This document shows positions 1 through 64,000 of a stretch of 64,000 bases of DNA, piece by piece. This DNA is from Polymyxa betae. Its lineage: Eukaryota; Endomyxa; Phytomyxea; Plasmodiophorida; Plasmodiophoridae. Location: NCBI GenBank assembly GCA_003693705.1, contig RBZT01000667.1, positions 39,405 to 103,404 of the forward strand. The letters run 5' to 3'. Numbering within the stretch: position 1 is the first letter of the stretch; every line of letters begins with the position of its first letter. A program made the translations under genes and the position numbers. The notes below the pieces were generated by a model that had not been told where the DNA came from, made no database searches, and saw nothing but the letters and a program-made list of their open reading frames with translations.

Positions 1-1
1 C

Positions 2-625
2 AACGAAGCCGTCTGGACGCTGTCGTCGGCGAAGCCTGGCAATGGCGTCGACCAACTCAGAGACGGAACTGTCGACTCGTTCTGGCAGTACGTTGGCAGA
101 TTCGAACTGTTTGCAAAGTGCCCGAGTGATCGCGACCTTTAGATCGGATGGCCAACAACCACACTTGGTTAACATTCAGTTTTACAAAAAAATGAAAGTC
201 AAGGTAATCCAGCTTCCAGGATCGGTGATATTTGGTAATTTTGTTGGTTTTGTAGGAAATTCAGCTTTATGTCGACGAGAAGCTAGATGAAAGCTATACA
301 CCGGTTGCTTTTATTCGAACAAAATCTTGAAATGGTTTCACGAACGTTTTTGCTGTCAGGCTAAGATCTCGGTCCGATCCGGGACCAGCTTCCACGATTT
401 ACGAGAAGTGTACATAATGGAGTTGGAGCATCCATCAGGTTGGGTTTCGATCCCATTAGGCGACCAATCGTATGCAGTCGAGATGTTTGAGGACCTGGCT
501 GATAAATTCTCAGATGTGATGGGTTCCTGAGAACACATATGCTGCAAATTGCTGTGTTGGCGTCGTTACAAAGCGGTCGTGATACTCACATTCGTCAAAT
601 CAAGATATTCGGCGTCCGACCGTAA
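2..625 (+). CDS. APC10: Anaphase-promoting complex subunit 10 (DOC domain), 5' partial
   Basis: This is the substrate-recognition co-factor of the anaphase-promoting complex, which helps present degron-bearing proteins for ubiquitination in mitosis. Five exons join in frame (2-87, 143-203, 256-303, 360-469, 514-625) to give 138 residues. They cover the DOC/APC10 beta-sandwich: a [18 protein letters not shown] start, then [31 protein letters not shown]-like and [12 protein letters not shown] blocks, in the family's order. The four introns are 44-56 nt. The start codon and first few residues lie outside the window. The family assignment is firm. The last intron (470-513) was chosen because it restores the conserved C-terminal block. 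Confidence 0.93.
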
Positions 626-655
626 GCGATCTGAAATATCCATGACGGAAACTGA

Positions 656-986
656 TTAGAACATAATCTTTAGGCCGGAGACAACAGGGTTTGGGACGCC
701 CCTAACCACGTTCACAAGCCCAGAGTTCGAGCAGTTTGCCACGATTCGATAGCGATAGTCGGATCCATAATAAAGAACCCATTGCTTTTCCATCACCTCG
801 GTTCTGACGAATAGCTTCAACTTTGAATCAAGACCCAGCGCTGTCTCATCGAAACCAATGTTCTATCGATTCGTACAACATTCATATGTTGATTTTCCGA
901 GGATCCATGTCTACGCTCACCGAATGAGAGTGAAAGTTATGAGATTGTTTGAAAGAGTGGAGAAGGAGCGCGGGCGCGCATTTCAT
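656..986 (-). CDS. Small hypothetical protein, two exons
   Basis: An ATG at 986 opens a 22-codon exon (921-986). A 58-nt GT..AG intron (863-920) separates it from a 69-codon exon ending at a TAA at 656-658. The product would be 90 aa. The N-terminus (MKCAPALLLHSFKQ) is basic and hydrophobic and could be a mitochondrial presequence. The body has alternating hydrophobic and charged residues, as in a small globular protein. I do not recognise the family. It ends 30 bp from the APC10 stop, in convergent orientation. Support is only the open frame across a plausible intron. Confidence 0.4.
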
Positions 987-1088
987 ACTGTCGCTGAAAC
1001 GTAGTCGCTGTCATGAACTGTTCTGGGTGATAAACAGACAGGAAGAGAGACCCCCTCATTGAATGACAACATTGCCATAGACGTCATT

Positions 1089-3359
1089 ATGCAAAACCAT
1101 CGCCTTAATGCTGCTGTCGAGGCTCTCTATCAGGAGCTGAAATGCACCGTCTGCTTCTCCATGATGGTCGAGCCGCATTCCCTGCCCTGCCTCCATATCT
1201 TTTGCAAAGTGGATCGCTAGGATGGCGGCTTGGCTAAGGCTGACTTCTATGCAGGCTTGTATCGATCGCTGTTTGACGGTCCGGCCCAACTGTCCTTTGT
1301 GTAATGCGAGCTTCCATCGTCGGCAAGTGGATCCCTCAAGGGTGGTATCATCGGTTATTGATGTTTATAAAAAGGTAGTCCTGTTATGTCTGCAACCATT
1401 CTTAACTTCCAAGTAGTTGTATAAAGCTCTAAGTGCTGTCGCTGACGTTCCTTGTTTATCTCAAGCTCTGACACAGCTACCTCCTCCGGGCAGCGCTTCG
1501 TTTAAATCAGAGGAGGTGCGATTTAACAAATCGATGCCTGACTTACCAAATGAAGATGTTGGTAAACTCATTACTCTGGCTTGCACGTTCTTAGTGTTTT
1601 GTAGAGCTCTGGCCGCTCCACAACGTCACCTTTTGAACAGTCATCGATTGAGCAGTACTTCCCTAAAGCGGATCAAACCCCAAACAAGAATCAAGTTAAT
1701 CCTCAGATTGAGGGCGATACTCAACATAGAGTGAATTCAGTAGAATTTCGAACAGTAATTACTCCAGCTCGTACGAAGCCGCAAATTGCTTCTCGAGCTT
1801 CAGCTGATAATGCTTATACTGAACCATGGTACATAGCCTCTTTCCTAAGTGGCTTTTTTGATATTGTTTATCTAGGTCACCTTTTCAGAGCTCTGCATTA
1901 GAGGCCAACGTCGCAAGGTGTAGCATCTGCTATGAGCCTAAAACTGACCTCAGGCCACTTCTGTCTTGTTCGAAATGTTCGGTTTCAGTTCATCGTGAAT
2001 GCTATGGGATTTCTCCAGATCTCGCTGAAGATGAAAGATGGTCATGTATTCCATGCGAGTTCGGTGTTGACTCTACGCCCACCTGCGTCTTGTGCCCGAA
2101 CACCGAAGATCGGGCATTTCGATCGTGTTCTGGAAGTTCAAACCAATGGGTTCATGTTTCTTGCGCCCTTTGGGCTCCACAACCAAAGTTCTCAGATACA
2201 TCGTTTGGCAATGGCGGTACTGTAGAAAACGTTGGCAATGTGCCAATGGTATCCAAAAGACTGGTACGGATAATTGTTTAGGAGTATTTACGCTATCCTA
2301 AGCTCGGCTAGCGTTGTTCGGTTTGTCGGAATCGCGGATTCTGCCTTCAATGCGAATATGGTCGCTGTACAACTGCATTTCACGTCCCGTGTGCAGCACG
2401 TTCAAAAGTTAAATTGGAACTTCGCGAACTTGATGAAAAAGTGTATTTTCATCAGTTCTGTCCAGCTCATGCACACCTGTCCAAAACGGTCCCAACTGAT
2501 AATACAGCTGGGTCTACGTTCTCGCGGCGAACTGAACGTCGAAAATCAGTTTCACCGTCCCCGGCACCAAAGCGTAGACTCTCTATGTCAGGTGCTCGTT
2601 CCAGGTCAAGGCATCAAGGTCAATTCGTGTTACTACTAACAGGTATAATTCGTCAATGATTTGTTAGTTCTGATTTGGTTCAGGGATAAAGCTTGATGAT
2701 CACATTAGCAGGCTGGTAGCGAATTCGAAGGATGTAGATGTGACATTGAATCTCTCTGATTCTGTTACGCACGTGATTACAAAATGTTTTACTACTGGAG
2801 CACAAGCTGGAAAGGCCAAAGCCAGGACGGTTAAATACATGTTTGGAGTCGCCAGAGGGATCTGGTGTGTCTCACAGATATGGATCCAGGATTGGATCAA
2901 GTTCGGCTATGCACCAGATGAGCTTAAATATGAGGTTCTGGGAGACTATGCTGCTATCGGAGCACCTCGGCGTTCCAGAGTTAATAGGCAACAAGGAAGG
3001 GCGCCGCTTCTCAATGGTGTCGCGTTTATTATTACTGTAGGCCATTGCAACTGTCATCTTTTTTATCCACCAGTGACCAAGAGTGTTAGGGTCCATTTGC
3101 GAAGCATCTTGGTTTAGATATAGAATTAGCCGAGATTATCAGAGCTGCTGGAGGCCTAGTCTCCCATGAGATACCTGATAACCCGCCATGTAAGCCCACA
3201 GTCTTGATCAAAGAGGCAGTTGATCCCGAGGAAGATGAAGCTGAGAAAAGGGAAGATGCATCGATCCGCCAGCAATGTTTGTCGATTGGTATTCCTGCTT
3301 ACGATGTTCAGTGGTTATTTGGATTATTAAGTTACTACACATCTCCTATCATAAGTTAA
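1089..3359 (+). CDS. BRCA1/BARD1-like protein: RING, extended PHD, tandem BRCT
   Basis: Probable nuclear DNA-damage ubiquitin ligase. Exon 1 (1089-1208) and exon 2 (1255-1374) encode a RING finger with C-x2-C (CTVC), CLHIFC and CPLC zinc ligands. A linker follows, then a PHD-type region (CSICYEP, CSKC, CIPC) and an extended PHD with CVLCPNTED, WVHVSCALW, CSVC, AFHVPC and FCPAHAH at about 1.9-2.5 kb. A basic Ser/Arg stretch precedes a BRCT domain (THVIT and GIWCVSQIWIQDW at 2.7-2.9 kb). A second BRCT ends with YDVQWLFGLL before the TAA at 3357-3359. RING plus ePHD plus BRCT resembles plant BRCA1/BARD1 more than the human proteins. Several introns of about 45-60 nt are implied; later boundaries were not all fixed. 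Which of the two paralogues it represents is undecided. Confidence 0.85.
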
Positions 3360-3418
3360 TGATTAATTAAACTATCATAATTATTCGAAAACATCTGCAC
3401 GACAGAATTAAATTCTGC

Positions 3419-3574
3419 CTTTTCAAATGCATTTTGTGGAANNNNNNNNNNNNNNNNNNNNNNNNNNNNNNNNNNNNNNNNNNNNNNNNNNNNNNNNNNN
3501 NNNNNNNNNNNNNNNNNNNNNNNNNNNNNNNNNNNNNNNNNNNNNNNNNNNTTCCACAAAATGCATTTGAAAAG
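3419..3574. repeat. Perfect 23-bp inverted repeat flanking an assembly gap
   Basis: Bases 3442-3551 are N. The 23 bases on the left (3419-3441) are the exact reverse complement of the 23 bases on the right (3552-3574). The gap therefore sits between the arms of an inverted repeat. It may be a long hairpin, a small inverted-repeat element, or an assembler join between two reverse-complementary contig ends. The gap length (110 N) may be arbitrary. Confidence 0.85.
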
Positions 3575-5761
3575 CGACAGTTCTTGATCAAATTGATGCG
3601 GTAGCATCTCCAATTCATGGCCGAATTTGACCTATTGTCTACTTTGCATGCTCGATAAAACTATTAAGCACATAAGGCGAATCAGACGAGTTATGCCAAA
3701 AAGAGCTTTTTATTGAATTGAATGAGACGAATCCCATAGAAAGAAAGTGGCCAATTCGTTACGAACCGAATACGGGAACGGTTCACAAATCTGAACACAG
3801 TATCAATACACCAGCCAGATAATATATAAAGGAATTTTTCAAAGGATGGATAATCAGATTTAAAAAGCTCGTTTTTGTTAGTCAGCAACGAAAATTAGGT
3901 ATTGGACTTGCTTTTTCATCATGAAAAAAAAATTCGAAAGTAACGACTTACCAAACTTTCAACTTTGATGTTAATGATGCTAGATTTTATCCGCCGTTTC
4001 AACCAGGCACACCAGTAACAGATCACCTAAAGGGAAAACGTCAGAAAATGCACAAGCTTCGAGAAAGAAACCCGCAAAGGGAAAAATCAGAAGGAAGGCA
4101 ACATTTGTTTGATCAACACATTGGAATAAATTTAGACTTAGACACATTAAAATGATTCATCACATGGAAGCCAACATGAAAACGTTCCAGTTCATACCAT
4201 GATGGAGAGGACCACCAAGCGAAAATGTTGATGCAACAGAAAAGACCCTAGATTAAAATTTCAATTGAAAAGTCTTATACAGAAAAAGCAAAACTCAGAT
4301 GTGGAAACTCAGAGATCTTGGTGGAATCGTGTCATCAAATAGATTCAAGAGTAGCAAATATATAGAATACATCATCAAAATATCGGAAAAGGAAAGTCAT
4401 AACATACCGACAGAATATCTAGCCAGATCTCAGAATACGTACATCTCGCTGTTAGCGAATCTAAGAGCCAATAAGTGAAACTGAAAAAGGGACAATAAAT
4501 CCAAAATGATCAAGAAAAGACTCAGAAACGAGGAATTCACGTCTGTCCACATTCATATCTCTCGGAACAGGTCTGTGTCTAGGAACTCATCACCGCCAAC
4601 AACCAAAAACAATAAAAACACTGACAACGCACCTTCATTGGTTGATCAATGAAATTCGAGTGGCACTTCGCAGACACCAGGGTGCCAGAACTCTAAGACA
4701 AACTGTTACTGGACCAGCATCACGATGTCATGATTGCAAAATAAAACTTGAAATCAGAGTATAAAACATCGACAGAATATCGGGTTTGTAAGATCCGATT
4801 CCGACCGCCCGTCTAAGACGAGAATCATCCCGATAAAAAGAGAAACGTGATTCCCAGTACCTATAAACACCACATTAGTCGATTGCAACCAAAAATAGGT
4901 GCATTGAAATTAAGAAAAAGAATCAGAAAGTTTTGGTATATGGTTTGTCTCCAAAATGATTGCAGAAGCAGAACTGAATTGACATCATGTAAATCAGAAA
5001 GCGGAATATGAAAGCACTACCTTGAAAGAGAGCGTGTGGACCGACAAGAGTATTAATATCGTATGCCATAATAAATGCCTAGAGTGACGTCAGAAAGAAT
5101 AACCACATGCGAATGCTGGAAAATGAAAGAAAATGTTCAATCATAGCGCAATGGTTCCTGCTGGCTGCAGGCATTGCAACTCCAAATGTTCATGTATCGA
5201 AAATCACTTGGGGAAAGAATATAATCATATTGAAACTTAACAATTTTAAACAAGTTTACCTTTACATGGATTGAAATTGGCGGGAATGTGCCGGAATAGT
5301 AGAGATTTCCATGGTTAGATTGCAGCGATTAGGAAGTCAGAAGACAGACTATCTGTAATGATGTTAACATATGGCATGATCATACAGCGTAACAGTGAAA
5401 CAAGTTCAATCATAGCGCAATAGATCCTGCTGGCTGCAGGTATTGCTGTTCCAAATGTTCATGTATCGAAAATCACTTGGGGAAAGAAATGTAATCATAT
5501 TGAGTAAATGTAACAAACAAAGAGAAGAGTACCTGATAGATATAGATTCCATCGACACATTCATGGCGTCAATAACGACAGTATGAACAAACATGTGTCG
5601 AATGAACGACCAGATTGGAGAATGAAGAAGAAGCCATTTGGTAGCCCTGGATATGGAGCAGATCCCCAAAGGTCCGTCACGGACTCCGCTGATGAGGACC
5701 TTAGAGCAATGCGCATATAGCTGATTCGCAACCAATAAATCAAAAACGTTGAATTTTTTTT
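3575..5761. other. AT-rich intergenic region, no recognised gene
   Basis: About 2.2 kb lie between the convergent BRCA1-like and DGAT2 genes. The + strand is A-rich, and short motifs such as cagaatatc and atcagaa recur. Open frames are short. A minus-strand frame at 5406-5735 is open for 109 codons, but I see no known domain in it. The duplicated block at 5135-5503 is listed separately. The region may hold a non-coding transcript or a decayed element. Confidence 0.4.
5135..5503. repeat. Duplicated block of about 100 bp, two direct copies
   Basis: Copy A (5135-5233) and copy B (5404-5503) align almost without gaps and differ at scattered bases. Each includes tcatagcgcaat, ctgctggctgcagg and ccaaatgttcatgtatcg. 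About 170 bp of unrelated sequence separates them. On the minus strand both keep a short frame ending at the same TGA. This could reflect old coding sequence or chance. Confidence 0.8.
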
Positions 5762-6937
5762 TTATTTGTGAATTTTTAAGGTGTCTTTAGGATCGCGAGC
5801 ATAGTCAGCTTTGTGACGATTGAACAGATTCTCTAACTCATTGACATAAATATCAAAATATTTATCAACTTCCGCTGCAGTTGGATTCGGAATCTTTGGA
5901 AACTGAATCGGCTTTCCTACAACCGACACCAAATCGACATTCCAATCTGGGAGAACCAGGTATTTGGACCAGAACAGAACTGTCATATAAAATTATACAC
6001 CCTTATGTTTAACTGCAATTTTGCTTTTACCTGCAGGCAATCTCCATTTGTTTAGCCATAAACGGAAATCAAGCAATCCTTCGAATGACTTATATGTAAG
6101 TTCCTCTCCAAACGTATACACTGGGCTAACTTGATATCCATAACGGAGAGCGTAAACAATAAACCCCTTGCGGTTTTTCAAATATACCTAATAAATCCTA
6201 AGTTATGTTTCCGGTGCAATTCATAATTCCTACTTGGTGCTGTCCATATCGGTAGACAGTGGCTTCTTCAAACCCGCCAGGGATCAATGCGACGTTCTCT
6301 CCGTTTCTCATCAGTTTTTGAGTGTGATGTTTGCTAACTTCACCGCCTCTCTGCCATTTGACAAGCTCTGACAGTACTATGACAAGTTAGAGCATTCATG
6401 ACGAATATGCGATTGTGCTCAAACCTGGCAGGTTATTCATCCACCAAGCTCCCAACCAGTTATATGGACCACGTTGCTCTAAATCCCAACTGACATTACC
6501 ATTAACAGTCCATCCAATACATAGCAACCCGTGTGGATGCCATGACAGAAGATGATTGGTCATCTGATCGCATTCGTTGTCCTCAAAAACCAGTTTCTCA
6601 GTTCGAAAATATTGGTATTTCTTTGCAAGCTGTAACGATTTTAAATGTCACGTCGCCAGCTAATAGCATTGAGGCATACTTTCATACTGGTTTTTCGAAA
6701 TCTTTCCCAAGGCTTTCTTGGGAAGAAATGACGATAAATTCTATATAAAAGCATGGCTATGTGGAGACGATAATCGCCCCAGAGAACGATACTGAGGACA
6801 AGCCAAGCAGGCAACGACGCGACGCAAAGCCAGATGAGGATAAAGCCGCCGAGATGCAGCACGCTGATCACTTTCGGCGTCATGACCCACGACCAGACCA
6901 TTTGTAAAATCGATGAATCCGATCCAAGGAGGGCCAT
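5762..6937 (-). CDS. DGAT2: Diacylglycerol O-acyltransferase type 2 (DGAT2/MOGAT family)
   Basis: ER membrane enzyme that transfers acyl-CoA to diacylglycerol, making triacylglycerol for lipid droplets. Five exons read on the minus strand (6680-6937, 6425-6629, 6234-6376, 6031-6187, 5762-5979) sum to 981 nt, or 326 aa, with introns of 46-51 nt all in frame. Hydrophobic segments lie near residues 15-60. The catalytic HPHG motif is at about residues 117-120 (SWHPHGLLCIG). Further family blocks are RNGENVALIPGGFEEA, NRKGFIVYALRYG and SPVYTFGE. The length matches the family. The ATG at 6937 was taken because it precedes the first membrane segment. The gene converges on the repeat-bearing intergenic region. 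Confidence 0.93.
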
Positions 6938-7358
6938 GGTGCGATCAGAACTGATCGGATAGCAGAGTAAAGGGTTCCTGTAAAGGAATGTCACAAGTAA
7001 GTCCACTCAACTTGATTAGGGTTTATCTGACTGTGTTCTAAGGGCGACACGATTCACGCGTTGTTCTCACAGACATAGGCCACGCATGGCTAGACAAACG
7101 ACTGTATCAATGTGCAAGATAGAAGGCCCAACGATGTTCGAGCATTCGTCAATGTCCATGCTGGACACTATTTCTGTCTCGACGGGAAGTCTCTTTCCGG
7201 TTAAGAAGAAACGTTGTGATTTTCAGAGATCGTGACTAAAGGTTGCTCTGTTTGTTCTGACTTCTGAGAACAGCAGCCTTGCCTGTGTTGCCTAATAGGG
7301 ATAAATAAATAATAATTAATGTTTTTTATTGTTGTTGTAATGTGCTTGCAAGTGCTAG

Positions 7359-8373
7359 TCATCGCTTCATTCGTGCTCGTTCTTTCAGCAGCTGCCATTG
7401 CGTCTGGTACTTCTCGATCATTTTGCGCTGCTCCTCTATTGTGATCTTCTGCGAATCAATGAGAGATAGAGCGTCGTCTAATGCTGCTTTACACTGAAAA
7501 GGCCAGCTTATCGATAGATCCTAAATAAACATCCGACTAACCTTAGTGAGATTCGCTTCCGAGGCTAGTAACTTCTCTTGAGCACTGTGATAATCTGCTC
7601 TCGTAATGCTGTCAGCTGCTATTATATTACTTCTTTTCGCTTTGATAATCTGATATTGGCTCAACTCTCAGACACTTGCGACACTACTTTGATACAAAAC
7701 TTACTTCGCATTCAAATAGCTCCCGAAATTGATCCACTCGTTTTAGACAATCAGATCTTTGGCCTTGTGAAAGAGCAGATGATTCTGTTTCCGATCTCCC
7801 AGCTAAAGGATCGGCAGGCCCACCGTCTAAAATCTACTTTGATATTAAGGCACCATAATGAAGTAAACGAGCCTGTTACCTTATGCATGATTCGAGTGAA
7901 ATCCTCCACATATCTTGTAAGAAGATCGAGCAGGTTCTGGTTGGTCATAGTCATTGGTCTAAATGTCTGTCGGCACTGCATAAAGACCTTAATGAGAGAG
8001 CATTTGACCTAACATCTCTGTACCTGGCTTCTATAAAGCAGACCTTTCTCAATATACGATTGAACGTAATCAGCGTTTCGTTGAACAGCAGCAATCAAAA
8101 GCTGTAAGATTTCTATGCACTAAATCCAATAAGGTTTATGCATAAAATTCTCCAACCATACTGACCTTTGGATGTTGTTTGGTCTTACAAGCTTGGCGAT
8201 ATTTGGCGACAGCTCGCGTGTATTTGTCCAGCGCCTGACGATAATGTCCTTTACGTTCAGCTTCCTGGGCCTGTCGATTCAGCCTGCTAGCCTTAGATAT
8301 CGATCAGCTATGACAGGTGACGCCGAGCCAGCAGAACTACCTCCCAGAGCAGGTTCGGAGGGTCCAAGTCCAT
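7359..8373 (-). CDS. MIT-domain plus coiled-coil protein, Atg38/NRBF2-like
   Basis: The first exons (8341-8373 and 8166-8291, intron 8292-8340) encode an MIT-like helical hairpin: ASRLNRQAQEAERKGHYRQA followed by a second helix rich in Lys, Tyr and Arg. After further short exons a long amphipathic, Glu/Lys-rich coiled coil ends in KERARMKR at the TGA at 7359. Atg38 (yeast) and NRBF2 (animals) have this order, MIT then coiled coil, and stabilise the autophagy-specific PI3-kinase (Vps34) complex. Other MIT proteins of this size exist, so the name is tentative. Splice sites between about 7.5 and 8.1 kb were read only approximately. Confidence 0.6.
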
Positions 8374-8836
8374 GTGATCATATGAGCCTAATGTTAACCA
8401 GATCTCTTGCGTATTACCTCTTATTACCGCTCATTCGCCGAGATGCCTTAATTCTCTTGGGGGAAAACCCTATTTCAAATCTGACAGCATTCTATCACGT
8501 GCACATGCGATTTACGAAACTTTATAGCGGCTTCGGTATAAAATTTGAAATAAGACAATCCATTTGAATAAAAATTGTTGACGGCATCGCAGCAGCAGAA
8601 CGCGTCTCTCTCCCTAAAGCAATTCCACATATCTAATTGAAGCTGGACATTGTGCATTGTAAATGAGAGCCCTTTGAAAAGAAGCATTTGCAATAGAACT
8701 GAGGATTCCGGTCCTGTAATGTTACCTTCTTACATATGCCGTTGATCTGATTATTGTCTTGAAAGTATGTAGAATGTAAAGTTTCCCTTTTGTACTGCGC
8801 ATGGGCATTCCTGATTAATGAGGTCGGAGGGCGGCC

Positions 8837-10941
8837 ATGTCCCTGGCTGACGATGTCCTCCAGGCCATTCATCAGGGGCGTGCCGATGACCGCCTCGCCG
8901 CCCAGCTCACCGGCACCCTGCTCGACTCGTTCGCCGACCAGATCGACTACCAGCAGGCGTCGCCGGCCTCGCTCGCTGCCTTATTCTTTTATCTGCATCG
9001 ATCCCTCATGGCATTCGGCCATAGGACGCTTCAGGCCTGGAACCCGGTGTGTATCTGGGTCCTTGATAATCGCCACGATGTCGTCCCTGCCGCTTTCGAT
9101 TATGCCACGAATCTTGTCTTACGAGATGGCGAATTCCTCAATCGTTTGATGATGCATTTCTTCTCGAATCCCGTTGCCGAGTCCATATTCCAGCTGTTGA
9201 AGCATCAATGCAGCGCCGCCCCAAACCGATTCCTTGAGCAGATTCGACCGTTTCTCGTCAGTCCATTTACGTTGGTTGATTCTTGCTGGATTCCAACATG
9301 TTGCTTTATAGAGTTCGTCAACAAAACGAGAGGCGCTTCAGTTGATGTTTCTAATGGTTCAAAACAAGGTTGAAATCGTCTCGATATTCTGGCTTTTTGT
9401 TGCTCATTGTTTCTCTACAGCTGGTCGGTTACTGTCATATGCAAGGGACGTCGCTGTTCTCAGAGATTATAAGAAGCATTGTCTCTGCTCATGATATGCA
9501 AGTTGCAGCTCAGGGCTGTCTCATGTTGACAATTCTCTTGTCGTCGGAGACAGTCTTAAGCCCCGGTGATGTCACTGCTCTCTTTCCGTTTATAAAGTCG
9601 TTGCTGATCTGGCAGGAACCGAACGGAATGACATTGCCGAATCAATCACGAAGCAATTCCGTGCCTGCTCAATCATCGTCGTCCCGCGTTTCCAAGCGTC
9701 CTGAGCGACTCTCAGTTAATGCGACCTCAGATGGTCCATCGACAGTTCTTACGGCTGATGCTGCTTATGCTGTCTCAGTTTTGTTTCGACACGTTTACGA
9801 TTTATGGCCCTGGGAATCAATTTGTTTTCTTCGCAAAGAATCATCGAAATCGGCGCTATTTCGGAATGCTTGTTTCTTTCTCGTCGAAGACTTACCTGTT
9901 CTGCCTGCTATCATTGGCGTTAGTACTCAAAGGCCACCGGATTCTCCATGTCCTTCGCCGTTGATTTCCAGCTTTTCAGCAAATCTGTTTTCTCTGTCTT
10001 CTCCTCCAGTTGCACCTCGTTCTGTGGATGGTCCGAAAAGTTTTGCTGACGATTCGTTATGGGAATGCAAACAAGGCGGAATGACGCTTCCTTCAGATCA
10101 TAAGTCTCTAAAAACAGCTGCTCAATTATTACAAAACGAACTAATTTATGAGCGGTTTCAGCGGCGTACTCTCCAACACAAGCTGAACTCGTTACAATTT
10201 CGACCTCGCTCAGATTCCTCTCAGAACAAATTTGATAAGGAACGCGCCCACTTTCTGGGATTGATCCAGCACGGCCGAGATGAATTACGGCAATGGAAAC
10301 AGCAGCAACGCAAATGGGAGACAGATGTTCTGCGTCGGGTTGATAAACTGAAAACAGAACGATCGGCCGTCACTGAGCGTTGCTTGTTAATCGAAAGATC
10401 GAATGGACAGCTGCAGAGCCAAGTTACTTCACTGCAGTCAGAACTTACGACCCTCCGACTTCAAATATCAAAAGCCAGAGAAGATGTTCTCGTTGCCGAA
10501 CATAACCTTTCTGTGCAGGCGAAAATACTGCAATCCACGCAGTCTAAAGTATCATCGCTGAACGATGAACTATCGAAGAGACGGACACTGTCCTCCGATA
10601 CACCTTCTATTGGAGAAAGAGTGAACAAAGACAACAGCTCTCAAATAGAGGAGCACCTCGCACAGGCTTTAAAACGAGAAGGACAGGCTAGTTTTGAAAT
10701 CCAGCAGCTGAAAAAAGAAGTTGAAGAATTGAAACATGCAAACCAGCAACATGAAGGCGCTCGATCTGAACGACAGAATATGTTCAATATGCAGCGGGAG
10801 TTTACAAAAATCCAGCTGCAAAAGTTGGGCGAAAGATGTGAATCACTGAAGAAGATTAACCGTCTATTGCAGACTCGGCTCATTTGCACAGGAAAATTAT
10901 CTATGGATTGCAATCAACAAGAAAATAAACAGCCAATATAA
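8837..10941 (+). CDS. TSC1: Hamartin (tuberous sclerosis complex subunit 1)-like
   Basis: TSC1 scaffolds the TSC2 GTPase-activating protein, which switches off Rheb and so TORC1. Joining 8837-9274, 9312-9368 and 9421-10941 gives 671 codons in frame. The N-terminal 350 residues are helical, with HEAT-like blocks (for example GCLMLTILLSSE and LFRHVYDLWPWESICFLR) that match the hamartin core. A Ser/Pro-rich linker follows. From about residue 400 a long coiled coil starts with LLQNELIYERFQRRTLQHKL, which closely resembles the start of the hamartin coiled coil, and runs to about residue 640. The protein is shorter than human hamartin (about 1160 aa). The 37-nt first intron is the least certain boundary. 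TSC2 is not in the window. Confidence 0.8.
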
Positions 10942-10975
10942 TATTTATTACAATAACGGCGATCTGAACTGATAC

Positions 10976-13703
10976 TCACTGAAGAGGTAAATCGGCAAGC
11001 GCGGTCACTATCCTTTTCTCCTTCAAGCCCTTTAATCTTGATTGTGTAAAAAGTGACTGCACATTCCGGAAATGTTCCAGGCACTCTGAAACCATTTTCG
11101 GTTCCATGACGCTCTCAACAGCCAATGGATTAATCTTCGACCTAGGACTGACTTGCAACATTCCAACCGAGGAAACCGTTTGTAGGCTGCATTGCGAAAT
11201 AAGCATTGCCCTCATGATGCTTCCATGATTCTTACCGTGTAGAAAGCGATTTAAATGACGCTCCCTGTGAAGGTAAAACCATGAGAATTCCATGTAAAGC
11301 ACGGATTAAAGAAGGAAAGCTCTGGGGATCCAAAAGTTGAAGGCGGAGGCGTATGAATACTGGACTCTCGATCAACATTATGAGCCGGTCGATCTCAATC
11401 AGGAATCCGACAGTCACCTGGGAATCGGCACTGCGATAGAAAGTGTTGATTGAATAATTGCAGATTCAAAACCAAAGGTCTTACAAACAGCAAACAACTG
11501 CATTTGCTAGATCATATGCTTGGGACAGAAGGCAAAGACTGAGTGTTGCCACAGGGTTGTAAACCCAAGCTTGGAGCAATGTTTTGAGCAGATCAACCCC
11601 ATCTTTTGATTGCAGACAGTTCTGAACCTCGCGTCGAAATTCATACAGACTCGGTGAGGTAAGCAAAAGGTCGCTCAAGATCTGGATTACTGTGCTTAGA
11701 GACTCTAATAATTGCAAATGAACGAGAAGCAAGAGTCGTACTAATGGCAAATACCAAGTTGGTAATCTTGAGACGATGGGAATAAACGGGATATGGCACA
11801 AAAAACAACTCGTGGAGTTAGTAATGCACACAATTCTCGAACAATCAAACTGCTTCTTGATTTCAACAGTAGGGAATCAACACAAAGCGCTCTCAATAAA
11901 TGAGAGAAAAAAGAATCGAAGTAAGCGGGATTCCGAGAGATTTCGGCAAGAAGGGTAAGATCAACCTAGAAGCAACTGAATTAAACGAAGAGATGAAATT
12001 AGCTGTTACCTGAACAACGTGATCAGAAGGATCTGATAATGTTTGAATAAGTGCAGGAAATAGTTGATCAATGGCTTTAAATAATTCGTCTGGATGCTTT
12101 TCCAGAACCATTTGTATCCAATCCAAAACTGCAGACAGAAACTGAACATCTAGATTGCATTGATTACTAGATTGCTTACTGGGAAGCTTTGTGCATGCCC
12201 TGTTCAGGTTCAGATTATCAGTCAACTGGTGAAGAAGACCTTCTAACGCTGAGAGTGGCTCATTGGAGCTTCCAACCTGCAATCAGTTAAGTGAATATTT
12301 GTAACAGTTTAGAGACAACTAGCCTGATGCATCATGGATTTGCTAATGGACTCAGCTTGAGATCGAATATTGTCATGGTCAGTTTCGCTCATGCAGGTCA
12401 ACAAGCCATTAATGAGAACTGGATAACGAGGTAGTAGTCTACCCTTAAAAAGGACCACGAACGATTCAAGCCATTTCAATGCCATCAGTTTGCATACAGC
12501 AGGGCAAGATCCTGAACTTTGTTGAACTAAAACAGGGATCTAACAATTCATTAATATTGGGGCAACCAGAGGCAACAAACTACCATGTCTTCAATGGTAT
12601 CAGGCTGAGTCGATGTGATTTCATTCAAAAACTCTGACAGACATTCGTCAGCGGCTGTGACAATAGAAGGGTTTGGATCCGCCAGCATATTGAACAAACC
12701 GGACAGAATTCCAGGAAGAAATCGTAATAAATCGATATCAGGTACTGAGTCAAGAACCTGAAAAGCATTGAACAAAGGTATTGTAGTGTTAAGAATATTC
12801 AACCTGAATCCAGCCAACATTCAATTCTCTTATGGCACTATCTTTGATCAAAATGCGTTCTTGCAGTAATGGCATGAAGTTTGCGATGTTGAATCTAGTC
12901 GCTGGACTTAGCATTTCGCTCAAAGCAACAGTCAGTTATCATTACTGGTCTGATTCTGTAACTACGTCTTTCATGAGCCTATCCAGCAGCGATGCAGCAT
13001 TGCGAACGTCAGGATCTGGGTCTGCATGCAATGTGCATAAACCATCATAGATGGCATTGAAATGCTTCAGGACATGGCTTCGGCCGATCTTCGTGATGTT
13101 GTATAGAGACTCGCAAGCGTAATATCGGCATCTGCTCTCCTGGTCTTGCATCAGCAAAAGAACTGGCGGAAGCAAGCCTAAATTTTTTGAAAAAGGAAGT
13201 CAACAACAACATGTGCGATTTACTGTCAAGATATTGGTTGCAAGACTGGCCTAAACCGATTGCAACAGCTATAAGACCGTTAGAGCAAATCTGAAAACAG
13301 AAAAAAAATGTACCAGCCAGGGCTATTAATCCTCCCTTGCGACAGTTCGATTGGGTGCTTGCAATGAAATCAGAATTCAGCATGGCGACTAATTGGGTTA
13401 GTCAATAGATTGCCTAACAACATTCATATAAAGTTACTGATAGAATTCACATTAGCAGGTGATGGATCCTGTTTGACTAGATGCTCGACATCCAAAGCGG
13501 CAGTTTTCCTTTTCTCATACGATCTATCGCTGAGACCCTTAATCACAGAAGCTGGCACCAGGTTGCTGACGCTCCTGAGCTGGAATTAAGCTTGCCATAC
13601 CGAATCTGCTAATATCTGACATTGCCGGAGAAGGAGACGGGCTCTTCGAAGCTGAGTTCGTCGGGAGCACCAAGGCCGCGGCCGACCAGACTGCTTCTGA
13701 CAT
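10976..13703 (-). CDS. VAC14: VAC14, scaffold of the PIKfyve/Fab1 complex
   Basis: VAC14 holds the Fab1/PIKfyve lipid kinase and Fig4 phosphatase together on endolysosomal membranes and controls PI(3,5)P2. Several exons on the minus strand carry its HEAT-repeat signature: [87 protein letters not shown], and [20 protein letters not shown]. The C-terminal LQVSPRSK block precedes the TGA at 10976. The stop lies 34 bp from the TSC1 stop, in convergent orientation. The 5' end is uncertain. The ATG at 13703 opens a Ser/Pro-rich frame that needs a further splice before the first HEAT repeat, so the true start may differ. Confidence 0.9.
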
Positions 13704-14168
13704 GATTCAAACTAAGTTTCAGCACTTGATTGTGACGATATGTAGTACGTATCGTAGCTGCCCCGTTCCGATTTCCGTATCTTAAATTAGCTTTTTTCAA
13801 CTCATTTTAGTTTACCCTTCTTATAAGATGGCATTGAGCTTGGCTTAACGAAAACTGTTTTTTCTACAAACATTTCAAAGAATGCGATGGTATGCCTTAG
13901 GTGGCTGTTTATTTGTGTCAAATACATACAATGGTCGCACCGCGTTCAAAAAATACAGATGCTCTTGTCGTTCCAAGTTATTATGAAATGTCCACGAATC
14001 GACACTTTCTAACTCAGAATTGTATGGTCTTGGATTTCAGCACCATCAGAATATATGGTAAATATTGAGACCTTCACCGACGCCATAAACAACTGGACAC
14101 CCGGGACCCTTCATAATTGGACGTGTTGCAAAGGAATATTTTACTACTTAAGTATTTGAACAAGCTCG
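13704..14168. other. Intergenic region upstream of two divergent genes
   Basis: These 465 bp separate the VAC14 5' end from the secreted-protein gene. I see no open frame of note. It presumably holds both promoters. No clear TATA box or repeat stands out. Confidence 0.4.
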
Positions 14169-14633
14169 ATGCCAATGGACGGGAGACTGTTATGCTTGCT
14201 GATCTTCGCCAGGCTGGCCACTTGGTCAAATGGGCAGGTCATCACAGATAACACGAAAATGGGTGTTCGCTTAAATATCGATATGAACGTTCAAGCACAT
14301 TTAAGAGCTCTACAGCAGCAGATTGCTAACATTGGAATGAGTACATTCAAATCAAGCTGGCTAGGGGATGCCGGCTTTGCCCGTCAAGCAGATTTGTTGG
14401 GATCTTCCGAAGCAGGATTAGATGCCTCAGTCAGCGACTCTTTCAGAGGCGAAGCAGTGCTCAACCATCAGGGCGCTGCTATGGCTCTCCCTGGTGCCAC
14501 GCTTATAGACACAAGAAACACAGGAGGATTATATCAGAAGCGCTCCCAGAACTCGGATATCAATCGATGGCTGAAATCAGGGCTTCGTTCTACGACCAAT
14601 GGGAAAATGGCCAATTCATTATATATGTCATAA
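14169..14633 (+). CDS. Small secreted protein, unknown family
   Basis: An uninterrupted 154-codon frame starts at the ATG at 14169. Residues 1-22 form a signal peptide (hydrophobic core LLCLLIFARLATW, likely cleavage after NGQ or just before). The mature part is polar, has no cysteine, and is rich in Ala, Gly, Ser and Asn, with helical stretches such as VQAHLRALQQQIANIG. No domain is recognised. The lack of cysteines argues against a disulphide-rich secreted effector. The frame is single-exon and ends at TAA. Confidence 0.5.
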   Translation: MPMDGRLLCLLIFARLATWSNGQVITDNTKMGVRLNIDMNVQAHLRALQQQIANIGMSTFKSSWLGDAGFARQADLLGSSEAGLDASVSDSFRGEAVLNHQGAAMALPGATLIDTRNTGGLYQKRSQNSDINRWLKSGLRSTTNGKMANSLYMS

Positions 14634-14754
14634 AAGACCGCTTTATTAAAACTGAAATTTATATAACAAGCAGCTGCTATCTACCGCTATAGTAAGGTGG
14701 TCGTCTCCATCTGACACGCGGACTACCCATAGAAACTTTATCACATCCGTCATC

Positions 14755-15077
14755 ATGTTTGCCATTGCTAGACGTTTCATAGCTCATTGCACATCGCAAG
14801 CAACAGCCGTCTCTGCTGCCTTTTTCGCAACCACTACGAAACTGAAGACCCATAAGGGAGTTGCCAAGCGGGTTAAGCTAACCAAAAACGGCAAAGTTAA
14901 ATGGTATTTTACCTCTGTATTATGAATGAAATTTGCAATTAATTGGGTCCCAGCGGACACATAGGACGCCGACATCGGGCACAGTCTAATTCAGGAGATA
15001 AGACGCGAGCCATGCGCCGGCCTAGGTTCATTCTTGGAGCTGAGGCTACCACCCTGACCAAGATGCTGAGAAGCTAA
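14755..15077 (+). CDS. MRPL35: Mitochondrial large-subunit ribosomal protein bL35m
   Basis: A component of the mitochondrial 60S-type subunit. Exon 1 (14755-14903) begins with a basic, Ala/Ser-rich presequence of about 27 residues, then the hallmark KLKTHKGVAKRVKLTKNGKV of bL35. A 50-nt intron (14904-14953) joins in frame to GHIGRRHR and a basic tail ending at the TAA at 15075-15077. The total is 90 aa, normal for the family with a targeting peptide. The acceptor at 14953 was chosen over the one at about 14963 because the latter leads to an early stop. Confidence 0.85.
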
Positions 15078-15213
15078 GTTATGCCTCATTATAAACAAGA
15101 CCAGTTGCGCAAACCTTTTGCTTTAATAACGGCGGCAAGCCGAACAGCATGCGAAAGAAGTTATATTTATTCAAGAACAGTTTCCAGATTGCAAACCACG
15201 CTGCAACTAAAAT

Positions 15214-15669
15214 TCAGTGATTGTCAAAAAGGGGTTCAGCATCAACACCTGCTAATATCAGCACCACATACAGCAATACGATGAAGGCTATTAAGCCAAA
15301 ATTTAGAATAGTTGCTGTCAAGGAGGGAGGGATCGAATCAGCCATGTGTATTTCCATATGATTTTCATTGGTAACAGCAGCCGAGCAATTAATATAGAAA
15401 GTCGCGTAGCTGTCCGTACATATGTGATGTGCATCAGTTTTGGCTGTTGCCACATGTTTCTCCCCGTAATGGCGTAATCCCGAAATCTCTATCAAAGAAT
15501 ACAAGATTCTACATCCGTTCTTATATAAAAGCTGGCAAGCCACGAAGTCGTTTGCTCTTAACTGATAAAAACACCCAGAAGTATATGGACCAAAACCCGG
15601 TCCCCTGCCATTTTGGGACCGAGCTTTTATAAATTCCAATGTGTAAAAATTTTTTAAAATTCCGGCCAT
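15214..15669 (-). CDS. Hypothetical protein with C-terminal membrane segment
   Basis: This is a 151-codon minus-strand frame. The last 35 residues contain one strongly hydrophobic segment (TATILNFGLIAFIVLLYVVL) close to the C-terminus, as in a tail-anchored protein. The first part contains several Cys and Tyr residues and no known domain. Introns may interrupt it, since parts of the upstream frame look less protein-like. I cannot name a family. It lies directly downstream of the decayed zinc-finger gene on the same strand, and the two might be parts of one broken locus. Confidence 0.3.
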   Translation of the reverse strand: MAGILKNFYTLEFIKARSQNGRGPGFGPYTSGCFYQLRANDFVACQLLYKNGCRILYSLIEISGLRHYGEKHVATAKTDAHHICTDSYATFYINCSAAVTNENHMEIHMADSIPPSLTATILNFGLIAFIVLLYVVLILAGVDAEPLFDNH

Positions 15670-15699
15670 TTGTGAGCCACAATGTGGCTGGAGGAGGGA

Positions 15700-15963
15700 G
15701 TGCTGATGTTTGAGTCGTAAGTGTCTGGATAGATTGCTTTGCTATCTGAATTATCGCTTGCACACTTCGCAGGCGAACGGTTTCTCGCCGGTATGTACTC
15801 TCTTGAGCTGTGTCAGATTGGCAAGCGACCTGAATTGACGTTTGCACACATCGCAGGCGAACGGTTTCTGGACGATAGATGTTCTTTGTGCTCTGTTAGC
15901 ATGCCTTTCTGCCTTTGGCGTTGACTCCATTCGGAGCATGTATAGGCGCCGGACACATAGCAA
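15700..15963 (-). pseudogene. Decayed C2H2 zinc-finger gene
   Basis: Read on the minus strand, three degenerate C2H2 fingers follow each other. The first (YTCSEW...) has lost its second cysteine and is out of frame with the next. The second begins FACDVC and continues to the HTGEKPFAC linker but has Leu where the first His should be. The third begins CEVCKR and ends in SRHLRLKH, but has an in-frame TAA and TAG inside the finger, at positions where Gln or Ser would be expected. The TGEKP linker makes the origin clear. The lost ligands, frame change and two stops indicate a pseudogene. Confidence 0.7.
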
Positions 15964-16228
15964 GGAGCCAGTCCTTTATTTCAATGACGTGCCAGTTTGA
16001 TGTATGAAAAACGTTTACTGCCATTTGCGATCACCGATGTTTTTTTTCGCCCATATCAATGTCGGCATGTTCAGCAATTCTTCTTTGCAGCTGAAAGTCT
16101 TTCAGGCGTCCAGAAATTGGTTAAAGAATGGCGGTCATTCATTCGACATCGTTGCCAGGGATCACGTTTCTGTAACAGAGTTCATGGAACGATGTCTTTT
16201 GAAGATGCCGAGTGTGAGTTTGGCGTAA

Positions 16229-16986
16229 TCACCAGTTTGATCCTGGTGATTGCACAACGGTTGCCGAATCCCGCCATGTGGCTGAGCATGCCTTAGATCC
16301 GGCGCCCTCGGGAATACTTGTAGAAAAAATTGCTCCAATAAACGAATCGGCGCCAGCTGTCCCCTCTGTTACAATCCCCATCGACCGCGCTTCGTCGTTT
16401 GTCATAAGGCCAGTAGAACAGCGCACCACAGCTTCAGCCATCGCGTCATCGTATTCATTGATTAGATCGCGCGTTGGTTTTGCTTCCCGTTGGAGGAGCA
16501 AAAGAAGCATGAACTGATCGTCACTTGTATGGCATCGTTATAGGGCAATGGCTTGCCATCCTTAAAGATTGTTCGGTTGCATCTGAAATGGATAAGCCGA
16601 AATTCTGAACTGAATGCAAGCTCGACTCCACAATAATGGCAGACGAATGGACCGTTTCGAAGCCGGCTGAAACATTTAGAGCGCTCTTCAATGCGTCTTG
16701 TTTTAAAGCTATTGCTCGAAGCGACGCCTGCTAAAGCAACTTTAATTAGGAAAGCAGTCGTCCATGATTCGGTCGTTTTGGTCGTGCTTCTGACGTTATT
16801 GGCAATTTGTTCAACCATAGTTTGGGATGTCCGATATGCAATTGCTTCGTCCCGTAAAGGTATCTCCCGGTGGACAAGGGCTTGGCCCCACTCATCTGTT
16901 AGTTCAGAAATCTAGGCTGCAAGATCGAGTATAAGCGAGACAAGGATTGCAAGCAATAGATGTTTGGAAGATGACGATCCCTCCAT
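16229..16986 (-). CDS. Candidate secreted/membrane protein gene with interrupted frame
   Basis: The ATG at 16986 opens a signal-peptide-like stretch (KHLLLAILVSLILDLAA) followed at once by an in-frame TAG. The frame then continues open and protein-like for about 120 codons, including FVCHYCGVELAFSSEF, a Cys pair reminiscent of a zinc-binding loop. A second open frame (16229-16510), rich in Ala, Asp and Glu, follows in a shifted phase. I could not find introns that remove the TAG and join the two frames cleanly. It is either a multi-exon gene I failed to resolve or a gene broken by mutation, like its zinc-finger neighbour. Function unknown. Confidence 0.3.
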
Positions 16987-18186
16987 GACTAAGGATAGCG
17001 TTACATCCCCTGAGTCATGGAATGCGACCCGATGGGGCCATCAACCGCCCCAGTTCGCGCTACATTCTTTCAAATGGCCGCTGTTCTGCTTATAGACATG
17101 GGCTTCTGGGTATCTCAAGTTACCTACGTCAACAAAGCTATGCCAATACTCACTGCAACAAATTCGGCATTATCTTTTATGATCTGCGGCTATCTCTGGC
17201 CCGTCTTCATGGCATCGAGCCCGATTCTGATGACGTAGGTTTCAAAAGCAAATGCCAACTTGCTGAGCAACTGCATCGATTACAGGTGCTTTGTCTGTAT
17301 GTTCACAGGGCTGTTATTCTTTTGATAATCTTTCCGCAGATCACTACGTTTCCTGATACCATAGCTACTGTTATGACAACGAAACTATGGGATGAGGTTG
17401 ATGTCGCGGTCGCAGAATGGAACAAGATGTAGACGACAATATGATGGTCTGCTGTGGTTCAGGGTTCATAATAAAGCCTCATTTTACATATTAATCAATG
17501 CTTCGCCAAATCATGCACGTCCCATCATTAATGTATTGTTCAAAATTATGATCAGTTTCTACATAATCAGCAACAGTAATTGGGCATTTGACTCGTTGAG
17601 TCCCAAATCCAACCAATATATCAATTACAGATATAGGTAAACAGCTCAATGATGAGCTGCAGCAGGCCTGCTCGACTTTGATGCCGTACTCGACCATGCT
17701 GCAAAGACTGTGCGGGAGCTCAAGGTCGTTTGTTATGCTGAATTTTAACACGTGATGCAGGATAGAAAGTCGTGAGAAGATCTTGGAAAAACATCAGATG
17801 AAAGACAGAAACATGATAATGATCTAATCTAGCGACAGACACGAATTTGGGCTCGTGTTTGGCAACAATCAAGAATTTAAGAAACACAAACATTTCTTTT
17901 CGACTGCATTATGCATATTTTGGCTGCGTTTCAGCAAAGCTTGCCGGATTGAAGAAATCATCGCGTCTGTATCGCGTTTATGGGTTAACGAGATCTCTTG
18001 ATAGGTTTAATAACTGCCTTCCTCAGTTTATGAGAAAGACAAAGAAGTCGATAATACAATGTCGTGGGGGACGCCGTTCCGCACTGCAAAACTGAAACTA
18101 ATTTAGCCTTTCTGCTTTGTGCGGCCGATATCGGTCTGATGACCGAATCCATTTCTTTTAAATGATTGAACACCAGGAAATCCACC
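16987..18186. other. Region with short unassigned open frames
   Basis: A + strand frame at 17017-17238 (73 codons, moderately hydrophobic) overlaps another at 17022-17432. A minus-strand frame at 17491-17751 (86 codons) looks protein-like but has no known domain. None joins convincingly to a neighbour. This stretch probably contains one or two small intron-rich genes or remnants. Confidence 0.3.
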
Positions 18187-21100
18187 ATGGAGCAGAGACC
18201 CAGCGAAACTGCCCAGATTGCCAGGAAAAATTACGAAAATCAGCGCCGCTGGATTCCTGCAGCTTGTTTTCAGTACTGATAATGAGATTTATGTCGCCAT
18301 TGATGTCCTTGGGTTATAAAAACCCACTTACAATGGATGACATTCCCCTGCTTCCGACAGAAGACGATCTTGCTAATGCTCGTGACCGTTTTCTTCGCAA
18401 TTTAGCGGTTCGTATTGTGACTTTGAAAAGATGAAGTTTATGTTTTTACAGGCGGCTCGCGCTAAGGGAGACGAATCCACTGTGTTCTGCTTAATCAAAA
18501 CTTTTTGGCCCCGATGGCTCCGAGCTGCAATTGTACTCTTTTTTTCTGGTTTTGCAAGCTTGGCGAATCCTTTCATCATCACAGACTTTGTCAGAAGTAT
18601 AAAAGAGAACTGCCACAACCTGACGCACGGCTTGCTAGACGCCTTAGGTCTTTTTCTCGCCGGCACTGTTTCATCGCTATTAGTGGTAAATCGCGTCTTA
18701 TGCTTTGTTGTACCATGTTAACATTATCAGAATAATGCATATTACAACAATGTTCGCGTTGCTGGGGTGGTTCGCGAAGCTTTGATGGCAGCAATCTACA
18801 GTAAAAGTCTCCTACTAAGCTCATCAGCTAAAACTCCCACAACGACTGGGGAGACTGTTAACTTGATGGTAATGTGACATTCCTAGTTTGTTTGATTTCA
18901 GTGCTTATTATCATAGTCGGCTGATACACAGCGTGTCTATGAATCCGTCCTGTATGTTCATTACATATGGCTGTCGCCTCTGATTGTCATCACCGGTCGG
19001 CGCTGGAGATTTCAAACCCCAGGTGTCGCTGATACGTGGTTGCAGTATGCGGAGTGCTGGTGTATGAAGTCGGCTTAGCAGCGCTGTATGGAATTGTTGT
19101 TTTGCTGGCACTTGTTCCTCTGCAATGGCTTGGAACTGTATTAGCTACCCGGTATCGACGAGCTATGCTTCGTCATACTGATCACAGGATTATGTTCACT
19201 TCCGAAATGCTGACTGGAATTCGGATAATCAAACAGTTCGTTTTTCGTCTGATGATCTTTTGGAAGCTTAAAATTGGAACAGATATGCTTGGGAGAAACC
19301 AGTTAGTGAAAAGGTGTCTCAAATTCGGGGTTGGTCGTTTTCTGTTGTCGCTGCAGATTATTGATTCTCGATCCTTAGCTCAAGAGATTGCTGATCTGTG
19401 GAAATTGCTGATTGTTAACAATATCTCGGTTGCCCTGTTCAACGTAAGTGATGTATTATCTGTACCGGTAGTAATTGAATGTAACAAGGTCTGGCCGGGA
19501 ATTGTTACTGCTGTAATCTTTATTGGTTATGTTCTTGAGGGTCATACTCTGACGCCGTCTATTGTATCAATCCTGCAATTTTACTGGCATCAAACTGAAA
19601 TTTTGTATTGTTTGCAGGTTTTTATGATTATGGCGTTACTAGTGGCAATAAGGTTTCCTATAAGCATGATACAGAAAGCCTTTCAGGTCGGCACTGATGC
19701 CCTTGTGTCATTGCGAAGGTTTGCTGATGGCCTGATCGTCAACATTTTTTGTAAGAGTCAGTTCCTCAGAATTGGTGTATTTCTGGCTCTTCCAGAGATG
19801 GATTATACTGGTCGTACCACAGATACCGATGCGCCTGGGACGATTATCATTCGTAATGCTTCATTCAGGTATATGCGTGCATTTTCCGGTCCAAGATAAT
19901 GACATTGTTAGCTACGATCCATCGTCTCAGGCTCCTGTTCTACGAAATATCAATTTAAATGTCCAGCCTGGCACCTCTGTTGCAGTGATTGGCCCTGTTG
20001 CCTCGGGAAAATCTTCTTTATTATCGGCCATTCTGGGTGAGATCCAAACTGTTAGCGGAAGCATATCAGTATCAGGATCCACCGCATATACCAGTCAACA
20101 TCACTGGATCAGAAACAAGTATGGCATTATCTGAGTTTTACGATTATCAAACGCTAATGTGGTAGTGACTAGGACAGTACGAGAGAATATTATTTTTGGG
20201 AAGGAATTCGAAGAGAACAAATACAATGCAGTGTTGGCAGCGTCAGCATTAATCCAAGACCTCAATATCTTACCTGCTGGCGATTTGACCGAGATTGGAG
20301 AACAGGTCAAAAGCGTTGATTAAAATTGCACTGCAAATAACATTCTAACAGGGAATAAATCTGAGTGGTGGTCAGAAAGCACGAATCATGTTTGCTCGTG
20401 GTAATTTTTCCCTTGTGAAGCATTATGTCGATGCGATCTGAACGTACCTTTAGCGTGCTACGCTGATGCCGACATTGCTTTGCTTGATGATCCATTCTCT
20501 GCTGTTGATGTGAACACTGGTAACATTATGTTTCAGTATGGCATCAGAGGTACGTACGAGTTCAACCAGCATCTATTTCACTTTTCGGATCTTACCTAGG
20601 CCTTCTGTCTCGCACGACCCGTGTCATTACATTAAACTCTCATCTGCATTTTCTTAACAACGTTGATCTCATTGTCTATTTTAGACTGCCTGAAGGTTTG
20701 CTTAGCGCTGAGCTTCGTATTTTTTGTGTCTTCTTGAGTGATTCAGTTATCAGGTGAAGGAGACACTATTGTTGAAATATACGATTGCTATCAGAACTTT
20801 ACTGAATGTCATCCTAATTTTGAATTTGCTGAAGGCAAGCCCGCTGAAGAAGCGAACATAACGGTTGCAATGAAGCAGTCGATAGTAAAGGAAATCCTGG
20901 TTGAGAAGGAAATGGAACAGGTCTTCTTATCTCTGCAGCACAGCTCTCACTGCAACTGAAATGGATTCAGATAGGAACCGTTCGGCCCCGTGTTTATCTG
21001 GACTATTTAAAGCAATGTTCAGTTTTTGGTGCTGTATTTTCTGGACTGATAATCCTCTTATCATTCCTGATTGGCCAGCTTATTCGTGTTGGCTCCGATT

Positions 21101-23745
21101 TAGTGTCTGGGTTCTGGTCGCAAATGCTGCATCCAGGTTAGCATTAGTTCAGTTCCCAACGCTTTTCCAGAATCGGTTTCTCTAGATCAGAATTGGTGGA
21201 TTCTGCTTCAGAGCACAATAACGGCAGCGGCTCTTGTCACTTTTGTAATTCGTTCGTTTATTTTCAACAATATGACTGTTCGCGCTGGTCGGCTTTTACA
21301 TGATACTCTGTTCGAGCGGATTGTGAGAGCACCTGTACCGATATTCTATGGTCAGCAGTCAAGAGCATTGGTGTGTTCTCTTTCCCCTAATGCGAACAGA
21401 TATCACTCCAATTGGGCGCGTTGTGAATCGGTTTAGCAAAGATATGGACCAAATTGATGTTTCAATTTCAGACTTTTTAGGTTCGTCGATTTAATCGCAA
21501 ATTTTGCCAACATCATCTGATTATGTACTTGACAGGGCAGCTGTTATTATATGGGTTGACTTTAGGTCTGATATGATATTCGTGCACTCTACGTACTCTA
21601 ACGCTGGGACTCAGTGATTTCGGTTCTACTTAGTTGCTACGCACTCCCATGGTTCATCCTTCCGCTTGTGCCAATAATGGCTTTCTTTTATTGGATCCAG
21701 CGATACTTCCGTTATAGCAGTAGGCAACTTAAGCGTATCGAAGGGACCTCACGCTCACCAATTTTCTCAAAATTTGAAGAAACGTTGACAGGTAACTATG
21801 TTAGAATGTTAGAACTTTCTGGGCGGCAGTGTCATTGCTGTATACAGGTTTGGCCACGATTCGTGCCCATCGGAAACAGCTCGAATTTACCCATGAGGCT
21901 GAGCACACTATTGAACGAAATAGCCAGGCTCTACTGGCCAATGTAAAGTTGGCGATCTATTTGTGATAGAATGACAAACACATTCTAGCAACTAGCTGGA
22001 AGATGGTTGGCACTGCGACTTGACCTGGTTTCGAACTTGGTCATTGCTGGAGTTGCAGTTGCGATCGCATCGATTAGCTGCTCTGTTGATTTAGCAATCG
22101 CCATTGTTGCTCTGGTTCAAGTGTGATCTTGCCGAAACCTTTCATTTTCAACGAACGTCATTGCCGACTTAGGTCACGCAACTAACAGGGATGCTGCAGT
22201 GGACTGTTCGTGTGTCGACTGAAGTTGAGAACAATGTTATTATGTATTTACAGTTAAAGTGGCTTCCTGATTTCTTCCAGATGACTGCAGTTGAGCGCGT
22301 TTTAGAATATACAGATGTGGCTCCAGAAGCCCCGTCAACGACACCAAACGACCCTGATGAATCTTGGCCGAACAAGGGAGAAATCGTACTTCGAAATCTT
22401 GTATGGCAATTCTTCACTGTCTAGCTACTGCCTTTAATTTACCCGAACAGCGAGCTCGATATCGACCAGAATTACCTTTGGTTTTGAAAGGAATTAACGC
22501 TCATATCAAGTCGATGGAAAAGGTTGGCATTTGTGGCCGAACTGGTATCATTTCTGAAATTGATCTGTGATATGCGATAATCTGTTTCTCAAGGATCCGG
22601 AAAATCGTCCTTGCTGTTGTGCTTACTAAGAATGATTGAACGAGACCCTTCCGGGGGACCAATCATTATCGACGATGTTCCTACCGATACTATTGGATTA
22701 CATTGTTTGCGATCGCGGATCAGTGTTATCCCTCAAGACGCTGTGCTATTTTCTGGTACGATTAGACAAAATCTTGATGTCTGTAAAGGTTGCTCTATTT
22801 TTTGTGTTCTTTACTGATATGTATAGCCGTTTAATGAGCGAACTGATGAAGAAATAACCGAATCGTTGCGACATGTATATTTCATTTCAGATCGAAGCAG
22901 TGTGTCATTAGATGATATGGTTGCTGAAAGAGGCTCAAATTTTAGCTTCGGGCAACGTCAGTTGATTGTCAGCCACGTTAACTTCTTGGTAGTCGATATA
23001 TTTTACTAATATGCATTGTAGTGCATCGCCAGGGCATTTTTACGACGCTCGAAGATTATTATCTGCGATGGTAATAATAGTGTAATTGCTGCAGCTTAAT
23101 TTACATTATTTTTTAGAGGCTACATCGGGAATTGATTCCAAGACGGATGAATTGATTCAAGCAGCAATACGATCACTGTTCAGTAAGTCAATCGTACTCA
23201 GACTGCAAAGAAATCAAAATGGATTCAAAGAGAGACAAACCGTAATCACAGTTGCTCATCGTCTTGAAACAATTGCGGATTCTGACCGAATTATGGTTAT
23301 TCGGGAAGGCATTGTTGAAGAATTTGATACACCACAGAATCTCATTGGTATTCGTAACTATTTGTGCAAACATAACGACTATAACCGCTTACAGACAATC
23401 CTAATGGATACTTCCGACAGATGGTGGAAAGTGTGGGAGAATCTGCAGTTGAGCGGTTCAAGGCCATCACCAAAAAGAATATATTTACTAATCATGCTGA
23501 TTAAAAATGTACAATCTCGTGCATTACTTGATAGCGATGCAGAACGGCTTTGAAAAAATTTCGTCTTTTCCGAATTTGTTCCAAGAATATTGCTCTAACA
23601 GGATTATAAGCAATCTGAAGCGTTACTCGCATCTTCTAGTAACGGGTATCAACATTCGAATATTCAGCCTTTAAGCGTTTTGAACCCGTTTGATTGCCAT
23701 GGAGATAATTTAGCAGGCAACGAAACTGATTCTACAGCCCAGTAG
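18187..23745 (+). CDS. ABC transporter, subfamily C (MRP-type), two TMD-NBD halves
   Basis: A membrane exporter of organic anions or glutathione conjugates, by family. Many short exons give a full transporter. The N-terminal cytoplasmic stretch is [22 protein letters not shown]1 includes [16 protein letters not shown] and [19 protein letters not shown] (intron from about 19232). NBD1 has Walker [10 protein letters not shown], the loop [10 protein letters not shown], signature LSGGQKAR and Walker [16 protein letters not shown]2 follows. NBD2 has Walker [26 protein letters not shown], a signature-like FSFGQRQL, Walker B IIICDEATSGID and [10 protein letters not shown]. The junctions around both NBDs splice in frame. 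The start at 18187 has an excellent context (CCACCATGG), but a one-base frame change seems needed near 18265-18280. The last exon probably ends at the TAG at 23743-23745. NBD1 Walker A has Ala for the usual fourth-position Gly. Confidence 0.85.
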
Positions 23746-24101
23746 ATTAAAACTCATTTATCAATAATTGCAAACTAAGTAAACACATTCTTAATCCTGT
23801 GAATGCGTATAATAGCCCAATGCTCATACCACAGACGCTTTTGATGTCTCTGTACGATGGCTAGTCGTCTAATGGAGGCTAACGTACAGTATATCGCGTG
23901 CAGAATTAAATAGCTGTACTTGTTAATAAATTAAAACTGTTCCATCAGTGGGCTGCGCCATACAAAGTTGACCCCCTGTCCTTACAAAGTTCATCCTGCG
24001 CAGCCCCTCTTTGGTACACTGGCGGGTGTTCCGTATGCCGTGGCGGTGTGTTCCAGGTCGTGCCGGGACCTTCGTGGTACGAACGCGCCAAATTTCAAAC
24101 G
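23746..24101. other. Intergenic region between ABCC transporter and Rep gene
   Basis: There is no open frame of note. The first 200 bp are AT-rich like the rest of the genome. From about 23950 the composition changes abruptly to GC-rich, which may mark the boundary of the inserted Rep segment. The inverted and direct repeats at 23950-24006 are listed separately. Confidence 0.5.
23950..24006. repeat. 9-bp GC-rich inverted repeat enclosing two 9-bp direct repeats
   Basis: Arms gggctgcgc (23950-23958) and gcgcagccc (23998-24006) are perfect reverse complements with a 39-nt loop. The loop holds two direct copies of tacaaagtt (23961-23969 and 23983-23991), spaced 22 bp apart. It lies 95 bp upstream of the Rep start. 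CRESS-DNA replicons carry a stem-loop origin with short iterons beside rep. The loop here is longer than usual and I see no canonical nonanucleotide, so a relic origin is only a possibility. Confidence 0.5.
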
Positions 24102-25505
24102 ATGCGCTTTCTCGATGATGAGGCCGATGAGGTTGAAGTCGATCGTGAGGCCGTGGAGGCTGGTGATGAGGGCGATTTGACTACGACGAAGGCGCGGTCA
24201 ATGGTGTTTACTTTCCATGTGAATCAAGAAATTTGGCTGGATGGTGTTAACATGGGCCCGGCTCCGGTTGATGGCGTTCCTGATCCGGAGGTTTTGCTGC
24301 GGTCGTTGCCGGCGAAGTATCTCGTGTGGGGCCGCGAGGTCGCCCCCGAGACCGGCGCTTTTCATCTCCAGGGTTATGTCCAATGGCGGAGCCCGATGTC
24401 GTTTAAGTCCGTACATAATAAGTTAAAGCCCTACAAGGTTTGGCTGAAAAGGGCTTACGGCAATGCCGCGGCGAACCGCGAGTATTGCACGAAGTCCGGC
24501 GATTTCGTGGAGGTGGGCAAGCGTCCTCCCGACGGGTCCGTCGAAGGCGGTACCCGTTGGGAGGAGGCGGTTGAGCTTGCCCGCTGCGGTCGAATCGACG
24601 AGGTCGATGCTCAAACGCTCGTTACGTGTGTTCGTTCGCTCGAGCGAATCGAGGAGCGACACATGTTTCTGTCGCGGAAGTTGTCGATTCTTGCTGAATC
24701 GCGTAACGTTTGGGTCGTCGGCCCGACTCGGTGCGGCAAGTCGTCGATTCTGACGCGTTTATTTCGGTACGTCATTGACTCTGCATTGATATGGAGTCCA
24801 CAATGATAAGGAGTCCACAGGACTGAGGATGTGTATCGTAAGATACACAATAAAAACTGGTGTAACTACCGCCAGCAGCCGGTGGTGTTGTTGGACGATA
24901 TTGACGCCCACGGCTTTGGCAAGTGGGGTTTACATCATCTTAAACACTGGACGGATTTTTATCCGTTTCCGGCCGAACGCAAGTTCGGGAATGTGTTTAT
25001 TCGCCCGCTGCACTTTATTATCACTTCGAATGTTTCTCCAAAAGATGTGTTCGAAGATGTTCCCGCGGATCATCTTGCTGCGGTGTTGGCCCGCTTTAAG
25101 ATCATCAATCTCTACGATTGTCCGGGCAATCCGGCGTTTTGCGGGTGTGCGGTTCACCACCGGAACCTGTACCCTAAAGCAAGCTTGCGGCGGTTTGTCC
25201 TGGAAACTGTGGATTGGTTTCGTTGGGACTCAACCGACAACACCGTCAACTGTGATTATGCGGATGATGATCCATTCTTCCGGCAACCAGAACCCGTCGA
25301 TCTAATGGAGTTGGTCGGCAGCAGTGCAGGCTTGCGGTTTGTCGACCGCCGGCCGCGTGTTGATCCTGCTGTTGTCCCGGGTGATCCAGTGGAGGCTCCT
25401 GTGGCGGATCCTGAGGCGGAGACTCAGGAGTCTATGGATCCTGCTGGTGAAGCGGTTGTGGCGCTGTCGCAGTTAGGGGTTGTTGTAGCAGTGGCCGGTC
25501 AATAA
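24102..25505 (+). CDS. CRESS-DNA type replication-associated protein (Rep), intron-containing, nuclear copy
   Basis: The gene encodes a rolling-circle initiator of the single-stranded circular DNA virus/plasmid type, in chromosomal context. Exons 24102-24766 and 24821-25505 leave 449 continuous codons. The HUH endonuclease domain shows motif I (FTFHV, about residues 36-40), motif II (HLQGY, 88-92) and motif III (YCTK, catalytic Tyr 128). The SF3 helicase shows Walker A (GPTRCGKSS, 207-215), Walker B (VVLLDDID, 243-250), motif C (FIITSN, 287-292) and an arginine-finger-like ARFK. All key residues are present. The C-terminal 90 residues are acidic and Pro/Ala-rich and unlike known Rep tails. 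Codons are visibly richer in G and C than in neighbouring genes, suggesting transfer. No capsid gene is nearby. An alternative start is the Met at 24201. Whether it is expressed or active is unknown. Confidence 0.9.
24767..24820 (+). other. 54-nt intron within the Rep gene
   Basis: It begins GTACGT and ends CCACAG. Removal keeps the phase (54 is a multiple of 3) and eliminates an in-frame TGA at 24804-24806. It lies between Walker A and Walker B, where an uninterrupted helicase is expected. Its size and ends match host introns in this window. It contains a 10-bp direct repeat, ggagtccaca, at 24793-24802 and 24810-24819, the second copy abutting the acceptor. Confidence 0.8.
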
Positions 25506-25615
25506 TACACGGTGCATCATCGGGTCGTTTTCCCGCGCCTTAAGCTGCAGTGTGTTAGCGTTTCATGTGCAGTTGCAGTGTAGTTCGCGGGTCGTACCGA
25601 TCGGATAACTCCTCC

Positions 25616-25722
25616 ACTGGATACCAAGTTTAAGGTTAGTTGATCTCCACTGGAGCTTTTTTAATAACACCTTTACTGGATACCAAGTTTAAGGTTAGTT
25701 GATCTCCACTGGAGCTTTTTTA
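25616..25722. repeat. Direct duplication of 48 bp, period 59
   Basis: Copies at 25616-25663 and 25675-25722 are essentially identical (actggataccaag ... ggagcttttt). Copy 2 contains the last codons and stop of the Rrn5-like gene, on the minus strand. Copy 1 is an extra copy placed toward the Rep gene. The arrangement suggests local duplication of a host gene end at the junction with the Rep segment. Confidence 0.85.
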
Positions 25723-26549
25723 TACTTTTTACGGGCATTTAACTGGGGACAGCTCGATCCTTCTTTCTGGAAGAGGACTTTCATTTGATTCAAAGCCATC
25801 ATAACCATATCATTCGTGACAGCTGCTCTATGTATAGGTCCTTGGTTCAAAATCAAAGGATTTGCAGAACTGATTGATGAGACAAGTCTGATAAGTTCCC
25901 GAATGTAATTGAGCAGATAATGAAGGACTTGAACTGAGACGATCTCCAAGCTTTCATCATCAGGTAAATTGAATCGCTTCTGAGCGTTGGTCCAGTTAAT
26001 GATAGAATTGAGACTTCTGTCATACTCTAATCGTTCCTGTGGTACATCGAATGCCGTATCGGAAGAATTGCATTCTGAAATTGTCTCAGACGATTGAGTG
26101 GATGACGTTAAGCAATCGTCTTCATTGCTAGGATAACCAAACCTTAGAGGTTCTTTCTTGGGCTTAGCAGATTGGCAGTGAAGTGTCGAGATGTAATTCA
26201 TTATTTGAAGTACATTACGCTCTGGAAGAAGTTGACAGATTTTATCAGTATTGCCGGGACCAAATCGTTTGATGCCAAAAATGAGTCGGTTCTTCTCCTC
26301 AGCCGTCAGCTGTGGAATCCTAAAGCAGGATATGGGATTCTCGTCATTATCCAGGTCATCCGATAGATAATCGCAAGGCTCCAGAGCGAAACTGTCGCCG
26401 CTGGTTGACAGATCCGAAGCGAACCCTTCATCAGATTCTTGATCCCGACTAGAATCTGAGCATGGTGGCCGCCTTCGAGGTATGGCTTGCAGAGGCTCTT
26501 GCAAAGAAAGCCTCTTATCCAAGTTCGATGATCGCGACGAAGTTGCCAT
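25695..26549 (-). CDS. SANT/Myb-like protein, possibly RNA polymerase I factor Rrn5
   Basis: Single-exon frame of 284 aa from the ATG at 26549. The first 75 residues are acidic, Ser-rich and probably disordered. A SANT-like three-helix unit follows at about residues 80-128 (LTAEEKNRLIFGIKRFGPGN...). In the C-terminal half, two helical segments (VLHYLLNYIRELIRLVSS and NDMVMMALNQMK) resemble a histone-fold half. Fungal Rrn5, part of the upstream activating factor for rRNA transcription, has this SANT plus histone-fold-like order. That match is from general resemblance only; other SANT-domain chromatin proteins remain possible. It is divergent from the HFM1 gene (196 bp apart). Its last codons lie inside the 48-bp duplication. 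Confidence 0.45.
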   Translation of the reverse strand: MATSSRSSNLDKRLSLQEPLQAIPRRRPPCSDSSRDQESDEGFASDLSTSGDSFALEPCDYLSDDLDNDENPISCFRIPQLTAEEKNRLIFGIKRFGPGNTDKICQLLPERNVLQIMNYISTLHCQSAKPKKEPLRFGYPSNEDDCLTSSTQSSETISECNSSDTAFDVPQERLEYDRSLNSIINWTNAQKRFNLPDDESLEIVSVQVLHYLLNYIRELIRLVSSISSANPLILNQGPIHRAAVTNDMVMMALNQMKVLFQKEGSSCPQLNARKKYKKAPVEIN

Positions 26550-26744
26550 TTGCAGAGACAAAAAGGCACATCAAGAACCAATTGGTCGCGCAGTATGGCC
26601 TGCAGTAGGTGTGACTTGGATGACCTTCGTTACCAGAAAGTGTCCAATGACGCGTTGGGAAAACACGATGATTAACGTTTCAATTTTCAACAGGTGACAT
26701 GGCCAGAGGTGAACCTCCTTTGATGTGGAGACATTCCAGTTTGA

Positions 26745-29700
26745 ATGTCGTCTCAAGATTACATTATAAACGACTTCCTCACTGGTGATGGCGCTCCCAG
26801 CTATCCACCCTCCTACCAACGTCAAGACGCGGGTAGGACGTCAAATCGTCTCATCAAGCAGATAAAAGATTTAGCTCCAGACCATCAAAGCTTGTATAGC
26901 AGCTACAATCATTTCAATGAAATGCAGAGTGCAGTATTCGATTCCGTGTATTTGTCTGATGAAAGCCTAGTTGTTGGTGCACCAACAGCTTCGGGAAAAA
27001 CCACACTTTTGGAACTTGCAATGTTAAGATTATTCTCCAGATACCGGCAAGACAAAGCCAACATTAAAGCTGTATATATAGCACCGTTAAAGGCTTTGTG
27101 CACCGAAAAATTTTTAGACTGGCAACAGAGGTTTCACAGCCTGGGATTGAGATGCTGCCAATTCACTGGAGATTCGGATACTGACATATATCGTATCGCT
27201 ACGTATAATATTATGTAAGAGATACACTCACATTTGTTTCCAATTCAACATAGCTTTCTAGATTAACGACCCCTGAAAAACTGGACGCATCATCGAGGCG
27301 CTGGGCTCAGAACAAGTTCTTCTTCGATCAAATCGGGCTCATCATGATAGACGAAATCCATACTGTTGGCGAAACTCGCGGTCGAGGAGGATGCTTGGAA
27401 GCTTTGCTAACTAGGTGTGAAGATGTCTCCATCAGAATACTGCCCTTAAACTAATTTTTTTGAAGATGCCTCACAATGTCTTGTCGAAAGCAAGCCAACA
27501 GAGAGAATTGTCCTGCGTCATCTATGAGATTCGTGGCATTATCTGCAACAGCTCCGAATGTTGAAGAAATTGGGAAATGGCTACATGCAAAGACGTTCAT
27601 ATTTGGAGATGAATATCGTCCTGTACCATTACAGTGCCACGTAATAGGATATCCAATGCCTCCGAAGGCGTCGTATTTCAAATTTGAAGGCAGTCTCAAC
27701 TTTAAAGTAGGCTGATCTTTATTCTGACAACTGACTTCCTCATGACATTTGCAGGTTTTAGACATTATTCAACAATATGCCTCTGGGAAATCTGCTTTGG
27801 TTTTCTGTTCCAGCAGAAGTGGGTGCTACAATTGTGCCAAAACTATTATCTCCTCTGCAAGGCAATTTGGCATTACCTTTGTTAACAATCATGAGCAGGA
27901 GCAGGCGCTGTATGGCCTGTCTTGCCAGCTTAAAGGTAAGGGCTATCTTTTTCCGGCATTTGTTTTCGGTAAAGTTATTTGTCCAGATTCCTCGATCAAA
28001 GAGATCATTTGCAATGGGATAGGAATTCATAATGCTACTTTGTCATCAGAAGACCGAACCCTGATCCAAGAGCATTTTCTGAAGGGAAACATCCACGTTT
28101 TGTGTGCTACCACAACTCTAGCCCAGGGAGTCAATGTAAGAATTTTGCCAGGCATGGGCATTTGCATAATGGGTTTCAGCTTCCAGCTCACCTGGTTATC
28201 ATCAAAGGAACTCAGGTGTACAACAAGGGAAATGGAAATGCAGAACATCCTACCGCGACAATCTTACAAATGTAACGTCTCGACTCAGTTACAAATTTGG
28301 ATTTTAAGCGTTCGTAGGATTGGCCGGGCTGGCCGCCCACAGTTTGACGACTTTGGTGTCGCGGTTATACTAACAACCAAGAATATGGTTGCACATTATA
28401 AGAACCTGTCTGGCAGACAAAAAGCAGTAGAGTCGCATCTACCTGAAAACGCTATCGAGCATGTCAATGCTGAGATTTCCTTACGTTTGTAGATGTCAAT
28501 CGTTCGTTTAATTGCTAATTGTACCTTAACAGAGACGATAACGTCCATGAATGAAGCAATCAACTGGATGAACAACACGTTTGCATCTATAAGAATGGCC
28601 ACCTGCCCTGCCCAATTTGGAATCTCCGCCTACGAGGCTTCGAATCCCGAATCTTTCCTAAAGGTGTTTTAGACTTTTGATCTGTAGTTGACATATAAGT
28701 ATTGGAAAGGTTTTGGCCAGGAGAATGCGTCATTCTATTGATTCCTTAGCTGAGGCTGGGATGGTTGTAATGAAGCAAAACGGCCGAATTATCGAATCAA
28801 CGAAGTTGGGAAGTGTGATGGTAGGTTTAAGGTTGCTTATATTCATCAAGATTATAAAGACAGGTTTATAGGCCAGTTATTATTTAAAATTAACGACTGC
28901 ACGAAGCATCTCAGAATTACAGCCTAACGCATCAATGGAAGATATTCTATTTATGCTGTGCTCTTCGTCAGAATTTCTAGACTTGCCTATCCGCCAAGGA
29001 GAGAAGAAACGTATGGCGACTTTAGTTGTGAATGGCTGTCTTTATAATATTGAATAAGAACTGAATGCTGCCAATAAAGCAGGAATTCGGTATCAAGTTA
29101 AGGGAAAGGTGAAAGAACTCGTAAGGCTCGTGACTCTGATTTCTGCTATCTATAAGTTATTGCAGGCCGATAAAATTTCAATCCTGCTGCAAACGGCGCT
29201 GGAATCAAGCACCATGAATCCATTCCAAACCGTTCTTCTAAACCAGGACATGAGAAGTTCATTGGATATTAGTCAGCGTGTCTTGGTAAACAATAGATTT
29301 GATTCGATTTCATCTTTAAGCTGAGGGCTCAAAGCAAGGAGCAATCTCCTATCTTGGCGAGTCCAAATGTCATTTCTCGGCGTATCTCAATTGCTTTATT
29401 TTGTAATCTCATATAGTATAATTTGATTGGACGATTGAGTCGTAGATGTTAGGCAAAAAGCATTACATATGCGAATGTGGTCAGATAGCCCACAAATCAT
29501 TCGTCAGATAGAAGGCATTGGACCAAAGAAGGTTGTACAATTGATCAGTTCGGGGATTACTACTATTGAAAAACTTCGAAATATATCGACAGCAAAAATA
29601 GAAGCGGTACTAATTTGCTCTGGTGAATTTATTTCTGTCATTTCCTGAAGCTTCTGTTGGCAGCTTTGCGAAAGAAATCCTCCTTTCGGTCTCCAGGTTA

Positions 29701-30205
29701 AGCAGAAACTTCGACAGTTCCCTGTTCTTAGTATACAAATCCATGTAATATAGCATCGTCAAAAAGCAAGTTGCTAACCAAACCTAGTTATATGACGATT
29801 CGTTGCGCATTGAGATCCAGCAAACGCTCCCAGATTTTGAATCCCGCCGCTCAACTTCAGTTAACGTTCTGGCCGGGCTATCCAACGAACGGTTTCTTCT
29901 TTGCCGAAAATTCCAGTGAAACAATTCCGGTTCTGAAATCTATTTATTGAATAGCTACAGGTTTGAAAATGGGGTGTCAACGCATAACATAGAATTGAAA
30001 GGTAAACATCCTTTTCTATTTGTGCTTGTCTTAAAGAAAGACAGACTTTTTGAAGCTGCAGGCGTCTGAAGTAACCGTGTTTGCAATCTTCGATTCCATA
30101 TCCGGATGTGACACATCCATAAGACATTATCTAGATGGGCATCTGAGAAAGCTAGAGATAGATAGTTGTACTAAGCCGAATGATGAGATATGCAATCGTA
30201 CATAA
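26745..30205 (+). CDS. HFM1: Meiotic DNA helicase HFM1/MER3 (Ski2-like SF2)
   Basis: A helicase that promotes meiotic crossover formation. Exon 1 (26745 to about 27213) encodes the Q-motif region and Walker A APTASGKTT. The next exon resumes in frame at ILTTPEKLD after the intron ending at 27264. DEIH (IMIDEIHTVGETRGRG), LSATAPN, FCSSRSGC and the motif VI block RIGRAGRPQFDDFG follow, then a winged helix and a Sec63-like region with a helix-hairpin-helix, IEGIGPKKV, at about 29.5 kb. The final recognised block, TVFAIFDSISGCD, ends near 30205 and matches the end of Sec63 domains. MER3 is favoured over Brr2/Slh1 because there is a single helicase cassette. Many introns of 35-60 nt are implied. 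Boundaries after 29.6 kb are uncertain. Confidence 0.85.
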
Positions 30206-30344
30206 AACACTGACCAGGTAAACCTCAGCTAAAATATGTTTCTCAGGAAAAGAACGCTTATCTAAACATCATCGTTCGCTTGAAGAACAGAGCCAGGTAC
30301 TACAGAGTTGACCATTCTGAGATGTAAATGCATCCATTTAGATA

Positions 30345-31076
30345 ATGCGACAAAATTTAACCTCATGTTCAAAAAAGAAAATGAGAATAACGACAACAGC
30401 CACGCAAGGATTGCCATCTAAAAATCACATTATTCAGAAGTGTGCCAAATCTATAGGAGATGTAAACGTTTCTTTGAGAAGCCACTCCACGCCGCTCAAA
30501 TCTAATGTCGGATATAATCGAGCCGTTCTGGGCATCCATTCAGTATGCGTTGAAAACAAGTCAATCAACCAAGCCGAAATACCATATTCTAGAGGCAATC
30601 ACAACGAATCATTTCGTTCACGAATTGAAGAAGATATGAAGGATATCGATGACGCAATTGGAACGTTCTCTCCATTATTCATACAGCAACCTGCCATATC
30701 AATTGTAGATAGAACAGCGACTTTCAACAATGAGTTGGATCTAGATGACTATCGGCAAACCAAACAAGACGTGGCCGGGACACCTCCTAAGCCACCAGCG
30801 GTTTCAAAGAAACCGTTAGCTTTCAGTCAGACAGCATCAGGTCAATTAGCAGTTGAGAAAACCGGCGGAGCAAGACTATCGCAAGCGGTCTCATTGGGAA
30901 CAGATCTGGGTCGTTTCTCAGATTTCATGATGCCTAAAGTTTGCCAGATCATCCCGAGTAATACCGATACGAGCTCGCTATGCAAGAACGCGATTTCAGG
31001 ACAAACTGAGATAACGACACAAGTTAATAATTTTTGCGACGAGCGACTGGTGTTTTCGAGTTTATTCGACGACTAA
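30345..31076 (+). CDS. Hypothetical Ser/Thr-rich protein, or HFM1 C-terminal exon
   Basis: An uninterrupted 243-codon frame. Composition is polar, with many Ser, Thr, Asn and Gln and short acidic patches. No domain or membrane segment is seen, so most of it is probably disordered. It starts 139 bp after the last recognised HFM1 block on the same strand. MER3 proteins often have long disordered C-terminal tails, so it may be that tail joined by an intron. As a separate gene it would begin at the ATG at 30345. The frame is long for chance in this AT-moderate DNA. Confidence 0.5.
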   Translation: MRQNLTSCSKKKMRITTTATQGLPSKNHIIQKCAKSIGDVNVSLRSHSTPLKSNVGYNRAVLGIHSVCVENKSINQAEIPYSRGNHNESFRSRIEEDMKDIDDAIGTFSPLFIQQPAISIVDRTATFNNELDLDDYRQTKQDVAGTPPKPPAVSKKPLAFSQTASGQLAVEKTGGARLSQAVSLGTDLGRFSDFMMPKVCQIIPSNTDTSSLCKNAISGQTEITTQVNNFCDERLVFSSLFDD

Positions 31077-31155
31077 ACTTGATCGCAATTACCGTCACGA
31101 TAAAAACAATGACTGGACACGATTAGCGCATCGCTACCAAGTCGTCGTTTTAGTC

Positions 31156-31761
31156 ATGACAATCATGTCCAAATTAGAGTTGCAAAGAGGGTTCGTTCCT
31201 GTCGCAAACGCGTCCATCTGCCCACATCCGCTGCTCTTGATTCTGGGTTCAGCCCCCGGTCCTCTCTGTAACACGTGTATTCATCGCAAATTCTACGTCA
31301 TTCTCATCATTTAGTTTGCAGCTATTGCTCGCCAACAGTATTACGGCAATCCATCGAATCATTTTTGGAAGATCTTGGCAAATTTGTTCGGCGTTTCCGA
31401 TCAGCTACCATATAAAGAGCGATGCGAGCGCTTAATAGAAAAGCGAATCGTACTTTGGGATATGTGTAAGCAATTTGTACGAAAAGGTAGCAGTGATAAT
31501 GCCATCAAGCACATTGAAATCAACAGGGTTGACGAACTTCTTCGACAATTCCCGTCAATTCAAGTCGTAGCTTGCAATGGTCGAACTTCGGCGAGTCTGC
31601 TAAAAAGGCACGTTTCTCTACCCAAAGATGTTCGTGTTATTACACTGCCTTCGTCCAGCCCAGCTCATGCCATGAAAAATGCAGTCGCTGCCAAGAGTCA
31701 GCTTTGGAGGAAACTATTCGAAATCGAGCTGCTTGACCAACTGGAAATGAATCCCGAATAG
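31156..31761 (+). CDS. UDG-superfamily DNA glycosylase (hypoxanthine/deoxyinosine DNA glycosylase type)
   Basis: A base-excision repair enzyme. Exons 31156-31267 and 31322-31761 join in frame across a 54-nt intron to give 183 aa. Motif 1 is LLILGSAPGPLS, followed by ARQQYYGNPSNHFWK. ERCERLIEKRIVLWDMCK and RKGSSDNAI follow in the order seen in family 6 (HDG) and MUG-like proteins. The C-terminal motif is LPSSSPAHA. The Asn of GNPSNHFW is conserved, as in HDG, where an Asn is catalytic. The uracil-specific QDPYH form of family 1 is absent. Hypoxanthine is the likely substrate by family, but not certain. The stop lies only 7 bp from the convergent UXT stop. Confidence 0.85.
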
Positions 31762-31768
31762 GCCGGTT

Positions 31769-32388
31769 TTATATCAATCGGCCTGATTTCTGGGCCTGTT
31801 CGATCTCACTCATTGCTCTCCATTTCGCTAGTTCATTTTCAATATCAATAGCGTTAATATGTTCCTAATAAATCAAATTAGTCATACAAAAAATCTTGTT
31901 TCTGTGGCCAAAGACCTGAACGGACGCCTCTATTTTTGAATATCTCTCCAGCTGGGCCGCCAATAGTTTCAGCTTTTCGCTGAGGAAATCCAACGCTTCT
32001 GAAGAGGTCAATGGGGCGTGAAACCCGAACCCAATATCCAAACAGATTTTACTTAAATCTGGCCTATCGTTGTATCAGTAATAATCACAACCAGGATGGA
32101 ATATTACTGACATAAACGCCTTCACAAAAAACTGTGACCCCAAATCAATCATTGTGTCTAATTCAGTCAATTGACGCTCTTCAACCAGAGCTAAGAAGCT
32201 TTGAGCCTGCAAACTGCCAGGCCTGATTAATCAGCAAGGAATGGATAGCAAGGATCTCACTATTGGTCGACTCTGTGCTGGACTAAAGATCGATTCTTTC
32301 TGGCCTGCAATAATTGAGGACGTAGCTTAGATTCGAGAAATCGGTGAATGGTCTCAATCGTTTGCTGATCGGACCCAGAAGACGCCAT
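31769..32388 (-). CDS. UXT: Prefoldin-like protein UXT
   Basis: A small prefoldin-alpha type co-chaperone, part of the R2TP/URI prefoldin-like complex by family. Exon 1 from the ATG at 32388 ends in LVQHRVDQ. After a short intron, YLQAQSFLALVEERQLTELD leads into the first beta-hairpin strand with IDLGSQFFVKA. A further intron precedes ICLDIGFGFHAPLTSSEALDF, the hallmark hairpin region, then the C-terminal coiled-coil helix. The last exon ends in KSGRLI at the TAA. Two coiled coils around a hairpin and a length near 150 aa fit UXT better than prefoldin 5 because of the GFGF(H/F) block. Exact exon ends in the middle are approximate. Confidence 0.75.
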
Positions 32389-32858
32389 CATAGTCTATCG
32401 GCGATTGTAAAGAGTCGGATTTCTCGCAAAACATCTGTTGATTAAATCGTTAGACAGATCTTTGTACCTATGCATTGATACGGATCGTTATCGGCTCACT
32501 TATACAGCTTATTCCTATTGAAACAAGTTGGTTACTTGTAAGATATAATTGTATAAGTAGCCTGTAAGAACTGAGATCTTATCAAAATCTGGCGTCAGAT
32601 ACTGGATTCTTGCGGAAAACAATTGATTTGGTGAGCTTCAACGAACTTGCAATAAACGCCAAATTGGTACGGTTTCCACTATTGCAAGAACGAAAGCAAC
32701 TTTCCGAATAACCAGGCCGGATGATCCAGAGAGACAAGTCCAGTAAAGATCCCAACGAATCTCAGTAGAATTTTGTGAAAAGATTGCACTGGAGTTTATT
32801 CCGCAACAGAAGATGTGTAACGTAATAGCGATGAGAGGCTACGTCATGACTCGCCATT
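32389..32858. other. Intergenic region
   Basis: These 470 bp lie between the divergent UXT and RAD9 genes. No open frame of note is present. It should hold both promoters. I see no clear regulatory motif or repeat. Confidence 0.4.
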
Positions 32859-33897
32859 ATGGAAGCTCTCATATCACAACCGCATCTGGCCATTCTGTCT
32901 CGAGCCCTACAATGTCTTTGTCGAGTCGCCTCATCAGTCGTCGTTGAGCTGTCCTCTGCTGGCGCTGTCCATTGGCGCGCTCTGAACGACACACAGACAA
33001 CATTCGCTTTGTTGAGACTGTGCTCGACGTTCTTCCAGGCGCCGGTCGTTTCTGCCAGACCTTCTCGCTGCCGCCTGCTAAGCCGAAATCTCATCTGGTC
33101 GCTGCGACCTCGTTTGACGGCATCCAAAGCCAATGTTAAGATTGAGCTCGACGTCGATGCGCTTGTTTTTGAACTGAAGGAAGAGAACGGCTTAGGCCAG
33201 CGGATTCAAATTTGCAGCGAAGATATCCAGGGCAGTATATATTCACATAGCTGTGACAAGAGCTCAGCATCCAGCTGCGTTGTTCTCAATAGTAAATGGT
33301 TCCAGAAACAGCTGGACGCATTCCATCCGTTACTGAAAGAAATTATCATGCAAGCGCTGCCAGACTACATGGTTCTGCGATCATTCACAGACCAGGAAAA
33401 CGCGGACGATGAGATTTCCACTCTGGACACAGAAATTCGTCTTCGTGCTGATGATTTCGAAGCGTATAACATCGCTGAAACTGCCAGCAGCTCTATAACG
33501 TTCGCATTGAAAGATCTCAAAGTAATGTTGCGATTTTGTGAGGTAACAATTTTTTGCATAAATCACGACTATGAAATCAAATTGAAAACGGTTTTAGATG
33601 GCGGAAACCAATCTGCATCTGTTCTTTTCTGGCGCTGGCCGACCTTTGATCATGAGCTCATCGGATGTCAACGATCTCTGCAATCCTTGGACATTAAATA
33701 TTGTTGTCGCCACGTTCTCTGCTGATGATGAAAGTGTCGGTACCAGGGAGGAAAGCCGTGACGCGTTGAATTCCCAAATATCAAACGCCAGATCAAATTC
33801 AACGTCAAATCGTTCGCTTGTTGCTCCGGAGCAATCTGAACAAGACAATATTTCCTCTGATTCTCATTCTCCGAAAAGGCGACGTCACAGCAGCTGA
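32859..33897 (+). CDS. RAD9: Checkpoint clamp subunit RAD9
   Basis: One subunit of the 9-1-1 PCNA-like ring that signals DNA damage to ATR/Mec1. Exon 1 (32859-33542) and exon 2 (33598-33897) join in frame across a 55-nt intron to give 327 aa. The PCNA-like fold is seen through AILSRALQCLCRVA, TTFALLRLCSTFFQAP, KWFQKQLDAFHPLLKEI, ADDFEAYNI and TFALKDLKVMLRFCE. LHLFFSGAGRPLIM and LNIVVATF follow in exon 2, matching the last two strands of RAD9. The tail after about residue 270 is Ser-rich and ends in a basic KRRRH cluster that could be nuclear localising. The tail is shorter than in vertebrates. It converges with chorismate synthase. Confidence 0.88.
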
Positions 33898-33992
33898 TCT
33901 CAATATATATTGGACCTTCAATGACAAAAATTGTTGAAGCTTCACTCGTCGTTTATTCGCACAGTAGATAAACGAAGTGTAGAATGCCTGGC

Positions 33993-35342
33993 CTATGTGA
34001 TGTTATAGATAGTGGCTGCTGATTCTCTAGCCAGCTGAATCAATGCAGCATCAGCTAAAACAAGGGCTGTCATAGCTTCTACTATAGGGATTGCTCTAGG
34101 TACAATGCAGGGATCATGTCGTCCAGCTGCTTGAAGAACAACCTTCTCGCCATTCCAGGTGCTGGTCTCTTGCGCCTTTCCAATTGTAGCGGCAGGTTTA
34201 AATGCCACCCGGAATGTGATAATGTCCCTGTTGCTGATGCCACCCAGAACACCACCGCTTCTGTTCGTCGCCGTCCTCAACGCATTGTTCTCATCAACAA
34301 CAAAGGCATCGTTATGTTGGGAGCCTCGCTGCTTAGCCCCAGTGAATCCCGATCCGATTTCGAATCCCTAAACCATGTAAAAAAGGTGGAAATAATACAG
34401 GATTCCCCACACTTTAGTGGCTGGAATTGATAGCATGGCTTGAGCAAGCTTGGCTTCCTGACACAAATAAGTACTGAAACAACAGCTTCTAACAACATAT
34501 ATTACGAGGCGGTCAAATACAGGTTCACCCCATCCAACTGGAACGTTCTCGACCGTGCAGGTTACAACGCCTCCAACAGAATCTTGCTCAGCTGACACCT
34601 CTTCGATCAATCGGACCATTTCGTTGGCAATTTCCAAATCTGGGCATCGGACGAGAGTCGAATCGACTTGGCTTCGAGTCCACAGCACGGATCGACGCTT
34701 AAACGATTTTTAGAATGATGTTTAAACCGGATTGATGGTGAACCATTTACGTCCTCGGGCATTGAAATTTCTCCAACAGAAGATACGAAAGCAACAATGT
34801 TTACACCAAATCGTTCCTTTAACCATTTTTCCTAAGATCTATCAGCCTTCCCATATAGTATACAGAATCGCTTTACGAACGGCGATAGCTCCAGCAGCGA
34901 CTCGACCAATAGTCTCTCTTGCACTAGAACGACCACCACCGCTGCTTGCACGAACGCCATACTTATTCTATTTACAATTGAACTGTCGTTCTTTGAGGTT
35001 GTTGCTTGTTACCTGATAAGTGAAATCAGCATGCGAAGGTCGGGGGATATCTTTCATGGCTGAATAATCACCCGGTCGATGATCCAAATTACGAACCATC
35101 AAAGCGATAGGTGTGCCAAGCGTGACACCATTTTCCACGCCTGATATTATTGAGACCTGATCAGGTTCATCTCTTGATGTAGTCAGATGCGACTGCCCAG
35201 GGCGGCGACGTCGAAGTTGGGTTTGAATATCGTCTGGCGTCAGATGCATACGAGGCGGGACACCATCGATGACACATCCCACTCCAGGACAATGGCTTTC
35301 ACCGAATGTCGAGACACGCCAGGCATGACCAAATGTGCTCAT
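33993..35342 (-). CDS. ARO2: Chorismate synthase
   Basis: The last enzyme of the shikimate pathway, converting EPSP to chorismate with reduced FMN. The start is the ATG at 35342 ([20 protein letters not shown]), a standard family N-terminus with the conserved GESHCPG block. Further signatures are [12 protein letters not shown] and [12 protein letters not shown]. In the second exon comes [20 protein letters not shown], then [19 protein letters not shown] and [13 protein letters not shown], and [17 protein letters not shown] near the C-terminus. All are in order over at least five exons. Introns are about 45-60 nt, and not every boundary was fixed. Its presence excludes metazoa and is consistent with fungi and many protists. 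Here it is a stand-alone enzyme. Confidence 0.92.
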
Positions 35343-35437
35343 TGACTCGGGATGTCGCACATTCGTAGTACCATCGTATTCGTTGAACCTAAACCCTACA
35401 AATCCTTTTCCCTAAAACAACAACGATAGAATCTTCA

Positions 35438-38286
35438 CTATATAAATGATTTATTCTGATTTTCCATACATCTTCGGTTGCAGTAATAATTATTGTAATC
35501 TAGGCGTGTGCATAAATTAAGCATGTGAGACTCGTGCAGACCGACGGCGCGTTCTGTCAGCTGGTCGATTAATTCTGTTAGTTTCTCGTCAAACTGTGAC
35601 AAAAATTTGCTAATCATTTCGACATATTTCTCGTCCTGAGCCGCCAACCGTGCTTGTGAAGATAAAAGAGATAGCCGTTGTCGCCGTTTTATGGTATTCT
35701 GGCTTGACGCAGACAAAAACCTACATACAGTTGATATAATGATTGGGAAGAATGCACCGTTTACTCTTCGTGATCGAAGGAAGCATGGAATGTGTTGATA
35801 TTGCTTGCAAAGATTAGGCATGATGCTAACAGTGACGTCAGACATTGTAAAATATTATGATTAGTTAATAAGCATTCTTTTAAGCATTGATCCAGGAAAA
35901 TTTCATGAGCCTCGATGACCTAACTCGACGGTCAGTCCTGAGTAAAGAAAAATAATGATGATAACGATACGTTGTCAATAGTATTCATATTGTTCAATGA
36001 AAGCAATGCTTCCAGTTTTCTGTAATTAGGTTCTAAAACTTCAAATGTCAAATAAAATTGAAGGTTCTGCAAAAAGTGTGTCATCCGAAGACGTAAAGCC
36101 AGAGCGAGTGAATACGTCGATGCTATCGAGAGTTCACGAAGCCTGTATGATCCATCAGAATACCATGTTTACATCCTGGTGTAAGCCGGATTAACCTCTG
36201 GTGATGTTTCCACATGATTCCAATCTGTCGATCAACATGTTTGATGTAGAAGAGATGACGAAAGATGAGTTGGTATTTTGTAAGTGTTTTCTTGGATAAA
36301 ATCAATGAAAGCGGCCAAGAAACATTGTAATCTAGAGTGAGCGCCTGTTCTCCAATAAGAAGAAAGCTTGCAACCAAAACCTACTGCCCACCTCAATCCC
36401 AGAGATTTCTGGTTCTAAAACACCCGAAGCAATTGACAGCTTCTTTGTGCTAACAAATGATTCTTGAGAAAGAGCATGGATAACATTCCTAGCCAACGTT
36501 TAACCAGAAATCAATGAAATGCATTGACAATGATCCACATTTTTTGAATAAGCGTATGCTGTTCAAGACGGCACTGAATGTGTTCATGCAGAGGATCATC
36601 CTGAATTGAACACAGCGCCAAATCCAGTAAAGCTTGTAGCCGAACCAGCGATTGCGCCTGGGCAGACCGGGACAATTCCGATTCAGCACTATCCAGGAAT
36701 GTCGTGAAAAAATCGCCTTGCCCATGAAGGAAATAGCGATAAATGCATCTGAAACTAAATCAGCAAAATCAGCAAACCGGAAGGGCAAACCACCTCAGAT
36801 GATCTGTCAATTGCGTTTCAGTAAGGAGCACTTTTAACAGCTCTTGACTGGCATACTGGAAAGCTAAGTGAATGACTTTGGAGTTTCTATAAATAGTCAC
36901 TAAAATGGAAACGATCATTCCGATCCAGTACTTTTCTGTGTCGAAATTATATACAGCATCGTTTGCAGCCTGACGACGGGACTCGAGGAACGACTTGTTT
37001 AGAGCGCACTGGCGTAGAACGTTGATGTACTTTCCAGTAAGAAGAATCTCTTTGGAGAATGGCGCCAGAAACGATGGTACCTGTTCCTGTCGAATCACAT
37101 AACGCTCTTCCTGAAAACAAATTAATAATCTTTTCATGTTCCGAATGAAGTTCTTACCCAATAGGAATCGCTCAAATCTTTCTCATCCTTGGTCAAATCT
37201 GCTCGAACCTAAAAGCAACATTATGAAATGGAGAAGGCATACACCGGAACCAACCCTGATCTGAAACTCATCATAAGGATCGTCGACAATGCCGAAATGG
37301 ATCCAAGATGATAACAGCGAAAAGTAGGGAACGGCGGCATCCGAGAGAAAACGGTAATACAGGTCTCGAGTCATCAAATCTCTGAAGACCAACTAAGAGT
37401 TGTAACAGCTGGAGAAATCACACCAATGAATACCCTTGCGATATGTAAAGTTCATGTACTCGCTGTAGGAGAGCGCCACCGGTGGCGTTTTTGGTCAGGT
37501 TGATTAGTCGATGAACCTGTGAGATCTTGTATATGTCGTCTTGAAGGTGGAACCACATTGACTGCAACGTGGTGTTATCCATCTGAGCAACTTTAACGAA
37601 GAACATCTGCGTCTTCATTAGAAACTATTCCAACAGACTTGAATAAATCTATCACCTCTAGAAGCGATTCAGCTGACGACATTAACGCTTGGCTAACAGT
37701 CCCGAACTCGTAACGACTACGTCGCTTAAGCCGAATCAGCGATAATACTCAATGTGTTAACCTCCAGACCTTAATCTCGGATTTAATCATATAACAACTA
37801 TCACAAGTTGGTATAAATCTTTCGATCTGAAACTTGAGTGTTGACAACAGATTGACGGTAAACAGCTCGAAATGTGGTGTCGGATTCAGCATCAGGCCGA
37901 TATGGTCAGACGGGACGGCCATTAGAGCAGACTGGACAGCTCGAACTAACGCACGGTCCTAATTAATATTTTCAGCCAAATGATGAAAACTAACAGCAGT
38001 AGGAAAGCAATCAAATAGTTAAACTCGCCTGAACAGGTTGGCTGATACCAGTAAGATCAGGGCCGGATCGTTTTTCATGGGAACCGAGTGCCGAAGTGAC
38101 GAGATCTTCGTCTAACCAACTGGGAGAGTACGGTATGGATGCCTTCGAGATGGTCCATGATAGTCCAGGATGCGATACGTCGCTACAGTTGCAATTTAGA
38201 GAGCCATCTAAATGTGATTTTAGAACGAGTAAAGCTTGTAATGGGCAACACGACCTGGATCGCAATACAACATCGTTGCGAAACAT
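35438..38286 (-). CDS. GCP2: Gamma-tubulin complex component 2 (Spc97/GCP2)
   Basis: A core subunit of the gamma-tubulin small complex that nucleates microtubules. Exons on the minus strand show family blocks in order. First come SIPYSPSWLDEDLV and VRAVQSALMAVPSDH, then RYEFGTVSQALMSSAESLL, TLQSMWFHLQDDIYK and PYFSLLSSWIHFGIVDDPYDEF. PSFLAPFSKEILLTGKYINVLRQC is split over the next exon, followed by NVSWPLSLILSKKTLTKYQ, FLQNLQFYLTFEVLEPNY and FLDQCLKECLLT. The C-terminal helix is YVEMISKFLSQFDEKLTELI, with SRLDFNGFY-like RLDYNNYYC near the stop. GCP2 is favoured over GCP3 from the LTKYQLIFRHLF and C-terminal blocks. The start at 38286 is provisional. About ten introns of 45-60 nt are implied. 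Confidence 0.9.
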
Positions 38287-38397
38287 GATTTCAGTATGAT
38301 TTTATCGAAACAATGTACTGGTTCACCAGCAAGGTGGGAACCATCTGAGAATAGTTATTAAATTTGATCAGGGGGCATTGCAGTAATTTCACCTGAG

Positions 38398-39151
38398 ATG
38401 ACTCTCCATTTTACTTTGGAATCGGTGATTGAATGCGACGTGGAAATATCGCCGGAACAATCGGCAGCCAAAAACGATGACCCATTCGAGATTATTACAG
38501 TCTGTTATAATGATAAGGAACAAATCAAAGAAATAGGAGCTTATGAGAGTACATCGCCATATGAAAGTATACCACGACATCGTCTATTGCTGGCATTCGT
38601 CAGAGTTAACTGAAATGGAATTGGCCATCTAGCATTAAATTCATCCGAATCAGGAATATACGCACCTACAGCTTGCTTAAATTACAATACACGGAGCATC
38701 ATAGAAAACAGACCATAGAACCCATAGAAAGATCGCAGAGTGACACGATCGCCAAACGATAAAATAACGTGATCAGATGTAGCTAGGACGGTATTGATAA
38801 GAAGCTGAATGGATTAAGAGGGGTTTTGATTTTACTTCGACCAGGCTCAGACAATTCAGACAAATTCAATGATTTCAGAGATGACATTGCCGGCATGGTT
38901 TTATGCAAAGGTAATGCTGCAGATAAATTACCAGATATAACGAAAATATTCAATGAAACTTACCCGATGTGTGCTTTAAAAGAGAAGGAGACTGGATAGG
39001 CAACGCCTCCATCATTACAGTCGTACTGAGTGATGTGGATAACGTTGAAGAAGGCGATCTCAGAGGCGTTATGGATCTCTCGCCTGGTGGATTAACAGGG
39101 GCCGAGATTTCCCCTGAAGAACATAATAGCTGCCTAACAAGCTTCTATTAA
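38398..39151 (+). CDS. Candidate multi-exon gene, unknown product
   Basis: Three open + strand stretches look protein-like. They are 38398-38613 (acidic, ends in a TGA unless spliced), about 38820-38911 (RPGSDNSDKFNDFRDDIAGM) and 38972-39151 (GDWIGNASIITVVLSDVDNV onward). The second and third join in frame across a GTAATG..AAAAG intron of about 64 nt. No known domain is recognised. The product would be acidic and soluble. It may be one gene divergent from GCP2, but linkage of the first stretch is unproven. Confidence 0.25.
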
Positions 39152-39330
39152 GAAGTTGAATGAATTCTGAAAACCATACTTTACCGGCTACGTTGGTCGT
39201 CGATAATGTGGCTGACAATGTGGAGAAACTGGTCCAAATCGACAGGACTATGAAAGACATTTACAAGAAGGTAAAAAACACAAGTAAATGTTAGACGTAA
39301 TGATCTGGAAAGCAGAAATCGAATTTATCC

Positions 39331-39608
39331 CTACCAGTCTTTGGATTCATCAATCTTCGAAGTCAGTTCGACGAATTTCTGAAGGTCCTTCGCTTTCCTG
39401 GCAACCTTCTTACGAGCATGACGAATATTGAATTCTTCAACCTAATCGGTCTCAGTCAGACCAGTGCCTGGCATGTGAAATCCGGGTTCCGTCCGACTTT
39501 ATTGAAACTGGTCTGCGGCTTCACCAGGTGCAGGTATGATTCAGGCGACGTCAAATGCGGATCTATGGCCTGCAATAAAGCAGCGATCAGGTCCATGACG
39601 TCCGCCAT
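39331..39608 (-). CDS. Small helical protein, 73 aa, two exons
   Basis: The ATG at 39608 opens exon 1 (39498-39608, 37 codons), a 56-nt intron (39442-39497) follows, and exon 2 (39331-39441) ends in TAG. The product is MADVMDLIAALLQA at the start, then a basic helix (HARKKVARKAKDLQKF) and an acidic end. The two equal-length exons in phase, GT..AG ends and strong helix pattern support a real gene. It resembles small subunits of Mediator or kinetochore complexes in style only. I cannot name it. Confidence 0.45.
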
Positions 39609-39974
39609 TGACAAAGACCTCCGTGCCTGACGACAACCAAAGATTGTTGTGAGGTTGACAGCGCATATCTCAGACCCCATGAACCCCAACGACCCCAATG
39701 ACAACGTTACCATCCACACATGCTGACAGATCACCCATTCTCTCTGTTTCGTGTTATTCCATGTGTAACGTAATCGTACAATGATCCATCTTAACACCTG
39801 ATTCGAGTCTTGGATTCACCGGGTCTAATATGGACACTGCTGTCAGGGACCTATGGACTTGCTGGGGTTCGGTTATCTACAATGTTTTGCTCACATGAGG
39901 TATAGAAACCATCTGCGATCTGGAAGCTATGGGGAGAACTCAGCTCCAAGGCCATAATGGCTCTTTGTCATGAA

Positions 39975-40111
39975 ATTGGTAAGGCCATAACCTGCTCCTA
40001 CAAACAAGGTCACTTCTTGAAGTAACAACGCAAGGTAACACCATTGGTAAGGCCATAACCTGCTCTTTACAAACAAGGTCACTTCTTGAAGTAACAACGC
40101 AAGGTAACACC
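39975..40111. repeat. Tandem duplication, unit 68-69 bp
   Basis: Copy 1 (39975-40042) and copy 2 (40043-40111) abut directly and differ at one or two positions (ctccta versus ctcttta). This near-identity points to a recent duplication. It lies 46 bp upstream of the IAH1-like start codon and so in its probable promoter or 5' leader. Confidence 0.9.
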
Positions 40112-40156
40112 TTTAAACCATTTTCCATTAGAAAGAGTGCGGATCAGTTTCATCAG

Positions 40157-41098
40157 ATGACGAACTCTCCAGCCAAGTTCGTCACTTCCCGCCCAGCCCT
40201 GGTCCTATGTGGTGACTCTCTGCTGCAGCATTCGACGGTCCCTGGAGGACTGACGACCTTGCTGGCAGATGAATATAGCAGAAAAGCCGGTCAGTTGAAT
40301 ACCAGCCACCATTAAGACGAGACTTGAATTCATTGTTCAGATGTGATTGTACGAGGTTATAGTGGCTATAATACCAACCATTATATCGATCTTGTGAAAC
40401 GCCACCAAGCTAATGACGCATGGAAGTTTCAGGGGCTCATGATCCTTTGGTGTAAGACCGACATAATTCACGATGTTGGGTCTGCCTTACCATTGACTAG
40501 TGGGCGCCAACGATGCTGCGAAACCGGCTTTAGTGAAGCCCGACCAGCATGTCCCGCTGGACCAGTACGCCAGCAATTTGGTCAGGATTATAAATTCCAT
40601 CTCTGAAGGGTTTGGGAAATGGGAATAGAAGGCGATTCCAAAGCGAGTCTGATTGTATCGCATTCAGATCCAAGAACCCGGTTGTGCTAATAACGCCTCC
40701 GCCTGTTGACGACCTCGCCTATGATCTCCACTGCAAGTCGTTACCGAAACCAACACTTCGTTTTCTGGAAGTGACAAGACAATATGCTGAGGCTGTTCGC
40801 AAAGTTGGACAACGCAACAATATCCCGGTCGTTGATGTATTCAACGCCATGCTTTCGTGTGATAATTGGCGAGATTTTTTGAGTGATGGTGAGCTTAGTT
40901 TTGTAGCACATCTTTTATATTAAGTCATGGCTCTTAGGTCTCCATCTGACTGAACTAGGATACCGGAAAGTGTTCGAGTTACTAATGGAAACAATTCGGA
41001 CAAATCTGCCTGAATGGGATGCTAATCGCCTGCTGCTTGATGCACCCATATGGCAAGAGGCCGAATGCTGGGAAAGCGCCAATCCCAATTTCACTTAA
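40157..41098 (+). CDS. IAH1: Isoamyl acetate-hydrolysing esterase-like SGNH/GDSL hydrolase
   Basis: A serine esterase of the SGNH fold. Exon 1 from the ATG at 40157 contains LVLCGDSLLQHS (GDS, catalytic Ser at about residue 21). After an intron, block II is VIVRGYSGYNT. Block III is ANDAAKPALVKPDQHVPLD (GAND-like Asn), followed by LDQYASNLVRIINSI. Then come VVLITPPPVDD and, near the C-terminus, DGLHLTELGYRKVF with the catalytic Asp-x-x-His. The gene ends in the TAA at 41096-41098. Order and spacing match the IAH1 family, about 240 aa. Introns are about 45-60 nt. The 68-bp tandem duplication sits just upstream of the start. Confidence 0.88.
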
Positions 41099-41994
41099 GC
41101 TTCAATTGTACCAATCATGTAGCATGTTTAAAGAAGATTGTTTGATCGATTGCTGTTATAAACTAAAACGAATTCAGTCGTTATCACTTTCTCGCCGATT
41201 ATAGCAAAACGAGTTTAATGGAACTTGTATGCAGAAAACACACAGAATTTACTTTGGTGAGTCGGAGTAATATCGATCATTCTAAAAAAAACAGGTCAGA
41301 ACCATTAAGATAAAAACCGACTACCTGTTATTCGTTCTGCATAATGAACTCCAGCGTCAGATACTTTTATATGGAGTATTAAACTTGACAGACAGTATGC
41401 TCTGTCTTCTATGGCATGGTCTATACAGAATGGAGCTTGGTGAATGAATCATATGATGTGGGTTACGAACAGATCAATGACAATGTCTAATTCAAAGGTT
41501 GTGGTCCTTCTCTCTTCCAGCATAGATAGCATTTTGCAATCGAAACTCTGTCGTGAAAACTTAACACCTTTGCAGCATCATTTCAATTATGTGCATGCTG
41601 CAATGTGCCCATGCAAACATCAAAATCCGGGACGTCATGATGATTGATGCAAAAACGCATGTTTGTTGGCTTTTATCAACATTCCAATAAGGCACTGTTT
41701 ACGTCGTTCATGGGCTCGATTCTGATGTTGTCGCTGTCGAGCAATCGAATTTGTTTGCTTGGTTCTGAGTCGACGTTTTATTTACTTTGAGTTCATCTTC
41801 AAAACGGTTGAGCAACTTTATGAGATGCAATTCGTGGATGAATCGAAAGGGATGATAACCAAAACAGGCATTCTGGACAACATGTTCATAGTAAAGCATG
41901 TTTGCAGGTTCTGGAGATCGTACGGAGTGCGAAGCTGTAGTGTTGGGTTTCTTATAACCTTTAATAGGGTCGTCCGGCGACTCTCAACGGCATC
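41099..41994. other. Region without recognised gene
   Basis: About 900 bp between the IAH1-like and SF3A1 genes. Two + strand stretches (from 41221 spliced near 41263-41295, ending about 41445) could encode a 60-residue peptide. A minus-strand frame at 41708-41899 is also open. None has a recognisable domain. A small intron-rich gene is possible. Confidence 0.3.
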
Positions 41995-44039
41995 ATGAAC
42001 GATGTCCAGAGCCCGGTTGATGCATTGCCCGACAATCTCACTGCCGAATACGTCCTGCCTCAGCTTAAGAACGTCATAGTGCCACCACCGGATCTCAGAC
42101 GTAAGTACATTTGCCGTTGCTCATACTTAGATCACGATCAAATCGTCTCTTAGCTATTGTCGAGAAAACAGCCGCCTATGTCGCCAAACACGGAACTGCT
42201 TTCGAGGCTGTTATTTTATCCAAACAACAGAACGATCGCAGGTTCGATTTTCTGCATCCTGATAACGCCTACCATTCGTTCTATAAATCCAAGCTGGTTC
42301 AGCTTTTGCTGCCGCCGGAAGAACAAGATCGTCTGGCTAAGCTGCAAGAAGAACAGGAGGCGGAACGTCAGGCCCTAGCTCAGCTTGAAGCCGAGCATGC
42401 CGCCGCCGATGCCGCTGAAGAGGCTGCAGCTCCCAAACAGGTCGTCTTCAGCTTTCGCGAGCGCCTTAAACTCGATATCGCTCGTTCTTGTCAGGCTCAC
42501 GTCATCCCAACAAGCGCCGCTGAGCTTGATCCTGCTTATGCCAGCGTACTGCCTGCGAGCTATGGCGTCTCGCCTCTGGATCGCGATATTATTCGGCTCA
42601 CAGCTAGATATGTTGCTAGCCAAGGAAAAGCATTTCTAAATGGTTTAATAACGCGAGAAGCTCGTAATCCATCGTTCGATTTCATGCGATCGTCACATCC
42701 CTTTTATCAGTACTTTCAAGGAACTGTCCAGGCGTACGAACACGTCATGGGCGGGCGACTATCTGAGGTCGAGAAAGCAGTTAACGACCCTGAGTCAGTT
42801 CGTGAGGAAATTCTAGGAAGGATTGAATATGAGAGGATTCAAGAAAAGCTCGTTGGACAAAAAGAGAAAGATGATGAGACGGAACGGATAGAAATGGCAT
42901 CCATTGATTGGCACGATTTTGTAGTATTGAGGACCGTGGACTTCCCGGATGACGAGCAGATGTTTCTGCCGGCGCCATTCAACACGATTGAGGAGATCAA
43001 TCGCGCGCTGGAAGCTCAAGATCAGCTTCAAGCTGATCGTGATATCGAGATGGATGTTGAAGCTGATATGGCTGTTGAGCCTGAGGCACAACTTGAGATT
43101 GTTCCAGAGGCTCAGGTTAAGGATATCGCCCAGGCCGAGCGGAATCGCGCACAGCAGAATGCTATTCAGTTTCAGAAATGTCCAAGCTGCGGTGAATTGG
43201 TTAAGCAGAATGAGCTCAGCGAACACGTTCGTATCTGTTTGCTGGATCCACGCTGGAAAGTGCAGAAACAGGCATCGCTGCAGAAGCAGCGCGAAAGCAA
43301 TCTTATCAGCGGTTCTGATATCAGCCGGCACCTATCAGAGCTTGCAAGAAAACGCCAAGATATCTTCACTACCCCCTCTGGCTCCGCTGCTCCTCCTGCG
43401 CCAACCGAAACGACACAATCAACGCCTGTCGAAGAGTATACTTACCCTCCTCAGGAGCCTCCCAATATGCCTGCTTATCAGGCACCGTACATTCCTGTTC
43501 AGCCGATGCAAGGGTTCCCTCAACCAGTTCAATATCCATATGGTGGTATGCCTCCGCCTATGATGATGCCTCAGTCAACACCTATGCCTTATATGGGGCC
43601 TGCTCCTGGGGCAGGGTTCCCTCATCCAGCCTACCCCATGGCTCCAGGTGGTCCAATGGCACCGCCGCCTGGTCAGGGCTTTATCATGCCACCTCCACCA
43701 CCCCCTCCTAAACGAACTCGTGTCTCGGAGCCAGCGGCAACTTGGGCTAGCAAGTATCCCGAACCAGTAGATGTTGTGATTCAGTTGCCGAAACAAGACG
43801 ATTCGGATTCGAGTTTGAATGGGCAGCAGATTACGCTTAATGTGCCAATAATGTCGACCTCGCTACAGCTGAAACAGCAGCTGAGCACCCATGTGAACAA
43901 TCTGGCCCCGAAGAAGATGAAACTACAGGTCGCTGCCGATGGTCATTGGCTGAAAGACTCGGAGTCGTTGGCGGAACTCAACCTGCTTCCTGGCGTTCGA
44001 TTGAACTTCGAATTGAAAGAGCGTGGTCGTAAAAAATAA
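41995..44039 (+). CDS. SF3A1: Splicing factor 3A subunit 1 (SF3a120/Prp21)
   Basis: A U2 snRNP protein needed for branch-site recognition. Exon 1 (41995-42100) and exon 2 (42154-44039) join in frame to give 663 aa. SURP module 1 is at about residues 37-90 (IVEKTAAYVAKHG, FDFLHPDNAYHSFY). SURP module 2 is at about 185-235 (IIRLTARYVASQG, HPFYQYFQ). The SF3A3-binding region follows, then CPSCGELVKQNELSEHVRI and LLDPRWKVQK, a Pro/Met-rich linker with YPYGGMPPPMMMP, and a C-terminal ubiquitin-like domain (VPIMSTSLQLKQQLSTHV, LPGVRLNFELKERGRKK). The architecture is complete. The Cys pair CPSC next to His is more zinc-finger-like than in human. ARP2 follows 225 bp downstream on the same strand. Confidence 0.96.
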
Positions 44040-44264
44040 AATATCCATAGATACATGTATTAAAGCCCAATACTTCAACATTTGCTGGAGTGATTTTCAG
44101 CTTGTTCAGCCTTTTCTATAAAAAAAGGTAGAGATGGGGCCGCGGGGTGGCTCTGGGGTCTCTTCACAGAGTCACGGAAGTTGTCATGTTACATAGCGAA
44201 AGATAGGCAGAGGCTTTCTTGACTCTCGTTTGTTTAACATCTCTTTGTTGATTATATCACAGCC

Positions 44265-45422
44265 ATGTTATCGACACCCATCGTCTGCGACAATGGGACT
44301 GGGTTTGTCAAGGCTGGATTCGCGGGATCGAATTTCCCCAAGGTCGTATTTCCATCTATGGTGGGACGACCGCTGATGCGATACGAAGAGGCAGTTTCGT
44401 CCATCGAGATAAAGGATATCATGGTCGGTGATGAAGCTGCCACTCTACGTCATATGCTCGAGTGTACATATCCTGTAGAGAATGGGATAGTTCGTAACTG
44501 GACTGATATGCAACATATTTGGGACTACACGTTCTATGAGAAGCTCCAGATCGACCCCAGCAACCATAAAATCATGCTTACCGAACCGCCTTTAAATCCG
44601 AAAGCTAATCGCGAACAATTCCTGCAACACATGTTTGAAACATATGGTTTTGCTGCGACCAAAGTCTCCATCCAAGCTGTTTTAGTCCTGTATGCACAAG
44701 GTCTTCTCACTGGAGTAGTTGTAGATTCTGGCGATGGTGTCACCCATATCGTCCCTGTTTATGAAGGTGTTTGTCCAGCGAATTTAATTCGTCGATTAGA
44801 CGTTGCCGGAAGGCATATGACCCGCTATCTCATCAAGCTTCTGCAATTGCGTGGATACAATTTGAACAGATCAGCTGATTTTGAAACGGTCCGGCAAATT
44901 AAGGAAGCTTGCTGTTTTGTTGGTTATGATTTGGAAGTCGAGAAAAAACTGGCCCTTGAGACAACTGCTCTCGTTCAGACTTATGAGTTGCCCGATGGCC
45001 GTGTAATCACTTTAGGACAAGAACGCTATCAAGCACCCGAAGTCTTGTTCCGTCCGTCTCTGATCGATGTCGAGAGTCCAGGCATAGCTGATATGCTATT
45101 TGACACGATAAATGCTGCAGATATCGATCTCAGGCCTGAATTTTATAAGCACATTGTGTTGTCTGGAGGATCTACAATGTATCCGGGCCTTCCAACCCGT
45201 CTGGAAAAGGAGATTCGCGCTCGCTATTTGAACGATATTCTTGGAGGGGATGAATCTCGGCTTGCTAAATTCAAGTTACGCATCGAGGATCCTCCTCGGC
45301 GTAAGCACATGGTGTTCCTGGGCGGGTCGGTTCTTGCTGACATCATGAAGGATCGAGATGAATTTTGGATATCGAAACAAGAATACGAAGAGTTCGGTGC
45401 AGCAATCTTGCAACGAAAATAA
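44265..45422 (+). CDS. ARP2: Actin-related protein 2 (Arp2/3 complex)
   Basis: A nucleating subunit of the Arp2/3 complex, which makes branched actin networks for motility and endocytosis. It is a single exon of 385 aa, normal length. Family blocks include [78 protein letters not shown] and [20 protein letters not shown]. The ATP-binding loops are intact. It was identified as ARP2 and not ARP3 or actin by the [11 protein letters not shown] and [13 protein letters not shown] blocks. Presence of ARP2 implies branched-actin motility in this organism. Its stop is 29 bp from that of the convergent TmcB-like gene. Confidence 0.97.
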
Positions 45423-45451
45423 TAAGAGGCCCTCGTATAAAAATATTATCG

Positions 45452-48400
45452 TTATTTATTTTGTCTACTTTGTTTATCAGCAGCATCCAATTTATGCTTT
45501 ATTTGAATTGTTCCGCTCACACCAAATATGAAAGCCGTGCAAGCCCATATACCTGCTGTGACAGCCCCAATGAAGACCATTATTCCGGTTTTCTCCCAAA
45601 GCAGAATGCAGCAAGCAAAGAATTTAAATGCTGTTAGAAAATACAGCAACAATGATGTGCTGTTGATAAACAGGCCTAACGGCATAAGAACTGCAGACAG
45701 CGGTAATGCCAGTTGAATGGAACTGGGCATTGGCACTTTGTGGCCTGAGAGTGCATTAATGCCGATATTTAGAATACTGGACAAACCAGAAACCTAATGG
45801 CATAGTAAAATTAGTAGTTCAAGTTAGGAGATAGAAGGTAGCTTACAATAATCGAGGTCATTAAGGCTGTGTTGTCATTGAGCATAAAGAACAACACAAG
45901 GACGACATAGATGACAATACCAACTCCAGTTCCATTTAGAACCGATATAAACCCCCCTATTGCCCCGACCAGGATTAGATCAAATCGGGTATGAAGGCTG
46001 GATCGAATTGGCCCGTTATGTGAGGCATTGTTGAAGGTCAATTTGACGCAAATGATGCCAGAAGAAAGACCAAATGTGATAGCTGCAAGAATAATGACAA
46101 CTGTATCATACTTTAGCATCTCCGGCACAGCATTCCAGATATTTAGCAGGGATGCCAGAGCCGCACCTAATGTCGAAAAAGCAACCACAGACCACTCCAC
46201 AGGCTGTCCTGTCAGAATAATGCAAATTGTAGAAGCTAAAGCTGCTACAGAATTCAAATGAATGATCATGTTTCGTGTTATGAAACGATCAAATGACATT
46301 AATGGATACGAAAGTATTGCAGCGTCGATTGGGGCCATTCCAGCCAGTAAAGAGCCTATTGCTAGAATTAAATCGCTGCCAATATCGAACGAATTGAATT
46401 TCAAGGATGACGGATAGGCTTTCAGAACGATAAATAACGTGGGAATAACTGATAGAGCATAGGCAATAAAAGGATGGGAGCGTAAACAGCCATGAAATTG
46501 GCTGATCGATGAAATTCGATTGTATCGAAGACGTTCCCGACGCCGTTTTAAGCGAGCTTTATGCGCTGCTAAAGCAGCAACATTTCGATCATCAAAGTCA
46601 ACGATCAGTTGATCTTCCTCATTAGCATGCGCTAACTGATCCACATTCTCTTCCTGGCCCGCAAAATCCGCCTCTAACGTATTCGAATTTGGCAGTAACT
46701 GAAGCAAATCGGAAGATTCGCTAAATTCTTTGGTGACCACAAGCAGCGCGGGACGAATTAGAAAAATGTAAATGACGATATTGACCACAGCCAAGAGACT
46801 TCCCAAGACCGCATCTAAAATAGTGGCTTTAACCGCATTTGATGCAATATAATTCTCTTCAAGACGAACAAGCTCCAATACAGCTGGCCGAAGGAACTCG
46901 TTCTCGAGACGGAACAAATCTGTCATCGACTCGGTAGAAAACAAAGAAACTACAGAATCCTTCGAATGGGAAGAGAACGTGTCTAGAACATTTCTTTCTA
47001 AAGAGAGAAACTCGACGAACACGGAATGAAGACCATTCAGCGCAACACCCCATCTAAACGTAGCACAGTCCGAAATTGCAGACATTGATGGCAGAGAGCA
47101 ACTGGATTGATGAAAATCAATAACGCGTTGTGATTCTCCATTTACAGGCTTACATGCTGTTAAACTGAAGATTGAAGAACTCGTTAGAGCCTGATAGACG
47201 GTCGTTCGGCAAACTTTTAGAAGAGTCGCCATACATGATGTCATTCATTAGATCTGATGTTGAGGCTATATAGGATAATAATAATGATGGAGATACGCTT
47301 TTTGTGTTATTTACAACGACCTGATTTAAGGTGAGAAACGACCGCCTAATGAGATACTCCTGAAAAATGTAATTCAAAAGCTCGTTATGATGTGACGAAT
47401 CAGTGACTGACCTCATAACGTATCCAATTGATTTCTTCCGGCAACGTTTTGCCATCGTTAGAGATGGATATCATTACCACCACATTGGTAGTCACTACTG
47501 CTGCATAAAGTGAAGCCATTGCTAAAACGAATGTCGCAAGTTGTGTACAATGCTTCTTCTTATCTCGATTCGAGGCAGCAAGCAATTGTTGTGGATCGAA
47601 TCTAAGATTTGAGCTTGCTGGTTTTATCACGGATTCATCTCGCTTTTTGTTAATCGATGCATTATTAAATGATTCGTTTGGGCCATCGGTAAGGGTTTGT
47701 AACCGAAATAAGCACGTTTGAGTGAGATTCACTAAAACGATTCGTGGAATCTGCAAAAGTTGCAGCAGGGCTTGATCTTTTTCATCTAAAGAGGATATTA
47801 AGGCTGGTCTTAATAAGAACATTGACAGCATAAAGAGGGCGATGCACGCTGATATGGGTAGTATTATCTGCAGCATCACATACGAATTCGTCAGTGAAAG
47901 CGATTGTGTAATGAATGCAGACGACATTTGTTGCATTAGATCTGCAACAGCGCACATAAGAGCAACTTGTTCCTGAATGCGATCCGATTTGCCAATCTCT
48001 TGAAGGCTCATATTACGTATCACTCGACTTTCAGATACCGACAGTATTAATGCATCCGTTAAGGTGGTATTAAATGATGAAACTTGAAAATCATACATTG
48101 CAGTTAATGATGGTGGCCATGACTCTTGTGAAAGCCATTCGTTAGTGTCTTTGTCAAATAACGCTTGAGAAAACAAATCAATTTGCTTCCGGGCGCTGGA
48201 TTCACCAACGGAAGATAGAATCCCGTTTGCCATAAGCTGCAAGTTGTTAATAGCTAACGACAAGCTCACCAAGTCTGAAGCTCTGGATGACGATGCCGAT
48301 ATTCGAGAGGACAGCGACTGTTGTGAAGAGACAATATCGGATTTGATGATGATTGATATAATGATTATGACCGTTAGTAGGATTACGAATAGGAAAGAGG

Positions 48401-51065
48401 CACGATATAACCAGAGCTGAACGGCACGTTCACGAATACGTTTATTCTCTAACGCATCGTTTAGGCTTGAGCGATTGGAGCTCGACACGGATGGATTGAT
48501 AGGAGTTGCGTTTTGTTTATCTCTGGTTGGGTTCACGGAAGACGATGTACTGGCATTTAATTTTTCTGATACAGCTAACACACTTCTCTCAGAATGATCG
48601 CTGCGTGATTCTGATACACTCAAGTCGCTGTGGGCCAGCGCAGACTGCTCTTCGAAATCGTCATCGTCGTCATCGGCGTTTTGGTAGATATCGTTGACAA
48701 CAGCAGCTTGCACGCTGCTTTGGAAGATTGGCTCGACAGGGAAATCACTCCTCTGGCTCGAATCGTCAGCTATGCCAGCAAGAAATGCAATTCTTGCGAT
48801 ATAGAAATAAAATGCTTCATCGCCATGAGCTTCTATTCGCTCCATTTTCACATGAGCAGATTTCTTGCTTCCATCATGTAAAGTTATAATAACTCGATTG
48901 CTTTGGTTTTGCAGAGAATCAAACTCGGGTAAAATGTCATCCAGTAAACCGCCGACGACACCACTGGGAATCCAGTTATTTACGGATTCCGAAACAGCAG
49001 TAATCACTCCGTCAGAACCAGCTACTATCAAGTTTACGGCTTCGTCATGGATAGGCTCAATAACTGCGACCAAAGATAAATGATCGCGATCGACGAATGA
49101 TTTCACATGAACAACACAGTCGATCAAATAACCTGTGTATAAACAGCAAGGGAACCTTCGGTTCGTATTTAGAACAGATCCTCGACCCGTCAGCAGGTTG
49201 CTCTGAATTACGTTGGTATGCTGAGAGCAGAATGGTTCAGGAACTATAATGCTGATGTTCTTGCCGATAATCCCAGAACCAAACAACAAGCGCATCTTCT
49301 CGTTGACAGAAAAGATTTCTCCTAAATTCTTCATTTCGCCACTACAGATAACAACGGCGTTCTCTTCATTGAACAAAATACTGGCGAAGGAATCGCCTGA
49401 CGGTTCTAATAGCTTTATGTCCTGAGCTTTTGACCGATGTAACTGGGCGCCTGTATAATCCTGCATCAAAACCTCTAGAAATCCAGCATAAGCATTCAAG
49501 GTCTTTGGCGATTGCGACCAAATTCGCAGCATGGCTTCGTAAGAACTTTTGGCGACTGTCATTTGAGAAGAAATCCGGTGAGAAGCATTTCGTAACTTAT
49601 CAGCGTTCGGGAGAGGCTGGCTTAATTCTCTCCACAACGTCAATAAAGATCGAACTAACTCAATATCGTTCTCCATTGCGCTTGAGCACAGCGAAGCATA
49701 CTGATTGTATGAAAGCACGTCGGCATTGTTGGATGATGATGATCTATATTGGCTGTTACAGTAGGAGGATTGCAGTCGCATGATCATAAACAAAAAATCA
49801 GGTCCTGATTCGACTTCGATCATTCGAGCCAAAATGGCATATGCTGGCACAAAACGTCAAAAACCGACAATAAACGGTCCAAAACATCCTCTACCTAGGA
49901 ACGGGTTGTTAAATATTGTCAAACGAAGATGGGCTGCTCGGAACATTAAGATAGCACTACTTGGAAAGCATTTTTCTGCTCTTTGTAAAATTAAATCGAT
50001 ACGGCGCAATCGTCCATCGTCTGGTAATTCCTCATCCAATGCATCCATCAGTTCAAACCGGAATTTAGCCTCGGCCAAATATGCATTTGGCAGTTGATCG
50101 TCCTGAGTATTGCGAACATACTTAATACGCACATGGACGATGAGATTAGAGAGCACTACAATCAACCAAAAAGCCCCATAAAGAATAAAAATTGCTCCAC
50201 CATCGCCAGGGTCATTCACAATGACACTGATGAATGCGGCTAAGAAGGCCCAACAGATTAATGCTAGCAGTGTGCAACGCATATGTGTCATCAGCACATG
50301 ATGATATGGAACGTATAGGAAGAAGACAATCGTGATAGATAGCGTCAAAGAAAATATGACAAAGGATACCAGAATAGCTGACAGATCGCTGGTCACTGTT
50401 AGCATCACAATAACGGCTGTACGATATGATAAATATAGAATTTCAAACCTGGAATGCGCTCGAGCCCAAGGAGACATGGATCCAAGATCATAATCGAAAA
50501 GAGTCGCCACACAAGTAAAAATTGTAGATATAAGGGAAACCGCATTCAAAAACCCAAGCAGCGACAGAATCAGAGATTGAGAGCCAGCCATCGAGAAGGC
50601 GATTCCTAAAAGTGGGAAATAGAAGACAGAGCTACATAGTGAAAGGATGAAGCGAATCGAGCGAATGAAATTAGTAGAGTTAGAGGCATGGTTGCATATT
50701 TGATAGCCCGTTAGAAATAGCAATACTGGCAAACTGGTCATAACGACAGATCCAATAGTGAAAGCATAATCCTGCCCAAAATAGGTGATTAAACAGTTCT
50801 GGTCAATCAATCGTGCTATGGCACGGATTGACACAGTATTCGTGGCGTTCCATGAAAACCGTGACGGATCGGCGGGCAAAGCCAGCGCCAACAGCTGACA
50901 GCACTCGACGACGGCAGAAACAATGGCGACCACCAGCGACGAATGACCATAATCTGCCAAAGTCAACAGCGAAAGCCGAAATAAGAATACGATTCGAGAG
51001 AGAGCATGAGACTTGGTAGCCTGCTGATGGAGTGTTGTGGGGCCAGTAGAAGACTGGTCTGGCAT
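45452..51065 (-). CDS. TmcB-like multi-pass membrane protein with PAS domain
   Basis: A very large membrane protein of a family first named from Dictyostelium Tiny macrocysts B and frequent in chytrids and ciliates. Exons 49895-51065, 47412-49843, 47235-47359, 45847-47164 and 45452-45793 total 5388 nt, or 1795 aa, all in frame. The N-terminal 330 residues hold about eight membrane segments. A TPR-like TmcB region follows (LTLWRELSQPLPN..., YAGFLEVLMQDYTGAQ). Next is a PAS domain (ENAVVICSGEMKNLGEIFSV, VNEKMRLLFGSGIIGKN), an acidic Asp/Glu patch, a membrane helix (LFVILLTVIIIISIII), an extracellular loop, and at least eight more C-terminal membrane segments. No cyclase or kinase domain is seen. 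The start is the first in-frame ATG (51065). It is probably a sensor. Confidence 0.85.
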
Positions 51066-51449
51066 CCCATCGGCGACTGACGGCAAGTGGTACCACACCA
51101 AAGGTCTCACATGACCAACGCTACTCGTCACTTGAGCAACATGTATTTTCTCCACATTTTCATTATGACGCCTATACACCTATACGCTTTATAAAACATT
51201 TATGCGCTGAATTCCTTTCTCGCGTCTGTCATCAGATTGGTGGAAGCGGCGGCGTTGATGGCGAGTCAAATGTCGCCTCGGTCGTCGACTATGGAAGACG
51301 TGATTCAACCTGCTACAAAGAAAGAGCCGCAATCGCCTCGTTTGGAGTCACAGCTGCCGTAATCGAACGTTATTCAGCCTCCTTCTCAGCTTATTCTAGA
51401 CAGGCCTAAGCCCAAGCAAGGTCGTCCGAAGCGAGTACATGACGATATC

Positions 51450-51889
51450 ATGCCGCCAGAGCCTACTGGGCCTTGCGTTCTGGCTCTGACGAAAGTTAGA
51501 CGAATCGCGAAATCCGAAACCAATATTAGCATGCTGGGCGGTGATGCAGCGTATCTTCTAGCGAAATCAGCTGTACCGATTCCGTAAATGCTTTAAGGAA
51601 AATGATTGATGTTGATCGCAGGAGCTGTTTATTTGGCGTCTGGCTCAAGACGCTTTCTGTAAGGCTAAAGCAGAATCGCGAAAGACCCTGCAGTATAAAG
51701 ACTTAGGTGAGGAATTCTGTTGTTTACATTTCTTTAACTCAATGCCGTCCTACTTTAGCCGCTGCTGTAAAGGACCGACAAGCGTACGAGTTTTTATTAG
51801 ATGTGGTTCCTCCAACCACAACTCGAGACGAATATCTAAATTCGATGTATGCAATAGATCCCCCCAGGGTTGTTCCCAAACATAAATAA
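51450..51889 (+). CDS. Histone-fold protein, POLE4/Dpb3 (NF-YC-like)
   Basis: Exons 51450-51572, 51622-51706 and 51759-51889 join in frame to 112 aa. The histone fold reads LTKVRRIAKSETNISMLGG, then AAYLLAKSAELFIWRLAQDAF, then RKTLQYKDLAAAVKD and YEFLLDVVP. This is the NF-YC/H2A-like half typical of POLE4 (DNA polymerase epsilon) and CHRAC-15/Dpb3. POLE4 is favoured by RKTLQYKDLAAAV. Upstream, an ATG at 51258 opens a protein-like frame in the same phase but meets an in-frame TAA (51364). A 78-nt intron (GTGATT..TTCAG) could remove it and extend the N-terminus; otherwise translation starts at 51450. Which start is used is undecided. Confidence 0.75.
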
Positions 51890-52783
51890 ATGCGAACTCG
51901 TTTCTGCAGGTTTATAAGCCTCAATGCAGGAGCTACATTGCAATGAGAAACTTGTAGGAAATTTTTGTTGGCTTTGGAATTCCACGCGGTGCAGCGAACA
52001 CAAATAAAAACGTTCGTTGTTCTTTCCAATGTTCTCTGTATTGGGCCTCGCTTGTTGATGTTCGATCATGACGTTATCTGCATTGCACGACAATAACTTC
52101 TACCGCATATAACCACATAGAGTAGAGCAGCACTTTCCACGGCTTCCTCTTACTCAGTCGTCTAGTCAGCCCTTTCTACGCCAACTACGAATTCCACCCT
52201 CGTTTCGACTTTCATAGGAATACAGAAGTCCAGCCCTAGTGCAAAATCTTTCGCAGAAAATACGTTACTGAACGTGATCGAGCAAGTAGGACGGCGCCAC
52301 GATGTGAACCGACACCCATTCATCACGAATATAATCACGTTCCGACCCCGACTTCAATAGCAATATAATCAGAGCAGGACAGCGACTCAGCACGACGACG
52401 GGCTCCATGATTTTGCTATTGGATAATCGAATTAAAGCTTCAAAAAGATCCTTATATTGGCTCCAGAAACAAATCAACATGAAAAATACACTTTCTGTAT
52501 ATACCTCTAATCGTTTTTATGGCACTTCTCTTGTATCTCCCTCAGATAACTATCTGTTGACGGACCACATGTTTGCCAAGCAGCAAATAGGCAAAGCAGG
52601 CCCTCATGATCGGGACTCTTCATTGCCTGTATTAAACTGATCAGGCAGGCAGTAGAGATCAAAGAAAGTTGAACTTGAAAGCATTTGTGAGTGTATTGAT
52701 TGGTATAAGAGTAAATAGGGTAATATTATATTGGTACAGCCATTGGTCCATTATACGGTGCCGGATCAAATGTTACAACTCTA
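51890..52783. other. Region without recognised gene
   Basis: About 900 bp between the POLE4-like and SELENOK-like genes. A minus-strand frame at 52265-52480 (71 codons) contains a hydrophobic run, ALIILLLKSG, but no domain. An overlapping + strand frame at 52407-52640 is also open. Neither is convincing. No repeats seen. Confidence 0.3.
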
Positions 52784-53104
52784 ATGGTGTATATCTCTCA
52801 AGGTCCATCAGTTTCTGAATACATTGGATGATCCTGACGTCCCATAGGTCGTGTGGTCGAGAGTCGTCCGGTCCCAGTATCGGAGCGTCTATGGGACGTC
52901 GTGAATGGCATCGGGCTGTTCTTCAGGACGCTGATCGACCCAAGCGCTGCAGACGCGGTTACCCGTAGTTCAAATCCGACAGCGCCTCAAGGTTTCGGAG
53001 GTGGAGGATTTCGTTCTGGAAGAAGCGATGGACCCAATATTCATGGCATTGGTCGTACTTCTACAGGAGGTTTCGGTACCTGCTCAGGTGGTTCCTGTGG
53101 TTAA
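52784..53104 (+). CDS. SELENOK: Selenoprotein K homologue, cysteine form
   Basis: A single-pass ER membrane protein linked in animals to ER-associated degradation and palmitoylation. Exon 1 (52784-52802) and exon 2 (52848-53104) join across a 45-nt intron to give 91 aa. The N-terminus MVYISQGRVVESR matches the family MVYIS(N)GQVLDSR block. One membrane segment follows (LWDVVNGIGLFFRTLID), then a Gly/Ser/Arg-rich cytosolic tail (GFGGGGFRSGRSDG). The end is SGGSCG where animal SelK has selenocysteine (GGUGR). Here Cys (TGT) replaces Sec, and no in-frame TGA or SECIS element is needed. The gene ends 39 bp from the convergent glycosyltransferase stop. Confidence 0.85.
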
Positions 53105-53143
53105 AGCTAGTAGTAATGATATGCAATCTATTTTACTATGCTG

Positions 53144-54337
53144 CTAAATTATTTGCTGAGGTAGATTTGATGGTTCTTCTCTGCAGAAATCTTTGTGAAG
53201 AATATTTCGTACTCTTTCAGAATGCTGCATCGCTGTATACGCCTCAGGGATCCAAGCCTCGATCTTATTTTGAATCGCTGATCGCACCGTTTCCAGTACA
53301 GCATTGGCTTCATCGACATTGATTGCATATGCATATGGTGGTCCGATCTTCATCATAAAATCATGCTGACTTCGAATCGGATGGGCCGGCAGATCAGTTA
53401 GCGAGCGTGGCTGGGCGTACTTCGCAAAGATATAGGGACTGCCAGCTGCAATTGCTTCGAATGCTGTCGGCGCTAGGACGGGATCGCCGAATCCAATCAC
53501 CGCCGATGATCTGACAAGAATCCGTTGCCATTCGGTTGAATTACAAATTCCGACGTTAACGACGCTTGTTGGGAACTGCAGCCCATCGAGCTGTGCAGAA
53601 GGAACCGTCGCCACGACTTTATACGATTCGGTCAGAGCAGCGATAACGCTTAGATGATTTCGAAAATATCGCCCGAGTTTCCCATGCAGCAGAATGATCG
53701 GACGGTCTGAGTCATCATCGTTAGTCGAAGTGATCAGATCCTGACGGAAACCAAGAAACTCATTCCAAGGATTTGGATAGGAGACCAGGAATTGCTCTAG
53801 TCGCAGATGGATGTGGTTCTGTTCAGGCGGTGTGCCCCAGAAATCGATAAACCTGAGCTTACAGGCTATTGCCGGATTGGTTGCATCGGGTATAACAGAA
53901 ATCAGAGATGCCAAACGATACTGATCGGACACAATCAAGTCGGCAGCTCGAAGCGATGCCTCGCTAGAATCGTCAACGGCCGTCATCACTTGCATTTGAA
54001 CGTCGGAACAAGACCGGGCGGCGTTAATGAAAGATCTAAACAGGCGAATTTCGCCACCAGCGCCTCCTTGATTCATGCGATTAACTTCAGCCTCGAAACC
54101 ATCCATGAAAAACACCACGTTGGTGGGTTTTATGATGGGATCACTCCTAGTTGCCAATGTTGAACCTGCACGCATGACATGGCGGAAGTCTCGAACTTCG
54201 AACTCGTCGTTAAGCCAACGAAATAAGACGGAGCCCGAGACGAAGCTGAAGAACGCAGCCAAGCCGAACAAGACACGAAATCGGATATCAGCTTGCTGAC
54301 AAGGACCACGATAGGAACCTGTGCCTGTGCTCTTCAT
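53144..54337 (-). CDS. GT18 family, MGAT5-like glycosyltransferase
   Basis: A type II Golgi-like membrane protein of 397 aa, single exon. The first ATG in frame is at 54337. A membrane anchor is at about residues 25-45 (VLFGLAAFFSFVSGSVLFRW). The lumenal domain resembles the catalytic core of alpha-1,6-mannoside beta-1,6-N-acetylglucosaminyltransferase V (CAZy GT18). Matching blocks are GFGDPVLAPTAFEAIAAGSPYI, then SQHDFMMKIGPPYAYAINV with AVLETVRSAI. It is shorter than animal MGAT5 (about 740 aa) and lacks a recognisable N-terminal extension. The family is fairly clear, but donor and acceptor specificity are not. Confidence 0.75.
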   Translation of the reverse strand: MKSTGTGSYRGPCQQADIRFRVLFGLAAFFSFVSGSVLFRWLNDEFEVRDFRHVMRAGSTLATRSDPIIKPTNVVFFMDGFEAEVNRMNQGGAGGEIRLFRSFINAARSCSDVQMQVMTAVDDSSEASLRAADLIVSDQYRLASLISVIPDATNPAIACKLRFIDFWGTPPEQNHIHLRLEQFLVSYPNPWNEFLGFRQDLITSTNDDDSDRPIILLHGKLGRYFRNHLSVIAALTESYKVVATVPSAQLDGLQFPTSVVNVGICNSTEWQRILVRSSAVIGFGDPVLAPTAFEAIAAGSPYIFAKYAQPRSLTDLPAHPIRSQHDFMMKIGPPYAYAINVDEANAVLETVRSAIQNKIEAWIPEAYTAMQHSERVRNILHKDFCREEPSNLPQQII

Positions 54338-56417
54338 AGAGCCCGTCAACAAATGCCCAATCAGTCGTTGTAGGATATTGGCCCTTCACCTAAATCATAG
54401 TAATACGGATGGTGTTCTTATCCAAGTGAAAGTTTGATAGTATTTTCGTTGCAATTCATTTCGATTTTTCTTCGCTTCAGCAAGATTGTCGAACGATATA
54501 TCGAACTATAATGTCGGTTTTTTGATATTCAACAGATAATGGATTCATTTTAAACTGACTTTGAATCCCGAGTTTGCTTTGTTGTTCAGCAGGATTCAGT
54601 CTCAACAATAGAGATATCACCATCAGAGTAATTTCCGACAAAGAAACTGCTGGAACGACCGATCTATGACAGATTGCGAAGTTTGAAACTAGAAGAACCA
54701 GCTCGAAATTCTCTAAAATATCTTGACGGTCTAATCACTAATGTAATGTAATCTGGCGCAGCCAACGGTATTAATATTCTTGATAAATAATTGTTTCCTT
54801 CGATCGAATTGTAAACGTCTGTACTGCAAGGGGATAGCGGACGACGAGAACGTAGTCACATGATGAGAACGTATAACCACATGATATTAAAACGCCAGGC
54901 CCTCAGTCCAAGCATTTGTACATTATGAAAGACGTTCTCAATCGAGGCGAACAAATATCACACATCCTGAATGTGGAGGTATCTGGTGAGCCGAGTAACA
55001 CGATTGGAGGCGAGATTCGCAGGTTTTTTCATTCATCGATCAATGCCATACCTCACACGTTCATCGTCGATGGTCATCCAGCAGTCACAATCACTTGGTC
55101 GATGCCTGGTGTGAATACGTCGCAATACTACTACACCGATAGCATCTAAAGTGACTGAATCTCTGTAGCACACGCCAAATTAATGCTAAAAGGACTAGTT
55201 AATCACGTCAAGGCTCATCCGAATTTCGAGCGACTTCGAAACCAGCAAGAATATGACAATCAATGGGGTGTCACTTACCTAGTCACGATGCCTCTTCCAT
55301 ACGGTTTCGACCCTAATTCCGCTGGAGCTCTTTGGTGAAACTGACGATCTCAAGTTTCCAAATGTATCTATATATCTGTTTTTGTTGAAACACAAACTCA
55401 AATAAATTTCAAGCATACACTAAACCACTTCTCTCTTCCAATCCCAACTCGACCATCACTAGTAATAGTCATTAGCTGGACATATACTTGGTCATCATAT
55501 TCGTCTGCTATATAAGAAAAGATCGTCATCTTATTTCAGGAGCTACATAAATAACATAATCCACTCGTTGCTGTCATTCGTCATAAAGTTGAGAAAAGTT
55601 TTCGCGACATTAGGGGAGCATTCGTTCCGGTTCATCGATTCTATATACACTGCGTTGTCGCTGCTGGTATCTCTATGTGGATGTTTATCTACAACAAATA
55701 TAACGAGCACCGAGACGTTCGCCAAGACTTGCGATGAGAAACTCCATAGCGTTCGTCAAAGAATTTGCTAGTGGGGAGATACCCACGAGTCATCTTAGAG
55801 ATTGTAACGATCTTTAATCGCAACAGCTTAATTATTGCCGGAATATAATAATGATGAAAGGATACGTAGAATCAAAGAAGGAAGACATGAAGATTGGGCC
55901 TTGAATACATGAACGTGGTCAACATTCAACGTCATCAATGCCTTTTATCCCATTGATGGCATTGATTGCATCCGCACCTATAAAATCAACAACCATAAAA
56001 TCTACCGATTGGTCTATCATACACAAATGAACTCCTTTCATCCAATGTCCTCTCCTTCCGATATTGCTGAATCACCAAAGCAATCAGTACTGGAAAAATG
56101 ATGAAATTTTCAGTCACATCGTCACGTTTGATAATTTCCGAATTGAAATCCAAAACTGAGAGAGTGAGTTACGAGATTGATTTGGCAGGAGGGTCAATTT
56201 TGAAATGGCAATTACAAAATCGACATCCAAGTGAGATTATGCCATGTTTTTTTGTATGGGTGGCCTCGTTCCCAGAAAGAAATATCCAGCAACAGGAAAC
56301 CGTTATCTCAAATTGTCAAATGTATCCGATGATTAAGACAGAATGGTTACAGAGATCTGAAACTGTGTATTAAAATATAGTAGGTAGGAGGGGTCGTGTT
56401 AATGACAGCAATGACAT
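54338..56417. other. Two-kilobase stretch without recognised gene
   Basis: Several short frames lie here. A + strand frame at 54916-55149 starts MYIMKDVLNRGEQISHIL, which faintly recalls the R-SNARE motif (DVLxRGE), but continues without match. Another at about 55184-55339 and one at 56098-56373 are protein-like without a domain. A stretch at 54640-54765 is open with a charged helical pattern. These may be exons of intron-rich small genes or remnants. I cannot assemble a credible CDS. Confidence 0.35.
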
Positions 56418-58106
56418 TTAACTCGATTTGGATTTCTTCTCTTTCTTCACGCTCTTGTCCTTCTTTTCTTTCTTCTCGGCCTTGACTTTTTTCGCTTTCT
56501 TAGAGCTGGTTTCTGCTACAACAGCGTCCTCCTCTTTGCTCTTCTCCGAATTCTTCTTCTTTTCAGTTTTCTTGTTTGATTTTTTGGTCTTGGCTTCAGG
56601 CTCGACCTCGTCGTCCTTTTCCGGCTTCTCTTCGGAGTCAGCTTTTTTCGATTTCTTTTCCGTCTTCTTTTTGTTCTTCTTCTCCTGAATAACCTCAGCG
56701 GTGGTATCAGCTTTGGACCTCTTTTTCTTTGGCGACTCATCCTCATCATCGGCCTTCCTCTTCTTCGGTAGGTCGTCTTCAATCTCCATCGCTTGCTGCG
56801 AAGTCTGCAGCGACTCGGCCACCTCCCTCATTACATCAATATTCTTTCGAGGAGTGGTTCCAGTCGAATAGAACGACAGTCGCTCTTCAACTTGCTGCTT
56901 CAACGTCAGTCCATAAACATCGGTGGGCACCTCCGAGAACGAATCAATACGTGAGGCAATCGAGCATTTGTTGGCAAGATATCTGCTGATACGGCCCTTG
57001 TTTTTGGGGGCTGCTTGGCCGATGAAAGATGAATTGAAGATCAGGCCGTATTTGGGCGTGTTGCCGCGAGTTTTCAGCGCCCGGAACAGCGCCTTTTCAG
57101 CACCCAGAATTTGAACAGTTGAGGCAGGATATTTAGCCAGGTTCGTCAACGATCCAGCATGGCTGATGAGACGGGCACCGACAGCATCGCCGATCAAGGC
57201 GGACAGATTTGGAGCGCACGATGCCATCTTGTCATGCAGGTACGACGCCATCTGGGTCCTGTACGCCGACAGCGAGATGACCTGCTTGGCGAAACGGCTG
57301 ATCTGGTCCAGGTCAATGGCGCTGATATCAGTGCCCATAGAGGTACGGCCGGCGTCGATGATGTTCTGGGCCGAGGCGCCGTCTTGGGTGATATCAGTGA
57401 GTTCGGCGAGCAGCTCAGCGTTTTCAGAGGCATCCGACGAGATTCGGCTACGGTCGCCGAGCGCCAAAGCGATGCGAGCAAAGACGGTGTTGTCATTGGT
57501 GAGCTTGACCAGCTCGGGGAAATGCCAGCCGTACCATTCCTTAACACGCATACTGAACGTGTTGAGATCTTTGTCAAGCTGGTCGACGATCGCGATAGAT
57601 TGTATAACCATGTTGTCAACACGGTTGACGTTGAACTTGACTTTCGAACGCGAATACGAATGAGCCAGACCCAGCTGAGCTTGGGCGATATCGGATCGGG
57701 CCATGCCCTTGACGAAGTGCAAGAAATGCAGACGAAGGCCACGAACCAGTTCGGCGATACGCGAAGAGCATTCACATGAGATTTTCAGTTCATCCTGTAT
57801 AGCACCGCCCAGACGTGCTTCTTGAACGCCCAGAATTAACTTCGACTTCGATTTAACAGAAGGGACATTCTGTTCCAGGAAGGATTGCAAGAATGGTGAC
57901 AGAATCCCGTCGGTTATAGCGTTCATGTTCTCCAAGGCGACCTCGGCGGACGGGAATGGGGCGAACGCCTTCAACGTCATCATAGTGGAGAAACGGCCAA
58001 GGTCGGTGATCGAGGCCTGAATCTCTTTGACCGCGATATCATCACGAGCCTGAGACTCGAACAGGCTCAGACCGGCGGCGCTCTCATACAGGACGAACAG
58101 CGACAT
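56418..58106 (-). CDS. NOP56: Box C/D snoRNP core protein NOP56
   Basis: Core protein of box C/D snoRNPs, guiding rRNA 2'-O-methylation in the nucleolus. Single exon, 562 aa. The N-terminal domain (LFVLYESAAGLSLF) is followed by a coiled coil (DNMVIQSIAIVDQLDKDLNT, FSMRVKEWYGWHFPELVKL). The Nop domain has SALIGDAVGARLISHAGSL, TNLAKYPASTVQILGAEKAL and ANKCSIASRID. The last 110 residues are a Lys/Glu/Asp tail with many KK and KKEKK repeats. NOP56 is favoured over NOP58 by KCSIASRID and SEVPT. Its codon use looks more GC-biased in the core than neighbours, as expected for a highly expressed gene. Confidence 0.96.
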   Translation of the reverse strand: MSLFVLYESAAGLSLFESQARDDIAVKEIQASITDLGRFSTMMTLKAFAPFPSAEVALENMNAITDGILSPFLQSFLEQNVPSVKSKSKLILGVQEARLGGAIQDELKISCECSSRIAELVRGLRLHFLHFVKGMARSDIAQAQLGLAHSYSRSKVKFNVNRVDNMVIQSIAIVDQLDKDLNTFSMRVKEWYGWHFPELVKLTNDNTVFARIALALGDRSRISSDASENAELLAELTDITQDGASAQNIIDAGRTSMGTDISAIDLDQISRFAKQVISLSAYRTQMASYLHDKMASCAPNLSALIGDAVGARLISHAGSLTNLAKYPASTVQILGAEKALFRALKTRGNTPKYGLIFNSSFIGQAAPKNKGRISRYLANKCSIASRIDSFSEVPTDVYGLTLKQQVEERLSFYSTGTTPRKNIDVMREVAESLQTSQQAMEIEDDLPKKRKADDEDESPKKKRSKADTTAEVIQEKKNKKKTEKKSKKADSEEKPEKDDEVEPEAKTKKSNKKTEKKKNSEKSKEEDAVVAETSSKKAKKVKAEKKEKKDKSVKKEKKSKSS

Positions 58107-58667
58107 GGCCGGGGTTTCTTCTCTTAGGAGAAAAACGGCAGCGTCGGAAAAATGAAGTCTGGGATCAAGAACTAGAGGGATTCCAGTCCGCCACGGAGTC
58201 CGTCGCGCAGTCCTATCTATTTTCTCTCAAATTTCCAAAACACCTTTCTGAAAGTGATTGATGGCTCGATTTTAAAGTGTTTTCAAAATCTTCCAATCCG
58301 GCCGTTCTCTTTCTTGCGAATTTACATCATCACTTCCCTTTAATCGTTACCAGATGGAGTCATCTTTGGTGCTTCTTATCAGTGTGACCTACCGAGTAAT
58401 TCCAGTTGATCAGTTGCTATTAGATCTGATAGTGTCTTTCCTGTTGCGAATATTTGAAATTGTCTGTCATGTCGCAATAATGGCTCATGATCCATAATAT
58501 CAATTGTTCTGGTATTAGCTCTGGATTGCCGAAGACCATGTTCGTCTTACTTTGGCATTGTATTTTAAATACGTATTAGGTGAGTTGGCTTCTCTCGTAA
58601 AAAAGAACTGCTCTGTCAAAATGCATGCCAATGTGTAAATGCAAAACGAAAATCTCAAAGAGAGAGA
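58107..58667. other. Intergenic region between NOP56 and tRNA-Ile
   Basis: No convincing open frame. Just upstream of NOP56 (58107-58260) a pyrimidine-rich plus purine-rich mixture may be its promoter. Nothing else recognised. Confidence 0.4.
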
Positions 58668-58741
58668 TGTCCCCGACGGGATTCGAACCCGTGACTTTCG
58701 GCTCATAAGACCAACACTCTAACCGGCTGAGTTACGGGGAC
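58668..58741 (-). tRNA. tRNA-Ile (anticodon UAU)
   Basis: The minus-strand cloverleaf folds well. The acceptor stem GTCCCCG pairs with CGGGGAC, with discriminator A. The D arm is ACTC...GAGT. The anticodon stem TTGGT/GCCGA closes a 7-nt loop CTTATGA with anticodon TAT (58705-58707). The T arm is ACGGG-TTCGAAT-CCCGT. No intron and no encoded CCA. UAU reads the AUA isoleucine codon. The D loop (AGCCGGTTA) and T loop fit internal promoter boxes A and B for RNA polymerase III. Confidence 0.95.
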
Positions 58742-59207
58742 ACGCGCTGATCCATTAATGAGTCTAGATGTATTTGGTGTATTTGTTGCCAAGTTCGTGC
58801 TTGGATGTTTCCTGCAAAGAGTAAAACATTATTTCCATTCAGCCAAAGTCGTCAGTCGAGTGATATAACAGCATAATCATGTTGCCGTTCTTTGTCAATT
58901 GTTTCCTCAGACTGCAACAAGATCTTCACACTTGTGATCTGCATTTCTATGTTCTTTGGTTATAGCCTATAGGTCTTCATTTGTCTCATCGCAGCTTACA
59001 TACCAGCATAGCGGCATATCAAGCTGAGTCAGTTAAACATCGCAAAATGCTGGCAATAATCGCATCCATCAATCTTCAATAATCTGATGAGAAGGAGCTT
59101 TCTACCGTAGTGATCCTCTGATGCGATCATGCTCGGATTTATGATTTAATAGATAGATATAAATTAAAGATAGATATCACAAATTGATATACAACGCGAC
59201 TGGTTAT
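58742..59207. other. Intergenic region between tRNA-Ile and histone H3
   Basis: AT-rich, with no open frame of note. It probably contains the H3 3' untranslated region. I did not see the metazoan histone 3' stem-loop just after the H3 stop, so polyadenylated mRNA is likely. Confidence 0.4.
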
Positions 59208-60316
<1,109 letters not shown>

Positions 60317-60516
60317 GATTGCATACTTCTAAGCAAACTTCATCTATTGTCGTTACCGAGATTATATATTTACCATATTTATAAAGTACTAAGTTTTATC
60401 ATTCTTGCGGTTGATAATGTTGTCAAAATCGTAACTTTTTTCTGACTTCTTTCAATTTGTATGCACAAAATCAGCAGTTAAACATTGTTTCAAACAAAAC
60501 TTCAACTGCACAACAA

Positions 60517-62460
60517 TCACCGGCTTGGAAGTGCCCGAAGGATATAAAGCAATATTGCCTGACGCCTAGCCTCCATAATAAGCAGAGAGACGTGAACAAT
60601 CTCGTCTGGTCTCAGATTGTATCCTATCCCATCAAAAATCTCTTTTGTTAGACGATGGGCATCACAGCAGGACTTCTTAATATACAGCTTGATCGACCTG
60701 TTTAGAAAAACGTTGACTTCTTGATAGTTATAAGCATCATTCGAAACTCCAAACAAGCTAAAGAAGCCTTAGTTTCGATACTAATCCAAGCACCATATGG
60801 TAACATTACCGAAAAGTATAATGCCAAATAGCACGACGGAACGGGCCTGTATCAACCTCACTACCGCTGAAAGTTCGGTCAGTCATACTGTAAATATGAT
60901 CGAATTCTTCGTCAAGAAGAAGAGCACCCTGCTCGTGCCAATAACGTGACAGTAAAGAATAACCTTGACCTTTAAAATCAAAGTCGCTCATGTGAAACAG
61001 CTGATCAATTGTCAAACCATTAAATGGTAATTGTCCATCAAACCTACTTTATAGTCTTTTGACCGAACATTGAAATCTTCATACTGCAAATTCGTGGCAA
61101 CATCTCCCACATAATGTTCAAATAACAAATCAAGTGTATCATCGCTTGGACCAACAAGATCGTCAGACATCGAAACGTCGGAATCCGAATCTAATTGTCA
61201 AAATGGGGCGTTAGTACGATATAGTGTACAGCAGATCTCGAAACAATCATTACATATACAACTAGAAGCTTCCGAGAGTAATTCATCCAAAGATGTTCGC
61301 AGAAGTTTCGTCAGATTGTTGGTGTCGTCCTGAATTGGCCGCGTATCATTGATCGCCTAGACCAATGTATAAACACCAAAATGCTCGAACAGATTGCAAT
61401 GAACTACGTCATGTTTGATATCAGAGAGCAGTCCAACGCCAAAACAGAAACCGGAAAGGCTCTGGAATGTAGCTAACACTACAATGGCATGGACGAGCTC
61501 CGACATATTAGCATCTCCCGAAAGAATTTCTGAAACCATCTCCGTAGTGATTTTCCAAGGCTAGCGAAAGGTTCATGATCAATAAATGCTACCAACGACA
61601 CCATACCTGATGGGTCATATAAGCATTCAGCAAAAGAAACTGTCGAATTTTGCTGGGAGCCGTATGAGGATGAGAAAGCCATTCAGGAGGACCCCCATTC
61701 AAGAGAAATTCCGATTCCTGCCAGCATTTAAGACAAACCAACATTAGCGAACTATATATGAGACCTGAGACTTTACAATGTATCGGCATCTCTGTCTCGC
61801 ACCTGCTATGATGGCGAGATAGTTTCGCTCATAGACAAGTAATGGACCCTCGCCATACATCAAAGCATCGTAGCTTCTGAAGAATGATAAGGCGAACTCT
61901 GTGTAGGACAATCAGTTGAAAGTGAACAACCATAAACGTCTTAGAATTTTTGTGAGAGGCCAACCTGGCAACAGAGCGATTATCTGATCTAAAGGGCGAA
62001 CGCGACCCTGAATACCCCAGAATTAGAGCAGATTATTGTCACCTGAATACAAGCATGGCGTACCAGATGGAGAAAAGATTCCTGACAGAAGTCCAATAAG
62101 GGACCACCTTTGATATTTGACATTTGTGGAATAGATTGCACAGGCAAAAACGCTGAGATTGGGCGTGAGGAACATGGAATTTCCAGCTCTTTGCAAAGCG
62201 AAGTAAATATTTGCCTAATATCTTCGAAGGGGCATTCACTGGCAAGCCTCTAGGAGCAGTTTAATGGAAGCCACACCGTTTTAATTGCATACTTGAATAG
62301 TAGAAATTATTCGAATTTCTCCCTCACCGTTACAAAATTGTTGTTGAAGCTTGGTCACGATCCTTTTGGCTGAATTGCAACGCTCAGAACGATCGCGTGT
62401 GAGTAATTCCTTCAAAAATGCAGGATCTCTATAGCCGAATCGCCGCGCCGTCAGCGGCAT
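60517..62460 (-). CDS. SESN: Sestrin-like protein
   Basis: Sestrins are stress and amino-acid-linked regulators that restrain TORC1 through GATOR2. Several minus-strand exons carry the two-lobed all-helical fold. The N-terminal lobe has RNYLAIIAGARQ-like sequence around 61.8 kb and SELVHAIVVLATFQSLSGFC near 61.5 kb. The C-terminal lobe has GQGYSLLSRYWHEQG, LLDEEFDHIYSMTDRTFSG, VDTGPFRRAIWHYTFR, SNDAYNYQEVNVFLNRS and VHVSLLIMEARRQAILLYIL. The Met start at 62460 is provisional. Comparing from memory with human SESN2, the leucine-pocket Trp444 position appears to be Gly here while Glu451 is kept. Introns are about 45-60 nt, and the exon map is approximate. Confidence 0.85.
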
Positions 62461-63665
62461 CGTCACAATCTGGCACGAATGCTGGAGGTCACTACTACCA
62501 AGCAAATCCTTGGATCAACATATACCGTCAAATTCTGTTTTGGCCGAGATCGGAAGATCCAACTGCAGTGTGCTGAGATGGAGCTGAAGAAGGCAGAAAA
62601 CCGAAACGCGGCGCACTAGAGACGCACTGGTTGCAAAAACTACGTTTCTACAAATGCTTGTCATTTTTACCTTCTCGTTGTTAATCGTCTTCAAGCGCCA
62701 GCTGGTGTATATATTCTTCTCTACTCGTAGATTGCAGGCATTTGAACCTCATTTACTGCACCGAATTGGAAGTCTGGTATCTGCTCTGCTACATCCGCTG
62801 TCCTTGCTTATAGGATTACATCTTGCTGCTCGTTCTTTGTTTTGATACACGATTTGCTTATGGTATCTTGAAACTTGTTCTGTATTCTATTTCCAAATGG
62901 CGATTGTCGTGGTTAGCATTGCTGTCAATCCAAATGGGTTGTTGCCACTAGACAATTTGGCTGGAAAAGGGTTATAAGGGGCCGAACCGTCAAGACCATC
63001 GTTGATCTGGCTGGCAATTAAATTAACTGCTACAGCCTCTTGAATGATTCTACATGTAGGTAGGTTAAATGTCGCATTCGCAACCGTCTTTATAAACACT
63101 TTGCTATTGTACTTTTATTAATCTCTTGATTTACAAATCGCCTACCGAGTTTGTATCCACGATATATTTATAATATGTAATCGCTTCGGTTTACATAGTT
63201 TTATGATATGGAGAGCTTCCCAGATGAAAGGGTTCGGATTCATTATCATTTCTGATTCTTTGAACTCACCATCATTTCAGATTCCAAACAATGCGCTCGA
63301 TCTGATGGTTTACTGAGGAGCGAGACCGAGTAGCGAAACTTAGAAGTCATAGCACAATCAGGACCGATCTAGTCCTCAATCATTTGCCACCTGTAGAGTA
63401 CATGGAATGGGATCAAAGTACTGATACCATCAACGAATATAGTCGTCGCATCTCAAGTTCCTTTAATAACGTTAGTACGATCAAACCAGGGTCGACCGTC
63501 GTACTTTGATTCTTTATCATTTCCTTTCTTCTGCTTGTTCATTGCTGTCCTGTTGTTGTTGGCCTGAGCTGTTAACTGGAGTCTTGATCTGAAGAGGTCG
63601 TCCAAGATAACTGAACAGTGTCCTAGCGTATCGCATCAGGCGCGAACGTTTGTACAAATTAAGAG
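62461..63665. other. Region with small unassigned frames
   Basis: A + strand frame at 62654-62845 (63 codons) has two hydrophobic segments (MLVIFTFSLLIVF and SALLHPLSLLIGLHLAA) and may be a small membrane protein divergent from sestrin. A minus-strand frame at 62887-63099 (70 codons) ends in a weakly hydrophobic stretch. From about 63315 to 63509 a + strand stretch is open with a charged helical pattern (NHLPPVEYMEWDQ). None is recognised. Confidence 0.3.
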
Positions 63666-63959
63666 ATGCGTCTCTATCGCTACCTGCTGCACCTGCTGCT
63701 TATAGCAACGGTACTTATTGGATGGGGTGTTGCTCAGTCAACAACTATTGCCACGACCAAGAAAGCAACAACAAGGCACGATTCCACAACTAAAAAGCCA
63801 ATTTCCATCACAACCAAAAAACCGACTACTCGCGTTTTCACTTCCAAGAAGTCAACTGCTCACGTAGCTACAACCCAGAAATCAACCGCTCAAGTTGCTA
63901 CAACCAAGAAATCAACAAAAACCACACCCAGCCGTCCGAGCAGCTTTTACAGAAACTGA
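63666..63959 (+). CDS. Secreted Thr/Lys/Ser-rich repeat protein
   Basis: A 97-codon single-exon frame. Residues 1-24 form a clear signal peptide (RYLLHLLLIATVLIGWGVAQ). The rest is made of degenerate repeats of the type (A)TTKKST, ending in TPSRPSSFYRN, with no cysteine. Thr and Ser make up much of the mature part, so heavy O-glycosylation is likely. Such short mucin-like proteins coat cell surfaces of fungi and protists. The function cannot be told from sequence. Regular repeats are often mis-called, but the signal peptide supports a real gene. Confidence 0.6.
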   Translation: MRLYRYLLHLLLIATVLIGWGVAQSTTIATTKKATTRHDSTTKKPISITTKKPTTRVFTSKKSTAHVATTQKSTAQVATTKKSTKTTPSRPSSFYRN

Positions 63960-64000
63960 CTGCACCATCAATAATACCTTATAAAACCATAACACGCTTT

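What the first reader, a model, noticed from the sequence alone, without database searches (positions are those of the whole stretch)
24102..25505. Chromosomal CRESS-DNA Rep gene with intact catalytic motifs and its own intron
HUH endonuclease motifs I-III and SF3 helicase Walker A, B and C are all present. The only interruption is a 54-nt GT..AG segment whose removal keeps the frame and deletes the in-frame stop. Endogenous Rep copies are usually broken fossils; one that is whole and has gained a host-type intron suggests long residence and selection. It may be a domesticated replication gene.
Basis: partly seen in the sequence, partly recalled or inferred. Interest (0 to 1): 0.9.

Follow-up and report, generated by a model that had tools for sequence, protein, structure and literature searches.

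The report
Endogenous fungal CRESS-virus Rep with intron
A chromosome of a flagellated fungus carries a complete-looking replication gene left by a small circular DNA virus, interrupted by what looks like a real intron; it is one of about a dozen scattered viral remnants, so it is more likely viral debris that carried introns than a gene the fungus has put to use.

Summary
Window 24102-25505 reads as a CRESS-DNA virus Rep: HUH motifs I-III, Walker A, B and motif C are present, with one 54-nt GT..AG interruption. The domestication reading is not supported. The genome (24.4 Mb; chitin synthase and IFT46, hence a zoosporic fungus by inference) holds at least 13 Rep loci: nine broken or partial, four open, three of these with one short GT..AG segment at three different positions. 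One segment is shared by two copies in different surroundings whose exons differ almost only at third positions (23/5/140), while its interior is random. Another is a splice-site-to-splice-site copy (57 of 62 positions) of the intron of a downstream viral gene. So the introns most likely belong to the viral lineage. Low dN/dS is also found against broken copies, so it can reflect virus life. One sister locus (C88) adds a capsid piece matching the tombusvirus-type S domain (PF00729, E 6e-7), the mark of cruciviruses; two papers seen in passages (2020, 2025) give no established crucivirus host. Transcripts, reads across the junctions and the species could not be tested.

The parts
23950..24006 (+). 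5' noncoding part of the element: hairpin with a 9-bp stem (GGGCTGCGC..GCGCAGCCC) and two ACAAAGTT direct repeats; probable remnant of a promoter/origin region
   Evidence: folds z -2.2, 5 of 200 shuffles as good (upstream stretches of C137, C106 and C88 in the same call are not clearly better than shuffles); outer stem also in C137 and C106 by eye; no NANTANTAN nonanucleotide at 23500-24101 or 25506-25760
24102..24766 (+). Rep exon 1: HUH endonuclease with motifs I, II, III and Walker A
   Evidence: PF02407 E 2e-8; PDB Rep hits; motif positions
24767..24820 (+). 54-nt GT..AG segment, predicted spliceosomal intron; holds a 17-nt x 1.9 tandem repeat and in-frame stops
   Evidence: absent at that place in C518, C88, C106; tandem repeat; 2 of 62,000 flank windows have GTNNGT..YAG; a 35-nt probe of its 5' part occurs once in the genome with up to 3 mismatches
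24821..25505 (+). Rep exon 2: SF3 helicase Walker B, motif C and C-terminal region to the stop
25510..25597 (+). 3' noncoding region shared with the C341 element (78%)
25605..25722 (+). 59-nt x 2 tandem array (TCCACTGGAT-type), probable relic of the intron of the downstream viral gene ORF2; no convincing ORF2 exon or capsid piece is found here
   Evidence: array; 25612-25714 is 80% identical to the array in the C341 ORF2 intron; tblastn of ORF2 and capsid pieces: nothing below E 0.7 in the 20 rows shown, and against 23500-26500 the best is a 14-aa match, E 0.012, in the shared 3' noncoding stretch

Best explanation
This is an endogenous copy of the rep gene of a CRESS-DNA virus, integrated in the chromosome of a zoosporic fungus (shown by sequence; host group inferred). 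The virus family it came from encoded, on one strand, Rep, a second small gene (ORF2) and, at least in one sister copy, a capsid with a tombusvirus-type S domain, so it was crucivirus-like (shown for locus C88, inferred for the window). In this viral lineage several genes carry short host-type spliceosomal introns: one in ORF2 and three at different positions in different Reps; the window's is one of them (comparative evidence; splicing itself not shown). Mechanism inferred: the virus replicates in the nucleus by Rep nicking and rolling circle, is transcribed and spliced by the host, and now and then intron copies enter other viral genes without target-site duplication, as by reverse splicing; viral DNA integrates repeatedly and then decays. 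The window copy is a young or lucky integrant: Rep open, ORF2 exons and capsid gone, origin nonanucleotide not found. It may still be transcribed and spliced, but nothing here shows that the host uses it.
For: Rep identity. At least 13 Rep loci in one genome. Three intron-like segments at three places in Rep: window; C137 60 nt; C341 57 nt and C353 54 nt at one place; C502 has none in an open frame of 503 codons. C341 against C353, up to C341's frameshift: 296 codons, 93.2% amino-acid identity, differences 23/5/140 by codon position, NG86 dN 0.037 and dS 2.18, while the segment's interior aligns no better than shuffles (355 of 500 as good) and its GTAA and TAG ends are kept. Between the 7.4 kb and 8 kb held around them the only match is the Rep stretch; C353 stands near a dynein gene, C341 near a gag-like ORF (gag only E 0.045). 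C137's Rep segment matches the ORF2 intron end to end: 57 of 62 positions with C187, 56 of 62 with C73. ORF2 of C137 and C187 are 95.5% identical over 266 nt although C187's Rep piece is of the C341/C353 kind, as expected of recombining virus genomes. Origin-like TAGTATTAA/G in C137 and C518. Capsid S domain in C88.
Against: The window's own intron has no copy found elsewhere and its sister copy C518 lacks it, so gain after integration is not excluded. Four of 13 copies are open, which is many for neutral debris. The window element has no capsid, no clear ORF2 exon and no recognisable origin, so its crucivirus kinship rests on C88. Capsid support is one 111-aa piece plus an N-terminal frame shared by C88 and C73 (E 9e-33), and no relatives of that piece were found in the protein or viral collections. 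That C88's second frame is the same gene as ORF2 is weak (E 0.005 in a single comparison). No exogenous close relative was found in viral contigs.
Confidence: 0.6

Rival explanations
1. Domesticated host gene: after integration the Rep gained a host intron and is kept by selection for a host role such as interference with related viruses or a DNA-processing function.
For: Open reading frame with all catalytic motifs and a shared C-terminal motif; host-sized intron; four of 13 copies open.
Against: Low dN/dS is seen against broken copies too (window-C106 NG86 0.18, window-C518 LWL85 0.13) as against the open C137 (NG86 0.17), so it can be inherited from virus life. The window branch is not shorter than that of its frameshifted sister C518 (0.44 against 0.27 in the tree). 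No orthologue could be examined. Viral 3' sequence is still attached.
Confidence: 0.12
2. The 54-nt segment is not an intron but an insertion or duplication that has killed the gene, so this is an ordinary broken fossil.
For: It brings in-frame stops and contains a 17-nt tandem repeat; no RNA evidence exists here.
Against: GTACGT..CACAG at the alignment-defined joint with branch-like sites, 2 of 62,000 flank windows for GTNNGT..YAG; sister copies carry similar segments with stronger comparative evidence.
Confidence: 0.1
3. The intron was gained after integration without any host use: real intron, host origin, no domestication.
For: Unique to the window copy; absent from its sister C518.
Against: Two other Rep introns and the ORF2 intron appear to have been carried by the virus lineage; a neutral copy would not be expected to keep the frame on both sides.
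Confidence: 0.18

Closest known systems
Cruciviruses (CRESS-DNA Rep with tombusvirus-like capsid; PMC7468197 and PMC11832652, passages seen)
   Same: HUH+SF3 Rep; predicted introns in Rep (36 genomes in PMC7468197); NANTANTAN-type nonanucleotide in C137 and C518; capsid S domain (PF00729) next to Rep in C88; extra ORFs
   Different: Endogenous, decayed, dispersed in a fungal genome; the window copy has no capsid and no nonanucleotide; introns at lineage-specific places with an intron shared between two viral genes; no sequence match to a catalogued crucivirus was obtained
BdDV-1, endogenous DNA virus of Batrachochytrium (Clemons et al. 2024; not read; known from citing passages in PMC11115238, and recall)
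   Same: DNA virus endogenous in a chytrid genome (CRESS-like by recall)
   Different: Not compared by sequence. No M36 peptidase match in this genome (a search that rang in no control either), so the host does not look like Batrachochytrium (M36 expansion recalled)
Other endogenous CRESS Reps (CEVs; PMC6186406 passages)
   Same: Chromosomal Rep copies, some open
   Different: Here at least 13 loci of several lineages in one genome, with introns and linked ORF2 and capsid pieces
Spliced Reps of mastreviruses and genomoviruses (recalled)
   Same: Rep made from a spliced transcript
   Different: Intron positions were not compared; here they lie before HUH motif II or just after Walker A

Membership tests
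CRESS-DNA virus Rep | HUH motifs I-III with SF3 Walker A, B and motif C in one gene | tested here: met
   the two halves were searched apart; exon 2 needs the sister copies to pass
CRESS-DNA virus Rep | Origin hairpin with nonanucleotide beside rep | tested here: not met
   A hairpin is there, but no NANTANTAN at 23500-24101 or 25506-25760 and no TA[GA]TATTA[ACG] at 22500-26500. C137 and C518 have TAGTATTAA/TAGTATTAG near Rep; of these only C518's stretch folds better than shuffles. Read as loss in an endogenous copy
Crucivirus | Capsid with tombusvirus-type S domain linked to a CRESS Rep | tested here: inconclusive
   Met at C88 (PF00729, 29.9 bits, cut-off 23; PDB coat proteins only E 0.01); not found in the window
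Crucivirus | Circular genome of 2.7-5.7 kb | not testable with these tools
   only integrated, decayed copies are held
Spliceosomal intron | GT-AG ends, branch site, homologous reading resumes exactly at the joint | tested here: met
Spliceosomal intron | Spliced transcripts | not testable with these tools
   no RNA data
Introner-like element | Many near-identical copies in host genes, usually with target-site duplication | tested here: not met
   window intron probe occurs once. For the ORF2-type intron, GTCCACTGGATNTCAA with 0-1 mismatch lies on C73, C137, C187, C341 and once on C501; TAGTCCACTGGATA with 1 mismatch gave 5 single hits, as many as its control. No duplication at the C137 site by eye
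Domesticated (co-opted) viral gene | Purifying selection after integration, orthologues at the same site | not testable with these tools
   own genome only; within-genome dN/dS cannot separate virus life from host life

The most novel reading that the evidence does not exclude
A crucivirus-like (RNA-DNA hybrid) virus lineage infects zoosporic fungi and has integrated many times in this genome, giving cruciviruses a concrete host; and in its genomes spliceosomal introns move between genes, one intron having been copied intact from ORF2 into Rep, so that this locus family records recent intron transposition.
Probability: 0.4. Interest if true: 0.85.

Novelty: new variant of a known kind. Interest (0 to 1): 0.6.

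Why it matters
Cruciviruses have no established host in the two papers seen in passages (PMC7468197, 2020: no host elucidated to date; PMC11832652, 2025: no significant BLAST hits in non-viral organisms, rotifers suggested from fold). A Rep-ORF2-capsid remnant in a flagellated fungus makes zoosporic fungi a testable host. The copies also hold what looks like a young spliceosomal intron copied between two viral genes, with donor and recipient both readable. For the finding itself the lesson is a caution: an intron in an endogenous viral gene is not proof of domestication.

Tried and rejected
Introner family: rejected; the motif GTCCACTGGATNTCAA with 0 mismatches lies only on C73, C137 and C187, all viral loci, and the window probe is unique. 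dN/dS as a test of domestication: rejected, because broken copies give similar values and dS is near saturation (YN00 failed for every pair, NG86 or LWL85 for many; one row, C341/C353, was mis-framed there and replaced). Batrachochytrium as host: no M36 hit, but that search rang in no control, so it is weak. Host rRNA: RF01960 did not complete three times. Exogenous relatives: none in viral contigs with A1, A2, the capsid piece, P0003, P0004 or C502 (each by two to six peptide patterns). Protein collection: exon 1 none of 532 candidates, helicase profile 11 hits among the 8000 candidates scored, capsid piece none of 3 candidates (full-length capsids were outside its length limits). Window intron against C137 intron: interior slightly better than chance (16 of 500 shuffles as good), judged too weak for homology. 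The shuffle test (348 of 500) had one intron cut one base short; one search repeats it (355 of 500). Paper searches used 10 of 10; the search for BdDV-1 did not list Clemons et al. 2024, so overlap with it is unknown.

The helicase tree has 11 of 16 inner branches open and long branches; I use only window+C518 (100/98) and C341+C353 (97/94) from it. Rows dropped: the C418 HUH piece from A1 (stop codon), C106 from A2 (no helicase half), and C88 ends at its stop in A2 and just before it in A3.

Full report
Observation. The Rep is there at the stated coordinates. Exon 1 matches Pfam Viral_Rep above its cut-off and Rep structures in the PDB. Exon 2 alone is weak in Pfam, but with four sister copies as a profile it matches Reps in the PDB. 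All six motifs are present. The 54-nt segment 24767-24820 begins GTACGT, ends CACAG, has branch-like sites TTGAC and TTGAT and in-frame stops. In C518, C88 and C106 the homologous DNA runs on without it. Only 2 of 62,000 54-nt windows in the flanks have GTNNGT..YAG at such a joint. Introns read by eye in the neighbouring host helicase gene are 47, 51 and 48 nt.

Setting. The window is contig C135:39405-103404 of a 24.4-Mb assembly in 541 contigs. Fungal chitin synthase and the intraflagellar protein IFT46 are encoded, so I infer a zoosporic fungus; a dynein heavy chain gene stands near another copy. Host genes lie on both sides of the Rep (upstream support is only one ABC-transporter match and one TPR/MLP match, both below cut-off). 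The Rep exons have 57% and 53% GC against 39% and 44% in the flanks. The flanks matched nowhere else apart from the element's own 3' part.

Family. Rep-like sequence occurs at 13 loci: C135 (window), C106, C137, C518, C88, C418, C491, C502, C341, C353, C308, C187 and C73. Four are open: C135, C137 and C353, each apart from one GT..AG segment, and C502 without any. C502 passes the RNA_helicase cut-off but not Viral_Rep, and the C353 exon given passes neither. Broken or partial: C518 changes frame near its N-terminus, C88 has a stop near the C-terminus, C418 a stop beside motif II, C106 lacks the helicase half in place and has a C-terminal piece inverted upstream, C341 changes frame near the C-terminus, and C491, C308, C187 and C73 are fragments. 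Counts are lower bounds, as the search tool warns.

Introns. C137 has a 60-nt segment (GTATGT..TTATTAG) 13 codons downstream of the window's place by eye; C341 (57 nt) and C353 (54 nt) share one before HUH motif II, which C502 lacks. Between C341 and C353, up to C341's frameshift, the exons differ at 23, 5 and 140 first, second and third codon positions over 296 codons (NG86 dN 0.037, dS 2.18; LWL85 0.041, 1.34), while the segment's interior aligns no better than shuffles (355 of 500 as good) and its ends are kept. That is how an intron in a coding gene under strong constraint evolves. The two loci share Rep but nothing else in the 7.4 and 8 kb held, and C341 is now frameshifted, so the constraint acted before the present integrated state, most simply in the virus.

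ORF2 intron. Downstream of Rep on the same strand lies a small gene, ORF2 (no Pfam match). In C137, C341, C73 and C187 it carries a GTATGT..TAG segment built of TCCACTGGAT-type tandem units, 118, 167, 62 and 62 nt long. C88 and C418 have an open frame in that place without it, but that it is the same gene is weak (E 0.005 in a single comparison of C88 with C187). The C137 Rep segment equals the ORF2 intron from splice site to splice site (57 of 62 positions with C187, 56 of 62 with C73), and no target duplication is seen at its joint by eye. I infer that an intron was copied from ORF2 into Rep; the opposite direction is not excluded. ORF2 of C137 and C187 are 95.5% identical over 266 nt although the C187 Rep piece is of the C341/C353 kind, which points to recombination between replicating genomes. 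In the window ORF2 exons are not found, but an intron-like array survives at 25605-25722.

Capsid. At C88 the stretch after ORF2 holds a 200-aa basic and glycine-rich frame and, in another frame, a 111-aa piece that matches Pfam Viral_coat, the tombusvirus-type S domain (29.9 bits, cut-off 23), and weakly coat proteins in the PDB (E 0.01). C73 has a relative of the N-terminal frame (53% over 135 positions). A CRESS Rep with such a capsid defines cruciviruses. Origin-like TAGTATTAA and TAGTATTAG next to C137 and C518 fit the NANTANTAN pattern reported for them (PMC7468197, passages). Against it: one short piece, a single S-domain locus found in the genome, no relatives retrieved, and none of it in the window element itself, which also lacks the nonanucleotide.

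Selection. Window against C106, C137 and C518 gives NG86 or LWL85 ratios of about 0.13-0.23, but C106 and C518 are broken, and synonymous sites are near saturation. In the helicase tree the window's sister is C518 (100/98), and the window's branch is the longer of the two (0.44 against 0.27). Nothing therefore shows constraint after integration; nothing excludes it either.

Verdict. A real, open, intron-bearing endogenous Rep, but one of a family; the introns most likely belong to the viral lineage, and domestication is unproven and less likely. The more surprising content is the neighbourhood: crucivirus-like remnants in a zoosporic fungus and an intron copied between viral genes.

Noticed in passing
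L021:4509-4712 and 5714-5917 (C518): A 204-nt inverted repeat, 99% identical: the Rep 5' region and start are repeated inverted just after Rep, next to an origin-like TAGTATTAG, as if a hairpin or head-to-head dimer had integrated.
   Followed up: partly
C106:6361-6633 (-): The C-terminal part of a Rep lies inverted just upstream of the C106 Rep.
   Followed up: no
L020:5666-5844 and L036:1207-1385: C137 and C73 share 179 nt of Rep at 99.4%, which points to recent activity or recent duplication.
   Followed up: no
Rep introns of C135, C137, C341, C353: All four Rep segments have lengths that are multiples of three (54, 60, 57, 54), while the four ORF2 introns do not (118, 167, 62, 62). Unexplained, may be chance.
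   Followed up: no
window 39975-40111: A 69-nt x 2 tandem repeat, 97% matches, not near the element.
   Followed up: no
L033:1300-2388 (C308): A Rep N-terminus runs into short tandem repeats (NPKMT-type in translation) and a 98% inverted repeat of 117 nt near the contig end.
   Followed up: no
window 47400-49850 (-): A TmcB-type TPR protein (PF25474, E 2e-16).
   Followed up: no
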